Of a DNA stretch of 64,000 nucleotides, positions 1-64,000 are shown in pieces. Position 1 is the first letter of the stretch. Each line of letters begins with the position of its first letter. A program made the translations under genes and the position numbers. The stretch covers positions 1 to 64,000 of the forward strand of contig CAKSFQ010000007.1 of the NCBI GenBank assembly GCA_934454115.1, read 5' to 3'. The stretch comes from an uncultured Clostridia bacterium. GTDB taxonomy: Bacteria > Bacillota > Clostridia > Monoglobales > Monoglobaceae. The notes under the pieces are model-generated. The model worked only from the letters and a program-made list of their open reading frames with translations. It did no database searches and was not told where the DNA came from.

Positions 1-19
1 TTTGCGGAAATTCCGCAAA
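1..19. repeat. Perfect 9-bp inverted repeat at window edge
   Basis: The first 19 bases read TTTGCGGAAATTCCGCAAA, a perfect 9-bp inverted repeat around a single base. It lies downstream of the tRNA-Arg gene on the minus strand. It could be the stem of a terminator whose T-run falls outside the window, or part of a site next to the tRNA 3' end. The window edge prevents a decision. Confidence 0.4.
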
Positions 20-71
20 CCCTTGTCATTGCTGACCAAATCGACATTATATCTTTTTGGTTCGGCATTCG

Positions 72-148
72 TGGTACGCCCGATGCGATTCGAACGCACG
101 ACCTTCAGAGTCGGAGTCTGACACTCTATCCAGCTGAGCTACGGGCGC
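72..148 (-). tRNA. tRNA-Arg (anticodon CCG), CCA encoded
   Basis: The minus strand folds as a standard cloverleaf of 77 nt including an encoded CCA at 72-74. The acceptor stem GCGCCCG pairs with CGGGCGT (one G-U pair). The anticodon stem TCAGA/TCTGA encloses the loop CTCCGAC, giving anticodon CCG for the CGG arginine codon. The T arm carries the usual GTTCGAATC. It is preceded by its own promoter at 162-190. Confidence 0.95.
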
Positions 149-161
149 ATACAACTCTTTT

Positions 162-190
162 AGTATAGCATAAATATTTACATTTTGCAA
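162..190 (-). promoter_or_regulatory. Sigma-A promoter of tRNA-Arg
   Basis: On the minus strand TTGCAA is followed after 17 bases by TATACT, about 13 bases upstream of the mature tRNA 5' end. Hexamer matches are 4/6 and 5/6. Confidence 0.7.
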
Positions 191-224
191 GTCTTTTTTG
201 AAAAAATCGCCTGTCATATAACAA

Positions 225-704
225 TTACGGCCTTTCTTCCGCAACCATACAAACCGCATAGGCAGAAATCCCATCGCCGCGGCCGGGAAATCCCAACCCC
301 TCTGTCGTGGTCGCCTTGATGCTGATACAGGAAACCGGAACCTTTAACACTTCAGCAAACCGCTCCCGCATAGCAGGGATATACGGCGCAAGCTTTGGCT
401 GCTGCGCTACAATCGTTGCATCAATATTACTGATGTAAAATCCGGCCTCTTCAAGGTGCTGCTCCACCCGTTTTAGGAGCGCCATGCTATCCGCACCGGC
501 AAATGCGGGATCGGTATCCGGGAATAATCCGCCGATATCGCCCAATGCCGCAGCGCCCAAAAGCGCGTCCATCACAGCGTGGGTCAAAACATCGGCGTCA
601 GAGTGTCCCAGAAGCCCCTTTTGGTACGGCACGGTAACGCCGCCCAAAACTAATTTTCTCTTGTCCACCAAGCGATGGACATCATATCCAAATCCAACAC
701 GCAT
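225..704 (-). CDS. ispF: 2-C-methyl-D-erythritol 2,4-cyclodiphosphate synthase
   Basis: IspF converts CDP-methylerythritol 2-phosphate to the 2,4-cyclodiphosphate in the cytosolic non-mevalonate isoprenoid pathway. The 159-aa protein has the family length. It starts [11 protein letters not shown], containing the Asp and His metal ligands, carries [11 protein letters not shown] near residues 34-44, and shows [15 protein letters not shown] near the C-terminus, the CDP-binding and trimer-contact region. A GGAGA ribosome site precedes the ATG. It follows ispD with a 98-bp gap, and the two enzymes act at consecutive stages of the same pathway (IspD, then IspE, then IspF). Confidence 0.97.
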
Positions 705-802
705 CGCAATCTCTCCTGTTTTTATTTGATATCATTCTCCACCGGCCGAGCTTCTGTCTGCCGGATTCCGACAAAGGGAAAGACAACATCTGCCGCTCTC
801 AA

Positions 803-1513
803 TCAATCTACGCTGATTTCATTTCGGCTGAGCAGCGCCTCGGCAAGGGCAATGTCCTCCGGCGTGGTAATCTTAATATTCTGATACCGCCCCGGCAAAA
901 CCTGTACCGGGATATGTAAAAACTCAAAAAGCGCACAGTCATCCGTCACCGCGATTTTCTCGCGCTGCGCCCTCTTGTGCGCCTTGATAATCTCTTTGGT
1001 ATAAAACCCCTGCGGCGTCTGCATTTGCACCAGACGCTCTCTCGGCACGGTTCTTATCACAGTTCCGCGCTCATCGACTTCTTTGATGGTATCCTTGACG
1101 GCAACACCAAGCGCAGCGGCACGGCAATGATTCAGCGCATAGACAACGGACTCGATCTCCTCGACGTCAATCAGAGGACGCGCACCGTCATGAATCAACA
1201 CACGCTCTTCCCTCGCCTCGCAAAGCCCGATGAACACGGACTCCTGTCTGGAACTGCCTCCGGGAACGACCGATTTCACCTTTTCGATTTGATACTCCTT
1301 TATCATATCCCACGCAAGCATCATATCCTGTTCTCTGGCGACAAGCGTCACGTCCGTGATATTTGCCGCCCTGTCAAATGTAAGAAGGGTACGTGCCAGC
1401 GCCGGAATTCCCGATACCATTAAAAACTGCTTGCTCCCGTCCATCTTCATGCGGCTGCTGTTTCCTGCGGCCACAATCACCGCTGACGCGAGACTGTTTT
1501 CCTTTTTTTTCAA
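803..1513 (-). CDS. ispD: 2-C-methyl-D-erythritol 4-phosphate cytidylyltransferase (TTG start)
   Basis: IspD couples CTP to methylerythritol 4-phosphate in the MEP pathway. At 236 aa it matches the family. The nucleotide-binding N-terminus AAGNSSRMKMDGSKQF is present near residues 16-31, along with VLIHDGARPL near residue 105 and VPRERLVQMQTPQGF in the middle. The start is read as TTG at 1513 because GGAGGGG lies seven bases upstream and no ATG fits. It sits between carD and ispF in a minus-strand run headed by radA. Confidence 0.95.
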   Translation of the reverse strand: MKKKENSLASAVIVAAGNSSRMKMDGSKQFLMVSGIPALARTLLTFDRAANITDVTLVAREQDMMLAWDMIKEYQIEKVKSVVPGGSSRQESVFIGLCEAREERVLIHDGARPLIDVEEIESVVYALNHCRAAALGVAVKDTIKEVDERGTVIRTVPRERLVQMQTPQGFYTKEIIKAHKRAQREKIAVTDDCALFEFLHIPVQVLPGRYQNIKITTPEDIALAEALLSRNEISVD

Positions 1514-1606
1514 AAAATCCCCTCCACTGCGCCCCTTTGCATCAAAGCATCTTCTGTGTTTTGCAAGCCGTTTGCAAATAACAAGGAATCAAAGCCAAAG
1601 GCCGTT

Positions 1607-2089
1607 TTAGATCGATATCCGTTCCATCAGCATGGTCTCCACCTGCTGACAGTCCATATTTTTGGACAAGCCAATCTCCGAAACCAAGGCTGATTTTGCA
1701 TAATTTAACATTTTGCGTTCCGCATTGGATAAGCTCTTTTTCTGATCCTTGCGCAAAAGGTGCTTTGTAATTTTCGCCACCTCACAGAGCTGTCCGTCCT
1801 TTAATTTTTCGATGTTGTCGCGATAACGCTTGTTCCAGTTCCCATCCTCATGCGAATCCTCGCATTCAATAAAACAGCGGATGGCCTCATCTGCCTCCTG
1901 CCCGGAGGCCACATAGCGAACGCCGATTTCATCAATGGAGGCCGTCGGCACCAAAACCTCCACGTTGCCGATTGATAACTTTAAAACGTAGTATTGATGC
2001 GCCTCACCCAAGATACATCGTTCTTCCACACCTTCGATGATGCCGGCCCCATGCATAGGATAGGCAACCTTATCGCCGATCTGAAACAT
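1607..2089 (-). CDS. CarD/CdnL family RNA polymerase-binding regulator
   Basis: The 160-aa protein begins MFQIGDKVAYPMHGAGIIEGVE, the typical CarD/TRCF RNA-polymerase-interacting domain (about residues 1-65). A helical C-terminal half follows that in relatives contacts promoter DNA and stabilises open complexes. Family knowledge places it as a global transcription regulator; nothing here shows which genes it controls. It lies 23 bp after radA and ahead of ispD-ispF, an arrangement common in Clostridia. An AGAGGG ribosome site precedes the ATG. Confidence 0.88.
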   Translation of the reverse strand: MFQIGDKVAYPMHGAGIIEGVEERCILGEAHQYYVLKLSIGNVEVLVPTASIDEIGVRYVASGQEADEAIRCFIECEDSHEDGNWNKRYRDNIEKLKDGQLCEVAKITKHLLRKDQKKSLSNAERKMLNYAKSALVSEIGLSKNMDCQQVETMLMERISI

Positions 2090-2112
2090 TTTTTTACCCT
2101 CTTTCTGCTGAT

Positions 2113-3471
2113 CTACAAGACATCCGTCAACACCTGACGAATGTTGCTGTATGCGCTCACTTCAATTTTGTCAAACTTTTTAAGTCCTTCCCGATTAGAC
2201 GCCGGGATCAGACAACGCTGAAATCCCAGCTTTTCTGCCTCGGCAATCCGATTTTCCAAAAAGTTGCAGGATCGCAGCTCCCCGGTGAGCCCCACCTCAC
2301 CGATGGCAACCAGTCCGCTGTCTAACGGACGATTCCGAAAACTGGACGCAATGGCAAGCAACACGCCAAGATCCACAGCCGGCTCCAGCATCCGCAGTCC
2401 TCCCACAACATTGACATAGATATCATAGCCGGAGGTCGGCATCCCCATGCGTTTTTCCAGCACGGCAAGCAGCATTAAGACGCGGGATAAATCCACGCCG
2501 GTGCTCATTCGGCGCGCATTGCCGTAGTTTGAAGTTGCCGCAAGCGCCTGCACCTCTGCCAGTACCGGGCGCGTCCCCTCCATAGTACATAAAATGCAGG
2601 ATCCGGCCTCTCCTTCCGGCCGACCGGAAAGCAAGGCAAGCGATGGATTGGGAATCTCGCACAGTCCGGATGCCGACATCTCAAAAACACCGATCTCGTT
2701 GGTAGAACCAAATCGGTTCTTGATGGCACGGATAATCCGATAGGCACGCTGCTGCTCTCCCTCAAAATAGAGGACGCAGTCGACGATATGCTCTAAAATC
2801 TTTGGTCCGGCAATGGATCCCTCCTTGGTAACATGTCCTACCAGAAAGGTTGCGATCGATTCCTCCTTGGCAATCCGCATCAGTCCGGCTGCTACATCGC
2901 GAATCTGCGTCACGCTGCCCGGCGCCGGTGTCAGCGCCGGATTAAACATCGTCTGCACCGAATCCACAATCAAAATATCCGGTTTTTCCTGATAGATACA
3001 GGCAATCACATTGGACATATTGGTTTCGGAATATATGCGCAGATTTTCAGCCTGTACCCCAAGACGGTCGGCGCGCAGCTTGATCTGCCGCTGCGATTCC
3101 TCGCCGGAAACATAAAGAATTTTATGTTTTTTCCCCAGGGTTTCGCAGCACTGCAGCAGGATGGTTGATTTTCCGATGCCCGGATCGCCGCCAATCAGCA
3201 CCAGCGAACCCGGCACAATGCCGCCGCCCAGCACGCGATCCAGTTCTCCCATGCCGGTAGAAATCCGCATTTCCTCTGCGGTTGAAATATCCTTAAGCGG
3301 CTTCGGTTTTCCGGACGAGGCAATCCCTGCGGCCTGGCTATTCCCTTTTTGTATGGGCACAACCGTCTCTTCATTCATGGTGTTCCAGGCGCCGCAGCCC
3401 GGACATTTCCCCATCCACTTCAGGGATTCCGTTCCGCAGTCCGAACACACAAAGACTGTTTTCTGCTTCAT
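2113..3471 (-). CDS. radA: DNA repair protein RadA
   Basis: RadA is a RecA-like ATPase that processes recombination intermediates and promotes branch migration. Seen in order are an N-terminal C4 zinc finger (CSDCG then CPGCGAW), Walker A GGDPGIGKST near residue 95, the RadA-specific KNRFG motif in the middle, and a C-terminal Lon-protease-like domain with YDIYVNVVGGL. I place the start at 3471 (MKQKTVFVCSDCG, 452 aa), where GGAG is six bases upstream, rather than four codons earlier. It is the first gene of the radA-carD-ispD-ispF run, behind the promoter at 3515-3543. Confidence 0.95.
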   Translation of the reverse strand: MKQKTVFVCSDCGTESLKWMGKCPGCGAWNTMNEETVVPIQKGNSQAAGIASSGKPKPLKDISTAEEMRISTGMGELDRVLGGGIVPGSLVLIGGDPGIGKSTILLQCCETLGKKHKILYVSGEESQRQIKLRADRLGVQAENLRIYSETNMSNVIACIYQEKPDILIVDSVQTMFNPALTPAPGSVTQIRDVAAGLMRIAKEESIATFLVGHVTKEGSIAGPKILEHIVDCVLYFEGEQQRAYRIIRAIKNRFGSTNEIGVFEMSASGLCEIPNPSLALLSGRPEGEAGSCILCTMEGTRPVLAEVQALAATSNYGNARRMSTGVDLSRVLMLLAVLEKRMGMPTSGYDIYVNVVGGLRMLEPAVDLGVLLAIASSFRNRPLDSGLVAIGEVGLTGELRSCNFLENRIAEAEKLGFQRCLIPASNREGLKKFDKIEVSAYSNIRQVLTDVL

Positions 3472-3514
3472 AATGATCTCCATTTTACTTTTATTTTACC
3501 AATCATCTCCTTTC

Positions 3515-3543
3515 AGTATACCATAAATATTTAATTTTGTCCA
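3515..3543 (-). promoter_or_regulatory. Promoter of radA-carD-ispD-ispF
   Basis: Minus-strand TGGACA, 17 bases, then TATACT (both 5/6) in an AT-rich stretch about 44 bases upstream of the radA start. Confidence 0.7.
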
Positions 3544-3660
3544 GATTTTATCACGGATTTTGACCTTATTTTCCATTTGATAACAGAAATTCAAAAGGAA
3601 AAGTTTTTTCGGATTTGACCGATAAAACACGGATTTTGGCTAAAAAGGAGGGAATTTGTG

Positions 3661-3689
3661 TTGACTTTTTGAAAAAAACCTTTTATAAT
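3661..3689 (+). promoter_or_regulatory. Promoter of the HTH gene
   Basis: TTGACT, 17 bases, TATAAT. Just downstream, ATGTGA occurs twice (3694 and 3704) with a 4-bp spacer near the expected start of transcription, which could be an operator for the HTH protein itself. Confidence 0.75.
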
Positions 3690-3727
3690 AGTGGATGTGA
3701 CATCATGTGATTACAAAGGAGAGCATT

Positions 3728-4093
3728 ATGGATCAGTTAACAGCACTGATAAAGCAAGAAATCAGAAAACAGTTTAAAAGTGTGAGAAAGTTTACCGCCT
3801 ACCTTGGTCTGCCCTATACTACCGTGTCCAGCGCACTCCGCAACGGAATCGGCGGCACCTCTTACGAGACAGTCATGAAGATTTGCCGGGCTTTGGGGAT
3901 TGCTCAGGTCAACTATCAAGATCCTGTTTTAATCAACGATGACACGCTCAGCGTGCTCAGCCGTTACCATCTGCTGGACGGGCAGGGCGCGCATACGGTA
4001 CGTATTGTTCTTGAGATGGAATTTGCCCGCTGTGCCGGAAAACCGTTTTCCACCTATTTTATTGAAAACGGCGCCGGGAAACCCAAATCATAA
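3728..4093 (+). CDS. Cro/C1-type helix-turn-helix protein
   Basis: This 121-aa protein has an HTH_3-like N-terminal domain. Residues about 20-60 read KFTAYLGLPYTTVSSALRNG and then YETVMKICRALGI, the pattern of a phage-repressor-type DNA-binding domain. The second half is unassigned. The ATG at 3728 has AAAGGAG at 3716-3722 and is preferred over an in-frame ATG seven codons upstream that overlaps that site. It stands alone on the plus strand with its own promoter and terminator. Targets are unknown; autoregulation is a guess from the promoter repeats. Confidence 0.8.
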   Translation: MDQLTALIKQEIRKQFKSVRKFTAYLGLPYTTVSSALRNGIGGTSYETVMKICRALGIAQVNYQDPVLINDDTLSVLSRYHLLDGQGAHTVRIVLEMEFARCAGKPFSTYFIENGAGKPKS

Positions 4094-4098
4094 TAGAA

Positions 4099-4138
4099 AA
4101 CACGAGGCAGAATTTTGCTGCCCCGTGTTATTTTTTTC
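4099..4138. terminator. Intrinsic terminator between HTH gene and gpsA
   Basis: AACACG-A-GGCAG pairs with CTGCC-C-CGTGTT around a 7-nt loop and is followed by ATTTTTTT on plus. The minus side also ends in TTTTC, so it probably serves both converging units. Confidence 0.85.
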
Positions 4139-4160
4139 TTATTTTATAGTTCAGTGCATT

Positions 4161-5174
4161 TTACCGCATTTTTAAGAAGGATTTTTCTGTCTCATGCTTC
4201 TTTTCGCGCCCCATCAGATTACGCACTGCCTCCTTCGGTGAAATCCCCTCAAACAGTACCCGATACGCCTCCTGGACAATCGGCATTTCAACGCCCGTCT
4301 TTTTTGCAAGATCATGGGCGGCACGACAGGTTTTTACACCCTCTACCACCATTTTGACCTCCTTCTGCGCTTCTTCCAGGCTCTTTCCCTGCCCGATCAG
4401 GATACCGGCGCGGCGGTTACGAGAATGCATACTGGTACAGGTTACAATTAAATCCCCGATGCCGGAAAGACCGCAAAACGTTTCCGCCTTCGCGCCCATC
4501 GAGACGCCCAGACGGGAAATTTCAACAATGCCGCGTGTCATCAGCGCCGCCTTGGTGTTATCCCCAAGCCCCATTCCGTCCAGAATCCCGGCACACAGTG
4601 CAATGACATTTTTCAGAGCCCCGCCGAGCTCCACACCCAGCACATCGGGATTGGTGTACACTCTGAAATCCGGGTTCATCATAATATCCTGAATCAAATT
4701 GGCAACCGTCTCCGAATCGGCGGCCACAACATTGGTGGTCGGAATCCTGCGCGAGACTTCCTCGGCATGGCTCGGCCCGGACATCACCGCAATTTCACAA
4801 AGCGGCAGCTCCTGTTTTAAAACCTGTGACATGGTACAAAGACTTTCTTCCTCCAGACCCTTGGAAATATTCAGTACCAGCTGCTTGGGCTTTAAGACGC
4901 CTGCCAGGCTCTTTGCCGTCTGCCGCATGGCATGGGATGGCACCGCAACAATCACCAGCTGCGCATCGGCACAGTCCTCCATCTGACCGGTAAACCGTAC
5001 CGTCTCCGGAATTTTTACCCCGGGCAAAAACCTCCTGTTTTCATGGCGCTCCTTTAGTTCTTCGTATTCTTCTGTCAGATAGGACCAGAGCATGATCTCG
5101 TGCCCGTTTTGCGCCAGCATAATTGCAACGGCGGTTCCCCAGCTTCCCGATCCTATCACACTGATTTTAGCCAT
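4161..5174 (-). CDS. gpsA: Glycerol-3-phosphate dehydrogenase [NAD(P)+]
   Basis: GpsA reduces dihydroxyacetone phosphate to sn-glycerol 3-phosphate for phospholipid synthesis. The Rossmann motif GSGSWGTA is at the N-terminus, the catalytic-lysine segment GGALKNVIAL lies near residue 185, and GLSGIGDLIVTC follows. The start at 5174 (MAKISVIGSG, 337 aa) has AAAGGGG nine bases upstream; the longer reading frame is not supported. It directly follows plsY, the next enzyme to use its product, so the two form a lipid-precursor pair in the der operon. Confidence 0.96.
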   Translation of the reverse strand: MAKISVIGSGSWGTAVAIMLAQNGHEIMLWSYLTEEYEELKERHENRRFLPGVKIPETVRFTGQMEDCADAQLVIVAVPSHAMRQTAKSLAGVLKPKQLVLNISKGLEEESLCTMSQVLKQELPLCEIAVMSGPSHAEEVSRRIPTTNVVAADSETVANLIQDIMMNPDFRVYTNPDVLGVELGGALKNVIALCAGILDGMGLGDNTKAALMTRGIVEISRLGVSMGAKAETFCGLSGIGDLIVTCTSMHSRNRRAGILIGQGKSLEEAQKEVKMVVEGVKTCRAAHDLAKKTGVEMPIVQEAYRVLFEGISPKEAVRNLMGREKKHETEKSFLKMR

Positions 5175-5190
5175 AACCATGTGCCCCTTT

Positions 5191-5820
5191 CTATCTCTTT
5201 TTCTGTCCAAGCTTACTTTCTGTGCCGGCAAGTAAGCGGCCGATGTTGGCGTGATGCATTACGATCACCAAGGCGGCGAGCACGGCCGAAAAGCCGATAT
5301 ACCACCAATCACCGAATCGGAAAATCAGCGCCATCGCCAAAAGCGCCACGCCGCCCAAAATGCTGCCGAGTGACACATACCTTGTGACCGCCATCACCAA
5401 AATCGCAATGGCCAGCACGGCAAGGCCGATTTTCCAATCCGCAAACAAAATGGCAACCGCCGAGACCAGTACACCCTTACCGCCGTGAAAGTGAAAATAA
5501 AGCGGAAAGTTATGTCCAAGCACCACCCCGATGCCGGCGGCATAAACCGCAAGATCACGCTGATCCTCCGACAGCGGACTGAGGTACGCAATCAGCATCC
5601 CGATCAGAATCGCAAAAACCGCCTTCATGCCATCGCCAAGGACCACAAAAAGCGCGGCTTTTTTTCCGTATGTACGGAGCGCGTTGGTCGCCCCGGCGTT
5701 ACCGCTTCCGTGGGTGCGGATATCGTCACCGGCAATGATTTTTCCGGCGATAATGGCGGTACTGATACTGCCGATCAGATAGGCCGCCGCCATAATGATC
5801 ATGAACCATAATCCTCTCAT
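5191..5820 (-). CDS. plsY: Glycerol-3-phosphate acyltransferase PlsY
   Basis: PlsY acylates glycerol 3-phosphate with acyl-phosphate at the membrane. The 209-aa protein is hydrophobic with several transmembrane segments. It contains the family motifs GSGNAGATNALRTYG (about residues 38-52) and FHFHGGKGV (about 105-113). It lies 17 bp after der and 16 bp before gpsA. Confidence 0.95.
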   Translation of the reverse strand: MRGLWFMIIMAAAYLIGSISTAIIAGKIIAGDDIRTHGSGNAGATNALRTYGKKAALFVVLGDGMKAVFAILIGMLIAYLSPLSEDQRDLAVYAAGIGVVLGHNFPLYFHFHGGKGVLVSAVAILFADWKIGLAVLAIAILVMAVTRYVSLGSILGGVALLAMALIFRFGDWWYIGFSAVLAALVIVMHHANIGRLLAGTESKLGQKKR

Positions 5821-5837
5821 ACCGAACTTCCTCTCAT

Positions 5838-7160
5838 TTACTTTTTCTCGTTCTTTTCCCGGATCAGCATCCGAATCGGCGTGCCCTCAAACCCAAACTT
5901 GGCACGCAGCTGATTTTCCAGATAACGCACGTAGGAATAATGCGCCAGCTCCGCCCGGTTGACAAACAATACAAAAGTAGGGGGTTTTACGGACGCCTGC
6001 GTTGCATAATAAATTTTCAGGCGCTTTCCCTTGTCGGAGGGCGGCTGCACCATAGCAATCGCCTCATTGATGACATCGTTTAAGATACCGGTAGAAATCC
6101 TCTTTCTGTTTTGCTCCAGCACCGACTGAATCATCGGAAAAAGCGTGTCCACCCGAAGTCCGGTCTTTGCCGAAACAAAGACGGATGGCGCGTACATCAT
6201 AAAATTAAGTCCCTCTTTGACGCGGTTTTGAAAATTCTTCATGGTGTTGGTTTCCTTTTCGACCGCGTCCCATTTGTTGATGACCACAATGCTCGCCTTG
6301 CCGCTGTCGTGAACATAACCTGCAATTTTGGAATCCTGTTCGCTGATTCCTTCTTTGGCATCGATCATAATCAGGCAAACGTCCGCACGGTCTACGGCGG
6401 CTAAGGCGCGCACCACGCTGTACCGCTCCACCGTCTCGTTAATATGTCCGCGTTTGCGCATGCCGGCGGTGTCGATCAGCACATACTTCTGACCGTCGCG
6501 TTCATAGACGCTGTCAATCGCGTCGCGCGTTGTCCCGGCAATATCGCTGACGATGACACGGTTCTCTCCCAAAATATAGTTAACCAGCGAGGATTTCCCG
6601 GCGTTGGGCTTTCCCACAATGGCGACGTGAATGATCTCTTCCTCCGCCTCTTCTGCCGCCGCGGCGGGGAAGAGTGCCACCATCTCGTCCAGAAGATCGC
6701 CGAGCCCCAACCCGTGAATCGACGACACAGGATACGGCTCACCAATGCCAAGGTTATAAAACTCATACATTTCCATCGGCGGATTACCGGGGTTATCCAC
6801 CTTGTTGCAGACCAAAAGTACTGGACGGCTACACTTTCGCAACATGGCCGCAACCTCTTTATCGGCTGCCGTCACGCCATCGCGGACGTTTACCATAAAC
6901 AAAATAACGTCTGCCATATCCAGCGCCATTTGCGCCTGTTCCCGCATTTGGGATAAAATCACGTCTTTGCTGGACGGTTCGATCCCTCCGGTATCGATCA
7001 GCGTAAAGTGGTGTCCGCACCACTCCGCATCCGCATAGATACGATCCCTGGTGATTCCGGGCGTATCCTCCACGATGGAAATTCTCTTTCCGCTTACTTT
7101 ATTAAAAAGGGTAGATTTTCCCACATTCGGGCGTCCTACCACTGCTACAACCGGTTTCAT
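5838..7160 (-). CDS. der: Ribosome-associated GTPase Der (EngA)
   Basis: Der is a tandem GTPase needed for 50S ribosome assembly. The 440-aa protein has a first G domain with GRPNVGKST and CNKVD, and a second with GKPNAGKSS, DTAGMRKRG and INKWD. A C-terminal KH-like domain follows. Length and motif order are standard. It lies between the DUF512 radical SAM gene and plsY with small gaps, as in many Clostridia. Confidence 0.97.
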   Translation of the reverse strand: MKPVVAVVGRPNVGKSTLFNKVSGKRISIVEDTPGITRDRIYADAEWCGHHFTLIDTGGIEPSSKDVILSQMREQAQMALDMADVILFMVNVRDGVTAADKEVAAMLRKCSRPVLLVCNKVDNPGNPPMEMYEFYNLGIGEPYPVSSIHGLGLGDLLDEMVALFPAAAAEEAEEEIIHVAIVGKPNAGKSSLVNYILGENRVIVSDIAGTTRDAIDSVYERDGQKYVLIDTAGMRKRGHINETVERYSVVRALAAVDRADVCLIMIDAKEGISEQDSKIAGYVHDSGKASIVVINKWDAVEKETNTMKNFQNRVKEGLNFMMYAPSVFVSAKTGLRVDTLFPMIQSVLEQNRKRISTGILNDVINEAIAMVQPPSDKGKRLKIYYATQASVKPPTFVLFVNRAELAHYSYVRYLENQLRAKFGFEGTPIRMLIREKNEKK

Positions 7161-7194
7161 ATACTTCCTCCTTCATCTTAGGCAGCGTACCGCA

Positions 7195-8469
7195 CTAGTG
7201 CAGCAACGCATCCAGCAGCGCATAGCCATCATTTTGCACGATCACGACCCGAACACCAAGCGCCTGCTCTACGTCCTGTACCGTCTTATCGTCTAAAAAT
7301 ACATCCTCATCATGCCGCAGCATCGCCGAGGACAAGAGCAGTTCCTCACCCAAATCGCGCCCGCGAAGCTGCGCAATCAAATCACCGCCGGTAATCAGTC
7401 CCGTCACCGTAATCCGTTCTCCGAAAAAGCGGTTTACGATCGGAATTACCCGCACTTTTTCGCCTTGCAGCTTTGCAGCAAGACCGCTTAAAATTTCATA
7501 GGCGCTCTGACCCGTCGCAATCGTCTTTTTGTGTTTGGGGACGCGTTTTTTGGTTTCCCGCAGCGCCTCCTCAAATTCATAGCAAAGCGAGGTGCATAGT
7601 CCGACGCCGTTTTCCAGCTGCGGAAACCCCTCGTAGTCATCATAATCCGGAAACGGCATTTTTGCCATAATATAAAACTCATCGCCAAGATACACCAGGC
7701 GCGTACCGTGGCTTTGCAAAAACTTTTCCTGCCATGCATGCACCCTAGCAATCGTTTTTTTTGCCATCTCCGCGTCAAACGGCTGCAGCTCCGCAAGTCC
7801 CTCCCGGTGCGCCGACAATCCGACCGGCACAATCGAGATGCTCTCTACATTTTCACCAAGCGCGCCCAGATCGCCGAGCGTCCGATCCAGCTCTGCGCCG
7901 TCGTTATAGCCCGGGCAGAGCACAATCTGTGCGTTGATACAAAGTCCGCCCTCGGCAAATCGCTTGAGGTAGGACAGAACCTCTCCGGCGCGGCGGTTAT
8001 GCAGCATATGCTTTCGCAGCTCCGGATTGGTGGTATGAACCGAAATATTGATCCGCGGAAGATGATACCTTAAAATGCGGTCAACGTCCTCCGGCGACAT
8101 ATTCGTCATGCTGACGTAATTTCCCTGCAAAAAAGAAAGCCGAAAATCATCATCTTTAAAGTAGCACGTCTTTCGCATGCCCTTTGGCAGCTGGTCAATA
8201 AAACAAAAGACACAGCGATTATGACACGAACGCGGCGCATCGATCAAAAGGGTATCAAAGCTGATACCAAGCGGCACGTAGTCCTCATTTTCAATGGTGA
8301 CACTGCGATCCGTCAGCACAATCTGCACGTTTTCCTGACACGAGGCATACATAAAATCAAGATAATCGCAGATCGTAATCCCGTTGATGCTCTCAATGCA
8401 ATCACCGGGGCGCAGCCCTGCCTTTTGTGCGGGGCTTTTCGGATCTACTTGTGCAATTCTGACTGCCAT
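7195..8469 (-). CDS. PDZ / radical SAM / DUF512 protein
   Basis: The 424-aa protein opens with a PDZ-like segment (about residues 1-60, AQKAGLRPGDCIESING). This leads to a radical SAM-like region with CHNRCVFCFIDQLP (C-x3-C-x2-C) near residue 83, and a C-terminal DUF512 region. This architecture is a recognised but functionally uncharacterised family often placed next to der in Clostridia. The location suggests a role linked to ribosome or membrane biogenesis, but that is only inference. Transcription likely starts from 8502-8530 and continues through der-plsY-gpsA. Confidence 0.85.
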   Translation of the reverse strand: MAVRIAQVDPKSPAQKAGLRPGDCIESINGITICDYLDFMYASCQENVQIVLTDRSVTIENEDYVPLGISFDTLLIDAPRSCHNRCVFCFIDQLPKGMRKTCYFKDDDFRLSFLQGNYVSMTNMSPEDVDRILRYHLPRINISVHTTNPELRKHMLHNRRAGEVLSYLKRFAEGGLCINAQIVLCPGYNDGAELDRTLGDLGALGENVESISIVPVGLSAHREGLAELQPFDAEMAKKTIARVHAWQEKFLQSHGTRLVYLGDEFYIMAKMPFPDYDDYEGFPQLENGVGLCTSLCYEFEEALRETKKRVPKHKKTIATGQSAYEILSGLAAKLQGEKVRVIPIVNRFFGERITVTGLITGGDLIAQLRGRDLGEELLLSSAMLRHDEDVFLDDKTVQDVEQALGVRVVIVQNDGYALLDALLH

Positions 8470-8501
8470 AGCCTTTACTTCCTCTTTCTCATAATATACT
8501 C

Positions 8502-8530
8502 AGTATAGCACAGATTCTTGCATGTTACAA
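8502..8530 (-). promoter_or_regulatory. Promoter of DUF512-der-plsY-gpsA
   Basis: TTGTAA, 17 bases, TATACT on the minus strand, about 33 bases upstream of the DUF512 gene start. Confidence 0.6.
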
Positions 8531-8544
8531 GAAAAAAATAAAAA

Positions 8545-8630
8545 ACGAAGCCGCGTTAGCCGCCAAAAATCAGACCGAACCCCAAACAAATGAGAGACCG
8601 ATCATTTTCTTATCGGGCGGCGTTTTTTTC
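8545..8630. other. Structured intergenic segment, nested inverted repeats
   Basis: GCCGCC at 8559-8564 can pair with GGCGGC at 8616-8621, enclosing an inner CCGAT/ATCGG hairpin (8598-8616). T-runs occur on both strands outside it (GTTTTTTT at 8622-8629 on plus; a long T-run at 8531-8545 on minus). It may be a double terminator isolating rpmF from the DUF512 unit, or a small structured RNA. No coding potential is seen. Confidence 0.35.
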
Positions 8631-8637
8631 ACAAGAA

Positions 8638-8670
8638 GAAAAAAGAGCTATGACGCATGTCACAGCCCTC
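8638..8670 (-). terminator. Terminator of yceD-rpmF
   Basis: On the minus strand GAGGGCTGTGAC and GTCATAGCTC pair with a small bulge around GCAT's complement, and a T-run follows, 13 bases after the rpmF stop. Confidence 0.65.
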
Positions 8671-8682
8671 TCCATCATCCAT

Positions 8683-8862
8683 TTACGCTTCGACCGAGAT
8701 AACTTCCTTGCCCTTGTAACTTCCGCAAGCCTTGCAGACTCTGTGGGGCAACTTTAATTCGCCGCAGCTTGGGCAAGCAACCATGCCCGGCACAGCGAGC
8801 TTCCAGTTTGCTCTTCTCTTATCGCGTCTAGCCTTTGATGTTTTTCTCTTTGGAACTGCCAT
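8683..8862 (-). CDS. rpmF: 50S ribosomal protein L32
   Basis: The 59-aa protein starting [18 protein letters not shown] is bacterial L32 of the zinc-binding type. It has CPSCG and CKACG pairs that form the four-cysteine ribbon. The start at 8862 is set by the highly conserved MAVPKRK N-terminus. It is co-transcribed after yceD (70-bp gap), the usual yceD-rpmF pairing. Confidence 0.97.
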
Positions 8863-8932
8863 GTTCTTACACCTCTTTCCGTGGTTACTGGAATATGGGG
8901 TAACCCCCAAACAAAGTTAAACTTTGCATATT

Positions 8933-9430
8933 CTACAACAATTGATTCAAAACGTCAAATCTGGGATCCGTCTCCTCGGTATCGCAGTGACAGGAACCAA
9001 GGTTCAGATTCCGGCCGCATACGGGACAAAGCCCCTTGCAATCCTCGCGGCAAAGCATTTTGCCGGGAAGCACAAGATACAACGCCTCATAGACAACCGC
9101 ATCAAGATCCAAAACGTCGCTTTTTAAAATTCGGATATCCGAATCGCCGTCTGTCTCCTGATAGGGATCCGCCTTCTTCATTCGCTCATCCACCATAAAG
9201 TCAAGCTGCATGGTATACGGCTCTGCACAACGGTCACAAGTCCCCCCGATCTCCGCAGTGCACGCAGCGCGAAACTCCAAAAGTCCGCTGACGTTGACCA
9301 CTTCTCCCTTTAAAAGTACCGGCTCCAAAATCCGGAACCGATCTCCCCGGTGCGCCGTGACCGCGACCTCGGTATCGATCTGCATCCGTTTTCCATCACA
9401 GTTTAAGACAGGCAAAAGATTCCATTCCAT
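8933..9430 (-). CDS. YceD/DUF177 family protein
   Basis: This 165-aa DUF177 protein contains CDRCAEPY in the middle and a C-terminal CKGLCPVCGRNLN, the cysteine pattern of the family. Members are paired with rpmF, and some have been linked to large-subunit rRNA processing. The start at 9430 (MEWNLLPVLN) is chosen because GAGAGGA lies just upstream. The longer frame would begin inside the promoter at 9478-9506. Confidence 0.85.
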   Translation of the reverse strand: MEWNLLPVLNCDGKRMQIDTEVAVTAHRGDRFRILEPVLLKGEVVNVSGLLEFRAACTAEIGGTCDRCAEPYTMQLDFMVDERMKKADPYQETDGDSDIRILKSDVLDLDAVVYEALYLVLPGKMLCREDCKGLCPVCGRNLNLGSCHCDTEETDPRFDVLNQLL

Positions 9431-9477
9431 CTGTTTCTTCCTCTCCGATACCCATCCAAAACAAACAGACGGCAATT

Positions 9478-9506
9478 ATTATACCTAATTACCATCTGTT
9501 TGTCAA
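9478..9506 (-). promoter_or_regulatory. Consensus promoter of yceD-rpmF
   Basis: Perfect TTGACA, 17-bp spacer, perfect TATAAT on the minus strand. It places transcription start near 9471 and fixes the yceD start downstream. Confidence 0.9.
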
Positions 9507-9547
9507 GAGTTTTTTTACTTTTTCGCGAAAACCTCCGGCCACGCCGA

Positions 9548-9751
9548 TTATTTTGACGCCAGATAGGTATTGATCTTTTCTACCAGCTCGTCCGCGTCCA
9601 CACCGTGAACCTGACAAGCCTCTTCAATGCTCTCACCGCTGGCTGACGGACAGCCCAGGCAGTGCATGCCGATTCCGAAAAAGAAATCTGCCGTTCCCGG
9701 ATCCAGCTTTAACACATCCATAATAATCATATCTTTGGTTACCTTCTGCAT
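9548..9751 (-). CDS. DUF1858 / hybrid-cluster-associated disulfide redox protein
   Basis: The 67-aa protein MQKVTKDMIIMDVLKL... is a DUF1858 domain with a C-x2-C redox motif in GMHCLGCPSA near residue 30. Relatives occur alone or beside hybrid-cluster proteins and are proposed to exchange disulfides; the substrate is unknown. The start at 9751 has AAAGGA nine bases upstream. It is monocistronic, with a strongly palindromic upstream region (9787-9820). Confidence 0.85.
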   Translation of the reverse strand: MQKVTKDMIIMDVLKLDPGTADFFFGIGMHCLGCPSASGESIEEACQVHGVDADELVEKINTYLASK

Positions 9752-9786
9752 AAGAAAACATCCTTTCCGTTTGCTAAATTGCACCC

Positions 9787-9820
9787 AAGTATAAAATCCG
9801 AATACTTTATACTTAAGTAT
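9787..9820 (-). promoter_or_regulatory. Promoter/operator-like inverted repeats upstream of DUF1858 gene
   Basis: AAGTATAAA (9787-9795) and TTTATACTT (9806-9814) are a perfect 9-bp inverted repeat with a 10-bp spacer. It overlaps the 12-bp palindrome ATACTTAAGTAT (9809-9820). Several TATACT/TATAAA -10-like hexamers lie inside, so a repressor binding the dyads would cover the promoter. The exact promoter cannot be fixed. Confidence 0.5.
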
Positions 9821-9884
9821 TAGTATACCGCAAAATTCTTAAAAAATCAACCCTTTTCCAAGAAATATTGCAAGAACTTTTCCG

Positions 9885-12350
9885 TTAAAATTCACGGTTC
9901 CAGATACGGAGCCGGTCTTTCGGGGCAAGATACATGCCATCCCCCTCTTTGACATGGTAATAATCGATAAATTCCGGAAAATTTGATAAAACACGGTTGA
10001 CCCGCACCTCGTCCGGCGCATGGGTGTCCGTTTTCAGCATACGCTTTTGATAGGTCTTTGTCGCCTTGCTGCGCCAGATTGTCGCGTAACCGTAGAACAA
10101 TTCCTCCAGCTTTGGATTTCCCTCTCCGGCCACGTCCAAAATACAGGCCATGGCGGCAATATCCGCCAGGTTCTCGCTCAGCGTTGCCTTGCCATTCACC
10201 GTCTCGCCCGGTATCACCGAAATGGTATCATACGCTGCGGCCGTTTTGGCGCAGATTTGCGCAAAAGCCTCCCGATCCTGTTTTTGCCACCAGTCGCGCA
10301 TATTCCCGTTTTCATCAAACTGCGATCCGATCGCGTCAAACGCATGGCTGATCTCGTGGGCAATCACCGACCCGATTCCGCCCAGGTTGCGTTCCCGTAC
10401 CGCCCGCTTCTCATAAAACGGCGCGCGCAGCATTCCGGCAGGAATGGTAATACTGTTGGCGGACGGTTCATACATTGCATTGACCGTCTGCGGAAGCATG
10501 GTCCATCTTTCACGTGCGGCCGCGCTGACCGGTTTATTCAGGTTCTTCGCCGCCTCCTCGTAATAGCGCTTGCAGTAACGGCTGCGGTACTCGATCAGGT
10601 TTCCGCCCTCCGTCATACTGTCGATCTGAAGCTCCGGATCGGTATACGATGCCGGATCTTCCGGGTATCCCACCCGAATCTGCATCTGCTCCAGTTTACG
10701 CAGTGCGGTCTGTTTGCTGCTGCTGCTCATCCAATTATTTTTTTGAATGCGCTTTTGATAGGTCGTTAAAATCTCCCGCGTTAGTTCCTTCACCGCCGCC
10801 TTATCCTCGGCCGATGCGTATTGTTCCGTATATAGCTTTGCCAGGTCCCAACCAAGCAAATCCTCCGTCACCTGCACCGCATAGTCCGCAGGATAGGCCT
10901 TCGTCTCTGTTTGGTTGAGTGCGTTCTGATAGTCCTGCCACAGGGAAAACGCGTCCGAGTTTAAATATAACGCCGCGCCGTCCATCACGCTGGCACGCAA
11001 ATAATCTTTGAGCAGCGCAAGCTCCTCTTTTCCAAAAATCTCATTCACAACGCCGGCCAGCGGCAGATCGTAAACCACAACGTTTTCAACGCCGTGAAAT
11101 CCCAGCTTTTCCAAATAGGTCTCAACGTTCAGTTCGGAAAACACCGTGCGGAGCATCTCTGTGTCAAAAACCATATAATTTTTTTGAATTCGGTTATGCT
11201 CCTCCAGCGAGAGCGAATTTTCGGCCAATTTTCTGCAAAGCGCCGCGACCTTTTCGGCACGCAATGCGGCATTCTCCTCTCCGTACAGGGAAAACAGCGC
11301 CGAAACATAGGCTTCATACGCCGCGGCAATCCGATCCGCGTCCTTGCTTTGGATTAAATCGGGATTCATGCCGGTGTACACCTCGGAAAAGGTCAACACA
11401 TTCTTTGTGGAATCGTAAATATCGCGGCTCATCGAAAGCGGCAAAAACCCGTGAAAACCGGCACGTTCCAAATCTGCCATGACCGCCAGAAGTTCCTTTT
11501 GATCCGCGGCCGCGTCAATGGCCTTTAAATAAGGCTGTACCGGCTGCAAGCCCAATTTATCACGGTAGACCGTATTACCGGCCGCCATAAAGACATCCAC
11601 CAGCTTTTGTTCACTGCTCCCCTTTGCAAACACTTCTCCGTCCCGGACATGCCGCCGATACAGCGAATAGATGATTTCGCCGATTTCTTTCATAATTTTT
11701 TGATCGATCGCATAGACATCCGACCATGCCGAATACCCTTCGGGAATCTGTGTTTCGCTTAGCCACTTTTCGTTGACATATTCATAATAATTGCCGCAGG
11801 GGCCGGTCATGCGAGCCGCACGTTCTGTCAAGAGCTCCGCCTGCTGCCAGGTCAGATCATCACCGGCGCCTAAAAAGCCGTTACCGTAGCCGCGCACAAC
11901 GCCGGCCGCAGCCAGACGGTTGATGTCCGCATCCGCCCACTTTGGCGTATCGACAAAGGTCAGATCCCCCTGCACCGGCAGCGTCCGCCTAAAAAGCATA
12001 CGGTTTAAAATCACCAGAGCCTCGACACGGCTCATCCGTTCCATGGGGCGAAAGTTCCCGTCCTCATAGCCGGAGACCAAGCCTGCCTCTACCGCCGCCG
12101 CGACCTCACGGACACAGGTGGACGCAATCTTGCCGGCATCATGAAATTGCTTTAAAATCTCCGTATCCGCCCGATCCGTATTCATATTTGCGGCGTGAAC
12201 AAAGGCCGCAACCACCTCTTGGCGCAGCGCATAGTCACTCTCTGTCTCAACATACGATCCGTCGCCGACCTCATAATCCGCGTACGCAAAAGGAGCAAAG
12301 ACCGGCAAAAGCAAAAGCGCAATGAGCAGTATCGCAGCGCATCGTTTCAT
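9885..12350 (-). CDS. SLH-domain M13 family zinc metalloendopeptidase
   Basis: An 821-aa exported protein. Residues 1-24 form a signal peptide ending FAYA. About residues 35-180 resemble SLH repeats (GLVSGYEDGNFRP, AAGVVRGYGNGF), which would attach it to the cell-wall polymer. The rest is a neprilysin/PepO-type M13 peptidase with the zinc motif HEISHAFD at about 665-672 and the third ligand in SENLADIAAM at about 725-734. It is expected to cleave peptides at the cell surface. Anchoring by SLH is less usual than the cytosolic or secreted PepO form. It lies alone between leuA and the DUF1858 gene. Confidence 0.88.
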   Translation of the reverse strand: MKRCAAILLIALLLLPVFAPFAYADYEVGDGSYVETESDYALRQEVVAAFVHAANMNTDRADTEILKQFHDAGKIASTCVREVAAAVEAGLVSGYEDGNFRPMERMSRVEALVILNRMLFRRTLPVQGDLTFVDTPKWADADINRLAAAGVVRGYGNGFLGAGDDLTWQQAELLTERAARMTGPCGNYYEYVNEKWLSETQIPEGYSAWSDVYAIDQKIMKEIGEIIYSLYRRHVRDGEVFAKGSSEQKLVDVFMAAGNTVYRDKLGLQPVQPYLKAIDAAADQKELLAVMADLERAGFHGFLPLSMSRDIYDSTKNVLTFSEVYTGMNPDLIQSKDADRIAAAYEAYVSALFSLYGEENAALRAEKVAALCRKLAENSLSLEEHNRIQKNYMVFDTEMLRTVFSELNVETYLEKLGFHGVENVVVYDLPLAGVVNEIFGKEELALLKDYLRASVMDGAALYLNSDAFSLWQDYQNALNQTETKAYPADYAVQVTEDLLGWDLAKLYTEQYASAEDKAAVKELTREILTTYQKRIQKNNWMSSSSKQTALRKLEQMQIRVGYPEDPASYTDPELQIDSMTEGGNLIEYRSRYCKRYYEEAAKNLNKPVSAAARERWTMLPQTVNAMYEPSANSITIPAGMLRAPFYEKRAVRERNLGGIGSVIAHEISHAFDAIGSQFDENGNMRDWWQKQDREAFAQICAKTAAAYDTISVIPGETVNGKATLSENLADIAAMACILDVAGEGNPKLEELFYGYATIWRSKATKTYQKRMLKTDTHAPDEVRVNRVLSNFPEFIDYYHVKEGDGMYLAPKDRLRIWNREF

Positions 12351-12426
12351 CGTGTCTCCACTCCTTTTTTCTGCTGAACCGAAATTCGCTTAAAAACGAA
12401 TCCCGATTTCTCTGTTATTCGTTTGA

Positions 12427-14094
12427 TCAGCCGTTTTTCTTTCTTACGCAGTTGATGGCGCTCACCAACGCGTTAAGTGAAGCCGTGATGATATCGTTGT
12501 CCATACCGACGCCCCACACCGCCTTACCGCTGTCATGCACCAAGCCGATGTATGCGCACGCCTGCGCGGTCGATCCGGTACCGACCGCATGCTCGGTATA
12601 ACTGTCTATGGTATACCCCTCCGGCAGCACGTCACCGAGCGCCGCATACACCGCGTCCAGGCGGCCGTTGCCGCAGCCCCTTACCGTGCGTTCATTGCCG
12701 TCTCGTGTCAGGGTTACATAGGCCGTCATGCCGTTCTTTTGCTCAAAGTGGCATTCCTTCAGGGCAACGGGGTCTGTCAGATTGACGTATTCCTTCATAA
12801 AGATGTCGCGGATTTCCTCCGGCTGCAGCTCCTTATGCAGGCGATCAGATACGTTTTTAACTCGATAACCGAAATCCTCCCGCATGTCTTTGGGCAAATG
12901 GAACCCAAACCGCTGCTCCATCAGATAACCGATGCCGCCCTTGCCGGACTGGCTGTTGATACGGATCACATCGCCCTCGTATTCCCTTCCGACATCCTTC
13001 GGGTCGATCGGCAGGTACGGAACCGTCCAAATCTCCTCGCTTCTCTCCTGACGGTAACGCATTCCCTTGGCGATCGCATCCTGATGCGATCCGGAAAATG
13101 CCGCAAACACCAGTTTTCCGCTGTACGGATGTCTGGGCCCGACCGACATTCCGGTCAGCCGTTCGTAGGTTTCCACAACCTCCGGCATATTTTCAAAGTG
13201 AAGTTTAGGATCCACACCGTGCATAAACAGGTTCATGGCAAGCGTCACGATATCCACGTTTCCGGTGCGTTCACCGTTGCCGAACAGCGTTCCCTCAACA
13301 CGGTCGGCGCCTGCCAGCAGTGCAAGCTCCGTATCCGCAACGCCGCAGCCGCGGTCATTGTGCGGATGCAGCGAAATTTCCACCGCGTCCCGATATTTTA
13401 AATGATCATTGATATATTCCACCTGAGAAGCATAAACATGCGGCAGCGACATCTCCACCGTAACCGGCAAATTGATGATCGCCTTTTTCTCCGGCGACGG
13501 CTGCCAAACGTCCAAAACGGCATTGCAGACCTCCAGTGCATAGTCTACCTCGGTACCGGTAAAGCTCTCCGGGCTGTATTCAAACCGGAAATTCCCCTCG
13601 GTCTCCTTTGCCAGACGGGAAAGCAATGCTGCGCCGTCCACGGCCAGCTGCTTGATTTCCTCCTTCGATTTTCCGAACACCTGTTCACGCTGGGCAACGG
13701 AGGTCGAATTATAGACGTGTACGATGGCCGATTTAGCGCCGCGCAGCGCCTCAAAGGTCTTTTTGATGATGTGCTCTCTCGCCTGAGTCAAAACCTGAAT
13801 CTCCACATCGTCGGGGATTAACTGATCCTCGATCAGCTTACGCAAAAACTGGTATTCCGTCTCGGATGCCGCCGGAAATCCCACCTCAATCTCTTTAAAG
13901 CCAAGCTTAACCAGAAACTTGAAAAACTCCACCTTTTCCTCAAGGCTCATCGGAACAACCAGCGCCTGATTGCCGTCCCGCAAATCCACGCTGCACCACG
14001 AAGGCGCTTTTTCGATGGCGTCCTTTTGGGCCCATTTCATCTCACAAACCGGAGGCATAAAATAGCCCTTCTTATACTTCTGATAGTTTTTCAT
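12427..14094 (-). CDS. leuA: 2-isopropylmalate synthase, type 2
   Basis: LeuA condenses acetyl-CoA with 2-oxoisovalerate, the first leucine-specific step. The 555-aa protein matches the longer (LeuA2) class. It starts MKNYQKYKKGYFMPP, has CSVDLRDGNQALV near residue 33 with the metal-binding DRDG-type site, SLHPHNDRGCGVADTELALLAG in the barrel, and a C-terminal regulatory domain that in relatives senses leucine. The start at 14094 has GGCGGAG upstream. No other leu genes are nearby and no T-box motif was found in front. Confidence 0.93.
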   Translation of the reverse strand: MKNYQKYKKGYFMPPVCEMKWAQKDAIEKAPSWCSVDLRDGNQALVVPMSLEEKVEFFKFLVKLGFKEIEVGFPAASETEYQFLRKLIEDQLIPDDVEIQVLTQAREHIIKKTFEALRGAKSAIVHVYNSTSVAQREQVFGKSKEEIKQLAVDGAALLSRLAKETEGNFRFEYSPESFTGTEVDYALEVCNAVLDVWQPSPEKKAIINLPVTVEMSLPHVYASQVEYINDHLKYRDAVEISLHPHNDRGCGVADTELALLAGADRVEGTLFGNGERTGNVDIVTLAMNLFMHGVDPKLHFENMPEVVETYERLTGMSVGPRHPYSGKLVFAAFSGSHQDAIAKGMRYRQERSEEIWTVPYLPIDPKDVGREYEGDVIRINSQSGKGGIGYLMEQRFGFHLPKDMREDFGYRVKNVSDRLHKELQPEEIRDIFMKEYVNLTDPVALKECHFEQKNGMTAYVTLTRDGNERTVRGCGNGRLDAVYAALGDVLPEGYTIDSYTEHAVGTGSTAQACAYIGLVHDSGKAVWGVGMDNDIITASLNALVSAINCVRKKNG

Positions 14095-14183
14095 TGTCAA
14101 ACTCCGCCTTTCTCTGTACATTTTATCCGCCGTCGGGCTGCCGCGCCGTCCGCCGTACTCATACAGTATATTGATAGGATACC

Positions 14184-14212
14184 AGTATATCACACTCCCC
14201 CCTATTATGCAA
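14184..14212 (-). promoter_or_regulatory. Putative leuA promoter
   Basis: TTGCAT, 17 bases, TATACT on the minus strand, about 90 bases before the leuA start. A second TATACTG copy follows 13 bases later. Confidence 0.5.
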
Positions 14213-14390
14213 GCTATTTTTCTACGAAAGTCTTGGGATTTCGCCACACTTTTCCCCTGCCTTCAACGTCTTTTCGCCGCTGTTTTTTTACCTGTCTTAT
14301 TTTGTCGCACGAATTGAAAATTTTTTGAAATATTATTGTAAACCAATTGTTACATGCCACACACCCGGCTTTTGCCGATTTTCCGTTTCC

Positions 14391-14463
14391 TGTGGATAAC
14401 TTTTGGAATCAGGTCTTTTCCACTACAAAAACCTGTGGAAAATGTGCGTAACTCTGTGAATAA
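14391..14463. other. Cluster of DnaA boxes
   Basis: One perfect box (TGTGGATAA at 14391-14399, reverse of TTATCCACA) is followed by three one- or two-mismatch boxes: TTTTCCACT at 14416-14424, TGTGGAAAA at 14434-14442, and TGTGAATAA at 14455-14463. AT-rich DNA follows to 14800. The whole 14095-14805 stretch holds no convincing gene. It is better explained as a DnaA-binding cluster than as the main origin, because dnaA, dnaN and a strand switch are absent. Confidence 0.6.
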
Positions 14464-14805
14464 CTTGTAAATTCGCACTTTTTTATGATGGATAAGCTGT
14501 GCATTTTATGGTTTGTCTCATCTTGTTTTGTTACATTTATGTTACAATTTAGTTTACATAATATTTATTTTTTTTCCTTGACAAATTTCGGATTTTAGTA
14601 TATAGCCCCCTTTTTTGTCACAACGCATACCGGTACAATCAAAAAAAGCGCTGCCCTGTTTCTTTTGCGATATTTCTCTCAAAACATCTTCCGTTTTCTG
14701 AAAAAATCGGAAAAGTTTTTTAAAAACCGCATTGACAAAGCGCTGAAAGACCGATATACTTATAGTAATAAAACTGTTTTTTTTCAAAGATAAGGAGTGT
14801 AAAAT

Positions 14806-15441
14806 ATGAAGATTGCTTTAATTAACGAAAACTCACAGGCGGCAAAAAACGCGCTGATTTGCGAAACGTTAAAGTCCGTTGTCGAGCCCATGGGGCATGA
14901 AGTTCTCAACTTCGGGATGTACAGTGCGGAGGACGACACGCAGCTGACTTACGTGATGAACGGTCTGCTCGCGGCAATTTTACTGGGCAGCGGCGCGGTT
15001 GACTTTGTTGTAACGGGCTGCGGAACCGGACAGGGCGCTATGCTGGCGCTCAACTCCTTCCCCGGTGTTTTGTGCGGTCATGTCACCGACCCGACCGACG
15101 CCTACCTTTTTGCACAGGTGAATAACGGCAACGCCGTTGCAATGCCCTTTGCGCAGAATTTTGGCTGGGGTGCGGAATTAAATCTCAAATATACTTTTGA
15201 AAAGCTGTTCTCCGGTGAATTTGGCCTGGGCTATCCCAGAGAGCGCGCCGTACCGGAGCAAAGAAACAAGAAAATTCTGGACGAGGTAAAAAAGATTACG
15301 CATCAGGATCTCTTAACCATTTTGAAAACCATCGACCAAGACTTTTTAAAGACTGCTGTCAGCGGTGAAAAATTTGCGGATCTGTTCTTCCCGAACTGCA
15401 AGTGTGAAGAGATTGCCGCTTACATCAAAGGCATTTTATAA
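14806..15441 (+). CDS. RpiB/LacA/LacB family sugar-phosphate isomerase
   Basis: The 211-aa protein begins MKIALINENSQAAKN and has the RpiB-family core, with VVTGCGTGQGAMLALNS near residue 70 at the active-site cysteine region. It is about 60 residues longer than classical RpiB (about 150 aa) owing to a C-terminal extension from about residue 150 to 211. The family interconverts aldose and ketose phosphates, but the substrate here is unknown. It lies upstream of manA with a terminator between, hinting at a sugar-phosphate role. Confidence 0.8.
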   Translation: MKIALINENSQAAKNALICETLKSVVEPMGHEVLNFGMYSAEDDTQLTYVMNGLLAAILLGSGAVDFVVTGCGTGQGAMLALNSFPGVLCGHVTDPTDAYLFAQVNNGNAVAMPFAQNFGWGAELNLKYTFEKLFSGEFGLGYPRERAVPEQRNKKILDEVKKITHQDLLTILKTIDQDFLKTAVSGEKFADLFFPNCKCEEIAAYIKGIL

Positions 15442-15448
15442 AAACTGC

Positions 15449-15474
15449 GGCGGTGTTGGATACACCGCCTTTTT
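15449..15474 (+). terminator. Intrinsic terminator after RpiB-like gene
   Basis: GGCGGTGT, loop TGGAT, ACACCGCC, then TTTTTATT, eight bases after the stop codon. Confidence 0.9.
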
Positions 15475-15501
15475 ATTGACAGAAAGGAGACAAGCTATTT
15501 T

Positions 15502-16461
15502 ATGGAACCGATTTTACTGACACCGGCTTTTAAGGACTATCTTTGGGGCGGCACAAAATTAAAGACCGAATACGGTCTGAAAAGCGACCTTGACATTGTG
15601 GCAGAAAGCTGGGAGCTTTCCGTCCACAAGGACGGGCAGAGTACCGTGGCCTCCGGGCCGGACGCCGGGCTTTCGCTTTCTGACTACCTGAAAAAATGCG
15701 GCAGATGCACACTCGGAAAAAAGGCGGAGGCCTTTGATTACTTTCCGCTTTTGATTAAGCTGATTGATGCCAAGGACAACCTTTCGGTGCAGGTGCATCC
15801 CAGTGATGCCTACGCGCTGAAAAACGAGGGCGAATACGGGAAGACTGAGATGTGGTATATCCTAGAGGCGGAGCCGGACGCATCGCTCTATTACGGCTTA
15901 AATAAGGCGATCAGCAAAGAGGAGTTTCAATCCCGTATCGAAAACAACACCGTTTTAGAGGTGTTGCATCAGGTTCCGGTGCATCGCGGCGATGTGTTCT
16001 TTATCGAGGCCGGTACCATTCATGCCATCGGAAAGGGCATTGTAATCTGTGAGATTCAGCAAAATTCCAATACGACATACCGCGTTTATGACTACGATCG
16101 CCGTGACAAAGACGGAAACACTCGGCCGCTGCATATCCAAAAGGCGCTGGAGGTTGCCACCCTTGCGCCGGCTGTCGCCCCGGATATTGACCGCACCCCG
16201 GTTAATAATGACGGCTATCAGAAAGAGCTTTTGGCGTCATGCCACTACTTCACGGTCGAAAAGCTGACCGTAACGGGAAAGGCCGTCCTGCCTGTCACCG
16301 GCGAAAGCTTTCAGTCCCTCATTGTGACGGACGGCAGCGGAACCCTCCGCATGGGCGATACGGTTCTGCCGCTCAAAAAAGGCGGCAGCGTCTTTATCCC
16401 GGCACAGGATAACACTTATACTGTCGAGGGCGATTGCAGCCTGATTTTGTCCTATTTATAA
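15502..16461 (+). CDS. manA: Mannose-6-phosphate isomerase, class I
   Basis: ManA interconverts mannose 6-phosphate and fructose 6-phosphate. The 319-aa cupin enzyme carries the zinc-ligand segments VQVHPSD (about residues 96-102), KTEMWYILEAE (about 114-124) and EAGTIHAIGKG (about 171-181). Length is typical of the Gram-positive short form. AAAGGAG precedes the ATG, although the preceding terminator makes its promoter unclear. Confidence 0.94.
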   Translation: MEPILLTPAFKDYLWGGTKLKTEYGLKSDLDIVAESWELSVHKDGQSTVASGPDAGLSLSDYLKKCGRCTLGKKAEAFDYFPLLIKLIDAKDNLSVQVHPSDAYALKNEGEYGKTEMWYILEAEPDASLYYGLNKAISKEEFQSRIENNTVLEVLHQVPVHRGDVFFIEAGTIHAIGKGIVICEIQQNSNTTYRVYDYDRRDKDGNTRPLHIQKALEVATLAPAVAPDIDRTPVNNDGYQKELLASCHYFTVEKLTVTGKAVLPVTGESFQSLIVTDGSGTLRMGDTVLPLKKGGSVFIPAQDNTYTVEGDCSLILSYL

Positions 16462-16516
16462 CCAAAGACATCATGCGGCTCCTCTCCGCTTGCTGCATAC
16501 CAAATATATTAAACGA

Positions 16517-16548
16517 GGCGATGCATTCCGCAATGCATCGCCTTATTT
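16517..16548. terminator. Terminator between manA and pflX-like gene
   Basis: GGCGATGCATT and AATGCATCGCC form a perfect 11-bp stem around CCGC, followed by TTATTTA on plus. It probably acts for both converging genes. Confidence 0.8.
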
Positions 16549-17437
16549 ATGTTTCTCCGTAGTCAAAATTCGGTACATATTCTTCTTTTGCAGAGGAACG
16601 CTCCTGCATATAACCGCGCACAAATCCCAATTCCTGTGCGGCCCCGACCACCTTTTTATATTCAAAGGTGGTAATTCTTCGGTTCAGCGTCTGATCCTCC
16701 TTTGCCAGATGTGCCGGAAAATACTGGCTCATCAGGCTGATCGCCATCTTTTCGGCGTCATAATGCTCCGCCAAGTAATTTAAAATCCGGATGCTGTCCC
16801 GGTAACCGCCGGGCAAAACCAGGTGCCGCACCATAACGCCCTTTTTCATATGCCCATCCTTGTCTGTTTTCGCATAGCCGACCTGGCGCATCATCTCATC
16901 AAGCGCCGCAGCCGCCACTAAAAAATAGTCCGGCGCGGCAGAATACCTTGCGCTCATCGAGGAGGACGCATACTTAAAATCCGGCAAATAAATATCGATC
17001 AGCCCCTCAAGGGCGCGTAGCGACTCCGCCTTATCATAGCCGGAGGTATTATAGATGATCGGAATAGAAAGCTTGGGTCTGACCCTTTGCAGCAGCGGAA
17101 CCAGCCGGGACACCATATGGCTTGGCGTAACCAGGTTGATGTTTGCCGCGCCCCTGTCCTGCAGCGCCAAAATTTCTTCTTCCAGCGTTTTTGCGCTGAC
17201 CTTTTTTCCCTTTCCCTCTGCCGATATCGCATGGTTTTGACAAAACACGCACCGAAGGTTGCAGCCGGAGAAGAAAACCGTCCCGGAGCCGTTGCCGTAA
17301 GAGATACATGGCTCTTCCCACAGATGCAGTCCCACTCTGGCAATCACAAACGCGTCGCCGATGCCGCAAAACCCGGTTTTCTTGCTGCGGTCAACACCGC
17401 ACGCTCTGGGACATGCATTGCAGAATTGCTGATTCAT
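16547..17437 (-). CDS. PflX-like radical SAM protein
   Basis: The 296-aa protein resembles the PFL-activase-related group (PflX type). An N-terminal cysteine cluster (CNACPRACGVD then CG) is followed by the radical SAM motif CNLRCVFCQ near residue 62 and a TIM-barrel core with VTPSHMV and IYNTSGYD. Its substrate is unknown; family members are only presumed to activate glycyl radical or other proteins. The start at 17437 has GGGAGG seven bases upstream. No glycyl radical enzyme is seen in the window. Confidence 0.85.
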   Translation of the reverse strand: MNQQFCNACPRACGVDRSKKTGFCGIGDAFVIARVGLHLWEEPCISYGNGSGTVFFSGCNLRCVFCQNHAISAEGKGKKVSAKTLEEEILALQDRGAANINLVTPSHMVSRLVPLLQRVRPKLSIPIIYNTSGYDKAESLRALEGLIDIYLPDFKYASSSMSARYSAAPDYFLVAAAALDEMMRQVGYAKTDKDGHMKKGVMVRHLVLPGGYRDSIRILNYLAEHYDAEKMAISLMSQYFPAHLAKEDQTLNRRITTFEYKKVVGAAQELGFVRGYMQERSSAKEEYVPNFDYGET

Positions 17438-17460
17438 CTTTCTTCCTCCCAAATACGTTT

Positions 17461-17741
17461 AAGGGGCTGCCGGCGGCAGCCCCTTCAGACTGTCGAAAAA
17501 GTCGGTTTTTAGCAAGATATTGCTTCGAATTGATAGCCCTTCGCCCATAACTCCGCCGCCGCGCCCGTTTGGGCAATGGCGCAATATCTTGCCAAAAACA
17601 GCATGAAATCGGCGAAAAATTTCATTTCTGCGCCGCCGCGGTGGGCAATGGCGGAACAGGGGACGGCGATCAAATCAAAATGAAATTTTTCGCGAAACAT
17701 GTTTATCGACACGCTCAAGGGGCTACCGCCGGCAGCCCCTT
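17461..17741. repeat. Compound repeat with hairpin ends and nested inverted repeats
   Basis: Two nearly identical hairpins bound the element: AAGGGGCTGCC/GGCAGCCCCTT at 17461-17485, and the same with one change at 17717-17741. Inside are two units of about 80 bp. The first is bounded by GCAAGATATTGC (17512-17523) and its complement (17581-17592). The second is bounded by the 16-bp GCGAAAAATTTCATTT (17612-17627) and its complement (17678-17693). Both units contain GGGCAATGGCG (17571-17581, 17643-17653) beside a GCCGCCGCG run, so they look like tandem paralogous copies. A 69-codon frame on minus (17509-17718) runs through it, but no ribosome site supports translation. It resembles a dispersed non-autonomous repeat and may also end transcription of the operon to its right. 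Confidence 0.7.
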
Positions 17742-17757
17742 AATGTTTCTTTCTTGT

Positions 17758-18492
17758 TTATCGTTTGTAATGATAATAACCCTCGCCATCAACCGCGCCG
17801 TCCTCAATCGTGGGAATCAAGCCCAGCACGGGAAGATGAAAGATTGTCTCAATCTCCTCAGCGCTTTTGATGGTCTGATCCAAAAGAAAACGCAGAAATA
17901 CATAGCCTGCTGCAGCGACAAAACCGATGATTGCGCCCAGCGCCGTATTCCGCGGCACGCTCGGAGAAGCCGGAGCCTTCGGCGCCTCGGCCGGGTCGAT
18001 AATCGTTGCGCTGCCGGCCACTACCACGCGTGCAATCTCATCCGGCGCAAGGTTTAAAATTGTATTGGCAAGATTGGCCGCCATCTGCGGATTGGTATGA
18101 CTGACGCTGATTTTCAGTATACCGGTCCCCTCCACATTGGTAATCGTGGACATTCCTTGAATTGCGGCATAGCTGTATCCGCTGTCACTCTTATCCGCAA
18201 CATCTTTAAAAAAGGTGTTGCTGCTCAGTATCTGGCCGTAGGTTTTTGCAAGCTCCTGTGATACCATCAAATCACTCAGATTGGTATCCTGTTTAATACT
18301 GCCTGAAATCGCGTTCACGTCACCCGTAATATAAAGGGTTCCGCTTGCCACATAAATCGGATCCATCATATAGCTTGTATAAAAATACGCTCCAATCGCC
18401 ATAATTAAAGTCGAAATCAAAAGTAAAGGCCATCTGGGGAGCATCAACGCCACCACCTTGCTTATGCTTAATTCTTCGTTCACTTCTGCCAC
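17758..18492 (-). CDS. Wzz/YveK-type chain-length determinant protein
   Basis: A 244-aa membrane protein with the classical Wzz topology. A short cytosolic N-terminus leads to TM1 (about residues 19-42, LLLISTLIMAIGAYFY), a mainly extracellular middle with proline-rich APKAPASPSVP, and TM2 (about 183-203, GAIIGFVAAAGYVFL). Such proteins regulate capsule or exopolysaccharide length, usually with a tyrosine kinase. No CpsD-like kinase or glycosyltransferase set is present here. It is the last gene of the PqqD/HprK-like operon, 9 bp after the SLH gene. Confidence 0.8.
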   Translation of the reverse strand: MAEVNEELSISKVVALMLPRWPLLLISTLIMAIGAYFYTSYMMDPIYVASGTLYITGDVNAISGSIKQDTNLSDLMVSQELAKTYGQILSSNTFFKDVADKSDSGYSYAAIQGMSTITNVEGTGILKISVSHTNPQMAANLANTILNLAPDEIARVVVAGSATIIDPAEAPKAPASPSVPRNTALGAIIGFVAAAGYVFLRFLLDQTIKSAEEIETIFHLPVLGLIPTIEDGAVDGEGYYHYKR

Positions 18493-18501
18493 AATCCTTT
18501 C

Positions 18502-19971
18502 CTATTTTACAAATGCACGAACCGCCCGGTATTTGCTTCCGTCAAGTACAACGTCCATCACCGGTGTCCCTGTTGCAATGTCTATGATATAGCGATCTGC
18601 TTTGTATTCTTGTCCAAAGTCATTGTTTGGCAACAGCTGGTTTAAGGTCAGGTGTTCCGGATTTTCTTTCATCTCAAGCTGAACGCGGATGATGACAGTA
18701 TCCTTTTGCTGCACCACCATGGACGGATAAAAGCTCCATCCAAACTTCACCGAACTCGGGAATTTTTCAGAAATCTGGCTTAAAAATCCTGCAAATGTCG
18801 CAGCAAAATCCTCGCCGAACTGATTAAAGTCCGCCGGCTTTGCCTCGGCAGACATCGGCGTCTCGTAAACGGAAACCGGTACCTCATCTAAGATATAGGC
18901 ATAATCTGCCGCATTCTTCGGATAGGGATAGGTCTGCTTTAAAAAGCGTGTATTGTGTTCATCGCCGTAAGCGTGCGTTAGGCCTACCACCTCGTCAAGC
19001 TGAAGCAGCAGACACGCCGCGTCTTTGACCGTTACTTCATTTTTCGCGCCAAGATAAGGCTCACTGTAGAGTAGGACGTTATTCTTACGGGCAAACTGCA
19101 ACGCCATTTTTGCGTTCTTTTCCGTAATATCTGCATCAGTATAGGTGTCGCTGCCAAAAGAGAGCGCACCGGTTTTCTGCCGCATTGCGTAAAAGCTCAG
19201 CATGGCCGCCGCGTCCTGCACGGTTGCCGTCTTGTCCATATATTCCTTATTTGCCTTATCCTCGCCGATGCACTCTTCGGCAACAAGCTGGATTGCCTTG
19301 GCGTATTCGCCGTCAAAGGACGGTAGCTTTTTTAGGTTGACATAAGAGGGGGTATCTGCCTCGGTGCCGATACGGACTGCTATGCTTGCAATCTGTCCGT
19401 TCGTCAGCGTTTTTGCCTCATCATATGCGATCCCGGTTCTCAGATCATCCCAGACAATACGCAAAATGTCGGAGGAAACAGTATCCTTAAACCCGATATG
19501 CCCAAGCTCTCCCTCACAGCGTACAATCATGGTTGCCGCCTCGGCACGGGTCAGTGTCGAATCCAGACGGAGGTTAAACCCATCGTCCCCCTTCATCACG
19601 CCGCGCGCATATGCCCAGGCAATTGCATCGGGATTATCACTGGTTCTCGTCACCGCAGCCGGTGCAACCTCTGCCGGTTTTCCGGCTCTCTCCCAGAGAT
19701 ATTCCGCCGCCTCGTCACGGGTTGCCGGCCGATCCGGGTAGCGCATGGCGTCCGGGTCGCCGCCTGCCATTTTGGCAAACTGCCAGCGCGTCACCAATTC
19801 ATCCGGCTTAAACTCGCCGTCGGGAAACCCGTTAACACGACCGTCGCTGTGCATTTTATCCACGGCGCTGTATGCCCAATGCTCCTCCGGCAAATCCGGG
19901 AAAGCCGCCGCAAACGCGGACGTGCAAAGCATTGCCGCACAAAGCGGAAGGACAGTCCAAAACTTTTTCAT
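18502..19971 (-). CDS. Secreted SLH-domain protein
   Basis: A 489-aa exported protein with signal peptide MKKFWTVLPLCAAMLCTSAFA and SLH-like segments. These include FPDLPEEHWAYSAVDKMHSDGRVNG at about 24-48 in motif form, a second near 95-130 ending TRAEAATMIV, and a degenerate later one. The C-terminal third (about 370-489) is unassigned and lacks a recognised catalytic motif. SLH repeats bind pyruvylated wall polymers, so the protein probably sits at the surface. Its start codon overlaps the stop of the HprK-like gene (ATGA), so translation is likely coupled. Confidence 0.78.
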   Translation of the reverse strand: MKKFWTVLPLCAAMLCTSAFAAAFPDLPEEHWAYSAVDKMHSDGRVNGFPDGEFKPDELVTRWQFAKMAGGDPDAMRYPDRPATRDEAAEYLWERAGKPAEVAPAAVTRTSDNPDAIAWAYARGVMKGDDGFNLRLDSTLTRAEAATMIVRCEGELGHIGFKDTVSSDILRIVWDDLRTGIAYDEAKTLTNGQIASIAVRIGTEADTPSYVNLKKLPSFDGEYAKAIQLVAEECIGEDKANKEYMDKTATVQDAAAMLSFYAMRQKTGALSFGSDTYTDADITEKNAKMALQFARKNNVLLYSEPYLGAKNEVTVKDAACLLLQLDEVVGLTHAYGDEHNTRFLKQTYPYPKNAADYAYILDEVPVSVYETPMSAEAKPADFNQFGEDFAATFAGFLSQISEKFPSSVKFGWSFYPSMVVQQKDTVIIRVQLEMKENPEHLTLNQLLPNNDFGQEYKADRYIIDIATGTPVMDVVLDGSKYRAVRAFVK

Positions 19972-20852
19972 AGCGATAACTCCTCTCTCACGGTTTTCAC
20001 CGCATCATAAGAAATATTACAGGTTAAACGATAGATCGGTACACGTTCTATCAGTGCGGCGCAATGCTCTGCCGCAAGCGACATGCTGTCCGCAAAAGGA
20101 AACTTTCTGCATTCGCCGAGCAGTCTGCCAAATGCCTGCGCGGTCGGCAGCGGCGCTATGGCATTTTTTTCGCCGCGCTCTAAAAATACGATCGCATGGA
20201 GCGGAACGGAAAGATTCTCGTTCAGTCTGGTCTTGCCGCTCCAGGGGCTGCCGCAGGCCAAAACATGATCCGGCCTGTCCAGCCGCAGCACCGGCGTATC
20301 ATCGTTAATCATTACCGTGTTTGGCACATGCTCTTGCCAAAGCCCGGTATGGGTACTCTTTCCCGTGCCGGACGGCGCAGAAAATAAAATTGCCTTACCG
20401 TCTACCGCGATGCAGGAGCTGTGCAGCACCATGCGCGAATGCCTTAAGCACATATCGCTAAAGGCCTGTCCGGCAAACAAAAAATCACGGGAATCAACCA
20501 TATCGGGATCATCACCATCTGCCGTCTCTTCACCGTCATCCACCGAAAAGACGAAAATATCCGTGCGATCCTGTAAAAAATCCATTCTGGCGCTGACAAT
20601 ATCATCAAATCCCGGCAGCGTCCGCCAGGCGGTGTTGATGCCGTCCTGCTCTGACAGGCGCCAAACCAAGTGATTGGATAAAATTTTACCCGCCGGCTTT
20701 GGAATTTTTGTGCCGCGCTCAATAAAAATCCCCAAATCGCAGATACGCTCCCTCTCGTTTTCAAGAGGGAGCGTATACTTTGCCATACAGGATTTCATAT
20801 ACTCTCTGCCGCCCTGCAACTCCACCGCAAGGCCGGAAATCTCGTATTTCAT
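19968..20852 (-). CDS. HPr kinase/phosphorylase-like P-loop protein
   Basis: The 294-aa protein has an HprK-like C-terminal domain: Walker A FSAPSGTGKSTHTGLW near residue 156, the acidic INDDTPVLRL near 185, and GSPWSGKTRLNEN near 205. The first 120 residues differ from the true HprK N-domain. Such HprK-related kinases occur in peptide-modification clusters (for example lasso-peptide tail kinases), often with PqqD-like proteins, rather than in carbon catabolite control. That fits here, where a PqqD-like gene and a 75-aa peptide gene share the operon. It starts 6 bp after the peptide gene. Kinase activity and substrate are inferred. Confidence 0.8.
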   Translation of the reverse strand: MKYEISGLAVELQGGREYMKSCMAKYTLPLENERERICDLGIFIERGTKIPKPAGKILSNHLVWRLSEQDGINTAWRTLPGFDDIVSARMDFLQDRTDIFVFSVDDGEETADGDDPDMVDSRDFLFAGQAFSDMCLRHSRMVLHSSCIAVDGKAILFSAPSGTGKSTHTGLWQEHVPNTVMINDDTPVLRLDRPDHVLACGSPWSGKTRLNENLSVPLHAIVFLERGEKNAIAPLPTAQAFGRLLGECRKFPFADSMSLAAEHCAALIERVPIYRLTCNISYDAVKTVREELSL

Positions 20853-20858
20853 CGCGTT

Positions 20859-21086
20859 TTATACACCGGTTCCACCGCTGATGGTAGCATCCAAGAGATT
20901 TACCTCCGCGTCAGTTGCCGCCTTCATCAACGCATCATGACCAAACGAACTACCGGTTCCTTTGTACACCGAAGTCGGCACCTTCCTTGCAAAAGCAATG
21001 TGGCTATCTTTTTCCAGGTTTACCGGCTGCAATCTGGGCATCTCAAAGCTACCTGCACCGGCATAACCAAAAGCTAACTTTTTCAT
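20859..21086 (-). CDS. 75-aa peptide, candidate modified precursor
   Basis: A short protein, MKKLAFGYAGAGSFEMPRL at the start and LLDATISGGTGV at the end, without cysteines and without a signal peptide or membrane segment. I take the second ATG (21086), which has AGGAGG nine bases upstream. It lies immediately before the HprK-like gene in an operon with a PqqD-like protein and exporter, the setting of a RiPP precursor. The tail contains Thr and Ser that could accept phosphate. No known RiPP class motif is present, so the role is inference; it could also be a small structural or regulatory protein. Confidence 0.6.
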   Translation of the reverse strand: MKKLAFGYAGAGSFEMPRLQPVNLEKDSHIAFARKVPTSVYKGTGSSFGHDALMKAATDAEVNLLDATISGGTGV

Positions 21087-21109
21087 CTTCATTCTCCTCC
21101 TATCAATGA

Positions 21110-22060
21110 TTATTTCAACAACTCGCCGGCTACATCCGTAGCACCGTTAATGGATAATTTAACATACTTTGCTGCATGGTCTGTTCCGTAATACGCTCTT
21201 GCATATACCGTATTGCCGGTCAAACCACCGTTTGCAAGATCCTGCAGCTTAACTGCGAATTCGCCGTTGCTGCCCTTACCCAATGCCTTGTACTTGGTTG
21301 CGCTGGTAAAATCAGCATTGTCAGCAATCTCAATACCGTAATCGGTAGTTGCGTCATTACCGGTTACCTTACCTGCAACGATCAGAGACTTCACACCGCC
21401 GTCATTTGCGAGGTAACCGCCAGCGAGTGTATCATAAGCAACCGCTACTGCTGCTTCTGCCGTTGTAATCGTAACCGTTGCACCGTTGGTCAAATCACCT
21501 GCCAAAATCCATACGCAACCACTACCTGCAAACCAGTCAACACTCTCCTTACCGGAAACGGTAACACTACTTACCGGGTTAGTATCCGTAAAACTTAATT
21601 GTACATAAGCCGTTGTATCGGACAAATCCACTTCCACACGCGTTGCATCCCCATTATTTACCTTTACATTGACTGCGGTTGCGAGCGCCGGAATGGTGTT
21701 CGTATCGTTAGCTTCAAACGCTGTGCCGTCAGCGCTCTTACCGCCGACCTTAACCTTAGAACCAACATTGTCATTTTTTGTCACATACTCAAACGCTACT
21801 GTTACACCGTCTGCCGTCTTCTGATCGATGTAAACGATCTCACTACCCTGTGTCACAGTCGTTACATTCTTATCATATGCCAGATAAGTGTAAATATTGC
21901 CGGAACTTGCACCACTTACCGTTGAAACAACCTTGATTGTGCCCGTTCCGTTATAAACGGTCGATGTCGACACGTTCGGCGTTGCAGCCGATACCCCAAC
22001 TGTTGCCGCGATGCAGGTCACCCCCACCACTGCACTAACCAATCTTTTTAACACTTGCAT
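21110..22060 (-). CDS. Secreted beta-rich protein of unknown function
   Basis: A 316-aa protein with a clear signal peptide (cleavage likely after VGVSAA, about residue 27). The mature part is rich in Thr, Val, Gly, Ala and Asp and alternates hydrophobic and polar residues, as in stacked beta-sandwich surface domains. No enzyme motif is visible. The annotated ATG is only two or three bases from AGGAGG; a GTG two codons later (22054) has ideal spacing and may be the true start. It sits between the ABC exporter and the small peptide gene, so it may be a partner or scaffold exposed at the surface. I do not recognise the family. Confidence 0.7.
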   Translation of the reverse strand: MQVLKRLVSAVVGVTCIAATVGVSAATPNVSTSTVYNGTGTIKVVSTVSGASSGNIYTYLAYDKNVTTVTQGSEIVYIDQKTADGVTVAFEYVTKNDNVGSKVKVGGKSADGTAFEANDTNTIPALATAVNVKVNNGDATRVEVDLSDTTAYVQLSFTDTNPVSSVTVSGKESVDWFAGSGCVWILAGDLTNGATVTITTAEAAVAVAYDTLAGGYLANDGGVKSLIVAGKVTGNDATTDYGIEIADNADFTSATKYKALGKGSNGEFAVKLQDLANGGLTGNTVYARAYYGTDHAAKYVKLSINGATDVAGELLK

Positions 22061-22106
22061 CTCCTCCTTATGCCCTTGACATAAAAATATATAAAGTTAT
22101 TTATTC

Positions 22107-23753
22107 TTATTCGTGTTGTAGTGTGATCTTGCCGTCTTGCATATGCAGCACACGGTCACAAAGTGCGGATACCGTATCGCGGTGTGTTACAAAAATCACC
22201 GTTCTGCCGCTATGACATAAATGACGTAAAATCTTTTCTTCCGTATCGGCAGACAAGGCTGATGTGGATTCATCCATCAAAAGAACCTGCGCACGGCTGT
22301 ACAGCGCCCTGGCGATCGCCATCCGCTGCCGCTGACCGCCGGAGAGTCTGCCGCCGCCCTCACCCAAAAAGGTGTAAATCCCATCGGGGAGTGCGTCAAT
22401 CACGTCCTCACATTCTGCCATTCGTACTGCCGCTTTGAACCGTTCCATATCCGGTTCTTCTTCAAAAAGAGTGATGTTTTCAAGCACGCTGCCGGAAAGC
22501 AAAAGGAAATCCTGCGGTACATAAGCAAACATGCCGCGCAGCGCACTGTTTAGCGGAACGCCGCCGTTTGCAGTTTTTAACGTAATCGCGCCGGAATCCG
22601 GCCGTAAAATCCCTGCAAGCAGGTTCAGCAGTGTACTCTTTCCCGCACCGGAATGACCGGTGACTGCTGTCAGTTTATTTTTCAAAAACGAGGCATCCGC
22701 ATGCCGCAGCACCGGCAATGTCCCGTACGAAAAATCCAAATCAGAGATTTGTATCTCGAAAAGGCTTTGATAAAGCGCATCGGTATCTGCCGCAGGGAGT
22801 TCTTCCTCCTCCGGCAAATTCCAGATTTCCTCCAAGCGTTCTTCCGAAGCATGGATGGACAAATACTGCGGAAACAAGGATGCCAAGTCGCGAAACGGCG
22901 TTGTCACGTCCCCGGTGAGTCCCAAGACCGCCGTCAAGGTACCGAACGTCATCACACCGCGGGATATCTGCCACGCACCGTAGGCCAACGCCATATAATA
23001 ACCGGCCGACATTGCAACATAAAAACAGATATTTGCCCCGATGCTCAAACGATTTTTGCGGATCGTCAAAGCATACGCGTCATCCTGCGCCCGTCCCAAC
23101 TGACGCAGCACCACAGAATAAACGGAAAAAGCCTTAATTACCGTCAGATTCTGGGCGGTTTCCTGGATAAAGGATCGGATTCTGCCCTCACATGCGCGGC
23201 ATTCCCGAAAGATGTCGCCCGTCATTTTGCGATAAAGCCGCGCAAAACCCAGCATCAATATGCCGGCAAGCACGCACAAAACCGCCAGAACCGAATCCAG
23301 CATCAATAATGCGCCAAAGCTGAGCAGAATCCGCGTCCCCACGGAAATCAGCGAAGGAATCACATTGCCCACGCCCTCTGCCACGATTGAAGAATCCCCG
23401 GATATCCGATTCACCAGTTCTCCGGAATGAAACCCCTCCACCGAACGCTTTTGCTTATGTAAATATCTTTCAAACAGCTGCGACTGAATCTTAAAACGAA
23501 TCTTCGTCACGGTGTCAACGTGCAGCACGGTTAAAAGAACTTCTAACAATAATTGTAATAACAAAACCCCTAAAAGGAGCAACCCGATCGGCAGCAGTCT
23601 GCCCGGAACCTGTCCGGTCGCGGTATCGACCACCTTTTTGGATATCAGTGCCATATAGACGCCGCAGGCAGAGCCGAGCGCCCCCAAAACGGAAAGCACG
23701 GCAATCTTATGCCAGGATCCGGATAGGAATCTGCGGAAAAGATGCTGGTTCAT
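22107..23753 (-). CDS. ABC exporter, fused membrane and ATPase domains
   Basis: A 548-aa MsbA/LagD-type half transporter. Six hydrophobic segments lie in about residues 15-300. These are followed by an ATPase domain with Walker A GHSGAGKST, signature LSGGQRQRMAIARAL and Walker B VLLMDES. There is no N-terminal C39 peptidase domain, so it would not cleave a double-glycine leader itself. The start at 23753 (MNQHLFRRF) has GGGAGGGG close upstream. It is the second gene of the operon, 16 bp after the PqqD-like gene, and is the probable exporter for the peptide or secreted product. Confidence 0.88.
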   Translation of the reverse strand: MNQHLFRRFLSGSWHKIAVLSVLGALGSACGVYMALISKKVVDTATGQVPGRLLPIGLLLLGVLLLQLLLEVLLTVLHVDTVTKIRFKIQSQLFERYLHKQKRSVEGFHSGELVNRISGDSSIVAEGVGNVIPSLISVGTRILLSFGALLMLDSVLAVLCVLAGILMLGFARLYRKMTGDIFRECRACEGRIRSFIQETAQNLTVIKAFSVYSVVLRQLGRAQDDAYALTIRKNRLSIGANICFYVAMSAGYYMALAYGAWQISRGVMTFGTLTAVLGLTGDVTTPFRDLASLFPQYLSIHASEERLEEIWNLPEEEELPAADTDALYQSLFEIQISDLDFSYGTLPVLRHADASFLKNKLTAVTGHSGAGKSTLLNLLAGILRPDSGAITLKTANGGVPLNSALRGMFAYVPQDFLLLSGSVLENITLFEEEPDMERFKAAVRMAECEDVIDALPDGIYTFLGEGGGRLSGGQRQRMAIARALYSRAQVLLMDESTSALSADTEEKILRHLCHSGRTVIFVTHRDTVSALCDRVLHMQDGKITLQHE

Positions 23754-23769
23754 AATACCCCTCCCGCGG

Positions 23770-24054
23770 TCAGGATGTCTGACACGAATCCTCAAAAAGG
23801 AGCTGATTCTCACGAAGCAAGGTCAAAAACGCGGAAACTGCCTCCTGCGCGGTATCACGGGAGATACGATACTCCTCAGCTAAGGTATCAACGAGCGTAT
23901 TCTCGTCCGTTTCTTCTTCCAGAAGCTGCCACAAAAATGCGCCGGTGCGGTTTAGCGACAACATCTGATCCTGAGATTCATACGCCGCGTCATAAGGGAT
24001 TGCAAAGTATTCGCCGGCAATTTCTTTCACCATAAAGCCGTGCTTTATCTGCAT
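23770..24054 (-). CDS. PqqD-like peptide-recognition protein
   Basis: The 94-aa protein MQIKHGFMVKEIAGEYFAIP... has the PqqD-family layout: a beta-hairpin start, LNRTGAFLWQLLEEETDENTL in the middle, and a winged-helix-like helical end. PqqD-type domains (RiPP recognition elements) bind leader peptides and present them to modifying enzymes. The start at 24054 has AGGGGGG nine bases upstream. It is the first gene behind a perfect promoter. No radical SAM, cyclase or leader peptidase partner is encoded nearby; the HprK-like kinase is the only obvious modifier. Confidence 0.85.
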   Translation of the reverse strand: MQIKHGFMVKEIAGEYFAIPYDAAYESQDQMLSLNRTGAFLWQLLEEETDENTLVDTLAEEYRISRDTAQEAVSAFLTLLRENQLLFEDSCQTS

Positions 24055-24124
24055 TCCGTTATGCCCCCCTCGCAAAGATTTATCATACCGATCCATGATC
24101 CCATTTTCTGTTATATACAGTTAG

Positions 24125-24153
24125 ATTATATACTTATTGAAAGCTTCTGTCAA
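24125..24153 (-). promoter_or_regulatory. Consensus promoter of the PqqD/HprK-like operon
   Basis: Perfect TTGACA, 17-bp spacer and perfect TATAAT on the minus strand, about 70 bases upstream of the PqqD-like start. No other strong promoter was seen before 17758, so the seven genes are probably one transcript. Confidence 0.9.
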
Positions 24154-24252
24154 GCACTTTTCTTACAAAAAAATTAATTTTTATTACACTTTGATTAAGA
24201 TTGTCAGTATTATACAATATTTCATCTGTTTTTTAGATAATCTGCCAAATAC

Positions 24253-25125
24253 TCACCGTGAAACCCATATAATGTCCGGATTTCTGCGAAACCAGGTCAA
24301 CTGCCGTTTGGCATATCGACGCGAGTGCAGTTTGATAGAATCTACAGCCTCTTGGAGCGAAAGCTCACCCTTTATATGGGCGATCAGCTCCTTATAGCCG
24401 ATTGCCTGCATTGCGGTCACATCCTCCGGCACGCCGCAGCGCAGCAGGTTTTCTACCTCCGATAAAAGTCCTCTTTCCATCATACGGTCAACGCGCAAAT
24501 CGATCCGCTCATAAAGCCGCTCACGCGGCATGGAAAGCCCGTAGATTTCCGCATCATAGACCGGCGTTTTTTTGGAAAGCCGATCCGACTGCGTCTTGGT
24601 CATTTTTCCTGTCTTTATCATTTCCAGGGCGCGGATTACCCGTTTTACATTGTTGGGATGAATCGCGTCTGCCGCCTCCGGATCCAGCGCTTTTAACCTT
24701 TGGTGCAACGCCTCGTTCCCCTCCTGTTTCGCAAGTGTGCGCATCTCCTCACGAAACGCATCGTCGCGCGGCATCGGCGCAAATTCAATCTGATGGAGCA
24801 GACTGTCCACATAAAGACCCGTCCCTCCGCACAGTACCGGCAGCTTGCCGCGATACAGGATATCCGCAATGCACGCTCTGGCATCGGTCACAAAGTCCGC
24901 AACGCTGTAATTGGTCGCAGGCTCAACCACGTCCAGCATGTGATGGGCAATGCCCTGCATTTCCTCTTTGGTTGGCTTGGCCGTGCCGATATCCATGCCG
25001 CGGTATATCTGCATCGAATCACAGGAGACTACCTCGCCGCCGCGCTCTTTGCACAGCTCAATGGCAAAATCCGTCTTGCCGGACGCGGTCGGCCCGACCA
25101 CACAAAGCAGCTTTGGCTTTTCCAT
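24253..25125 (-). CDS. miaA: tRNA dimethylallyltransferase
   Basis: MiaA adds a dimethylallyl group to A37 of UNN-reading tRNAs, the substrate of MiaB encoded upstream in the same run. The 290-aa protein has the P-loop GPTASGKTDFA, SCDSMQIYRGMDIGTAKP, GGTGLYVDSL and HSRRYAKRQLTWFR motifs. GGGAGGAG precedes the ATG. It is the last gene after mutS-mutL (29-bp gap). Confidence 0.96.
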   Translation of the reverse strand: MEKPKLLCVVGPTASGKTDFAIELCKERGGEVVSCDSMQIYRGMDIGTAKPTKEEMQGIAHHMLDVVEPATNYSVADFVTDARACIADILYRGKLPVLCGGTGLYVDSLLHQIEFAPMPRDDAFREEMRTLAKQEGNEALHQRLKALDPEAADAIHPNNVKRVIRALEMIKTGKMTKTQSDRLSKKTPVYDAEIYGLSMPRERLYERIDLRVDRMMERGLLSEVENLLRCGVPEDVTAMQAIGYKELIAHIKGELSLQEAVDSIKLHSRRYAKRQLTWFRRNPDIIWVSR

Positions 25126-25154
25126 CAGATCTCCTCCCTTTCCGGCCTTTCCGA

Positions 25155-27104
25155 TTAAACCCGCCGTTTAAACATTTTTTCAATCTCCGCCTTGGTGATC
25201 GTAACGCGCACCGGCCGACCGTGCGGACAGGTCTTTACGCCGCCTGTCTCCATCGCCTCGGTGCGGCGCACCAAATCCTGCATCTCGGCCATGCTCAAAT
25301 GATGGTTCGCCTTGATGGCGTACTTGCAGGAGATCATATCGAGCGCACGCTCTTCAAAATCCGCAACCGGGTGTCGTCTCTGCTGCTGCATGGCCTCGCT
25401 AAGCTCCAGCACCAAATCCCGGATGGTCTCCTCGTCTGCCGCAATCGGCGCAGCATGAACAATCACGGAGCCCATACCAAAATCCTCAATCTCAAAGCCA
25501 AATTTTAAAAATTCTGCCCGATGCTCCCAGACAGTCTGTTTTTCCTGAAAATCCAGGTTCAGCACCGCTGGGGTCATCATCATCTGCGCCATGCGCTCCC
25601 GTTTTAAATAGGCGGTGCGCAGCTGTTCAAACCGCAGCCGCTCATGCGCGGCATGCTGATCAATCAAAAAGATACTGTCACCCTTTTGACAAAGGATATA
25701 GGTGTCAAATGCCTGACCGATGATTCTGGTATGCTCCTCCGGCGCCGCCCCCTCTTCCATATCAAAGAGCGCCGTCTGCACCGGCTCAACCGGCCTTGGC
25801 GGTGCGGCCGTCTCAATCGGCTGCACCGACGCGGCATCACCCGGCCGCGGCTCACAAAAAACATTGGTCTTGGGTGCAGGCTCCGGCTGCGCGGCAGCCC
25901 CCTGTTTTTGCGTTTCCTCTAAGCCGGGGCGATCCTGCCGCTTAGGGATGGTATACTCCATATACTGTCTGACCAAGTCCGGGTCTACCCTGCCGCCCTG
26001 TTTCGGAAAACCCGTCATCGCCCCATGTCTTGGGCCAGATGGCGCCGCGTCCGGCACAGCATAATTTTCCGCCGCCCGGTTTTGCACGGGAGCCGATTCT
26101 TCGGCGTGTTCGGCATCCGTCCGATACAAGGCGCTGCGAATGGCGCGGTATGCCACATCATAAATCTGCTTTTCGTTGGCAAACTTCACCTCAGTTTTTG
26201 CCGGGTGGACATTGACATCCACCATGTTTTGCGGCAAATGCACCGAGATAATGAAAAACGGGAACCGACCCACCATGATCGCGTTGCGGAACGCTTCCTC
26301 TGCAACCTTTGCAATCACATGGTTTTTCACATATCTTCCGTTGACAAAAAGCGTCTGTCTCGTCCGATTGCCTCTGGCAAGCTCCGGCTTTCCGATCAAG
26401 CCGGTGATATGAATCTGATCCTCGGTATAATCCACGGGGATTGTCGCTCTGGCGTGATCCAACCCGTAAATTTTCAACACGGCATTTTGCAGGCTGCCGT
26501 CGCCGGCGGTTGAAAACACCTCTTTTTCATCACTCGTGTAAGAAAACGCGATATCCGGACGTGAGAGCGCAATACGGCTCAGCACATCCGCAACATATCC
26601 GGCCTCGGTCGCATCCTTTTTTAAAAACTTCATGCGTGCCGGGACGTTGGCAAACAGCTTTTGCACCAGCATGGTTGTCCCGTCCGCGCAGGCAATCGGC
26701 TGCTTGTCCTTTACGCTTCCGTGCAGCGCCGTAAGGCAGCAGCCCTCCGCTGCGTCCTTGGTTTTGGAGATGACCTCCACCTCTGCCACGGCGCAGATGC
26801 TTGCCAGCGCCTCACCGCGAAATCCCATGGTCGTGATTTGCTCCAGATCGGAGATGGCGGTCAGCTTGCTGGTGGCATGCCGCAAAAACGCAGTCTCGAG
26901 CTGGGCGGCCGGGATTCCGCAGCCGTCGTCAGTCACCCGTATGTAAGCAATACCACCCTTTTTAATCTCGACCTGGATATGGCGTGCGCCGGCGTCCATC
27001 GCATTTTCTACCAGCTCTTTGACAACGGCAGAGGGGCGTTCCGCAACCTCGCCGGCCGCAATCTGATCCGCAACATTTTGCGGCAATACCTGAATCTCCG
27101 GCAT
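25155..27104 (-). CDS. mutL: DNA mismatch repair protein MutL
   Basis: The 649-aa protein has the GHKL ATPase N-terminus (IAAGEVAERPSAVVKELVENAMDAG, then DDGCGI and GFRGEAL). A proline- and alanine-rich linker covers about 340-440. The C-terminal domain contains the endonuclease metal motif DQHAAHERLRFE near residue 480 and the terminal CPHGRPV motif, so it is a nicking-type MutL. The gene follows mutS by nine bases. Confidence 0.96.
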   Translation of the reverse strand: MPEIQVLPQNVADQIAAGEVAERPSAVVKELVENAMDAGARHIQVEIKKGGIAYIRVTDDGCGIPAAQLETAFLRHATSKLTAISDLEQITTMGFRGEALASICAVAEVEVISKTKDAAEGCCLTALHGSVKDKQPIACADGTTMLVQKLFANVPARMKFLKKDATEAGYVADVLSRIALSRPDIAFSYTSDEKEVFSTAGDGSLQNAVLKIYGLDHARATIPVDYTEDQIHITGLIGKPELARGNRTRQTLFVNGRYVKNHVIAKVAEEAFRNAIMVGRFPFFIISVHLPQNMVDVNVHPAKTEVKFANEKQIYDVAYRAIRSALYRTDAEHAEESAPVQNRAAENYAVPDAAPSGPRHGAMTGFPKQGGRVDPDLVRQYMEYTIPKRQDRPGLEETQKQGAAAQPEPAPKTNVFCEPRPGDAASVQPIETAAPPRPVEPVQTALFDMEEGAAPEEHTRIIGQAFDTYILCQKGDSIFLIDQHAAHERLRFEQLRTAYLKRERMAQMMMTPAVLNLDFQEKQTVWEHRAEFLKFGFEIEDFGMGSVIVHAAPIAADEETIRDLVLELSEAMQQQRRHPVADFEERALDMISCKYAIKANHHLSMAEMQDLVRRTEAMETGGVKTCPHGRPVRVTITKAEIEKMFKRRV

Positions 27105-27113
27105 ACTCTCACC

Positions 27114-29762
27114 TTACCTTTCGGATGAATTTTTTGCTTTTGCCTGGAGGTCATAAAGCTTTGTCATGGCCTCCACCGGCGTCATCACATTTAAGTCAAG
27201 CGCTTTCAGCTCAGAAAGCACCGGGCTTTCCTCCGCACCGAAAAAGTCCATCTGCGCCCGGTCGGCTCCCGCATTCTTCACGGCGGAACGAATTTTTGCA
27301 TCTTTTACCTCGTGGTTATCGTCCAGCTCTAACGACTGCACGATCTCACGGGCGCGCTTTACAACCGATTTCTTCACGCCGGCCAGTGCGGCTACGTCCA
27401 CACCGTAGCTCTCGTCCGCGCCGCCGCGAATGATCTTACGCAGAAAATGAATGGTGTTATCCCTTCGTTTGACTGCGATACAATAGTTTTTGACATTGGG
27501 GATTTTACTTTCCAGCTGGGTCAGCTCATGGTAATGCGTGGCAAACATGGTCTTTGCACCGCACTTTTGCACGTCCGCAATGTACTCTGTCACCGCCCAG
27601 GCGATTCCAAGCCCGTCATAGGTGCTGGTACCACGGCCGATTTCGTCCAGGATAATCAGGCTCTTTGCCGTTGCGTGATCCAAAATGTAGGCGACCTCAT
27701 TCATTTCAACCATAAAGGTACTCTGTCCCGACGACAAATCGTCCGACGCCCCGACACGCGTAAAAATCTTATCAACAATCCCGATCTCCGCCTCAGTTGC
27801 CGGCACAAAGCTGCCGATTTGCGCCATCAGCACAATCAGCGCGGTCTGCCGCATATAGGTTGACTTTCCGGCCATGTTCGGCCCGGTAATCATGGCAATC
27901 TGGTTTTCCGCGCAGTCAAGCGTCGCATCGTTTGGAATAAACATGGACTTTTTTTCCAGTTCCTCCAATACCGGATGCCGGCCGTTTTTGATGACGATTT
28001 TATCGCCCATATTCACGCTTGGCATACAGTATCCGTTTTTCTCCGCTACGGCGGCAAAGGAACACAAAACATCGAGGGTCGCAACGGCCTTTGCCGTCCG
28101 CTTTACCCGATAGATCGCCTGTCCCACGCGGTCGCGAACCTGGCAGAACAGCTCATACTCCATATCAATGACGCGGCTGCTGGAATCTAAGACCCGCTCC
28201 TCAACCTCTTTTAACTCCGGCGTGATATAGCGTTCGCCGCCGGCTAAGGTTTGCTTTCTGATAAAATAGTCCGGCACCTGATCCGTGTACTGCTTTGTGG
28301 TCTCGACATAATAGCCAAACACCTTGTTATATCCAAGCTTTAACAGTTTGATGCCGGTTTTTTCTTTTTCCTTCTCTACCAGCTCTCTCAGCTTTTCAAC
28401 ACCATGCTTGGAAAAATCCCGTTCGCGGTCAAGCTCTTCGTTGGCTCCCTCCTTGATCAGGCCGCCGCCGCGCAGACTGGCCGGCGCATCGGGATTGATG
28501 GTCGTGTCAATCAAGGTACAGATGTCATCTAACGGATCGATTTTTTCCGCACACTGGCGAAGCAGCGTGGTTTGCACACCGCTCAGGCAGTGCAGAATCT
28601 GCGGCATCTGCACAAGCGAGAGCATCAGCGCCGTCAGGTCGGCACAACCGGCATTTTTATAAACGATGCGGTTAATCAGCCGCTCAATATCCGCGATATT
28701 TTTAAGCGCTTCGGTGATTTCGGCACGCATCATCGGATCATGCAAAAGCTCACCCACCGCCGTTTGCCGGTTGGCAATCAGCGCACAGTTTAAAAGCGGC
28801 GCCGTAATCCACTGCCGCAGCATTCGGGATCCCATAGAGGTTTGGGTGTGGTTCAGCACGTGAAGGAGGCTGCCCCGCGTATTGCGGTCGCGCAGCGTCT
28901 CTAAAATTTCCAGATTGCGCAGGGTATAGATATCCAGCTGCATTTTATTTTCGTCCCGGCCGACCTCGACCGATTTTAGATTTTTCAGCTCGGTTTTCTG
29001 GGTCTCCTCCAGATACAAAAGCAACGCCCCCAGCGCACAAAGGCAGTGGGCGCTGTCTCCAATTGCCTCGATTCCCTCGGCGCCAAACTGCTGCCGCACC
29101 TTTTTCTCTGCCGCTTCCTTATCGTATGCCCAGTCATAGTAGCTGTGCAGTGCGCCGTGGGTACGATCCGCGATGTGCGTGCGCAGCGATTCGTCCTGAT
29201 AGGCGTAGGAATGAAAGATGGTTTCCATCGGCATGGTTTTTGCCAGCTCATTCATCAGCGGCAGAAGATAATCCTCATCCGCAAATTCCCGTGCGATGCA
29301 TTCGCCGGTTGTGATATCCACCATCGCCACACCGGCGCCGTCCTCATCGGCATAAAGGGAACAAAGATAGTTGTTTTTATTGGCGTCCAGCGCCGCCGTG
29401 TCCATAATCGTACCCGGCGTAACCACGCGGATGACCTCACGCTTTACGATACCCTTGGCCGATTTGGGATCCTCCGCCTGTTCGCAGATTGCGACACGAT
29501 AGCCGTTTTCTACCAGTTTTGCAATATAACTGTCCGCAGCATGAAAAGGAACGCCGCACATGGGAGCCCTCTCCTCCATACCGCAGTTACGGCCTGTCAG
29601 CGCAATATTCAGCGCCTTGGCCGCGATTTTTGCATCGTCAAAGAACATCTCATAAAAATCGCCCAGACGATACATCAAAATACAGTCTGCGTATTCTTTT
29701 TTGACTGCAAAATACTGTTTCATCATCGGGGTCAAATCTTCGACCCGGATTTCCTGACTCAT
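27114..29762 (-). CDS. mutS: DNA mismatch repair protein MutS
   Basis: MutS recognises mismatches and recruits MutL. From the start at 29762 (MSQEIRVEDLTPMMKQYF) it is 882 aa. Features are an N-terminal mismatch-binding domain with YRLGDFYEMFFDDA (the Phe-x-Glu region), the core and clamp, and the ATPase with GPNMAGKSTYMRQ, DEIGRGTSTYDG and a terminal region. The longer open frame upstream is not supported; GGGGAGGG lies before the chosen ATG. Confidence 0.97.
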   Translation of the reverse strand: MSQEIRVEDLTPMMKQYFAVKKEYADCILMYRLGDFYEMFFDDAKIAAKALNIALTGRNCGMEERAPMCGVPFHAADSYIAKLVENGYRVAICEQAEDPKSAKGIVKREVIRVVTPGTIMDTAALDANKNNYLCSLYADEDGAGVAMVDITTGECIAREFADEDYLLPLMNELAKTMPMETIFHSYAYQDESLRTHIADRTHGALHSYYDWAYDKEAAEKKVRQQFGAEGIEAIGDSAHCLCALGALLLYLEETQKTELKNLKSVEVGRDENKMQLDIYTLRNLEILETLRDRNTRGSLLHVLNHTQTSMGSRMLRQWITAPLLNCALIANRQTAVGELLHDPMMRAEITEALKNIADIERLINRIVYKNAGCADLTALMLSLVQMPQILHCLSGVQTTLLRQCAEKIDPLDDICTLIDTTINPDAPASLRGGGLIKEGANEELDRERDFSKHGVEKLRELVEKEKEKTGIKLLKLGYNKVFGYYVETTKQYTDQVPDYFIRKQTLAGGERYITPELKEVEERVLDSSSRVIDMEYELFCQVRDRVGQAIYRVKRTAKAVATLDVLCSFAAVAEKNGYCMPSVNMGDKIVIKNGRHPVLEELEKKSMFIPNDATLDCAENQIAMITGPNMAGKSTYMRQTALIVLMAQIGSFVPATEAEIGIVDKIFTRVGASDDLSSGQSTFMVEMNEVAYILDHATAKSLIILDEIGRGTSTYDGLGIAWAVTEYIADVQKCGAKTMFATHYHELTQLESKIPNVKNYCIAVKRRDNTIHFLRKIIRGGADESYGVDVAALAGVKKSVVKRAREIVQSLELDDNHEVKDAKIRSAVKNAGADRAQMDFFGAEESPVLSELKALDLNVMTPVEAMTKLYDLQAKAKNSSER

Positions 29763-29805
29763 CTGTTCCCTCCCCTTTCGGCAGCCTGATATTACAAGAC
29801 CGATA

Positions 29806-29842
29806 GGAAGAAAACCGCAGGCCAATGATTGCCGGCGGTTTT
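29806..29842 (-). terminator. Hairpin between ricA-like gene and mutS
   Basis: AAAACCGC and GCGGTTTT pair, extended by GGC/GCC across one mismatch, ahead of a weak T-rich tail (TTTTCTTCCT) on minus. It may partly terminate the upstream pncB-prs-miaB transcript and lower mutS-mutL expression. Confidence 0.5.
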
Positions 29843-29853
29843 TCTTCTTTATT

Positions 29854-30243
29854 TTAATGGCATCCGCCGCATGTCGAGCAGGAACCGCCGCAGCTATGTC
29901 CGCTGTGAAGCGCGCTTTTGATGATCTGGTCCATTTGCGAAAGCACCTGTTCCAGCTGCTGATTGGCCTCGATATATTCACGGATTACGGCATTTTGTGC
30001 CATCTTATTAAACTCCTGCTGGAGATATTCGTTGATTTCCTTTGCCTCGTCCGCCGTTGGCTGACGATCCTGAAAACGCTCCATTTTTTCCTGGCGTTTA
30101 TCATTGTAACCGTTGATTAAATCCACCGCCTCGGCATCGCCGGTCAGCGCACGGTTTGCCTCATCGGCACGTTTTTTGACGTCACTGTGCGCAATCAGTT
30201 CGCTCAGTTCTTTTGCTTTTTCAAATATTTTTTCCTGATCCAT
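29854..30243 (-). CDS. YlbF/YmcA (RicA-like) family protein
   Basis: A 129-aa all-helical protein (Com_YlbF family). In Bacillus subtilis the relatives RicA, RicF and RicT form an Fe-S-containing complex that affects RNase Y cleavage and development. Here the gene overlaps the end of miaB and precedes mutS-mutL, like ymcB-ymcA-(cotE)-mutS-mutL, so by position it corresponds to ymcA/ricA. The C-terminus is unusually Cys/His rich (GHSCGGSCSTCGGCH), a plausible cluster or metal site. The start at 30243 has GGAGGAAG upstream. Confidence 0.82.
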   Translation of the reverse strand: MDQEKIFEKAKELSELIAHSDVKKRADEANRALTGDAEAVDLINGYNDKRQEKMERFQDRQPTADEAKEINEYLQQEFNKMAQNAVIREYIEANQQLEQVLSQMDQIIKSALHSGHSCGGSCSTCGGCH

Positions 30244-31660
30244 TTTCTTCCTCCTCGATGATTTCACCAAACAGAGACCACGTCTGGGTTTTTGTAATCT
30301 TCACCTTAACCATCTGCCCGATCTGCTCTTTTGTGCCCGGAAAGTTCACCACTTTGCCGCCCTCAGTTCGTCCGGTCAGCGTCTCTTGATTGTTTTTGCT
30401 AAATCCCTCGACCAGCACGGTTTCCGTGTTGCCGAGATATGCGTCATTTTTGCGTCTGGAAATTTCGTTCTGCACGGCGAGCATCGCCTCAAAGTTCTGA
30501 TGCTTTTGCGCCTCGTCCATCACGTCCGGCATCTTGGCCGCCGGGGTGCCGTTTCGTTTGGAATAGATAAACGAAAAAATCGTGTCATATTCCACTTCCT
30601 TTAAAAGCGAGACCGTCTCGGCAAAATCCGCGTCCGTCTCACCGGGGAACCCTACAATAATATCGGTCGTCAAAACAATCTCCGGCATGGCGGCGCGCAC
30701 CTTTTTCACCAGGGAAAGGTACTGATCCCGGGTGTATTTTCGGTTCATAACCTTTAATACACGATCCGAACCCGACTGTACCGGAAGATGCAATTGCTTG
30801 CAGATTTTCTTCTCGCTTGCCATCACGGCAATCAGCTCGTCTGACAAATCCTTGGGGTGCGAGGTCATAAAACGTACCCGTTCGATGCCGTCTACGCGGC
30901 AGACCGACTGCAAAAGTGCAGCAAAGGAAAGATCGCCTTCAAGATCGTTTCCGTAGGAGTTGACGTTTTGCCCCAGGAGCATAACCTCCCGATAACCTTT
31001 TCGCGCTACCTCGCGTACCTCATCGAGGATATGCTCTGCGTCCCGGCTGCGTTCCCTGCCGCGCACGTAGGGAACAATGCAGTAGGTGCAAAAATTGTTG
31101 CAGCCGTACATAATCGGAATCCTTGCAAGCGGCGGTTCGGAGCGAAAATACGAAATCTCCTCCGCGATGCGGCCATCCTCGTTTTCGGTCGCAAAAACGC
31201 GTTGCTTTTGCATCGCCTCATACAAAAGTTCCGGCATCCGATACAGAGCATGCGTGCCGAACACCAAATCCACATGGGTATATTTTTTTTGAATCGTCTC
31301 GGCAATATGCGCCTGCTGCATCATGCATCCGCATACCCCGATGATCATATCCGGTCTGCGGCGCTTTTGATGCTTCAGCGCGCCCAGGTTGCCGAACACG
31401 CGCAGTTCCGCATTCTCACGCACGGCGCAGGTATTATAAATCACAAGATCCGCATGCATGGCGTCCTCACAAAAGTCATATCCCATCTCAAAAAGCATAC
31501 CCTTGATCTTTTCGGAATCGCTGGTGTTTTGCTGGCAGCCGTACGTCTCAACAAAGGCGAGGGGCTGGCTTTCTCTGCCCTCTGTCACGGTACGGATTTT
31601 GCGGATATAGTCCTGCTGCTGCGCCATCTCCTCTGCGCTGATTTCACGGTTTTGCTTCAT
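30221..31660 (-). CDS. miaB: tRNA-2-methylthio-N6-dimethylallyladenosine synthase
   Basis: MiaB methylthiolates i6A37 in tRNA. The 479-aa protein has the N-terminal UPF0004 domain (ETYGCQQNTSDSE, NTCAVRENAE, GCMMQ) binding one cluster. The radical SAM motif YGCNNFCTYCIVPYVRGRERSR follows at mid-length, written here in segments C-x3-C-x2-C, with a C-terminal TRAM domain. Its start overlaps the prs stop by 4 bp. It shares a transcript with miaA, which makes its substrate. Confidence 0.96.
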   Translation of the reverse strand: MKQNREISAEEMAQQQDYIRKIRTVTEGRESQPLAFVETYGCQQNTSDSEKIKGMLFEMGYDFCEDAMHADLVIYNTCAVRENAELRVFGNLGALKHQKRRRPDMIIGVCGCMMQQAHIAETIQKKYTHVDLVFGTHALYRMPELLYEAMQKQRVFATENEDGRIAEEISYFRSEPPLARIPIMYGCNNFCTYCIVPYVRGRERSRDAEHILDEVREVARKGYREVMLLGQNVNSYGNDLEGDLSFAALLQSVCRVDGIERVRFMTSHPKDLSDELIAVMASEKKICKQLHLPVQSGSDRVLKVMNRKYTRDQYLSLVKKVRAAMPEIVLTTDIIVGFPGETDADFAETVSLLKEVEYDTIFSFIYSKRNGTPAAKMPDVMDEAQKHQNFEAMLAVQNEISRRKNDAYLGNTETVLVEGFSKNNQETLTGRTEGGKVVNFPGTKEQIGQMVKVKITKTQTWSLFGEIIEEEENGSGKNI

Positions 31661-32790
31661 GCCTGACCTCTGTACTTATTTAAGATTTTTTCAATCCGGC
31701 TGATCGGCGTCAAAAGCTCACTGATAGAATTGTCATCATTGAGCGTTTTGATAATCAGCGCAATGTATTTTGACATATCCACCTCATGATACCACGGCGC
31801 CCTTAAAAGCTCCGGCATACGGTATACCAGGTTGGTGGTAAACACCGCATCAATCAAGCCGGACTCGTATGCCTGGTTAAATTTATCCACTCCTTCGGTA
31901 AACAGACCAAAGGTCGAAAATACCAGAACGCGTCTGGCCTTTCTCTTTTTCAGCTCTTTTGCCACGTCAATCATGGAATCCCCGGAGGCAATCATATCGT
32001 CAACAACGATAACGTCCTTGCCGGCGAGATCACTGCCCAAAAACTCATGCGCAACAATCGGGTTCTTCCCGTCGACGACCGTCGCATAATCGCGCCGCTT
32101 GTAGAACATACCCAGATCCATCCCCAGTACCGAGGAATAATAAATACAGCGGCCGACCGCACCCTCATCGGGAGATATAATCATGGTATTGTCTTTATTT
32201 AAAATAATCTTGTCGTCATAGCGCAGACACGCTTTAATCATCTGATACGTTGCATGGACATTTTCAAACCCGGTCAGCGGGATTGCGTTTTGAACCCGCG
32301 GATCATGAGCATCAAATGTGATGATGTTGTCAACGCCCATTGTCTCAAGCTCCTGCAGCGCCAATGCACAGTCGAGCGACTCTCTGGCAACCCTTTTGTG
32401 CTGACGCCCCTCGTAGAGCATCGGCATAATCACCGTGATGCGCTTTGCCTTACCCCCCATTGCCGAGATCACACGTTTCACATCCTGAAAATGGTCGTCC
32501 GGGCTCATCGGCCGTTCCTGTCCGTACATTTTATAGGTTACGCCATAGTTAAACGCATCCATCACGATGTACATATCATAAGTACGGATCGAATGCATAA
32601 TCAACGCCTTTGCCTCACCGGTACCAAACCGCGGCGAGCTGACCGGAATCAAAAACGAATCCGTCTGCTTCCCCTCTTCCTGATTGAATTTCTGAAGATG
32701 TGCGTTGATTTTTTGCACCATCTCCTCGCAGCCCTTCATGCCAATGACGCCGAGTTTGCCCAAGTTACAGGTCTCCCCTGTACAATCCAT
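31657..32790 (-). CDS. prs: Ribose-phosphate pyrophosphokinase (long clostridial type)
   Basis: Prs makes PRPP from ribose 5-phosphate and ATP. The 377-aa protein is the longer, divergent form found in Clostridia. It has RQHKRVARESLDCALALQ (ATP-binding region), FDAHDPRVQNA near residue 160, and the PRPP loop VIVVDDMIASGDSM near residue 250. It lies downstream of pncB, which consumes PRPP, so product and user are co-expressed. Confidence 0.92.
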   Translation of the reverse strand: MDCTGETCNLGKLGVIGMKGCEEMVQKINAHLQKFNQEEGKQTDSFLIPVSSPRFGTGEAKALIMHSIRTYDMYIVMDAFNYGVTYKMYGQERPMSPDDHFQDVKRVISAMGGKAKRITVIMPMLYEGRQHKRVARESLDCALALQELETMGVDNIITFDAHDPRVQNAIPLTGFENVHATYQMIKACLRYDDKIILNKDNTMIISPDEGAVGRCIYYSSVLGMDLGMFYKRRDYATVVDGKNPIVAHEFLGSDLAGKDVIVVDDMIASGDSMIDVAKELKKRKARRVLVFSTFGLFTEGVDKFNQAYESGLIDAVFTTNLVYRMPELLRAPWYHEVDMSKYIALIIKTLNDDNSISELLTPISRIEKILNKYRGQA

Positions 32791-32846
32791 GCCTACATCA
32801 ACCCTTTCTCTTTTGCCAATTTATATTAAAGTTTATCTGCTCTGTG

Positions 32847-34301
32847 TTATCGGCTGTACTCTGACAGCAATGCATAGCGGATATCCCAAAGCTTTTGGGA
32901 TAAATCCACGTAGTATTCATGCGGATTTTCAAACCGCTTTACCTCATCCCAGATCGTGGCAAGCTTTTCCTTTGCATAGCCGCGGATTTCCTCCAGCGTC
33001 GGCGACTGATAAACGCAAACGCCGTCTTTAAAAATCGGCACCTGCAAAGGCTCTGCCTGAAAGTCCGTTACGATTTTCCGCTTCCAGGTGTTTCTGGGAT
33101 CAAAAATCTCATACGGCTTGGTATCGTCAATCTTTTCATCATAGGTAGTAAGCACATCGGCAATCGCCATCTGTGTGTCCTTCGAATAGAGACGGTACAC
33201 CTTTTTAAAATACGGTGTAGTAATCTTTGCCACATTCTCACTCACCTTGATGCGCGGCTGAATCACCCCGCCGTCTTCAATCGCTACCAGCTTATAGACG
33301 CCGCCAAACACCGGTTCGGACTTTGAGGTAATCAGCCGCTCCCCCACGCCGAAGGAATCAATCCTTGCCCCCTGCTGCAAAATATCACGGATAATATATT
33401 CATCCAGGGAGTTTGAAATCACGATCTTCGCGCTCTCCCAGCCGGCATCATCCAATATTTTGCGGCATTTTCGGGTAAGATACGTAATATCGCCGCTGTC
33501 AATCCGAATCCCGCAGTTTCTGATACCGAGCGGCTTTAACACCTCATCAAAGGTACGGATCGCATTCGGCAAGCCGCTTTTTAAAACATTGTAGGTATCA
33601 ATCAAAAGCGTGCAGTTATTAGGATATGCCTTGGCATAAGCCATGAATGCGTCAAGCTCCGTATCAAAGGACTGCACCCAGCTGTGCGCCATGGTGCCGA
33701 GCGCCGGCACATGAAACATCTGATCCGAGATCGTACACGCCGTGCCGCATACGCCGCCGATATACGCCGCGCGTGCGCCGTAAATCGCCCCGTCATAGCC
33801 CTGCGCCCGGCGCGAGCCGAACTCCATCACCGGAATATCCCCGGCAGCACGGACGATTCGGTTGCTCTTGGTCGCAATCAGGCTCTGGTGGTTAATCGTC
33901 AAAAGAATCATAGTCTCTAAAAACTGTGCCTGCATCAGAGGGCCGCGCACCGTCACGATCGGCTCATTCGGGAAAATCGGCGTCCCCTCCGGCACGGCCC
34001 AAACATCGCAGGAAAACCGAAAATTTTTTAAATAGTTTAAAAACGCCTCGTCAAAAATGCCTTTATTCCGAAGGTAATCAATATCCTCCGCGGTGAATTT
34101 TAAATTCTCAAAATATGCAATCAGCTGCTCTACCCCTGCCATGATTGCAAACCCTGCGCCGTCCGGCGCCTGTCTGAAATACATGTCAAAATAGGCGATC
34201 TTCTCTCCCATGCCCTCCTTCAGGTAGCCGTTCGCCATCGTTAACTCATAAAAGTCCGTCAGCATGGTATAATTCATGCTATCTGCGCCCTCTTTCTGCA
34301 T
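32847..34301 (-). CDS. pncB: Nicotinate phosphoribosyltransferase
   Basis: PncB makes nicotinate mononucleotide from nicotinate and PRPP in NAD salvage. The 484-aa protein contains TMLTDFYELTMANGY at the N-terminus, the GSRRAQGYDGA segment, and the phosphorylatable-His region GTMAHSWVQS. Two starts are possible: 34301 with AAGGAAG five bases upstream, and 34277 (MNYTML) with GAGGG ten bases upstream. It begins the run pncB-prs-miaB-ricA-mutS-mutL-miaA. Confidence 0.95.
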   Translation of the reverse strand: MQKEGADSMNYTMLTDFYELTMANGYLKEGMGEKIAYFDMYFRQAPDGAGFAIMAGVEQLIAYFENLKFTAEDIDYLRNKGIFDEAFLNYLKNFRFSCDVWAVPEGTPIFPNEPIVTVRGPLMQAQFLETMILLTINHQSLIATKSNRIVRAAGDIPVMEFGSRRAQGYDGAIYGARAAYIGGVCGTACTISDQMFHVPALGTMAHSWVQSFDTELDAFMAYAKAYPNNCTLLIDTYNVLKSGLPNAIRTFDEVLKPLGIRNCGIRIDSGDITYLTRKCRKILDDAGWESAKIVISNSLDEYIIRDILQQGARIDSFGVGERLITSKSEPVFGGVYKLVAIEDGGVIQPRIKVSENVAKITTPYFKKVYRLYSKDTQMAIADVLTTYDEKIDDTKPYEIFDPRNTWKRKIVTDFQAEPLQVPIFKDGVCVYQSPTLEEIRGYAKEKLATIWDEVKRFENPHEYYVDLSQKLWDIRYALLSEYSR

Positions 34302-34333
34302 TATAACTTCCTTGTTTTCACACTAGCAAGGAC

Positions 34334-34363
34334 AGTATATCATATCTGCGGGGTAAAAAACAA
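34334..34363 (-). promoter_or_regulatory. Putative promoter of the pncB run
   Basis: TTGTTT, 18 bases, TATACT on the minus strand. It is back to back with the plus-strand promoter at 34381. Confidence 0.55.
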
Positions 34364-34380
34364 GCATTTCTGATAAAATA

Positions 34381-34409
34381 TTGACAAAATCTCTGAAAAT
34401 CGTTATGAT
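34381..34409 (+). promoter_or_regulatory. Promoter of NusG-II / Gx transporter genes
   Basis: Perfect TTGACA, 17-bp spacer, TATGAT (5/6), about 90 bases before the first gene. Confidence 0.8.
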
Positions 34410-34500
34410 TCTCTAAGAAGTCCAATCTTCACCGTAAATAAAATAGATAATTTGTCCAGTCCGGGGCGTTCCCCGACAAAATAAAAAAAGGGTGATTTTC

Positions 34501-34878
34501 ATGAAAACCAGACACTGGATTTTGTTGTTTTCCACACTTTTTCTGCTCTGCGGCGTTATGATTTTTCAGATGGCGCACCGGAAGCAAAAAATACAGATCG
34601 CCGAAATTTACCAAGACGGCATCCTGGTACAAACCGTTGACCTTTCTCAAATCGATGCGCCGCAGGAAATCCCGGTTTACGGCGACCACAGTGCGGAAAA
34701 CATCATTCTCGCCGCGCACGGAAGCATCCGGATGCAATCCGCCAACTGCCCCGATCAGCTTTGCGTCCGCCAAGGCAGTATACAAAATGCCATGATCCCG
34801 ATTGTCTGCCTGCCCCATCGCGTTGTCATTCGTATATTAGGCGATCATGACGGCGGCGCGGACATCGTCACAAACTAG
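34501..34878 (+). CDS. NusG domain II-containing membrane-anchored protein
   Basis: A 125-aa protein with one N-terminal membrane segment (about residues 5-23) and an extracellular NusG-II-type beta domain ending in the CPDQLCVRQG and IVCLPHRVVI segments typical of this family. The function is unknown. In many Firmicutes it is paired with the Gx transporter gene, as here (30-bp gap), suggesting they act together. Start at 34501 with AAGGGTGA upstream. Confidence 0.85.
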   Translation: MKTRHWILLFSTLFLLCGVMIFQMAHRKQKIQIAEIYQDGILVQTVDLSQIDAPQEIPVYGDHSAENIILAAHGSIRMQSANCPDQLCVRQGSIQNAMIPIVCLPHRVVIRILGDHDGGADIVTN

Positions 34879-34908
34879 CCAAGCCAGCCACCCAAGGAGG
34901 AATTTTTC

Positions 34909-35421
34909 ATGTCCGTCAAACGTCTCGCATCGGACGGCGTACTGACCGCCCTTGCGCTCATCATCTTTATTTTGGAAATGCAGCTTCCGCCGCTTTTGCC
35001 AATTCCCGGCATCAAACTGGGGCTTTCCAATATTGTCACCCTGTTTGCCCTCTGCTTTCTCAGCGGCAAGGATGCTTTTTTGATTGTCACGGCGCGCATT
35101 CTGCTGGGTGCGGCGCTGACCGGGAACCCGGCCGCCATGCTTTACAGTCTTGCCGGCGGGCTCTGCTGCCTTGGCATCGAGTTTCTCTTGTTTTTTGTGT
35201 GTCATATCAAACCGATCTGGGCGGTCAGCGCGGTCGGCGCCATCACCCATAATACGGCGCAGCTTGCCGTTGCCGCACTGGTCACCAAAACCGCGGCGGT
35301 CTTTGCCTACCTCCCGTTTTTGTGGGCGGCGGCAATTCTGACCGGGTTGTTTACCGGGCTTTGCATCACTTATCTTGCAGCGCGCCACAAGGACACCCTT
35401 GACCGCCTTCTTTCAAAGTAA
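34909..35421 (+). CDS. Gx transporter family membrane protein
   Basis: A 170-aa protein with about five transmembrane helices and the segment IPGIKLGLSNIVTLFAL characteristic of the Gx/HepPP-synthase-component-I-like family, which resembles ECF S components. A small-molecule uptake role is presumed. The last 56 bases overlap the convergent araC-type gene. Confidence 0.82.
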   Translation: MSVKRLASDGVLTALALIIFILEMQLPPLLPIPGIKLGLSNIVTLFALCFLSGKDAFLIVTARILLGAALTGNPAAMLYSLAGGLCCLGIEFLLFFVCHIKPIWAVSAVGAITHNTAQLAVAALVTKTAAVFAYLPFLWAAAILTGLFTGLCITYLAARHKDTLDRLLSK

Positions 35422-36274
35422 ACGGCTCTTTCGGCATATAGGTTCCGACATCAATGTTGTTTTCCAGCCGTTTCATCCGATCATGAAACCGCCGTCCGTC
35501 GTCCGACGGCAGCACACCCATCAGGCGCTGATAAATTTTTGAAAAATAAGATAGGTTTTTAAATCCGCAAAGGGCGGCCGCCTCACTGACCGTCACATTC
35601 TTATCACATAAGAGCGCCTTTGCCTGACTGCAGCGGATATAATTTAAGTAGGTAATCATCGAAACATCAGTGTTTCTTTTAAACTCCCTGGAAAAATATG
35701 CTCTGGAAAATCCCACGTGCTTTACGATGTCATCAATTGTAATATCCTGCGCATAGTTTTCCCGGATAAACAAAAGCGCCTTTTTGATCGATTCCGGGAA
35801 TTCTTCCTGCTTGGTCTGTTCTGTCGCATAGCGCTCGGTCAATGCGATCATCAGCCTCAGCACTGCGGCACGGATTTTGGCACAGTAATACGGCGGCTTT
35901 TCACTGTACAGCGCCGCAATCCTTTTAAAATCCGCCTCGACATCCGCCGATCGTATGCAGTGCCGGTAGGAAACGGCATCAATCGGAATCCCGTTTTCTC
36001 TGAAAAAGTCTGCGTCCACAATCAGGCAAAAATATTCCACCCGTTCCTTCGCGGAAACGGCGTGAAAGCAGTCGGGATTGATGATTACAAGATCCCCTGC
36101 CGCGACCTCGTAGCTGTTTCGGTTATAGAGCAGGCTTCCGCTGCCGTTTACAAAGCACAAAAACTCCGGATTTTCGTGCCAGTTCCCAAAATCGCCGCAC
36201 TCTGCCTCAACCACGTCAAAGTGAAAGATAAACGGAAGCGGTTCGTTTTGCAGCATATGGTTTTCGTATTTCAT
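35366..36274 (-). CDS. AraC family transcriptional regulator
   Basis: A 302-aa regulator with an N-terminal cupin-like sensor domain (about 1-150) and two HTH motifs at about 170-265 (ITIDDIVKHVGFSRAYFSREFK and VSEAAALCGFKNLSYFSKIY). It is divergent from the isomerase/epimerase-nagA pair, so it probably controls them in response to an amino sugar or derivative; this is inference from position. GGAGG precedes the ATG. Confidence 0.88.
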   Translation of the reverse strand: MKYENHMLQNEPLPFIFHFDVVEAECGDFGNWHENPEFLCFVNGSGSLLYNRNSYEVAAGDLVIINPDCFHAVSAKERVEYFCLIVDADFFRENGIPIDAVSYRHCIRSADVEADFKRIAALYSEKPPYYCAKIRAAVLRLMIALTERYATEQTKQEEFPESIKKALLFIRENYAQDITIDDIVKHVGFSRAYFSREFKRNTDVSMITYLNYIRCSQAKALLCDKNVTVSEAAALCGFKNLSYFSKIYQRLMGVLPSDDGRRFHDRMKRLENNIDVGTYMPKEPFTLKEGGQGCPCGALQDK

Positions 36275-36387
36275 ACAAAATCCTCCAAGGCATAATTGTG
36301 TTAAAAATAGTCATAATACATTCTTGCAAATTTTCTGCTTTTATTATACAACAAAGATAGAATAAGTCAAGAAAGGAAGTGTGTTTT

Positions 36388-37227
36388 ATGTTTCAAATCG
36401 GGGTTATGACGGATTCGTTCCGAATCGATACAAAAAGCGCAATCAAAAAAGCGGCAGAGCTCGGCGCCGCAGGACTGCAAATGTATGCTACAAAGGGTGA
36501 AAACGCTCCGGAAAATCTCACAAAAGAAAAACGCCGTGAGCTGTTAGACTTTGTAAAGTCAAACGGTCTGGTGTTTTCGGCGATCTGCGGCGACCTGGGT
36601 CAAGGATTTATCCATCCCGAAAAAAATCCGCAATTGATTGAAAAATCCAAACGCATTTTAGAGCTTGCCAAGGATTTGGAGTGCGACATCGTGACAACGC
36701 ATATCGGCGTTGTGCCGCGTGATCCCAATCACGACCGGTACAAGATTATGCAGGAGGCCTGCTACACGCTGAGCCGTTTTGCCGATGATATGCATTCTCA
36801 TTTTGCCGTAGAGACCGGTCCGGAGGTCGCAAGCGTGTTAAAGGGCTTTTTGGACAGTCTGTCCTCGCACGGTGTGGCGGTGAACTTTGACCCGGCCAAT
36901 CTGGTGATGGTACACGGACAGGATCCGGTGGAGGCCGTCCATATTCTTGGCGACTACATCGTACATACCCACGCAAAGGACGGCAGACAGCTGACGCCCT
37001 GCAACCCGGAGGTCATTTACGGCGTCATCGATCACGACACCTTTGCGGAGCAGGAGCCGTCTTTTGAAGAGGTTCCCCTTGGCGAGGGCGACGTTCATTT
37101 TGAAACCTATCTTCAGGCGCTGCGTGATGTCGGCTATGACGGATTTTTGACCGTTGAGCGTGAATGCGGCGAGAACCCGGCGGCAGACATTGCCAAAGCC
37201 GTAGACTTTTTGAAAAAACTAATTTAG
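36388..37227 (+). CDS. Sugar phosphate isomerase/epimerase (TIM barrel)
   Basis: A 279-aa AP-endonuclease-2-like TIM barrel. It contains VVTTHIGVVPRD near residue 112, HFAVETGPE, NFDPANLVM, VHTHAKDG and a late VERECG, the metal-binding Glu/Asp/His set of the xylose-isomerase-like family. The specific sugar is not evident. The ATG at 36388 has AAAGGAAG eight bases upstream and is preferred over a GTG three codons earlier. It is followed by nagA after 15 bp, so it probably handles an amino-sugar derivative. Confidence 0.85.
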   Translation: MFQIGVMTDSFRIDTKSAIKKAAELGAAGLQMYATKGENAPENLTKEKRRELLDFVKSNGLVFSAICGDLGQGFIHPEKNPQLIEKSKRILELAKDLECDIVTTHIGVVPRDPNHDRYKIMQEACYTLSRFADDMHSHFAVETGPEVASVLKGFLDSLSSHGVAVNFDPANLVMVHGQDPVEAVHILGDYIVHTHAKDGRQLTPCNPEVIYGVIDHDTFAEQEPSFEEVPLGEGDVHFETYLQALRDVGYDGFLTVERECGENPAADIAKAVDFLKKLI

Positions 37228-37242
37228 CAGAAACGGGGCTTT

Positions 37243-38310
37243 ATGATGAAAACGGTATTTAAAAATGCAAACAACGGCGCCTTTGACATTGTCACCGAGG
37301 ACGGAAAAATCGTCGCACTGGAAAAAACCGTCCTTTCGGGATTTGATTTAGACGGCGCGGACGTTTATCCCGGCCTGTTTGACATGCATTCGCACGGATG
37401 CATGGGCTACGACACCATGGATCAAAAGTATCTGCATGAAATGTCTGTCTTTCAGGCAGAACACGGAACAACATCCTGGCTGCCCACCACCATGACCGTC
37501 TCAATGGACGAGATCCGCGCCGTGGTAAATGCGCCGCTGCCTGACTTTAAGGATGCCGCATCAGTGCTGGGCTATCACATGGAAGGGCCGTACATCTCCC
37601 CGCGCTATAAAGGCGCGCAGAACGAATGTTACATCAAGGCGCCCGATTTAGAAGAATTTTCTGCGCTTTCCCATATCCGCGTTGTCACCATTGCGCCGGA
37701 GCTGCCCGGCAGTATGGACTTTATCCGCGGCTGCAAAAGCGTTGTCTCGCTGGGTCACACTGCAGCAGACTACGAAACCGCCGCCGCCGCGATGGATGCC
37801 GGTGCTGCCTGCCTGACCCACACCTTTAACGCGATGCCGCCGCTGCATCACCGCGCTCCCGGCCCAATCGGCGCGGCCATTTCAAAAAATGCCTATGTAC
37901 AGGTGATTTCGGACGGGCTGCATCTGCACCCCAGCGTTGTTTTGGGACTGTATAAAATTTTCGGTGCCGACCGTATGCTGCTGATCAGCGATTCGATGCG
38001 GGCAACCGGCATGCCGGACGGGAATTATGAATTCGGCGGACAGGAAATTACGGTGAAAGACCGCGTCGCACGGACACAGGACGGCGCGCTGGCCGGCAGT
38101 ACCACACCGCTTTTTGACTGCGTAAAATGTGCCATCTCCTTCGGCATCCCCAAACAGGACGCCTTTCGGATGGCGTCTCTCACCCCGGCGCAGCTTTGCG
38201 GAATCCAAAACAAAGGTTTGCTTGCGCCCGGCTATGACGCCGACTTTATCGCCGTGGACGATGCCCTTAACCTGTCTCACGTCATTATCGGCGGAAATAA
38301 AATCAAATAA
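37243..38310 (+). CDS. nagA: N-acetylglucosamine-6-phosphate deacetylase
   Basis: NagA removes acetate from GlcNAc-6-P to give GlcN-6-P. The 355-aa amidohydrolase has FDMHSHGCMGYDTM near residue 46, HMEGPYISPRYKGAQN near 110, SLGHTAADYE, LTHTFNAMPPLHHR and the catalytic LISDSMRATG. It is somewhat short but complete. It pairs with the NagB-ROK gene at 40408, which would supply the steps before and after. Confidence 0.93.
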   Translation: MMKTVFKNANNGAFDIVTEDGKIVALEKTVLSGFDLDGADVYPGLFDMHSHGCMGYDTMDQKYLHEMSVFQAEHGTTSWLPTTMTVSMDEIRAVVNAPLPDFKDAASVLGYHMEGPYISPRYKGAQNECYIKAPDLEEFSALSHIRVVTIAPELPGSMDFIRGCKSVVSLGHTAADYETAAAAMDAGAACLTHTFNAMPPLHHRAPGPIGAAISKNAYVQVISDGLHLHPSVVLGLYKIFGADRMLLISDSMRATGMPDGNYEFGGQEITVKDRVARTQDGALAGSTTPLFDCVKCAISFGIPKQDAFRMASLTPAQLCGIQNKGLLAPGYDADFIAVDDALNLSHVIIGGNKIK

Positions 38311-38329
38311 AAACAAAACCGATTACATA

Positions 38330-38358
38330 AAAATTCCCCTCCATCGGAGGGGAATTTT
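38330..38358. terminator. Bidirectional terminator between nagA and GH18 gene
   Basis: Perfect 13-bp stem AAAATTCCCCTCC/GGAGGGGAATTTT around ATC. A/T tracts are on both sides, serving the converging genes. Confidence 0.85.
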
Positions 38359-38400
38359 GTCGTTACAAAGTCTATTGCGATTCGGATTGCGAATATCAGG

Positions 38401-39702
38401 TTAGCCGTTTAAAAAATCGGGGTCGGTATCGATTTGATAATCATGATTGAGTACCACCCAGTTTTGCGGGAACTCGCGCATGGCGTTCCAATAGCCGATA
38501 CCGCGGAGTCCAAAGCCTTTGGCAAGCTCCAGCTTGGCCCGGATGCTCCTTGCGTCCTCAAACCAGACCTCATGCAGCGTTCCGCTCTCGTCCGTATAGC
38601 GAAACCACGGGGCTTTCGACGTCTCATCAAACAAAATCTCGGCGCGGTATCGCCTCGCAAGATCGATCGCCTTGACCGGCGAGACGGAGGGTGCGCCGGG
38701 ATTGCCGGATGCATAGGGCAGCTTCCAGTCATAGCCGTAAGTCGGTACGCCCATAAATATTTTATCGCGCGAGATCCTTGTGACCGCGTATTCCACCACG
38801 CGGCGCACGTTTTCAATCGGCGCGACCGCCATGGGCGGCCCGTAGGTGTAGCCCCACTCATAGGTCATCAGCAAGACGCCGTTCACCGCCGCACCGATGC
38901 CGGCATAGTCATGCCCCTCATAGAGCATTCCCATCTGCATATCGCCGGTCTTGGGCGCAAGCGCCGAAAACAGGGGATATCCCAGGGGGTTGAGCCGCAG
39001 GCGCAGATTCTGCAAAAAAGTGATATAGTCATAGCGCTCTTCGGGAAAGATAAATTCAAAATCAACATCCACACCAAGATAGCCCTTTTGCTGCACAACC
39101 TGCAAGATTTCTTCGATCAGCGCCTCCTGCTTTTGACTGTCGTTAAATATCATGCTGGCGCGCTCATTGCTGAATCTACCCTCCTCGGTCAGGGTAGAAA
39201 GGTGCATCAGCGGCTTGGTCTCGTACTCCTCCGTCACCGCCAGCATAACGGCATCCTCCAGATCAACCAGGCCGCCGTCCTCGCAGATACCGTAGGTAAA
39301 CGGCGTAAAATACGAAAAATAGGACAGCTGCTCACGCAAAAGCTCGGTGGTGATATACGGATACGCGTAGCTGTTCGTCACAAAAACACCGCCCGCGCCC
39401 TGGTTCTGATAGTGAATCACCAACTCTTCACCGGCTGTGATCTCCGACCTGCCGCGCAGCTGGTAGTTGTTGCGAAAAAGGGCGTAAACCGTCATTTGAT
39501 ATTCTCTTGCAATGTCAAAAAGGCTCTCTCCCGGCCTTACAATATGTACCTGCTCCGGAATCTGTATGACGATGGCCTGTCCGGTGACAGGCTGCTCGGA
39601 AAGCGTCAATCCGTTATCCGCCAGCAGATGATCAAGATTTACCCCGTACCGATTTGCGATTTGTCCCATGGTTTCTCCTTCTTTGACAACATGGATCATC
39701 AT
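38401..39702 (-). CDS. LysM-GH18 spore cortex hydrolase-like protein
   Basis: A 433-aa protein with two LysM repeats (about residues 2-45 and 51-96) and a GH18 chitinase-like domain carrying LGVDVDFEFI, the D-x-D-x-E catalytic motif, near residue 210. There is no signal peptide. The arrangement is that of YaaH/SleL-type spore proteins, which cut cortex peptidoglycan during germination. The start at 39702 has AGGAGG nine bases upstream. It supports the host being a spore former. Confidence 0.9.
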   Translation of the reverse strand: MMIHVVKEGETMGQIANRYGVNLDHLLADNGLTLSEQPVTGQAIVIQIPEQVHIVRPGESLFDIAREYQMTVYALFRNNYQLRGRSEITAGEELVIHYQNQGAGGVFVTNSYAYPYITTELLREQLSYFSYFTPFTYGICEDGGLVDLEDAVMLAVTEEYETKPLMHLSTLTEEGRFSNERASMIFNDSQKQEALIEEILQVVQQKGYLGVDVDFEFIFPEERYDYITFLQNLRLRLNPLGYPLFSALAPKTGDMQMGMLYEGHDYAGIGAAVNGVLLMTYEWGYTYGPPMAVAPIENVRRVVEYAVTRISRDKIFMGVPTYGYDWKLPYASGNPGAPSVSPVKAIDLARRYRAEILFDETSKAPWFRYTDESGTLHEVWFEDARSIRAKLELAKGFGLRGIGYWNAMREFPQNWVVLNHDYQIDTDPDFLNG

Positions 39703-39812
39703 TTGCTTTCCCCTCCTGCATTTGTCTTTATTAAAGTATAATGACAATGCCGCAGGATTATGCGTATCATTTTGCCGCCAAACGATAATTTTTCTCTTAT
39801 CTCCTTTCCCAA

Positions 39813-40220
39813 TTACTTCACGCCGACATGGTATGCCAGCAGCAAATGATGAATCCGCTCAAAAATAAGCCCGACCGCAAACCAGAGCGGCGCGTAGTCA
39901 AGACGGATTACCCCCAGCACCGAGGACCACCCGGTATAGTGCCACGCCTCAATGCCAAACACCTTCAGCAGCATGCCGCTGACAAACTCGATGGCAAAGA
40001 TGAACACGGTCCAGATACAGCCGCGCCAGAACCAATGAAAGCCGCCGATCCAGGCATGCACCGGCTCTAACAAAAAAACCGCCGCACCGTAAATAAAAAA
40101 CATCCACACCGAGGTATGGCCGACCAGGTCGCGGCTGCCGCTTCCGAGCGAGGTAAAGCCTGTCCAGATAATCTCAATATTCCACCCTAAAAGTCCGTAA
40201 ATCATATATCGTATCAGCAT
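39813..40220 (-). CDS. Small polytopic membrane protein, CmpB/type-IV ABC-like
   Basis: A 135-aa protein with four hydrophobic segments, starting MLIRYMIYGLLGWNIEIIWTG. It resembles the small putative ABC_trans_CmpB (PF06541-like) membrane proteins of unknown function. No ribosome site is visible before this ATG; a TATACT ends six bases upstream, so the message could be leaderless. A TTG 18 codons earlier (40274) would give 153 aa. Convergent or divergent neighbours do not suggest a partner. Confidence 0.6.
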   Translation of the reverse strand: MLIRYMIYGLLGWNIEIIWTGFTSLGSGSRDLVGHTSVWMFFIYGAAVFLLEPVHAWIGGFHWFWRGCIWTVFIFAIEFVSGMLLKVFGIEAWHYTGWSSVLGVIRLDYAPLWFAVGLIFERIHHLLLAYHVGVK

Positions 40221-40407
40221 GGTTTTAGTATAAGTGAAAATGAAAAAAAATATACCGTGGATTTCTCTTCCCAAAGCAACCGTTTTAAATCAATAATATA
40301 AATTTTTTGGCATATTGTGTAAATACATTTTTTCGCTCTCATGCTATCATGAAATTAAATAAAATATGCTGATTTTACGCCTTTTGTTGCGATAGGAGGA
40401 GCAGATC

Positions 40408-42012
40408 ATGAAGTTAATCGTATGTAATAATTATGATGAAGTTTCCAAGGCGGCGGCAGAGCTTGTCGCGGATCAAATCAAACAGAACAAAAACAGTGTG
40501 CTCGGACTGGCTACCGGTTCTACGCCGATCGGCATGTACCGCGTTTTGGCCGAGATGAACCGCCGCGGTGACATTGATTTTCAAACCATCCGTTCCTTTA
40601 ACCTGGATGAATATTATCCCATCGCGGACGACAATCCGCAAAGCTACCACTATTTCATGAATGAAAATCTGTTTTCAAAAATCAACATTGACAAGGCCAA
40701 CACACACATTTTAAACGGTCTCTGTGAGGATACTGAAAAAGAGTGTGCAGACTTTGAACACCTGATTGAAGAAAACGGCGGCATCGACTTGCAGATTCTT
40801 GGCATCGGCCAAAACGGACATATCGGCTTTAACGAACCGAACGAAAGCCTGAATTCTTATACCCACTTAACCGACCTGACCGAAAACACCATTGAGGCCA
40901 ACGCCCGTTTCTTTGACCGCATTGAAGATGTACCGACCAAGGCGCTCACCATGGGCATCGGCACCATTTTAAAGGCACGCAAGATTGTTCTGCTTGCCAC
41001 CGGCGCAAGCAAGCACCACGCAATCCGTGAGCTGCTCAACAGCAGCATCTCTACTGAGAACCCTGCCTCCATGCTGAAGGTGCACCCGGACGTAACCTTA
41101 GTCTGCGACAAAGAGGCCTATGCCAAAGAGCGGATCGGTATTGATATCGGCGGCACCGAAATCAAATTTGGCGTTTTGGATGAGGAAAATAAGCTGATCT
41201 GCAAAAAGAGCGTTCCGACCGTGGCAGACAGTGTTGATACCCTGATTTCCACTATGGAGCAGGAGTGCCGCGGCTTGATGCGGGAGCACTTTGTCAGCAG
41301 CGTCGGCATCGGCACGCCGGGCACCATTCACGACGGATTGGTCAGTGCAGTGAATCTGCCGTTTTGCCAGACTGATCTAAAGAAGGCGATGGAGCAGCGC
41401 CTGAATATTCCGGTATCGGTCAGCAACGATGCAAACTGCGCGGCACTGGCAGAAAACATCTGCGGCATTGGCAAAAAGAGCGAGAATCTGCTTATGATTT
41501 CTCTGGGTACCGGCGTCGGCGGCGGTATCGTCTTAAATCACAAAATCTATGAGGGGCGCGGCAGCGCCGGTGAAATCGGGCACATCTGCATCGATATCCA
41601 CGGCAAGGCATGTCCCTGTGGTCAAAAGGGTTGCTGGGAGCAATACGCTTCTGCCAAGGCGCTGATCGATGACGCCAAAGACGCGGCGCTTTCGGCGCCA
41701 AGCAGCCGCCTATATGCCATGTACCATGAAAACGGCGACCGAATGGACGGCATTCTGTTCTTCCGGGCAATCCGAGAGGGCAGCGAAACCGCAAAGAAGG
41801 TCTTAGACCGCTATACCGACTACTTAGCTGCCGGAATCCGGGGGCTGATTTATGTATTCGACCCGGATCTGATCGTACTGACCGGCGGCATCAGCAATGC
41901 CGGCGCGCTTTTGCTGGATCCGCTGAAGGCGAAGCTCACAAGTGACATTCCGATTGAGATTTCAACTTTAAAAAGCGATGCCGGTGTCATCGGCGCTGCG
42001 CTGCTCGACTAA
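40408..42012 (+). CDS. Glucosamine-6-phosphate deaminase fused to ROK sugar kinase
   Basis: A 534-aa two-domain enzyme. Residues 1-240 are a complete NagB (LGLATGSTPIGMY, FNLDEYYP, GIGQNGHIGFNEP) turning GlcN-6-P into fructose 6-P and ammonia. Residues 242-534 are a complete ROK kinase with the phosphate loop GIDIGGTEIKFGV, EIGH near 390, and the zinc motif CPCGQKGCWEQ. The ROK domain begins directly after the usual NagB C-terminus, with no linker. The kinase substrate is probably GlcNAc or another hexosamine. With NagA at 37243 this would give GlcNAc to fructose 6-P. AGGAGG precedes the ATG by eight bases. Confidence 0.9.
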   Translation: MKLIVCNNYDEVSKAAAELVADQIKQNKNSVLGLATGSTPIGMYRVLAEMNRRGDIDFQTIRSFNLDEYYPIADDNPQSYHYFMNENLFSKINIDKANTHILNGLCEDTEKECADFEHLIEENGGIDLQILGIGQNGHIGFNEPNESLNSYTHLTDLTENTIEANARFFDRIEDVPTKALTMGIGTILKARKIVLLATGASKHHAIRELLNSSISTENPASMLKVHPDVTLVCDKEAYAKERIGIDIGGTEIKFGVLDEENKLICKKSVPTVADSVDTLISTMEQECRGLMREHFVSSVGIGTPGTIHDGLVSAVNLPFCQTDLKKAMEQRLNIPVSVSNDANCAALAENICGIGKKSENLLMISLGTGVGGGIVLNHKIYEGRGSAGEIGHICIDIHGKACPCGQKGCWEQYASAKALIDDAKDAALSAPSSRLYAMYHENGDRMDGILFFRAIREGSETAKKVLDRYTDYLAAGIRGLIYVFDPDLIVLTGGISNAGALLLDPLKAKLTSDIPIEISTLKSDAGVIGAALLD

Positions 42013-42025
42013 AAAATGATTAAAA

Positions 42026-42069
42026 GAAGAATCCGACCGTGGACTAAGCTTCCCGGTCGGATTCTTTTT
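42026..42069 (+). terminator. Terminator of the NagB-ROK gene
   Basis: AAGAATCCGACCG pairs with CGGTCGGATTCTT, followed by TTTC. The stem overlaps the last codons of the convergent YolD-like gene. Confidence 0.85.
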
Positions 42070-42475
42070 CTAAAATGATAAAATCATAAATATTGCACAC
42101 CAAAATACTGCGATTTTCGGTTAAAAGAAAGGATTTTGCATCAAAATCCACCTTTCGCACCGTCACACGCTCCGTTTGATAGTATCCGCCTTTCTTTTTT
42201 CTATCGGGAATAAAGTGGGTTAGACGAATATCGGCATTTTTTCCCTCCTCCAGCATCTCGCAAAGCTGCAAAAGCTTTAAATCCAGCTTTTCCCGCTCAT
42301 CGCCGTCCAATTCAATTTTTTGATCCGTTAGCCGCCCGGTCTCCGCAATGGCCTCCTCATGGCCGTGGAGCGCCGCAAAGGAGCCAAACTGCGCCGCGCG
42401 CGCATGCATCGACATTTGCGGATGCTTTTTGGATACCGGACGCGGCAGATGAATGATATCTTCGTAAGGATTCAT
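42044..42475 (-). CDS. YolD-like protein
   Basis: A 143-aa protein of the YolD-like type: HPQMSMHARAAQFGSFAALHGHEEAI at the N-terminus in segments, a helical middle, and a beta-rich end. Members are encoded directly after Y-family polymerases in Firmicutes and may act as their accessory factor, in the manner of UmuD-like partners; the function is not established. Its ATG overlaps the polymerase stop by 4 bp. Confidence 0.8.
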   Translation of the reverse strand: MNPYEDIIHLPRPVSKKHPQMSMHARAAQFGSFAALHGHEEAIAETGRLTDQKIELDGDEREKLDLKLLQLCEMLEEGKNADIRLTHFIPDRKKKGGYYQTERVTVRKVDFDAKSFLLTENRSILVCNIYDFIILEKESDREA

Positions 42476-43995
42476 GCCTTATGCCCCCCGATCTGATTGT
42501 TGCGGTTTCTTCCGGTAGCACCGTCTTGCAGATTCAGCCCCTTTAACACCGCGTTTTTACCATATCGCTTTTTGATGGCAATCATCGCCTTTTGCATCTG
42601 CTTTTCCCGGCTGAGCCGCTTTTGCTCTTCTTCCGCACGGGCGCGCTCTGCTTCATAATCCACAAAAAGGCTCAGCTGCTGCGGTTCCCTGATTTTCGTG
42701 CTGTCGCGCTCGTCCGTCAAATGATTCAGCGAGATATTCATCCGTCGAATCGAAAACGATGGGTTTACAATTCTGTCATACAGGGCAATCACCGCCTCGG
42801 TAATTTGTCTTGCCGATGCCGTCTTTTTCTTTAAATTTGCCGTTCCGTGCGCCGGTTTGGGCACCTTTCTTCCGTACCGATCTGTCTTGATTTCTTCATT
42901 CTTTAGCCCCCGGGCGACAGGTTTTCCCAAATTTTCAACATCATAGCCGACCGTCAGAACCACCTGATCGGTAAGCCGTCCCTGATCCACCAGTTCCAGC
43001 GCAGCCGCCTCCAGCATCTCACGCAATACCAGCTTGGCCTTTTCAAAACAATAGGGACAGGAGAGCACCTGTCCGTTGCCCATACTAAAGTTTTCCGGCC
43101 GGTACGCTTTGATGGCATCAATCGTACATGGCTCCCATCCCCAAGCATGGTCAATCAAGAGTTCCGCATTCACCCCAAATAAACGGTAGAGCAAATCCTC
43201 ATTGTTTGTTTGATGGGGTTTTCCAATCGAACACCGCGCGATATCCCCCATGGTGTAAAGACCGTTTGCCTCCAGCTTTTTGGCATATCCGCTGCCCACT
43301 CTCCAAAAATCCGTCAGCGGCCGGTGCGTCCACAAAAGCTCTCGGTAACGCGTCTCATCAAGCTCGGCAATCCGCGCCCCGTTTTGATCCGGCGCTATCT
43401 TTTTGGCAACGATATCCATAGCAACCTTACAAAGATACAGGTTGGTGCCGATCCCGGCCGTTGCCGTGATGCCGGTGCTGTCTACAACGTCCTGTAAAAT
43501 CACAGATGCCAGCTGCCGCGCCGTCATCCGATAGTTTTCGAGATAGGGCGTCACATCCATGAATACCTCGTCAATCGAATAAACATGCATGTCCTCCGGC
43601 GCCACATATTTTAAATAAATCTGATAAATCCTGGTGCTGTATTCCATATAATGTGCCATGCGCGGCGGCGCGACCAAATATTGAAGCGCCAGATTGGGCG
43701 ATGCCGCCAGTTCTTTGGCAGAACAAGACTCACCCATAAGTTTTCGTCCTTTTGCCGCCTGCCGCCGCTTTTCATTGACCGCCTTGACTCTTTGCACCAC
43801 CTCAAACAACCGGGCGCGGCCGGAAATCCCATACGCCTTTAAAGAGGGAGAAACTGCAAGGCAAATGGTCTTTTCCGTCCGGCTCTGATCCGCCACAACC
43901 AGGTGCGTATCTAAGGGATCCAGACCCCGCTCCATACATTCGACCGAGGCATAAAACGATTTTAAATCAATCGCAAGATAGGCTTTCTCTCCCAT
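42472..43995 (-). CDS. Y-family (UmuC/DinB-like) DNA polymerase
   Basis: A 507-aa translesion polymerase. The catalytic palm shows LAIDLKSFYASVECMERG (first metal Asp) and YSIDEVFMDV (second acidic pair), then an HhH region with FWRVGSGYAKKL and a little-finger domain, with a Lys/Arg-rich tail. The length and YolD partner fit the UvrX/YqjW group of Firmicutes. The start at 43995 has AAAGGAGG upstream. The promoter at 44052-44080 is overlapped by a 20-bp dyad, which suggests repressor control, possibly damage-inducible. Confidence 0.9.
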   Translation of the reverse strand: MGEKAYLAIDLKSFYASVECMERGLDPLDTHLVVADQSRTEKTICLAVSPSLKAYGISGRARLFEVVQRVKAVNEKRRQAAKGRKLMGESCSAKELAASPNLALQYLVAPPRMAHYMEYSTRIYQIYLKYVAPEDMHVYSIDEVFMDVTPYLENYRMTARQLASVILQDVVDSTGITATAGIGTNLYLCKVAMDIVAKKIAPDQNGARIAELDETRYRELLWTHRPLTDFWRVGSGYAKKLEANGLYTMGDIARCSIGKPHQTNNEDLLYRLFGVNAELLIDHAWGWEPCTIDAIKAYRPENFSMGNGQVLSCPYCFEKAKLVLREMLEAAALELVDQGRLTDQVVLTVGYDVENLGKPVARGLKNEEIKTDRYGRKVPKPAHGTANLKKKTASARQITEAVIALYDRIVNPSFSIRRMNISLNHLTDERDSTKIREPQQLSLFVDYEAERARAEEEQKRLSREKQMQKAMIAIKKRYGKNAVLKGLNLQDGATGRNRNNQIGGHKA

Positions 43996-44045
43996 GCGTG
44001 TTCCTCCTTTCGCCGCTGCATTTTTTCCTTTTTTCGGCATACTTT

Positions 44046-44080
44046 AACTTTAGTATACCACAGTTCTTTCAAAAAGTCAC
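44046..44080 (-). promoter_or_regulatory. Promoter and overlapping dyad of the polymerase-YolD operon
   Basis: GTGACT, 17 bases, TATACT on minus. The sequence at 44046-44065, AACTTTAGTATACCACAGTT, matches its own complement at 16 of 20 positions and covers the -10 element. This looks like a repressor operator but is not the textbook Bacillus LexA box (GAAC-N4-GTTC). Confidence 0.55.
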
Positions 44081-44238
44081 CCGTATCCCGGCAGAAATTT
44101 TTTCCGCAATTTAATTGCAAAACCGTTACAGTCCCATTACAACACACACAATCCACAAGGTTTTCCACAGCGTATTTTGCATAAAATCGGTCTCTCTTGT
44201 CGTTTTCCCAATCATGGGGAAAAGTCCCTTGGGGATAG

Positions 44239-44268
44239 ATAAAAAAGCGGTGGCTCCGGCCACCGCTT
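44239..44268 (-). terminator. Terminator of the DUF6056-like gene
   Basis: Perfect 10-bp stem AAGCGGTGGC/GCCACCGCTT around a 4-nt loop, followed by TTTTTT on minus, right after the stop codon. Confidence 0.9.
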
Positions 44269-44270
44269 CA

Positions 44271-45818
44271 TTATTTTGTCTCCTCCCACCTGATCTCTAA
44301 ATCAAAGGGGAGCTTATAATAGCGCTTGTACCAATTTTGATGATACGTGCTGACATAAGGAAACGACCATCCATAGTCATCCTCTTTCATTTTATACTGC
44401 ACCAGGGTATCGCCGCCGCTTTCCAAAAAAGCCTGAATCTGTGCGCGGTTTTGATCATCGATCGGCGCATTGGCCCGGTATCCCTGCACCGTTGGTAAAA
44501 ATACCAAAAAGGCATGTGCCAGCATCACCAGGGAAAGCATTGCAAACAACACCTTGGTCTCGCTTTTCCCCTTTTTCAGCGGTAAAAACCGCATCACGGT
44601 ATAGGCGGCAACAATCCCAATCAGAAAGATTGCACAAAGCACGGTTCTGGGGCCAAGCATCGGCGAGATCAGCATCATGCCCTGGGATCCTGCGGCAAGC
44701 ACAATCGCTGTCAGCGGCACCAGATATCCACCGGGGCGGCGGAGCAGCAGATACCAAAACAGCAGTATTACCCCTATGAGTTCATAAAACGCCATGATTC
44801 CGATCGGGAGCAGATAAGAGCGCAGATTGGGAGCGTCCAAATAAGATGCCCAGAGCGCTATTCCCATCACAAGGACACCGCAAAGTGCGTAGAATTTGAA
44901 AAATATGTTCCACCCAAGCCGCATGCCTCTCGACACCGAAACAGCAAAAATTACAATCGATGCGAGAAACATCAACTGATAGGGTCGCATATAATCGCTG
45001 ACAAAAAGGTCACTGAATATCTGTTTTCCGTTAAACAGGATCAGCTGCGCCGTTGTCATCTCAGTCAATTTTTGCTGTTCGTCCGCATAACGGCTCCACT
45101 GAGACGGCGCAGCCAAAACTGTCGCCGCGCCGATGAACGCAAAAATAAGCGCAGTCAGAACCGCCCAATCCGCCTTTTCCTTTCGCACCAGCTTTTGATC
45201 CAGAAGGTACAAAACAAAAATACCGATTGTCATCATGGCATTTTGCTCTGTGGTTGCCGCCGACAGCAGCGCCGTCAGCGAAAGCAGCGCCGCATTCCCC
45301 CTGCCGGCACGGCGACGGGATAAAAGACACCAGCAAATCAGCAAAAGCACAAAGGGAAACACGTAATTCCAGGACCCTGTCTGCCAGTATACGCTTTGGT
45401 TGGTTAAACGGATATTCATATACAAAATGACCGAAGTAAGAACCGCCGCGCCGCAAAAGCCCTCAAAAAATCCGCAGCCAAAGCGATCGGAGCAAGCCAG
45501 CCGCACCCCTAAAAAAACGATGCTTCCCAGCAGCAGCGCGTTGAAAACCTGCCAAACCGCAGGCGGCAGCATCAGGCCGACCGCATCCAAGGCATGTACC
45601 ATAGCACGGCCGTTGGAGTGCAGGTAGTGATCCCGATTGGCCGAAAGATATCCGCTCCACCCGTTTTGGGTAAACGTTGCATAGAAGTAATCGTCTCCGT
45701 ACATCTTGACGTTGCGCATCACCATATAGGTCAGCACCGCCGTCAGCACGGCAAATAACCAGACCGCCGTCATCTTATCCCTGCCCTGTTTTACGGTATA
45801 CTTTTTCCCGTTTGGCAT
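44271..45818 (-). CDS. Polytopic membrane protein, DUF6056-like
   Basis: A 515-aa protein with about ten to twelve membrane helices and an extracellular-looking loop near the N-terminus (MYGDDYFYATFTQNGWSGY), a pattern seen in DUF6056/GtrII-like glycosyltransferase-type membrane proteins. The acidic YGDDYFYA segment could be the catalytic-type site of a polyprenyl-sugar transferase, but this is uncertain. The start has AGGAGGGGG upstream. No cell-wall gene cluster surrounds it. Confidence 0.65.
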   Translation of the reverse strand: MPNGKKYTVKQGRDKMTAVWLFAVLTAVLTYMVMRNVKMYGDDYFYATFTQNGWSGYLSANRDHYLHSNGRAMVHALDAVGLMLPPAVWQVFNALLLGSIVFLGVRLACSDRFGCGFFEGFCGAAVLTSVILYMNIRLTNQSVYWQTGSWNYVFPFVLLLICWCLLSRRRAGRGNAALLSLTALLSAATTEQNAMMTIGIFVLYLLDQKLVRKEKADWAVLTALIFAFIGAATVLAAPSQWSRYADEQQKLTEMTTAQLILFNGKQIFSDLFVSDYMRPYQLMFLASIVIFAVSVSRGMRLGWNIFFKFYALCGVLVMGIALWASYLDAPNLRSYLLPIGIMAFYELIGVILLFWYLLLRRPGGYLVPLTAIVLAAGSQGMMLISPMLGPRTVLCAIFLIGIVAAYTVMRFLPLKKGKSETKVLFAMLSLVMLAHAFLVFLPTVQGYRANAPIDDQNRAQIQAFLESGGDTLVQYKMKEDDYGWSFPYVSTYHQNWYKRYYKLPFDLEIRWEETK

Positions 45819-45857
45819 AAGACCCCCTCCTGTTTGCGCAGTTTGCTATTGCACAGG

Positions 45858-46229
45858 TTAAATCTCCGCGATCACTTCTACCTCTGCCAGTACGCCCTTC
45901 GGCAGTGTCTTTACCGCCACGCAGGAGCGTGCCGGCTTTTCGGTAAAATATTGTCCGTAAATGTCGTTAAATGCTGCAAAATCGCCCATATCCGCCAAAA
46001 AACAAGTTGTCTTTACCGCCTTTTTAAAATCGCTTCGGGCCTCAGCCAAAATCGCGCCCAGGTTCTTCATAATCTGCTCAGTCTGACCCTGGATGTCCGC
46101 AGCCTCTACTTCGCCGGTTGCCGGATTGATGGCAATCTGACCGGAAGTATAAAGCATTCCGCCGGCGATCACAGCCTGCGAATACGGGCCGATTGCCTCC
46201 GGCGCATGGTTCGTGTGTATTTTTTTCAT
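45858..46229 (-). CDS. ridA: RidA family enamine/imine deaminase
   Basis: RidA hydrolyses reactive 2-aminoacrylate and 2-aminocrotonate to the oxo acids. The 123-aa protein has the conserved IGPYSQAV, TSGQIAINPATGE, the Arg-containing PARSCVAV region and a terminal VEVIAEI. It starts 16 bp after ilvA, whose product enamine it detoxifies, so the pairing is functional. GGAGGAG precedes the ATG at 46229. Confidence 0.95.
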   Translation of the reverse strand: MKKIHTNHAPEAIGPYSQAVIAGGMLYTSGQIAINPATGEVEAADIQGQTEQIMKNLGAILAEARSDFKKAVKTTCFLADMGDFAAFNDIYGQYFTEKPARSCVAVKTLPKGVLAEVEVIAEI

Positions 46230-46245
46230 CTTTTTCTCCTCCTGT

Positions 46246-47448
46246 CTATTTTGCATTGATAATATGATAACCCTGTTTTGTCAGTTCCGCAATGATTTCA
46301 TCCAGATGCTCCTGATTTCTTGTTTCCATCGAAATCCGCAGCACGCAGGCGTTAATGTCCAAGTCCACATCCGCACGGGAATGGAATACCGAAACTACGT
46401 TACCGCCGAGCCGCGAAATAATCTGCGATACGCCAAGCAGCTGTCCGGGCTTGTCCACCAGTTCAATCATCAGTTCTGCCAGCCGTCCCGCTTTACGCAG
46501 GCCGCGGTCAATCACACGGGACAAAATCGTCACGTCAATATTACCGCCGGAGACCAGACAAACCACATTCTTCCCTTCAATCGGAACCTTGTGGAACATG
46601 GCCGCCGCAACGGATACGGCGCCGGCGCCCTCTGCAATCATCTTTTGCTGCTCAATCAACTCAAGAATCGCCGTCGAAACCTCGTCATCGGTCACGGTTA
46701 CGATTTCATCGACATACTTTTGTACCATTTCATACGTAAGATCACCGGGTCGCTTTACGGCGATACCGTCCGCGATGGTCTTTACAGTCGGCAACGTCTC
46801 AATTTTCTGATCGTGGATTGCCTTCTGCATTGAGGGCGCTCCGACCGACTGCACGCCGTAGATCTTGATTTCCGGCTTTAATGATTTCAGCGCAAACGCC
46901 ACGCCGCTGATCAGACCACCGCCGCCGACCGGCACAATCACCGCATCCACCTCCGGCAGCTGCTCTAAAATTTCCAATCCAATGGTACCTTGCCCGGCAA
47001 TCACCTGTTCATCATCAAACGGGTGAATAAAGGTAGCCCCTGTCTCTTCAACCAGCGAGACCGCCTTTTCATAGGCGTCATCATAAGCGCCCTCTACCAG
47101 ACAAACCTCCGCGCCATAGCTCTTGGTTGCCTCAACCTTCGAGATCGGTGCGCCGTCCGGAATACAAATCAGTGATTTAATGCCGCTTCTTGCCGCCGCA
47201 AGCGCTACGCCCTGCGCATGGTTCCCTGCGGAGCAGGCAATGACGCCTTTTTCCTTTTCTTCCTCTGCAAGCTGGGAAATCTTATAGTATGCGCCGCGCA
47301 CCTTAAACGAGCCTGTCACCTGCAGATTCTCCGGTTTGAGATAGAGATTGGTTCCGCCGCAGAGTCCCGGGGACTTAATGAGTGCAGTAGGCCGAATCAC
47401 CTCTTTTAACACAAAAGAAGCATGATAAACCTTGTCCAGTGTAAGCAT
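46246..47448 (-). CDS. ilvA: Threonine ammonia-lyase
   Basis: A PLP enzyme that turns threonine to 2-oxobutyrate. From the start at 47448 (MLTLDKVYHASFVL, AAGGAG upstream) it is 400 aa. The PLP lysine lies in TGSFKVRGAYYK, with SAGNHAQGVAL and the glycine loop VPVGGGGLISG. A C-terminal ACT domain (about 325-400) indicates the shorter catabolic or single-ACT form. The longer upstream frame is not supported. Confidence 0.95.
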   Translation of the reverse strand: MLTLDKVYHASFVLKEVIRPTALIKSPGLCGGTNLYLKPENLQVTGSFKVRGAYYKISQLAEEEKEKGVIACSAGNHAQGVALAAARSGIKSLICIPDGAPISKVEATKSYGAEVCLVEGAYDDAYEKAVSLVEETGATFIHPFDDEQVIAGQGTIGLEILEQLPEVDAVIVPVGGGGLISGVAFALKSLKPEIKIYGVQSVGAPSMQKAIHDQKIETLPTVKTIADGIAVKRPGDLTYEMVQKYVDEIVTVTDDEVSTAILELIEQQKMIAEGAGAVSVAAAMFHKVPIEGKNVVCLVSGGNIDVTILSRVIDRGLRKAGRLAELMIELVDKPGQLLGVSQIISRLGGNVVSVFHSRADVDLDINACVLRISMETRNQEHLDEIIAELTKQGYHIINAK

Positions 47449-47504
47449 AAAATCTTCACTCCTTATGATAAATATGAAACGCTGCAAAGCGCAGTGAACA
47501 AATG

Positions 47505-48560
47505 TTATGATTTTGCCATCAGACGGCCTGTCCGCCGTTTGACCGCCTGCCACAGAAGGCACAATAAAATGCTGCCCGCATATGCGATTAGCGCACGGTA
47601 TGCATACCTTGTCATCAGATCTGTGATTTTCATCCGATACATCCATTCGTTGGCGATAAAAATCACCAGACAATGCACCAAATAGATATCATAGGTCGCA
47701 CGATCCAGCATGGACAGCGGCTTTAATGTGATTCTTCCGCCGTCAGTCAGAAGCTGCGCCAGCATGTAAAAGAACAAAATCGCGCTGATGCAGTACAGCA
47801 TATGGATTTGATCCGTCAGCCAGAGCGGCAGCTCCGACGATGCCAGCGCCGCAACGCCGGCGTTAAAAAATGCCGTCAGGAGATACAAAATTGTCAGTCC
47901 CAGCCAATGCCGCCGAAGCGCACGCTGAAACTCCTGATAATGCATTCCGATCACACAGCCTGCCGTCCAATAAAACAGATAACGTAAAAATGACACATCC
48001 AGGTGCGCGATCTCCCGTTCGGGCAGTAACAGCTTTGCAATATCCGTCAGCCCGGAGGAACAGATTCCGCTGATCATCAGCGTAACCAGCAAAAGTGCCG
48101 TTGGGCTGACACGCCGGTAAATCAGCCTCCAAAGAGGCGCTAAAATGTAAAACTGAACGATGAGAACGACAAAGTAAAACTGCGCCGAAAGGTTACCCCA
48201 AAGGAGATACTGACCCAAGTCATACCAGGCAAAGACCAGTACACCGCGGTAACAAAAATACAGATAGTAAACCGTCACCCAGAACATGTAGGGCAGTACC
48301 ACATAAAACAGTCTGGAGAGATAAAATCTTCCGTAATGTACCTCCGGCTTTAAAAACAGCTTTACGCCGGAGAGCAGCAAAAAGCCCTGTACCACAAAGC
48401 CGGACAGGCGCGACAAAATCCGCACGGCCTGGTAGGCCGTCCTGCCATGATCCATCTGTGTGATGATTTCAGAGGAGCAATGAATAAAGATAACCAGCAT
48501 ACAAAACAAAACATTTAAAAAAACAATGTCCTGTTTTCGTTTGCTCTTCTCCCGTGTCAT
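47505..48560 (-). CDS. Acyltransferase 3 family membrane protein
   Basis: A 351-aa protein with about ten hydrophobic helices and the acyltransferase-3 hallmarks: an N-terminal FLNVLFCMLVIFIHCSS with the catalytic-type His, and an RLSGFVVQGFLLLSG segment. Members O-acetylate or otherwise acylate surface glycans or lipids. The substrate is unknown. It stands alone upstream of ilvA (56-bp gap). Confidence 0.85.
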   Translation of the reverse strand: MTREKSKRKQDIVFLNVLFCMLVIFIHCSSEIITQMDHGRTAYQAVRILSRLSGFVVQGFLLLSGVKLFLKPEVHYGRFYLSRLFYVVLPYMFWVTVYYLYFCYRGVLVFAWYDLGQYLLWGNLSAQFYFVVLIVQFYILAPLWRLIYRRVSPTALLLVTLMISGICSSGLTDIAKLLLPEREIAHLDVSFLRYLFYWTAGCVIGMHYQEFQRALRRHWLGLTILYLLTAFFNAGVAALASSELPLWLTDQIHMLYCISAILFFYMLAQLLTDGGRITLKPLSMLDRATYDIYLVHCLVIFIANEWMYRMKITDLMTRYAYRALIAYAGSILLCLLWQAVKRRTGRLMAKS

Positions 48561-48638
48561 CGCGCTCCCCCCTTATCAAAGATTATACCAGATTCTCTTC
48601 AATTGTCAATCAAACGCGGCAGATTCTTACAAATTTCG

Positions 48639-49943
48639 TCATTTTGCATCCAGATAGGATTGAATCTGAGCAAGACTTCGTGCAGCAATTGCCTCCGCAC
48701 GCTCCCTTTTATCCCGAATTCGATCCGGCAGCGCCTCCATAATGCCAAAGTTGACGTTCATCGGCTGAAAATTGGTGATACCCTCGTTGCTGATATAGGC
48801 GCCAAGCGCACCGATTGCCGTCTTTGCGTCAAAATACGGCATTTCCTTTTGCAGCAGCATTGATGCCGCGGACAGCCCTGCAATCAGGCCGGACGCCGCC
48901 GACTCCACATAGCCCTCCACCCCGGTAATCTGACCGGCAAAGAAAATCTTTGGCTGCGTTTTCATCTGATAATTGGCGCTTAAAAGTCCCGGCGCATTTA
49001 AGTAAGTGTTGCGGTGCATCACACCGTAGCGGTAAAATTCGGCGTGTTCCAGCCCCGGAATCATCGAAAACACTCTTTTTTGCTCCGGGAACTTAAGGTG
49101 CGTCTGAAACCCCACGATGTTGTACATGCTGCCGGCCGCATTATCCTGGCGCAGCTGTACCACCGCATAAGGACGGGACTGATCGTGCGGATTGGTCAGT
49201 CCGACCGGCTTTAAGGGGCCGAACCGCATGGTGTCCTCACCGCGGCTTGCCATGATTTCGATGGGCATACATCCCTCAAAAACCTTGGGGTTCTCCACGC
49301 CCTCATGCACCTGTGCCGCCTCGGCGGAAATCAATGCGCGGTAAAACGCAAGGTATTCTTCCCGGTTCATTGGGCAGTTGATATAGTCATCGCCGCCCTT
49401 TCCGTAACGGGCAGCGCGAAACGCCTTTTCCATGTTAATACTCTCAAAGCTGACAATCGGCGCCGCCGCATCAAAAAAATGAAGATAACAAGATCCGGTC
49501 AGCGAACGGATCGCCTCTGCCAGCGCATCGGAAACCAGCGGGCCTGCCGCAATAATGGTCGTCTGCGCTATATCAACGGTTTTTACCTCCTCGCGGCATA
49601 CCTCGATATTGGGATGGTTCGTAATTTTTTCTGTCACCAGGGCAGAAAACCCCTCGCGATCCACCGCCAGCGCGCCCCCCGCCGGGACGCGGGTTTGGTC
49701 GGCGCAGGATAAAATCAGCGAATCCAGGCGCCGCATTTCCTCCTTTAACAGGCCAACGGCGTTATGGATTCCGTCCGCGCGCAGAGAGTTGCTGCACACC
49801 AGCTCCGCAAACTGACTGCTCTTATGCGCCGGGGAGGATTTTTTCGGTTTCATTTCATACAGTGTGACCTTGACGCCCTGCTGTGCCGCCTGCCATGCGG
49901 CCTCACAGCCGGCCAGTCCGGCGCCGATAATATTAAGTTTCAT
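48639..49943 (-). CDS. trmFO: Methylenetetrahydrofolate-tRNA-(uracil-5-)-methyltransferase
   Basis: TrmFO makes m5U54 in tRNA using methylene-THF and FADH2. The 434-aa flavoprotein starts [17 protein letters not shown] (FAD fold). It has [11 protein letters not shown] with the conserved Cys, [18 protein letters not shown], and a C-terminal region ending in [15 protein letters not shown]. It follows topA, as in Bacillus, though a terminator lies between. Confidence 0.95.
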
Positions 49944-49972
49944 ACTGACTTTTCACCCTTTCCGTCATACGT

Positions 49973-50010
49973 AAAACGGGATGCAGGTAGAAGCCGCCAC
50001 CCGCATCCCG
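49973..50010 (-). terminator. Terminator after topA
   Basis: CGGGATGCGGGT and ACCTGCATCCCG (one G-U pair) form a long stem, then TTTTA on minus, five bases after the topA stop. Confidence 0.75.
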
Positions 50011-50014
50011 CATA

Positions 50015-52141
50015 TTAGGATTTCTTCTCCGCTTTTTTCTTTGCCGCAGGCTTTCTGACATAGCCGCATTCTTCGTTAAAGCACTTATACGAAACTGGGC
50101 CACGGCGTTTAAACGCCCGCACCTTCATCAAGGCGCCGCCGCACTGCGGACATTTTTCGGCGGTCGGCTCGTCCCAGGAGATAAAGTCGCATTCCGGACT
50201 GTGGTCACAGGTATAAAAGGTCGCGCCCTTTTTCGATTTTCTCACAATCACCTTGCCGCCGCATTTCGGGCAGGGAACATCCAATTCCTTGGTGATTGCC
50301 TTGGTGTTCCGGCATTCCGGGAATCCCGGACATGCCAAAAACTTTCCGAACCGTCCCTGTTTATAAACCATCATTCGTCCGCATTTTTCACAGGGGACAT
50401 CCGACACCTCGTCCTTGATTTCGATATTGCCGATTTTCTCCTCCGCCTCTTCCAGCGCGTGCGAAAACGGACCGTAAAAATCACGGATAATATCCTTCCA
50501 TCCGGTCTTGCCGTCCGCGACCGTCTCAATCTTATCTTCCATATTCGCGGTAAACTCGATATCTACGATATCCTTAAAGTTCTCCTTCATCAAATCTGTG
50601 ACGATATATCCAAGCTCAGTCGGGTAAAGGCTCTTGCCGTCTCTTGCCACATAACCTCTGGCTGAGGTAATCGTCGCAAGCGTCGGCGCATAGGTGCTCG
50701 GCCGTCCAATGCCATCCTCCTCCATTGCCTTTACCAGCGATGCCTCGGTATAGCGTGCCGGCGGCTGCGTAAAGTGCTGCTCCGGCTCGATCTCTTTGAG
50801 TAAAAGCGTTTGCCCCTCCGTCAGGGTCGGGATTTTCTTCGCCTTTTCCTCTTCCTCGTCTTTTCCCTCCACGTACAGGGTCATAAAGCCGGGGAATTTG
50901 ATTTCCGAACCGTTGGCACGTACCAGGTAAGCGTCCGCATAGATATCCACCGAAACCGAATCCAGTACCGCGTCCGACATCTGGCTCGCCATAAAGCGCA
51001 GCCAGATCAGACGGTAAAGCTTATATAAATCCGGCTTTAACTTGTCCTTGAATTTTTCCGGCGTATTGGCGCACACCGTTGGGCGGATTGCCTCGTGCGC
51101 GTCCTGGGCGCTCTTTTTCGCCTTATACTGTTTGGGTGATTTTGGCACAAACGCCGCGCCGTACTGCTTCTCGATATATCCTCTGGCCTCCTGCTGTGCC
51201 ACCGGCGAAATCCGCAGCGAATCGGTTCTCATATAGGTAATGTATCCCATTTCATACAGCTGCTGCGCTGCGATCATGGTACGCCGGGAGGTAAAGTTCA
51301 GCTTTCGGGAGGCTTCCTGCTGCAAGGTACTCGTGGTAAACGGCGGCGCACTGCGGCGCTTGGTCTCCTTGCGCAGCACCTTGCCGACCCGATATTCCGC
51401 TGCCTTCAGCGCTTTTGTGACCGTCTCGGCGGCTGCCTCATCGGCAAGCGGCAATTTTTTGCCGTCTGCCGTCCCATAAAACTTCGCGATAAAGGGCAGT
51501 TTGCCCTTATCGTTGGTCAGCTTTAACGAAATCGTCCAATATTCTTCTGGATCAAACGCCTCAATCTCTCGTTCACGGTCTACAATCATCCGCACTACGA
51601 CCGACTGTACGCGGCCGGCGCTGAGCCCTTTTTTCACCTTTTTCCACAAAAGCGGACTGATCTGGTATCCCACAATACGATCCAAAACGCGTCTGGCCTG
51701 CTGCGCATCAACAAGATCCATATCAATCGGGCGCGCTTCTTTGACTGCCTCTTTCACCACGTCACGCGTCACCTCGTTAAAGGTAATTCTGCAATCCTTT
51801 GACGGATCAATGTCAAGCACATTGGCCAAATGCCAGGAGATGGCCTCTCCCTCGCGGTCAGGGTCCGTCGCAAGCAAAACCTGATCGGCATTCTTTGCCT
51901 TTTTCTTAAGCTTTGCAATCAGGTCGCCCTTTCCGCGTATCGTGATATATTTTGGCTCAAAGTCATGGGCAATATCGACGCCCAGCTGACTTTTGGGAAG
52001 GTCACGCACATGCCCCATCGTTGCCTCGATGACATATCCGCTTCCCAGATATTTTTTTACGGAATCCACCTTAGTCGGGGACTCCACAATCACTAGTTTC
52101 TTCTTTTTGGTTTGGGTTTTTACAGCCTTTTTCTCGGCCAT
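50015..52141 (-). CDS. topA: DNA topoisomerase I
   Basis: A type IA topoisomerase relaxing negative supercoils. From the ATG at 52141 (MAEKKAVKTQT) it is 708 aa. A Lys-rich start leads into the TOPRIM domain (VIVESPTKVDSVKKYL, DPDREGEAISWHL), the active-site Tyr in MGYITYMRTDS near residue 300, and three C-terminal zinc ribbons (CEKCG, CPKCG and CPQCG pairs). GGGAGG lies upstream. It follows dprA by 22 bp. Confidence 0.97.
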   Translation of the reverse strand: MAEKKAVKTQTKKKKLVIVESPTKVDSVKKYLGSGYVIEATMGHVRDLPKSQLGVDIAHDFEPKYITIRGKGDLIAKLKKKAKNADQVLLATDPDREGEAISWHLANVLDIDPSKDCRITFNEVTRDVVKEAVKEARPIDMDLVDAQQARRVLDRIVGYQISPLLWKKVKKGLSAGRVQSVVVRMIVDREREIEAFDPEEYWTISLKLTNDKGKLPFIAKFYGTADGKKLPLADEAAAETVTKALKAAEYRVGKVLRKETKRRSAPPFTTSTLQQEASRKLNFTSRRTMIAAQQLYEMGYITYMRTDSLRISPVAQQEARGYIEKQYGAAFVPKSPKQYKAKKSAQDAHEAIRPTVCANTPEKFKDKLKPDLYKLYRLIWLRFMASQMSDAVLDSVSVDIYADAYLVRANGSEIKFPGFMTLYVEGKDEEEEKAKKIPTLTEGQTLLLKEIEPEQHFTQPPARYTEASLVKAMEEDGIGRPSTYAPTLATITSARGYVARDGKSLYPTELGYIVTDLMKENFKDIVDIEFTANMEDKIETVADGKTGWKDIIRDFYGPFSHALEEAEEKIGNIEIKDEVSDVPCEKCGRMMVYKQGRFGKFLACPGFPECRNTKAITKELDVPCPKCGGKVIVRKSKKGATFYTCDHSPECDFISWDEPTAEKCPQCGGALMKVRAFKRRGPVSYKCFNEECGYVRKPAAKKKAEKKS

Positions 52142-52163
52142 TTCATCATCCTCCCAACTTTCC

Positions 52164-53471
52164 CTATCCATTCGGCATACGGGCGCTGTTCCCGGTATGT
52201 CCTGTAATTCCAAGCTGATACTGCCCGCCCGCATGGGGGATCACAGCCTTTTTCATCTGTAAAATAATCAGCATGCTGCTCAATATGCCGGAATCTATCT
52301 GACAAAAATCTGCGATTTCATCATATTCTGCCATGCCGCCCTTCTGGAACAGAAAGCGCAAAATATCCTTCTCTTCTTCCTGGATCGAATGCGCGTTCAT
52401 CCACTGTTCCAGATCTTCGGCCGATAATGCCTTTTCTTTGGGCGGCGTCTGTTTTTTGTTTTCTCCGGGCTTTGCCCGGCTGACCGGCTTTTTCTTCTTT
52501 TTCATGCTGCCAATGACCGGCCTTTTCTTCTGCTCTGCCCCATATGCCAGTTTTTCCGGATAGAGAGAAAGATATTCCTCTACGATATCCATTGCGTCAG
52601 TCAGGGGCTTGCAGCCGTCCGCAATCAGATCGTTGGGCAAATGTGACATGGGATTGAGCGGATTGCCCGGCACCGCAAAGATGTCACGATTATTTTCCTG
52701 TGCAAGCCGCGCCGTCATTGAGGTACCGCTCTCCCTCTCTCCTTCTACAACAGCAACGCCAACGCTGAGCCCAACAATAATGCGGTTACGCTGACGGTAG
52801 TAATACGGCTTTCCCACCTGGCCGGGCGGCCGCTCCGAAACAATGCATCCATGAGTCTTAATATGCGTATAAAGCTCTGCATTTTCTTTCGGGTAAATAA
52901 CATCCACACCGCCGGCAAGTACCGCAACGGTATTTCCGCCTGCCTCCAGCGCGCCCCAATGGGCGGCTGCGTCCATTCCCTTTGCCATGCCGCTGATTAC
53001 CAAAACACCGTTTGCGGCCAGGTCATGACCTAAAATTCCGGCAAATCGTTCCCCCTCGCCGGTTCCTCTGCGCGTTCCGACTACGGCAACACCAAGCATT
53101 TGGTTAAAGTCCGGCATCTCGCCGAAAACATATAATATCTGCGGCGGTGCGTACACTTCTTTTAAGCACGCCGGATAGTCCGGATCATCGATGGACAAAA
53201 CGCGGATTCCGCTTTTCTCACACTGTTCTAAAATGCGTTTGGCGCCGTCGAGCTTTGTGCTGAGCCGAATCCGCTGCCCCAGCTTTAATTTCCCGGCATA
53301 CGGAGACCGAAATAAGTCCGCGCGGTAAATTTCCTCCGGTGTACCGATGGTATCCAAAAGGCGCCTTACCTGCATGGGCTCATGATCGCAGCATGCGTTG
53401 AGCCAAATCCGATAAAGCAGTTGTTTTTCATCCTGCACCGCAATCGTCTTCCTTTCCTGCGTCTGCCCCAT
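52164..53471 (-). CDS. dprA: DNA-processing protein DprA (Smf)
   Basis: DprA loads RecA on incoming single-stranded DNA. The 435-aa protein has a helical N-terminal SAM-like domain, a Rossmann core with VVGTRRGTGEG, VISGMAKGMDAAAHWGAL and YYYRQRNRIIVGLS, a basic Lys/Pro-rich linker (about 320-350), and a C-terminal winged-helix domain. Together with the ComEC-like gene at 56873 it suggests a competence-type pathway, though other com genes are not in the window. A weak ribosome site makes the start less certain. Confidence 0.93.
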   Translation of the reverse strand: MGQTQERKTIAVQDEKQLLYRIWLNACCDHEPMQVRRLLDTIGTPEEIYRADLFRSPYAGKLKLGQRIRLSTKLDGAKRILEQCEKSGIRVLSIDDPDYPACLKEVYAPPQILYVFGEMPDFNQMLGVAVVGTRRGTGEGERFAGILGHDLAANGVLVISGMAKGMDAAAHWGALEAGGNTVAVLAGGVDVIYPKENAELYTHIKTHGCIVSERPPGQVGKPYYYRQRNRIIVGLSVGVAVVEGERESGTSMTARLAQENNRDIFAVPGNPLNPMSHLPNDLIADGCKPLTDAMDIVEEYLSLYPEKLAYGAEQKKRPVIGSMKKKKKPVSRAKPGENKKQTPPKEKALSAEDLEQWMNAHSIQEEEKDILRFLFQKGGMAEYDEIADFCQIDSGILSSMLIILQMKKAVIPHAGGQYQLGITGHTGNSARMPNG

Positions 53472-53537
53472 AAGGCGTCAGCCCTGCTCCGTCTGCTGAA
53501 AATAAAATCTGATCCTTTTTGCCATATCTCCAAGGTA

Positions 53538-54323
53538 TTAGACTGTATTGTATCTGAGCTGATACATGGCAATTCCGGCAGCAACCGCCGCATTTAAGGA
53601 TTCTACCTTTCCCTGCATCGGAATCCGAACCCTTTGATCGGCACGGGACAGTATCTCCTCTGATACGCCGGCCGCCTCACTGCCAATGACTAAAATCTGT
53701 TTTTCCGTCCGCGTCGCCTCAGCAAGCGGAACCGCATTGTCAAGCGCCGTGGCCGTCACAAAAAAGCCCTGCTTTTGATAATCAAAAAGCGCAGCTTTTT
53801 CTACCCCGGTTTTGCAGCTGACGCGAAACACCGAGCCCATGGTGGCGCGCACTACCTTCGGATGATACAGATCGGCGCAGCCGCACAGCAGCCACACGCA
53901 ATCAACGCCGGCCGCCTCGGCCGTACGAATCATTGTCCCCAAATTTCCGGGTTCCGACACGCCGTCCAACGCTAAAACAAACGATTCCTTTTCTGCAAAA
54001 TCAGCCTGATTTTGCGGCATTTTTAAAAGCACACCCACACCCTGCGGCGTTTCGGTATCACAAATGCCTGCAAAAAGATGATCCTTGACAGTGTATACCA
54101 ACTTATCATCAATGTCAATCTTTTTTACGAAATCTTCGTGTTTTTTTGCAAATTCCTCCGCGATCAGTACGGCACGGATCTGCTTTTTCGCATCCCGGAG
54201 CGCCTCGCCTACAATACGGACACCCTCCGCAAAGTACAGACCCTCCGCATAGCGGTTTTTCTTTTTCTGAAGTGAACGTGCCAGCTTCAGCATTTTATTA
54301 TCACGGCTGCAAATGGTAATCAT
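53538..54323 (-). CDS. SpoU/TrmH-family RNA 2'-O-methyltransferase
   Basis: A 261-aa enzyme with an N-terminal substrate-binding domain (about 1-100) and a SPOUT knot: ALDGVSEPGNLGTMIRTAEAAGVD, IGSEAAGVSEEI and RIPMQGKVESLNAAVAAGIAMYQ, the three SpoU motifs. It probably methylates 23S rRNA (RlmB-like) but the exact site is unknown. It lies between folT and dprA in the same run. Confidence 0.9.
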   Translation of the reverse strand: MITICSRDNKMLKLARSLQKKKNRYAEGLYFAEGVRIVGEALRDAKKQIRAVLIAEEFAKKHEDFVKKIDIDDKLVYTVKDHLFAGICDTETPQGVGVLLKMPQNQADFAEKESFVLALDGVSEPGNLGTMIRTAEAAGVDCVWLLCGCADLYHPKVVRATMGSVFRVSCKTGVEKAALFDYQKQGFFVTATALDNAVPLAEATRTEKQILVIGSEAAGVSEEILSRADQRVRIPMQGKVESLNAAVAAGIAMYQLRYNTV

Positions 54324-54346
54324 TACGCCACCTTCTCTACCTCACA

Positions 54347-55036
54347 TTACAATTTTTTTGCAATTCCGCGCCGCTCTATGAACTTTAAAAGTACGTAGCA
54401 CACCACAGACTGCACCGGCAGGAGCAACAGATTCTTTAAAATTCTGGCCGGCAGAATGCCGATAAAACCGCTCCCGGCAGTCGGCGCCAGCGCAATGGAA
54501 TTGAGCAAAATATTCCCGATCAAAATAACCAGCAGCTTTGCGCAAAAAACGCGCCAAAAGGTGACCTTTTTTTGATATAAAACCATCCCGTAGAGCATAC
54601 CGCTGATGCCGACCGACAAAGTATAAGCCGGAAGATAGGCGCCGGTGGGGTTTAGTACCATAGAGATGGTGTCCTGCAGCATTGCTGTCATACAGGCCGT
54701 AAGAGGGCCAAACAGCATAGCAACAATCGGCTGGGTCACAAAGCCGAATCCAATGCGCAGATAAGCGCTGAGACGTATGGAAAAGTACCCCAGGATGATA
54801 TTAACCGCCATCATCAGCGCACAAGTCGCCAGCACTCTGGGGGACCGCACCTGCCGGCGAAAGCTTTTGCCGCCATGTAAAATGTGATAACATACCAGGG
54901 CGGTAAATACGACAGCAACCACCGCAAGGCTGACCCACATATGGGACAGACAGGCGAACAACCGGCTCAGCGGATCAAGCAAATCCTTCAGCCGCAGCTT
55001 TTCGGAATCCAAAAAACGGTCAAAACTTTCTTGCAT
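54347..55036 (-). CDS. folT: Folate ECF transporter S component
   Basis: A 229-aa membrane protein with an N-terminal amphipathic region and about six helices. It contains ATCALMMAVNIILGYFSI, and GFGFVTQPIVAMLFGP with MLNPTG-type residues typical of the folate S component, which pairs with a shared EcfA/A'/T module. The THF riboswitch at 55096-55211 directly upstream strongly supports folate as the substrate. The gene starts the folT-rlmB-dprA-topA run. Confidence 0.92.
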   Translation of the reverse strand: MQESFDRFLDSEKLRLKDLLDPLSRLFACLSHMWVSLAVVAVVFTALVCYHILHGGKSFRRQVRSPRVLATCALMMAVNIILGYFSIRLSAYLRIGFGFVTQPIVAMLFGPLTACMTAMLQDTISMVLNPTGAYLPAYTLSVGISGMLYGMVLYQKKVTFWRVFCAKLLVILIGNILLNSIALAPTAGSGFIGILPARILKNLLLLPVQSVVCYVLLKFIERRGIAKKL

Positions 55037-55041
55037 ATAAA

Positions 55042-55082
55042 ATACCTCCTTATATTCACTGCTAGTACAGTCAAAGAGGTAT
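55042..55082 (-). promoter_or_regulatory. Ribosome-site-sequestering hairpin in folT leader
   Basis: On the minus strand ATACCTC (55076-55082) is the exact complement of GAGGTAT (55042-55048), which contains the folT ribosome site GGAGG. ACTG/CAGT around TACTAG forms an inner stem. The fold would hide the ribosome site, so it fits a translation-off platform below the riboswitch. Confidence 0.65.
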
Positions 55083-55095
55083 CATTATCTGTCTA

Positions 55096-55211
55096 ACAGC
55101 GGGATGCGGCATCCATATCGCGACGTTTCGTACTTCGTCCGGCTATCAACTCCCTGTATAGCCGGCACTGCCAGTCACAGGCCGTGACTAACGCATGAAT
55201 GCCTACTCTGT
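55096..55211 (-). ncRNA. Tetrahydrofolate riboswitch (folT type)
   Basis: On the minus strand the element opens ACAGAGTAGGC, continues with ATGCGTTA and a GTCAC/GTGAC hairpin, then has a longer stem (GCCGGCTAT/ATAGCCGG), GAAGTACGAAACGTCGCG, and closes GATGCCGCATCCCGCTGT. The AGAGTAG, GCGTTA, GAAG and GCATCC-GCT blocks follow the published folT/THF consensus. ACAG and CTGT form the closing stem. It precedes folT. Confidence 0.88.
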
Positions 55212-55239
55212 ATTTTTCTTAAATTCTGTCCTTGTTCTC

Positions 55240-55255
55240 AACCTGATATCAGGTT
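55240..55255. promoter_or_regulatory. 16-bp perfect palindrome upstream of folT leader
   Basis: AACCTGATATCAGGTT is its own complement and lies just before a TTGAGA element that could be the folT -35. It is a possible operator. No partner regulator is recognised. Confidence 0.4.
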
Positions 55256-55264
55256 ATGCAGAAA

Positions 55265-55311
55265 GAAATTCTTCAGTGCCGAAACAACCGTTTTGACGAC
55301 TGAAGAATTTC
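55265..55311 (-). terminator. Terminator of infC-rpmI-rplT
   Basis: Perfect 13-bp stem GAAATTCTTCAGT/ACTGAAGAATTTC with a 21-nt loop, followed by TTTCTTTCT on minus, 15 bases after the rplT stop. Confidence 0.85.
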
Positions 55312-55325
55312 ACCCTAACATCGAA

Positions 55326-55670
55326 TTAACGAACCTGATCGACCAGCTTCTTGAAAGCCTCCGGATCAGAAACAGCGATCTCAGAGAGCATTTTTCTGTT
55401 GATCTCGATGCCCTTCTGTTTCAGACCGTTCATAAACTTACTGTAACTCATACCGTTAGCACGGGTTGCCGCATTGATACGGGCAATCCAGAGCTGTCTG
55501 AATTCTCTCTTCTTTGCTTTTCTGTCCCTGTAAGCGTATGCCAGGGACTTCATCACCGCTTGGTTTGCGGTCTTATAGAGCTTGCTTTTTGCACCTCTGT
55601 AACCTTTTGCAAGCTTTAAAATTTTCTTATGTCTGGCGCGGGTTCTCATAGCGCCCTTTACTCTTGCCAT
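55326..55670 (-). CDS. rplT: 50S ribosomal protein L20
   Basis: The 114-aa basic protein [18 protein letters not shown]... is L20, an early assembly protein of the large subunit. In Bacillus-type genomes L20 also represses its own operon by binding the infC leader, and a terminator-bearing leader is present here (56545-56574). Standard order infC-rpmI-rplT. Confidence 0.98.
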
Positions 55671-55720
55671 GTTAAAAGCTCCTTTCTCAAATCACGTTTT
55701 CAAAGCCAAAGCCGTATGGC

Positions 55721-55918
55721 TTATTTGTAAGGCATCATACTCTTGATCGTTGCCTCATTGGCAGCGGAAAGATATCCGCCTTTTCTCAAATGTCTTTTTC
55801 TCTTGGTGGTCTTCTTGTTTAAAATGTGGCTCCGAAACGCCTTGCTTCTCTTCACCTTGCCGTTTTTGGTGATGCCAAAACGCTTTGCCGCGCCTCTGTG
55901 TGTCTTGATTTTAGGCAT
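55721..55918 (-). CDS. rpmI: 50S ribosomal protein L35
   Basis: The 65-aa protein [20 protein letters not shown] with the C-terminal [11 protein letters not shown] segment is L35. It lies between infC and rplT with short gaps. Confidence 0.98.
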
Positions 55919-55951
55919 AGTATTTCTCTCCTTCCATCTGATTAAGTTCCA

Positions 55952-56467
55952 TTAAGCCTTTTTGGGTGATACTATCATAGCCATGCTGCGGCCTTCCATT
56001 TTGATGTCCTTGTCTGCACCGCCGACCTCCCCGATGCCTTCTTTGAAACGGTTCAGAAGATCGCGTCCCAAAGAGCTGTGGGTAATCTCACGTCCGCGAA
56101 AACGAACCGAGACCTTTACCTTGTCACCGGCCTTTAAAAATTTAATGGCCTGGTTGAGTTTGGTGTTAAAGTCGTGATCATCAATATTCGGAGTAAGCCG
56201 AACCTCTTTCAGGGCAATGACCTTTTGATTCTTGCGGTTCTCTTTTTCCCGCTTTGCAAGCTCAAATTTATGCTTTCCATAATCCATGATTTTGCACACG
56301 GGCGGCTTTGCCTGAGGTGCGATTTTCACCAGATCCAGATTCTTTTCTTCCGCCATGTTCTGTGCAGTCCGGTTATCCACAATCCCAAGCTGCTCGCCAT
56401 CCGGCCCAATCAAGCGGACTTCTTTGTCTCTGATTTCCTCGTTAATCATCAAATCTTGCCTTGCTAT
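55952..56467 (-). CDS. infC: Translation initiation factor IF-3 (predicted AUA start)
   Basis: IF-3 binds the 30S subunit and checks start codons. The protein has LMINEEIRDKEVRLIGPDGEQLG (in segments) at the N-terminus, a linker, and the C-domain GDKVKVSVRFRGREITH. The only strong ribosome site, GGAGG at 56477-56481, lies nine bases before an ATA at 56467 that reads I-A-R-Q-D-L-M-I-N, matching the usual IF-3 N-terminus. The next TTG and ATG (56452, 56449) are too far away. infC is known to use rare AUU/AUC-type starts for autoregulation, and this seems a further case, giving 171 aa. Confidence 0.9.
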   Translation of the reverse strand: MARQDLMINEEIRDKEVRLIGPDGEQLGIVDNRTAQNMAEEKNLDLVKIAPQAKPPVCKIMDYGKHKFELAKREKENRKNQKVIALKEVRLTPNIDDHDFNTKLNQAIKFLKAGDKVKVSVRFRGREITHSSLGRDLLNRFKEGIGEVGGADKDIKMEGRSMAMIVSPKKA

Positions 56468-56544
56468 AACAAAACACCTCCAAAAATATAGCTTAAATGA
56501 GCAGCCAAACTGTCCCTTATTCTTCCGCCGTTCCCGTTATGACG

Positions 56545-56574
56545 CAAAAAAGCGGAATGCAAAGGCACTCCGCT
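56545..56574 (-). terminator. infC leader attenuator
   Basis: AGCGGAGTGC pairs with GCATTCCGCT (one G-U) around CTTT, followed by TTTTTT, about 78 bases upstream of infC but inside its leader. It fits the L20-type leader in which L20 promotes termination. Confidence 0.75.
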
Positions 56575-56681
56575 CGTATTGTAACCATTTTTATCAAATA
56601 CGGTCTCAATATGTCCTGATTCAGGAAACCCTTTTGCTTTGCGCGAAGGGGAGAAGCGGATGTCTTCTGCTTTACCGAATT

Positions 56682-56710
56682 ATTCTAGCACATTGTTTTT
56701 AGATTGTCAA
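56682..56710 (-). promoter_or_regulatory. Promoter of infC-rpmI-rplT
   Basis: Perfect TTGACA, 17-bp spacer, TAGAAT (5/6) on minus, giving a leader of about 210 nt before infC. Confidence 0.85.
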
Positions 56711-56872
56711 GGCTTTTTTTCAAAGTTTTTTACCGTTATTTTCAAAATTTTTTATCGCTATTTATTGTTTTCATCTGACAATTTCCGGCGTCCGTATGCT
56801 TTTTTCAACAAAATATATCCCATTTTTTCGTTCATATTTATTCTTGTTTTTTGGAAAGGAAGCGAATCAACC

Positions 56873-58594
56873 ATGTCTGCACATCATAAAAATACCTTTC
56901 TTGGACGGAGGTATTTTGCGGTTTTAACCTTAGCCTTTGTTATAGGCATCTGTTTTGCACTCCGTTTCCCGATTTCTAAAGTATTTTTCACCGATTTTCT
57001 GCAAATCAGCCTTCTGTTACTCGGGGCTCTCTTTCTGCTTTGTTCTCTGGCCGGGCTAATGACCCATTCCTTTTCTGACTTTTTCCTGATCTGGTTTATG
57101 CTCTTTTTCTGCATTTTGGGCATCCTGCGCGTTTATGTCTTTGACAATCTGCAATACGCAGACCTTATGGCACACGCCGGAGCCGCTTGCCGATACGATG
57201 GCATGATAACCGAGGACCCGACGCCCAGCAGCACACAAAAGACGCTTGGATTTTCCGTCAGGATCTTTGCCATGCACGAAGATACCGAAGAAAAACCGAT
57301 ACAAGGCAGCATCAAGCTTTATGCCGATCCTGCATCCGCCTCCTCTTTAAAGCGCGGAGACCGCATCACCTTTACCGCCAAGCTGCAAAATCCCGAAACC
57401 GCCCCGTATTCCGGCGGCTATTCCTATCATGATACCCTGCGCCGGCAAAACCTTTGTTTTTCTGCTTATGCAAAGGAGCTTGCGCCCTGCCCCGAGAAGG
57501 ATTGTCCCGATACCTTGACAGAGCGCCTGCAAGGCCTTGGCCTTACAATCCAGAAAAGCATTTTAAACGCCATCGACCAAAGCTTTGGGAGCGTGACGGA
57601 GGAAAGCGCTCTGCTCAAAGGCATCCTAATGGGAATCCGTGACGATTTCACGCCGGAACAGTATCAGAGCTTTGCGGATTCCGGTCTTATTCACATTACC
57701 GCCGTATCCGGTATGCATGTCATGTTTTTGTCCACCTTTTTGTTCTTTCTCTCGCGCACACTGCGGCTGAAAAAACGCATTGCTAACTTATTTCTGATTC
57801 CGGTTTTGATTTTGTTTGCCGCCGCCACGGCTTTTACCCCCTCCGTCTGCCGTTCTGTCATTATGATGCTTCTGTTTCTTCTTTCCATGCTGGTACAAAA
57901 GGAGCCGGACAGTTTGACCTCGCTTTCCGCGGCAGCCTTTCTGCTTTTGCTGATAAATCCTTATACCCTGACAAGTTACAGCTTCTTGCTCTCTTTCAGT
58001 TCTACGCTCGGCATTTTACTCTTTGCCACGCCGCTGACTCTGTCGATCAAACACATTCTGTACAAGACGCCGTCCGCTGCGCCGCAAGACGCCGCATCCC
58101 TCTTAGCCCGCATTGCCGCCGGCGCAAGAGAACAGGTTCTTTCCTCTGTCTCTATGTCGGTTGCCAGCAATATCGGCGTCGGCTATTTCTCTGCCCGATT
58201 CTTTCAGCGCATCAACTGGGGCAGTCTATTTGCCAACATTGCAATTCTTCCGCTTGGTGCATGCAGCTTTGTCCTGGGTCTGATTCATTGGGTTGTCTAC
58301 CTGCTGTATCCGCCGCTGGCTCGCCTGATTGCGACATTCTTACTGCGGCCGCCTTTGTTTTTGATGAACCAGATCGCCAAGTTCTTTTCCAACGCCTTTT
58401 TCCTGATTCAAACGCCGGTACCGCCGGAATCCTTTCTTCCGGTCTATGTCATTCTCAGCCTGATTCTGCTGATTGCGCTCCGTCCCGCGATGAACAACCG
58501 CAATAAGGATCTATCCTTTACAGAAGCAATGAATTATGATAAAATAGAACCGCTTTCGATAAATATAACAACTCATCCCGGAGGAACAACATGA
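56873..58594 (+). CDS. ComEC/Rec2-like competence membrane protein, no MBL domain
   Basis: A 573-aa protein from the ATG at 56873. About 1-70 are membrane helices, 70-240 an extracellular OB-like (DUF4131-type) domain, and 260-560 the Competence domain with LIHITAVSGMHVMFL, the family signature, and many helices. ComEC forms the channel for DNA uptake. The metallo-beta-lactamase domain present in classical ComEC is absent, so this is a short form. AAAGGA precedes the start at a long spacing. The stop overlaps the next start (ATGA). Confidence 0.85.
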   Translation: MSAHHKNTFLGRRYFAVLTLAFVIGICFALRFPISKVFFTDFLQISLLLLGALFLLCSLAGLMTHSFSDFFLIWFMLFFCILGILRVYVFDNLQYADLMAHAGAACRYDGMITEDPTPSSTQKTLGFSVRIFAMHEDTEEKPIQGSIKLYADPASASSLKRGDRITFTAKLQNPETAPYSGGYSYHDTLRRQNLCFSAYAKELAPCPEKDCPDTLTERLQGLGLTIQKSILNAIDQSFGSVTEESALLKGILMGIRDDFTPEQYQSFADSGLIHITAVSGMHVMFLSTFLFFLSRTLRLKKRIANLFLIPVLILFAAATAFTPSVCRSVIMMLLFLLSMLVQKEPDSLTSLSAAAFLLLLINPYTLTSYSFLLSFSSTLGILLFATPLTLSIKHILYKTPSAAPQDAASLLARIAAGAREQVLSSVSMSVASNIGVGYFSARFFQRINWGSLFANIAILPLGACSFVLGLIHWVVYLLYPPLARLIATFLLRPPLFLMNQIAKFFSNAFFLIQTPVPPESFLPVYVILSLILLIALRPAMNNRNKDLSFTEAMNYDKIEPLSINITTHPGGTT

Positions 58595-59064
58595 AAAAAA
58601 TTCTATTTGTGTGCCACGGCAACATCTGCCGCTCTCCCATGGCAGAATATGTCATGAGAGACCTTGTAGAAAAGGAGGAATTATCTCACCTCTTTTTTAT
58701 TGATTCTGCCGCCACCAGTACGGAAGAGATCGGGAACCCGGTTCATCCCGGTACCCGCCGAAAATTATATGAAATGGGCATCGCCTGCGGCGACCACCGC
58801 GCAAGACAGATTACACACGCCGACCTTGCCGCGTTTGATTACCTGCTTGGTATGGATCGCGCAAATATCAAAAACATGCGGCGGCTGCTTGGCGAAAGTC
58901 CGAAGATCATGCGGCTTTTGGACTTTTCATCGAGTCCACGTGACATTGCCGACCCGTGGTATACCGGCGACTTTGACGCAACCTTTCGGGATGTCAAAGA
59001 GGGCTGCCTGTCGCTGCTTCATCATATGATACCGAAGGTCTGCAGGGAGGAACCCAACCGATAA
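58591..59064 (+). CDS. Low molecular weight protein-tyrosine phosphatase
   Basis: A 157-aa enzyme with the P-loop VCHGNICRSPMAE (C-x5-R) at residues 8-20 and the general-acid Asp in IADPWYTGDF near 130. It removes phosphate from tyrosine (or arginine) residues. It is translationally coupled to the ComEC-like gene. No tyrosine kinase is seen nearby, although a Wzz-like protein lies at 17758. Confidence 0.93.
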   Translation: MKKILFVCHGNICRSPMAEYVMRDLVEKEELSHLFFIDSAATSTEEIGNPVHPGTRRKLYEMGIACGDHRARQITHADLAAFDYLLGMDRANIKNMRRLLGESPKIMRLLDFSSSPRDIADPWYTGDFDATFRDVKEGCLSLLHHMIPKVCREEPNR

Positions 59065-59090
59065 AAAAGCGCGGAAAACCGCGCTTTTTT
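59063..59090. terminator. Bidirectional terminator between phosphatase gene and tgt
   Basis: Perfect 12-bp stem AAAAAAGCGCGG/CCGCGCTTTTTT with an AAAA loop, within bases of both stop codons. Confidence 0.92.
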
Positions 59091-59092
59091 AT

Positions 59093-61260
<2,168 letters not shown>

Positions 61261-61280
61261 GATGATGCTTCACTCTCTTT

Positions 61281-62648
61281 TCAATATGCGTTTTCCAGGT
61301 TGGTGCCGACAAAATAGTGTTTTAAAATATCCACATAGGAAAATCCGGCTTCTGCCATACCTTTGGCGCCGTACTGGCTCATGCCGACGCTATGACCCCA
61401 GCCTGTCCCTTCAAAATAAAAGCCGGTGTTGTCACCGCTGCCGACGCTGACGGATTCGTAGGTTTTTTGATACTGACCGTTTGAGGTATACAGCGTACCG
61501 CTCTGTAGACTGACACGTCCGGACGCCGATAAAATTGTCAGCTTGTCGATGCCCTTTTCTGCCGTGTTGGTGCCGTCGGTCACGTGAACCGATGCAGGAA
61601 TCGCATTCCCTGCTCCGTTGCCGGTCACGCGAAACATTTGGCTCTTGGTCACGGTGTTAAAGATAGTACGACAGGCCTCCCTCTCAAAGATTTTTGACCC
61701 GTTGGTGCCGGTGACCTCCATCCTTAAAACACGCTGATTGGGCGTATACTCCAGCACGCTGATATTGGTGACATCCCCAATATCATAGCCCTTGTTCCGC
61801 ATGATGGCGGATGCCTCATCACAGGTTAAAAAACCGGACCAGATTCCGTTGGGAATGTTCTCGGTATCCTCATACCCGTTGTCCACACTAATCAGGTAGG
61901 GAACGGTGTTACCCCAAACATACTGCACATCCTCGGTGGTTGCCCCCATGGACGCACAGTAATAAAGCTGCGCAAGCTCTCCGTCATAGGTCAGCACCTG
62001 CCGCGTTGTCTCGTCCACCGGCGGATAGGAATCCTCCGTCTCAAACTTTGTACCGGCATAGGCTTGACAGTCCACGCTGCTGCATAGATCAAACCCCTGA
62101 TCCGCATGCTTATTCAAACTCTGCATCGCATAATTTCTGGCGCAGACCGCCTGTGCTTTCAATGCCTGCTTCGGCCAGGAAGGGCTCATCTCCCGCGAGA
62201 TCACGCCGTAGAGATAATGATCCAAAAAGACCACATTGACAACCGTCATCGCACCGCCCTTACGGACACAATGGATTCCGCCGCGATAGGTCGTCCCGTT
62301 CAGTGCCAGCACTTGATCCATGCCGGAGGCCGCCGGGCGGACGCCGACACTGCCGTCACCGGTATACAGTGTCTCTCCCGCTTCGTTTTTTACTTCTACC
62401 GCGGCGCCGTTTCCGACGGATACAGTCAGCTTTTTATCCGCCACCTTCTTCTTTTCTTCAAATTCACGCTCTTTATAGTTGCCGACAGAAAAACCGCAGT
62501 CCGCCTCCAGCGTGACGGAGGACGGCGCGCTGTTTCCGTACAGCAGTCCGATACGGACATACTGCACCAATGTGTAATCCGCAAACACGGGCGATACCAG
62601 GGAACATAAAAAAAGAAAAACCGCCGCTATCAAAAACAACCGCTTCAT
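61281..62648 (-). CDS. SpoIID/LytB domain protein
   Basis: A 455-aa exported protein (signal peptide to about residue 25, SPVFADYT). It has a SpoIID-type lytic transglycosylase domain with VVFLDHYLYGVISREMSPSWP, ALKAQAVCARNYAM, and the C-terminal GTGWGHSVGMSQYGAKGMA. SpoIID digests septal peptidoglycan during engulfment; this copy is longer at the N-terminus than the minimal form. The start at 62648 has AAAGG upstream. It supports a spore-forming host. Confidence 0.92.
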   Translation of the reverse strand: MKRLFLIAAVFLFLCSLVSPVFADYTLVQYVRIGLLYGNSAPSSVTLEADCGFSVGNYKEREFEEKKKVADKKLTVSVGNGAAVEVKNEAGETLYTGDGSVGVRPAASGMDQVLALNGTTYRGGIHCVRKGGAMTVVNVVFLDHYLYGVISREMSPSWPKQALKAQAVCARNYAMQSLNKHADQGFDLCSSVDCQAYAGTKFETEDSYPPVDETTRQVLTYDGELAQLYYCASMGATTEDVQYVWGNTVPYLISVDNGYEDTENIPNGIWSGFLTCDEASAIMRNKGYDIGDVTNISVLEYTPNQRVLRMEVTGTNGSKIFEREACRTIFNTVTKSQMFRVTGNGAGNAIPASVHVTDGTNTAEKGIDKLTILSASGRVSLQSGTLYTSNGQYQKTYESVSVGSGDNTGFYFEGTGWGHSVGMSQYGAKGMAEAGFSYVDILKHYFVGTNLENAY

Positions 62649-62686
62649 GGTCTCACAGCCTTTCCGCAAATATTCTGAATTTCTGA

Positions 62687-62722
62687 AAATTCTTTCTTAT
62701 CATAAAATTCTTTCTTATCATA
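62687..62722. repeat. 18-bp tandem repeat upstream of spoIID
   Basis: AAATTCTTTCTTATCATA occurs twice back to back (62687-62704, 62705-62722). On minus each copy carries TATGAT, and the outer one is preceded by TGG as in an extended -10. The duplication could have doubled a promoter element of spoIID. Confidence 0.6.
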
Positions 62723-62839
62723 CCACAAAAAACGAGAAATTACCAGACTTTTTTCACGGTTTCCGTCAGCTTTTTTCGGCTTTTGTCGGAATCGTCAAAA
62801 GACATTTCATAAATTTAGGTAATTCTGTCCAAAAAACAT

Positions 62840-62868
62840 TTGACATATCCGAAAACTTCGCATATAAT
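62840..62868 (+). promoter_or_regulatory. Consensus promoter of asd
   Basis: Perfect TTGACA, 17-bp spacer, perfect TATAAT, about 58 bases before the GTG start. Confidence 0.9.
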
Positions 62869-62926
62869 TTTGTATTAAGAGAGTATGCATAAATATTGTA
62901 TCAGGTACAACAAGGAGGAAACTTTT

Positions 62927-64000
62927 GTGAAACAGTATAATGTGGGTATTATCGGCGCAACCGGTATGGTGGGACAGCGGTTTATCACCCTGATGGAAAA
63001 CCACCCGTGGTTTACGCTTAAGGTATTGGCAGCTTCTCCGCGCAGCGCCGGCAAACCGTATGAAGAAGCCGTAGGCAGCCGCTGGGCAATGAATACGCCC
63101 ATCCCGGAAGCCGTGAAAACGATGAAGGTTTATGACGCAACGGCAGATATCAATACCATTGCCAAGCAGGTAGACTTTGTATTTTGTGCCGTTGATATGA
63201 AAAAGGATGAAATCCGTGCGCTGGAGGAGGCCTATGCAAAGGCAGAATGTCCGGTCGTTTCCAACAACTCGGCACATCGTCATACACCGGATGTTCCGAT
63301 GATTATACCGGAAATCAACCCGGAACACGCAGAGATTATCCCGGCACAGCGAAAACGCCTCGGCACCAAACGCGGTTTTATTGCAGTAAAGTCAAACTGC
63401 TCGCTGCAAAGCTATGTACCCGCGCTGCATCCGCTGAAAAAATACGGCATTACACAGGCGCTTGCCTGCACCTATCAGGCAATTTCCGGCGCCGGAAAGA
63501 CCTTTGCAACCTGGCCGGAAATGGTTGACAACGTCATCCCCTACATCGGCGGCGAAGAAGAAAAGAGCGAAATTGAACCGCTTAAAATCTGGGGCGCCAT
63601 CCAAGGCGATGAAATCGTGGACGCTGTCGCTCCCTCGATCACCACACAGTGTCTGCGTGTTGCATCTTCGGACGGTCATATGGCAGCCGTATTCGTAAAA
63701 TTCGAGAACAAACCGACCATCGAGCAAATCAAGGCTGACTGGGCGGCCTTCTCCGGTGAGCCGCAGTCATTGCAGCTCCCGTCCGCACCAAAACAGTTTT
63801 TGCATTACTTTGAAGAGGATAACCGTCCGCAGACCAAGCTGGACCGCAACCTAGAGGGCGGCATGGCCGTATCCATGGGACGTCTGCGCGAGGATACGCA
63901 GTATGATTATAAGTTTGTTTGCCTGTCACACAACACGCTGCGCGGCGCGGCCGGCGGCGCGGTATTGATGGCAGAGCTTTTAGCCGCAAAGGGCTACTTT
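62927..64000 (+). CDS. asd: Aspartate-semialdehyde dehydrogenase (3' end beyond window)
   Basis: The frame from GTG at 62927 (AAGGAGG eight bases upstream) is open for 358 codons to the last base. It starts MKQYNVGIIGATGMVGQRF (NADP-binding), has the nucleophile in AVKSNCSLQSYVP near residue 150, and ISGAGKTF later. It is the longer archaeal/fungal-type Asd found in some Clostridia, usually about 355-365 aa, so only a few residues can be missing. It makes aspartate semialdehyde for lysine/diaminopimelate, threonine and methionine. It would be missed by tools requiring a stop or an ATG. Confidence 0.94.
   Translation, partial: MKQYNVGIIGATGMVGQRFITLMENHPWFTLKVLAASPRSAGKPYEEAVGSRWAMNTPIPEAVKTMKVYDATADINTIAKQVDFVFCAVDMKKDEIRALEEAYAKAECPVVSNNSAHRHTPDVPMIIPEINPEHAEIIPAQRKRLGTKRGFIAVKSNCSLQSYVPALHPLKKYGITQALACTYQAISGAGKTFATWPEMVDNVIPYIGGEEEKSEIEPLKIWGAIQGDEIVDAVAPSITTQCLRVASSDGHMAAVFVKFENKPTIEQIKADWAAFSGEPQSLQLPSAPKQFLHYFEEDNRPQTKLDRNLEGGMAVSMGRLREDTQYDYKFVCLSHNTLRGAAGGAVLMAELLAAKGYF

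Follow-up and report, generated by a model that had tools for sequence, protein, structure and literature searches.

The window analysed here, the first 64,000 nucleotides of a contig from an uncultured Clostridia bacterium, carries on its reverse strand seven genes (g1 to g7) that run from a perfect promoter to a strong hairpin (Table 1), the latter absent from the output of a terminator scan. Together they form an operon that probably makes and exports a phosphopeptide, along with two surface proteins and a regulator of sugar-chain length. The operon, promoter included, had been proposed in an earlier note on this DNA and is real: the identical seven genes occur in the same order in three further genomes (L129, L130, L131), in each of which g1 is again preceded by a 12/12 promoter. 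This check of gene order disposes of the objection, raised in the same note, that the genes might not co-occur elsewhere. At a further locus (L132) the set is enlarged to eight genes by one for the SpI-like leader peptidase LppS.

Table 1. Features of the seven-gene operon, in the direction of transcription; features within a gene follow that gene
Feature	Position	Strand	Basis
Promoter TTGACA-17 nt-TATAAT	24125..24153	-	12/12 consensus
g1, PqqD-family discrete RRE, LppB-like, 94 aa from ATG 24054 (108 aa from ATG 24096)	23770..24054	-	Pfam PqqD 4.7e-17
Ala72 codon of g1 (94-aa numbering), position of LppB Asp70	23839..23841	-	
g2, MsbA-like ABC exporter (LppD-like) without peptidase domain, 548 aa from ATG 23753	22107..23753	-	Pfam ABC_membrane, ABC_tran
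g3, secreted protein with Ig/FnIII-like beta domains, 316 aa	21110..22060	-	
g4, precursor-like peptide, 75 aa	20859..21086	-	
Leader motif Phe-Glu-Met-Pro (residues 14-17), likely RRE-binding motif	21036..21047	-	16-peptide alignment
Ala-Phe-Ala, leader end (residues 31-33), guessed cleavage site	20988..20996	-	A31 and A33 invariant in 16 window-clade peptides
Ser39-Val-Tyr41, predicted kinase target	20964..20972	-	Core [ST]xY; likened to LPP SNWK by eye
g5, HprK-like kinase (LppK-like), 294 aa	19968..20852	-	P-loop TGKSTH and NDD invariant in 33 sequences; PEPCK-type fold
g6, surface protein with SLH domain, conserved towards its C-terminus, 489 aa	18502..19971	-	Pfam SLH
g7, Wzz/CpsC-type polysaccharide chain-length protein, 244 aa	17758..18492	-	Pfam Wzz
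Strong hairpin 3' of g7, possible operon end, no T-run	17695..17750	-	-27 kcal/mol, z -4.72

Relatives of the kinase were taken from a scan of genome contigs and are those among the matches listed, not an exhaustive set; it was via the kinase that the peptides of L129 to L131, which are more distant from the window-clade pattern, were reached. No relative turned up when that peptide pattern was run against GTDB 220 contigs and IMG/VR, the pattern being the invariant N-terminus, so that only very close peptide relatives could match. The best MutS matches of the window among 39 genomes reach 52-53% identity.

Linear polyphosphorylated peptides (LPPs), which a paper of May 2026 describes from the lpp cluster of Paenibacillus alginolyticus (PMC13381572), are the sole match for a polyphosphorylated peptide and RiPP in the open-access literature. 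Compared with them by sequence, the window operon is a divergent, stripped-down LPP variant and not an undescribed RiPP type; the earlier view of it as unlike described RiPP types gives way to a system in which RRE, kinase and exporter are shared and a cyclase is likewise lacking (PMC13381572). Both have a discrete RRE, an HprK-like kinase and an MsbA-like exporter with no cyclase needed, a precursor with an aromatic-xxP leader motif and a variable C-terminus, Ser/Thr near the core start, and polysaccharide genes nearby or linked. The window differs in LppS, not found in its clade, in the NTP transferase LppN, absent from the operon, in FxxP in place of YxxP with a matching change in the RRE (Asp in LppB, Ala in the window), and in a 10-residue insertion ahead of the motif; it also has g3, g6 and g7 as partners, of which we saw no mention in that paper. 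The distribution of LPPs in Bacilli is described there as "extremely patchy" (PMC13381572), while the window operon lies beside mutL-miaA in three loci (the window, L130 and L131, judged by eye). There is a likeness to ScmC and ScmD of the SynChlorMet cassette, which g5 and g1 match weakly (31.3 bits against a cut-off of 125, and 17.6 against 100); unlike that cassette, the operon has no conserved radical SAM partner. A radical SAM gene about 300 nt downstream was considered for this role and ruled out, being found at 3 of 97 loci (at least 8 kb).

Among PDB sequences, g1 matches TbiB1, PbaB1 (9x90) and LppB (9x8z; E 0.0066). In LppB, Asp70 hydrogen-bonds the Tyr of the leader (PMC13381572). 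In 33 hand-picked RRE-leader pairs, all seven Phe leaders are paired with a non-Asp RRE and 24 of the 26 Tyr leaders with an Asp RRE, the exceptions (L016, L069) joining a Tyr leader to a non-Asp RRE (Fisher p 8e-6, uncorrected for relatedness). The pairs were chosen by eye, 31 from 97 aligned RREs (duplicates included) together with L183 and L185, and in four of them RRE and peptide come from separate loci of one genome. L166, a second RRE of G090, was left unpaired, L182 went uncounted as belonging to the same cluster as L032, L188 was left out, and the pair table lacks L086 (Tyr, Asp), which would have fitted the rule. The pairing of Phe with non-Asp suggests that RRE and leader change jointly, and predicts the outcome of a swap.

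Relatives of g4 share a conserved leader and a variable C-terminus, and seven of 15 apparently occur in the same genome as a g3 relative. The LPP precursor motif is YxxPxVLxHQxIxFETxxS (PMC13381572); g4 has FEMP, with Phe for Tyr, and its L, I and Ser stand at comparable distances, the remainder having diverged, and peptide relatives of the Tyr type are intermediate between the two. In the core, a [Ser/Thr]-x-Tyr motif is kept in 17 of 19 peptides, against a mean of 5.7 and a maximum of 12 in 2000 shuffles, so that Ser39 is the predicted target; two cores are without the motif. In L001, L002 and L032 it is found 18-23 residues from the core start, as against 4-8 elsewhere, and in 14 of the 17 cases it carries Thr, not Ser. 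The LPP phosphosite falls within SNWK, and LppK refuses Thr or Tyr in place of Ser (PMC13381572).

By family, motifs and PEPCK-type fold, g5 is classed with the HprK-like kinases such as LppK. No Pfam HPr kinase domain was detected in it at E up to 1, and a PDB search with the kinase profile gave nothing useful. HPr kinase is not among the 50 fold-comparison matches listed for g5, an absence that is uninformative. The exporter g2 agrees with that of the LPP system, and its best NCBIfam model is MsbA, below cut-off.

Neither a lasso cyclase nor a leader peptidase is encoded in the operon, as had been pointed out before; LppS was found in 0/3 sister genomes, against 9/9 of the other genomes searched. 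Since the window's whole genome lay outside the search and genome completeness is unstated, LppS may be encoded elsewhere in the genome. LppN is likewise missing from the operon and, by genome search, from G432 and G433; G116 has a copy unlinked to its operon. The apparent loss of the LPP leader peptidase from a lineage that keeps RRE, kinase and exporter makes this a natural test of which steps are essential.

What seems new is a branch of the LPP family with recurring partners. The gene for the Ig-like protein g3 is directly followed by the peptide gene at all 16 g3 loci, and at L001-L003 it keeps peptide and kinase although RRE, LppS and ABC exporter sit separately (L161-L163). The other surface partners recur too, the SLH protein (10/16) more often than the Wzz protein of the window's clade (5/16), with some loci ending at contig ends. 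Twelve relatives align with g6 over its full length (30-52% identity); at the RRE locus of L001-L003, g6 lies in the opposite direction. Domains like those of g3 also occur with no such system nearby (L184, L186, L187, L189). None of the open-access matches listed pairs PqqD or HPr kinase with an S-layer.

The usual partner of Wzz is a tyrosine kinase, CpsD. A g7 relative was found once per genome in all five genomes searched, each time at the kinase locus. CpsD relatives are present in 7/7 genomes. G450 and G252 have theirs within the peptide locus, where no g7 was recognised; of the five Wzz genomes, G116 has CpsD about 7 kb off on the same contig, and the remaining four have it on different contigs. 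With the only Wzz found in each of these five genomes lying in the operon, and CpsD and a sugar-nucleotide dehydratase elsewhere, surface glycan and peptide are probably made together. Such genes recall the CpsCD/Wzz capsule systems of Gram-positive bacteria in their Wzz/CpsC-type protein and in the CpsD and CpsB-like genes of the genomes, but here the Wzz gene lies inside a peptide operon.

On balance we think it fairly likely that the operon makes a linear, LPP-type phosphopeptide for use at the cell envelope; its phosphorylation and function are what we infer. The RRE g1 would bind the FEMP motif of g4, a step that the co-variation supports; g5 would then phosphorylate the core, most likely at Ser39 in VPTSVYK, and g2 would export the peptide. 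With LppS not found in the clade, the leader may be retained, or another peptidase may cut, perhaps after the invariant Ala-Phe-Ala. Outside the cell, the conserved gene order suggests, the peptide would work with g3 and g6. The proposal in the earlier note that a peptide is recognised, phosphorylated and exported is thus supported by LPP homology, RRE-leader co-variation and the conserved Ser/Thr of the core. The roles of LPPs and paeninodin are stated to be unknown and a link to biofilms untested (PMC13381572), and the recurring partners turn the question of the peptide's role into defined experiments.

It is also conceivable, though unlikely, that a full RiPP pathway here makes a bacteriocin or signal and that the surface and Wzz genes are neighbours merely sharing its promoter. 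Export by an ABC transporter and a peptide whose leader is conserved while its C-terminus varies are usual for RiPPs, the LPP role is given as unknown (PMC13381572), and neither g6 nor g7 is present at every g3 locus. However, g3, peptide and kinase stay together across divergent genomes, even where RRE, LppS and exporter occupy another locus, g6 recurs beside the kinase, and g7 is found in 4/4 window-type operons as well as in L132 and L010. We regard it as very doubtful that the target of g5 is instead an envelope protein (g3, g6 or the Wzz/CpsD pair), with the peptide as regulator or cofactor. The substrate of HprK proper is a protein, [ST]xY stands at the mature start of g3 as well (15/17), and the operon has a Wzz with CpsD relatives in the genomes; yet the core motif is conserved, and LppK, like the lasso kinases cited with it, phosphorylates its own precursor (PMC13381572). 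A split paeninodin-type lasso cluster, whose cyclase and B2 peptidase would be encoded at another site in the genome, would account for the PqqD-type RRE, HprK-like kinase and ABC exporter that phosphorylated lasso systems share with the window (PMC13381572), and for the lasso PqqD models that are the best NCBIfam matches of g1 (all below cut-off), but is highly improbable, mainly because the B2 leader peptidase (PF13471) is missing from all 14 genomes searched, three sister genomes included, and also because Pfam finds no macrolactam cyclase among the seven operon proteins and the leader has Phe where Trp is nearly invariant in paeninodin-like leaders (PMC13381572).

Within the favoured reading of an LPP-type phosphopeptide acting at the envelope, it is tempting to speculate that the exported phosphopeptide donates a strand to a surface filament, fitting a groove of g3 and starting, capping or licensing a g3 fibre at g6, although we consider this quite unlikely. 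The model is TapA, which works with TasA fibres, and SipW is their signal peptidase. LppS has a relative in SipW (PMC13381572). Were the strand-donor reading true, a RiPP pathway would control the assembly of a surface structure and not the making of an antibiotic. TasA is not among the fold-comparison matches shown for g3, an absence that is uninformative. The core VPTSVYKGTG resembles the mature start of g3, VSTSTVYNGTG, and in a post hoc comparison seven of 17 peptides, L141 only weakly, matched the mature start of their own g3 best, whereas shuffled cores predict 1.6 such matches and foreign peptides about 2.4. L001 and L002 count as misses, the end of the signal peptide having been set too early, and L190 and L135, whose g3 is truncated or was read only in part, were left out. 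Some of the likeness is specific to a lineage, as in L185, where GNTTTYNLGD in the peptide stands against NTTTVYNMGD in g3.

The operon of the window comprises, in order, a PqqD-family RRE (g1), an MsbA-like ABC exporter (g2), a secreted Ig-like protein (g3), a 75-aa precursor-like peptide (g4), an HprK-like kinase (g5), an SLH-domain surface protein (g6) and a Wzz/CpsC-type chain-length protein (g7). The seven genes lie where an earlier note placed them, all on the minus strand and tightly packed, and the perfect promoter that it claimed (TTGACA-17-TATAAT) is indeed present in the window sequence ahead of them. A strong hairpin without a T-run lies 3' of g7; the flanks, named by eye, hold housekeeping genes upstream (e.g. 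mutS, mutL, miaA) and a radical SAM gene downstream. The latter also adjoins the operon in locus L129 and lies near kinase genes in L008, and is absent from the remaining loci examined.

Positions of features in the window and in related loci
Feature	Sequence	Position	Strand	Remark
Operon, promoter to g7	window	17758-24153	-	
g1, most likely start	window	24054	-	ATG, 94 aa
g2, most likely start	window	23753	-	ATG, 548 aa
Thr/Ser-x-Tyr strand, start of mature g3	window	21953-21961	-	common to g3 and g4 core
Thr/Ser-x-Tyr strand, g4 core	window	20964-20972	-	common to g3 and g4 core
Radical SAM gene	window	16547-17452	-	about 300 nt downstream of g7
LPP-like precursor	L016	5756		long Asn-Glu-Ser repeat after leader
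Three YxxP peptides, Cys-containing cores	L048	7821-9765		
Two YxxP peptides, Cys-containing cores	L057	9555-9765		

Relatives were collected with g5 as query. Conservation of gene order, which the earlier note had proposed as a check, was found: PqqD-ABC-g3-peptide-HprK-SLH-Wzz recurs in the same order and direction in genomes G116, G432 and G433 (loci L129, L130 and L131), directly downstream of mutL-miaA in G432 and G433 as in the window, and a 12/12 promoter precedes each of the four operons. A further genome, G057 (locus L132), carries the same genes plus one extra, signal-peptidase-like gene between PqqD and ABC. The survey covered 103 loci, each 4 kb or longer and holding one or more members of the set; the window is among them, and certain genomes contribute more than one locus. 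In 16 of these g3 occurs, directly followed by a short peptide gene in all 16 and accompanied by g6 in 10 and g7 in five. A subsequent search of 51 genomes with a g3 profile added four loci with the peptide (L183, L185, L190 and L182, the last of which is the L032 cluster again) and four stretches with a g3-like domain and no peptide system. For 7/15 peptide relatives in the protein database, the longest contig equals in size that of a g3 relative. The gene set is beyond chance, and the operon is real and conserved.

Some arrangements depart from this layout. In three genomes (L001-L003 with L161-L163) RRE, LppS-type leader peptidase and ABC genes occupy a second locus, separate from the one that holds g3, peptide and kinase; g6 adjoins these three genes and is transcribed in the opposite sense. 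The modules of these genomes must therefore work in trans. In the four stretches without a recognised peptide system (L184, L186, L187, L189; 8-13 kb), SLH-type proteins adjoin the g3-like N-terminal domains. After g6 in L135, L183, L185 and L190, and after Wzz in L010, comes a membrane protein of some 240 aa, without a Pfam match in the two tested; proteins similar by eye sit beside CpsD/CapD genes in L167, L195, L196 and L197.

The earlier note regarded the system as unlike described RiPP types. It is not a new kind of system. Linear polyphosphorylated peptides (LPP) were reported in May 2026 (PMC13381572), and the operon shares their core: a discrete RRE, an HprK-like kinase, an MsbA-like exporter and a precursor whose leader is of the aromatic-xxP type. 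In that work the kinase LppK phosphorylates the core AQSNWK at Ser3, adding one to four phosphates; leader removal is the task of LppS, a SipW-like peptidase assisted by the RRE LppB; and deletion of the NTP transferase LppN gave no visible change. In related loci the signal-peptidase-like protein encoded between PqqD and ABC, which matches an archaeal-type NCBIfam model weakly and below cut-off, is taken as a putative LppS, and a PF14907 nucleotidyltransferase lies nearby in some. Searched with the L132 protein, LppS was matched in 9 of 12 genomes and not found in G116, G432 and G433, the three with the window's gene order; the RRE is present in all 12. No linked copy of LppN occurs in the operon; PF14907 is unlinked in G116 and was not found in G432 or G433, and lasso B2 was found in 0/14 genomes. 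The operon is a reduced, specialised variant of the LPP family with new, recurring surface partners, and makes the question of LPP role directly testable.

In the best supported mechanism, the core would be phosphorylated under RRE guidance and the resulting linear phosphopeptide would leave by the ABC exporter, to act together with g3 and g6 at the cell envelope: co-variation suggests that g1 binds the g4 leader, homology that the core may be phosphorylated under RRE guidance and the product exported, and gene order that it acts with the surface proteins. Relative to other precursors, the window-clade leader carries about 10 inserted residues and reads Phe-Glu-Met-Pro in place of Tyr-x-x-Pro; residues 1-31 are nearly invariant among 16 peptides of this clade and the C-terminus is variable. 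In the LppB crystal structure Asp70 holds the leader tyrosine through a hydrogen bond (PMC13381572). A gap-free alignment places Ala72 of g1 at this position. Ala stands there in all four Phe-Glu-Met-Pro systems, and Asp in 12 other RREs whose genomes combine a g3-type locus with YxxP leaders; three Phe leaders outside the clade accompany Cys (L056), Ala (L062) or Ser (L073). Across 33 RRE-leader pairs, with precursors chosen by eye, the RRE is non-Asp with 7/7 Phe leaders and Asp with 24/26 Tyr leaders, the exceptions being L016 (Ala) and L069 (Gly). The Fisher p of 8e-6 (0.003 without the window clade) is a guide only, since in a small tree the Phe leaders fall into two separate groups, with L069 inside one, and events are few. 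This co-variation of RRE and leader residues supports predicted direct binding of g4 by g1. At the leader end, Ala-Phe-Ala (A31 and A33 invariant in the 16 peptides) could be a candidate signal-peptidase site, although a long hydrophobic stretch is missing from the leader.

A [Ser/Thr]-x-Tyr motif follows the leader in 17/19 peptides (six of these Pro-Lys-Thr-x-Tyr), beginning 4-8 residues into the core in 14 and absent from the L003 and L141 cores; 2000 rounds of shuffled cores had a mean of 5.7 and a maximum of 12. Matched by eye, the motif stands at the place of LPP Ser-Asn-Trp-Lys; in g4 it reads Ser39-Val-Tyr41-Lys, with Ser39 as the predicted phosphosite. Counting against this site, besides the absence of the motif from L003 and L141, 14 of the 17 motifs have Thr, which LppK did not accept in place of Ser (PMC13381572), and the kinases of these relatives must therefore differ from LppK.

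The core also resembles mature g3, whose start carries [ST]xY in 15/17 (mean 7.7, maximum 14 in 5000 shuffles). In 7/17 loci the best match between the core and the g3 of its locus falls at the mature start; 1.6 would be expected with shuffled cores, and foreign peptides match there in about 14% of cases (2.4 of 17). The likeness is clearest in the window and L185, and weak in L141, one of the seven. It is a lead, because the pattern was noticed after the sequences were seen, and the base of a separate, speculative reading in which the g4 core would donate a strand to a g3 fibre, TasA/TapA-like. In some loci the likeness is lineage-specific.

The L016 locus, with its repeat-bearing peptide, has an RRE with Ala at the Asp70 position, and the Cys-core YxxP peptides of L048 and L057 adjoin RRE, kinase, LppS-like and ABC genes.
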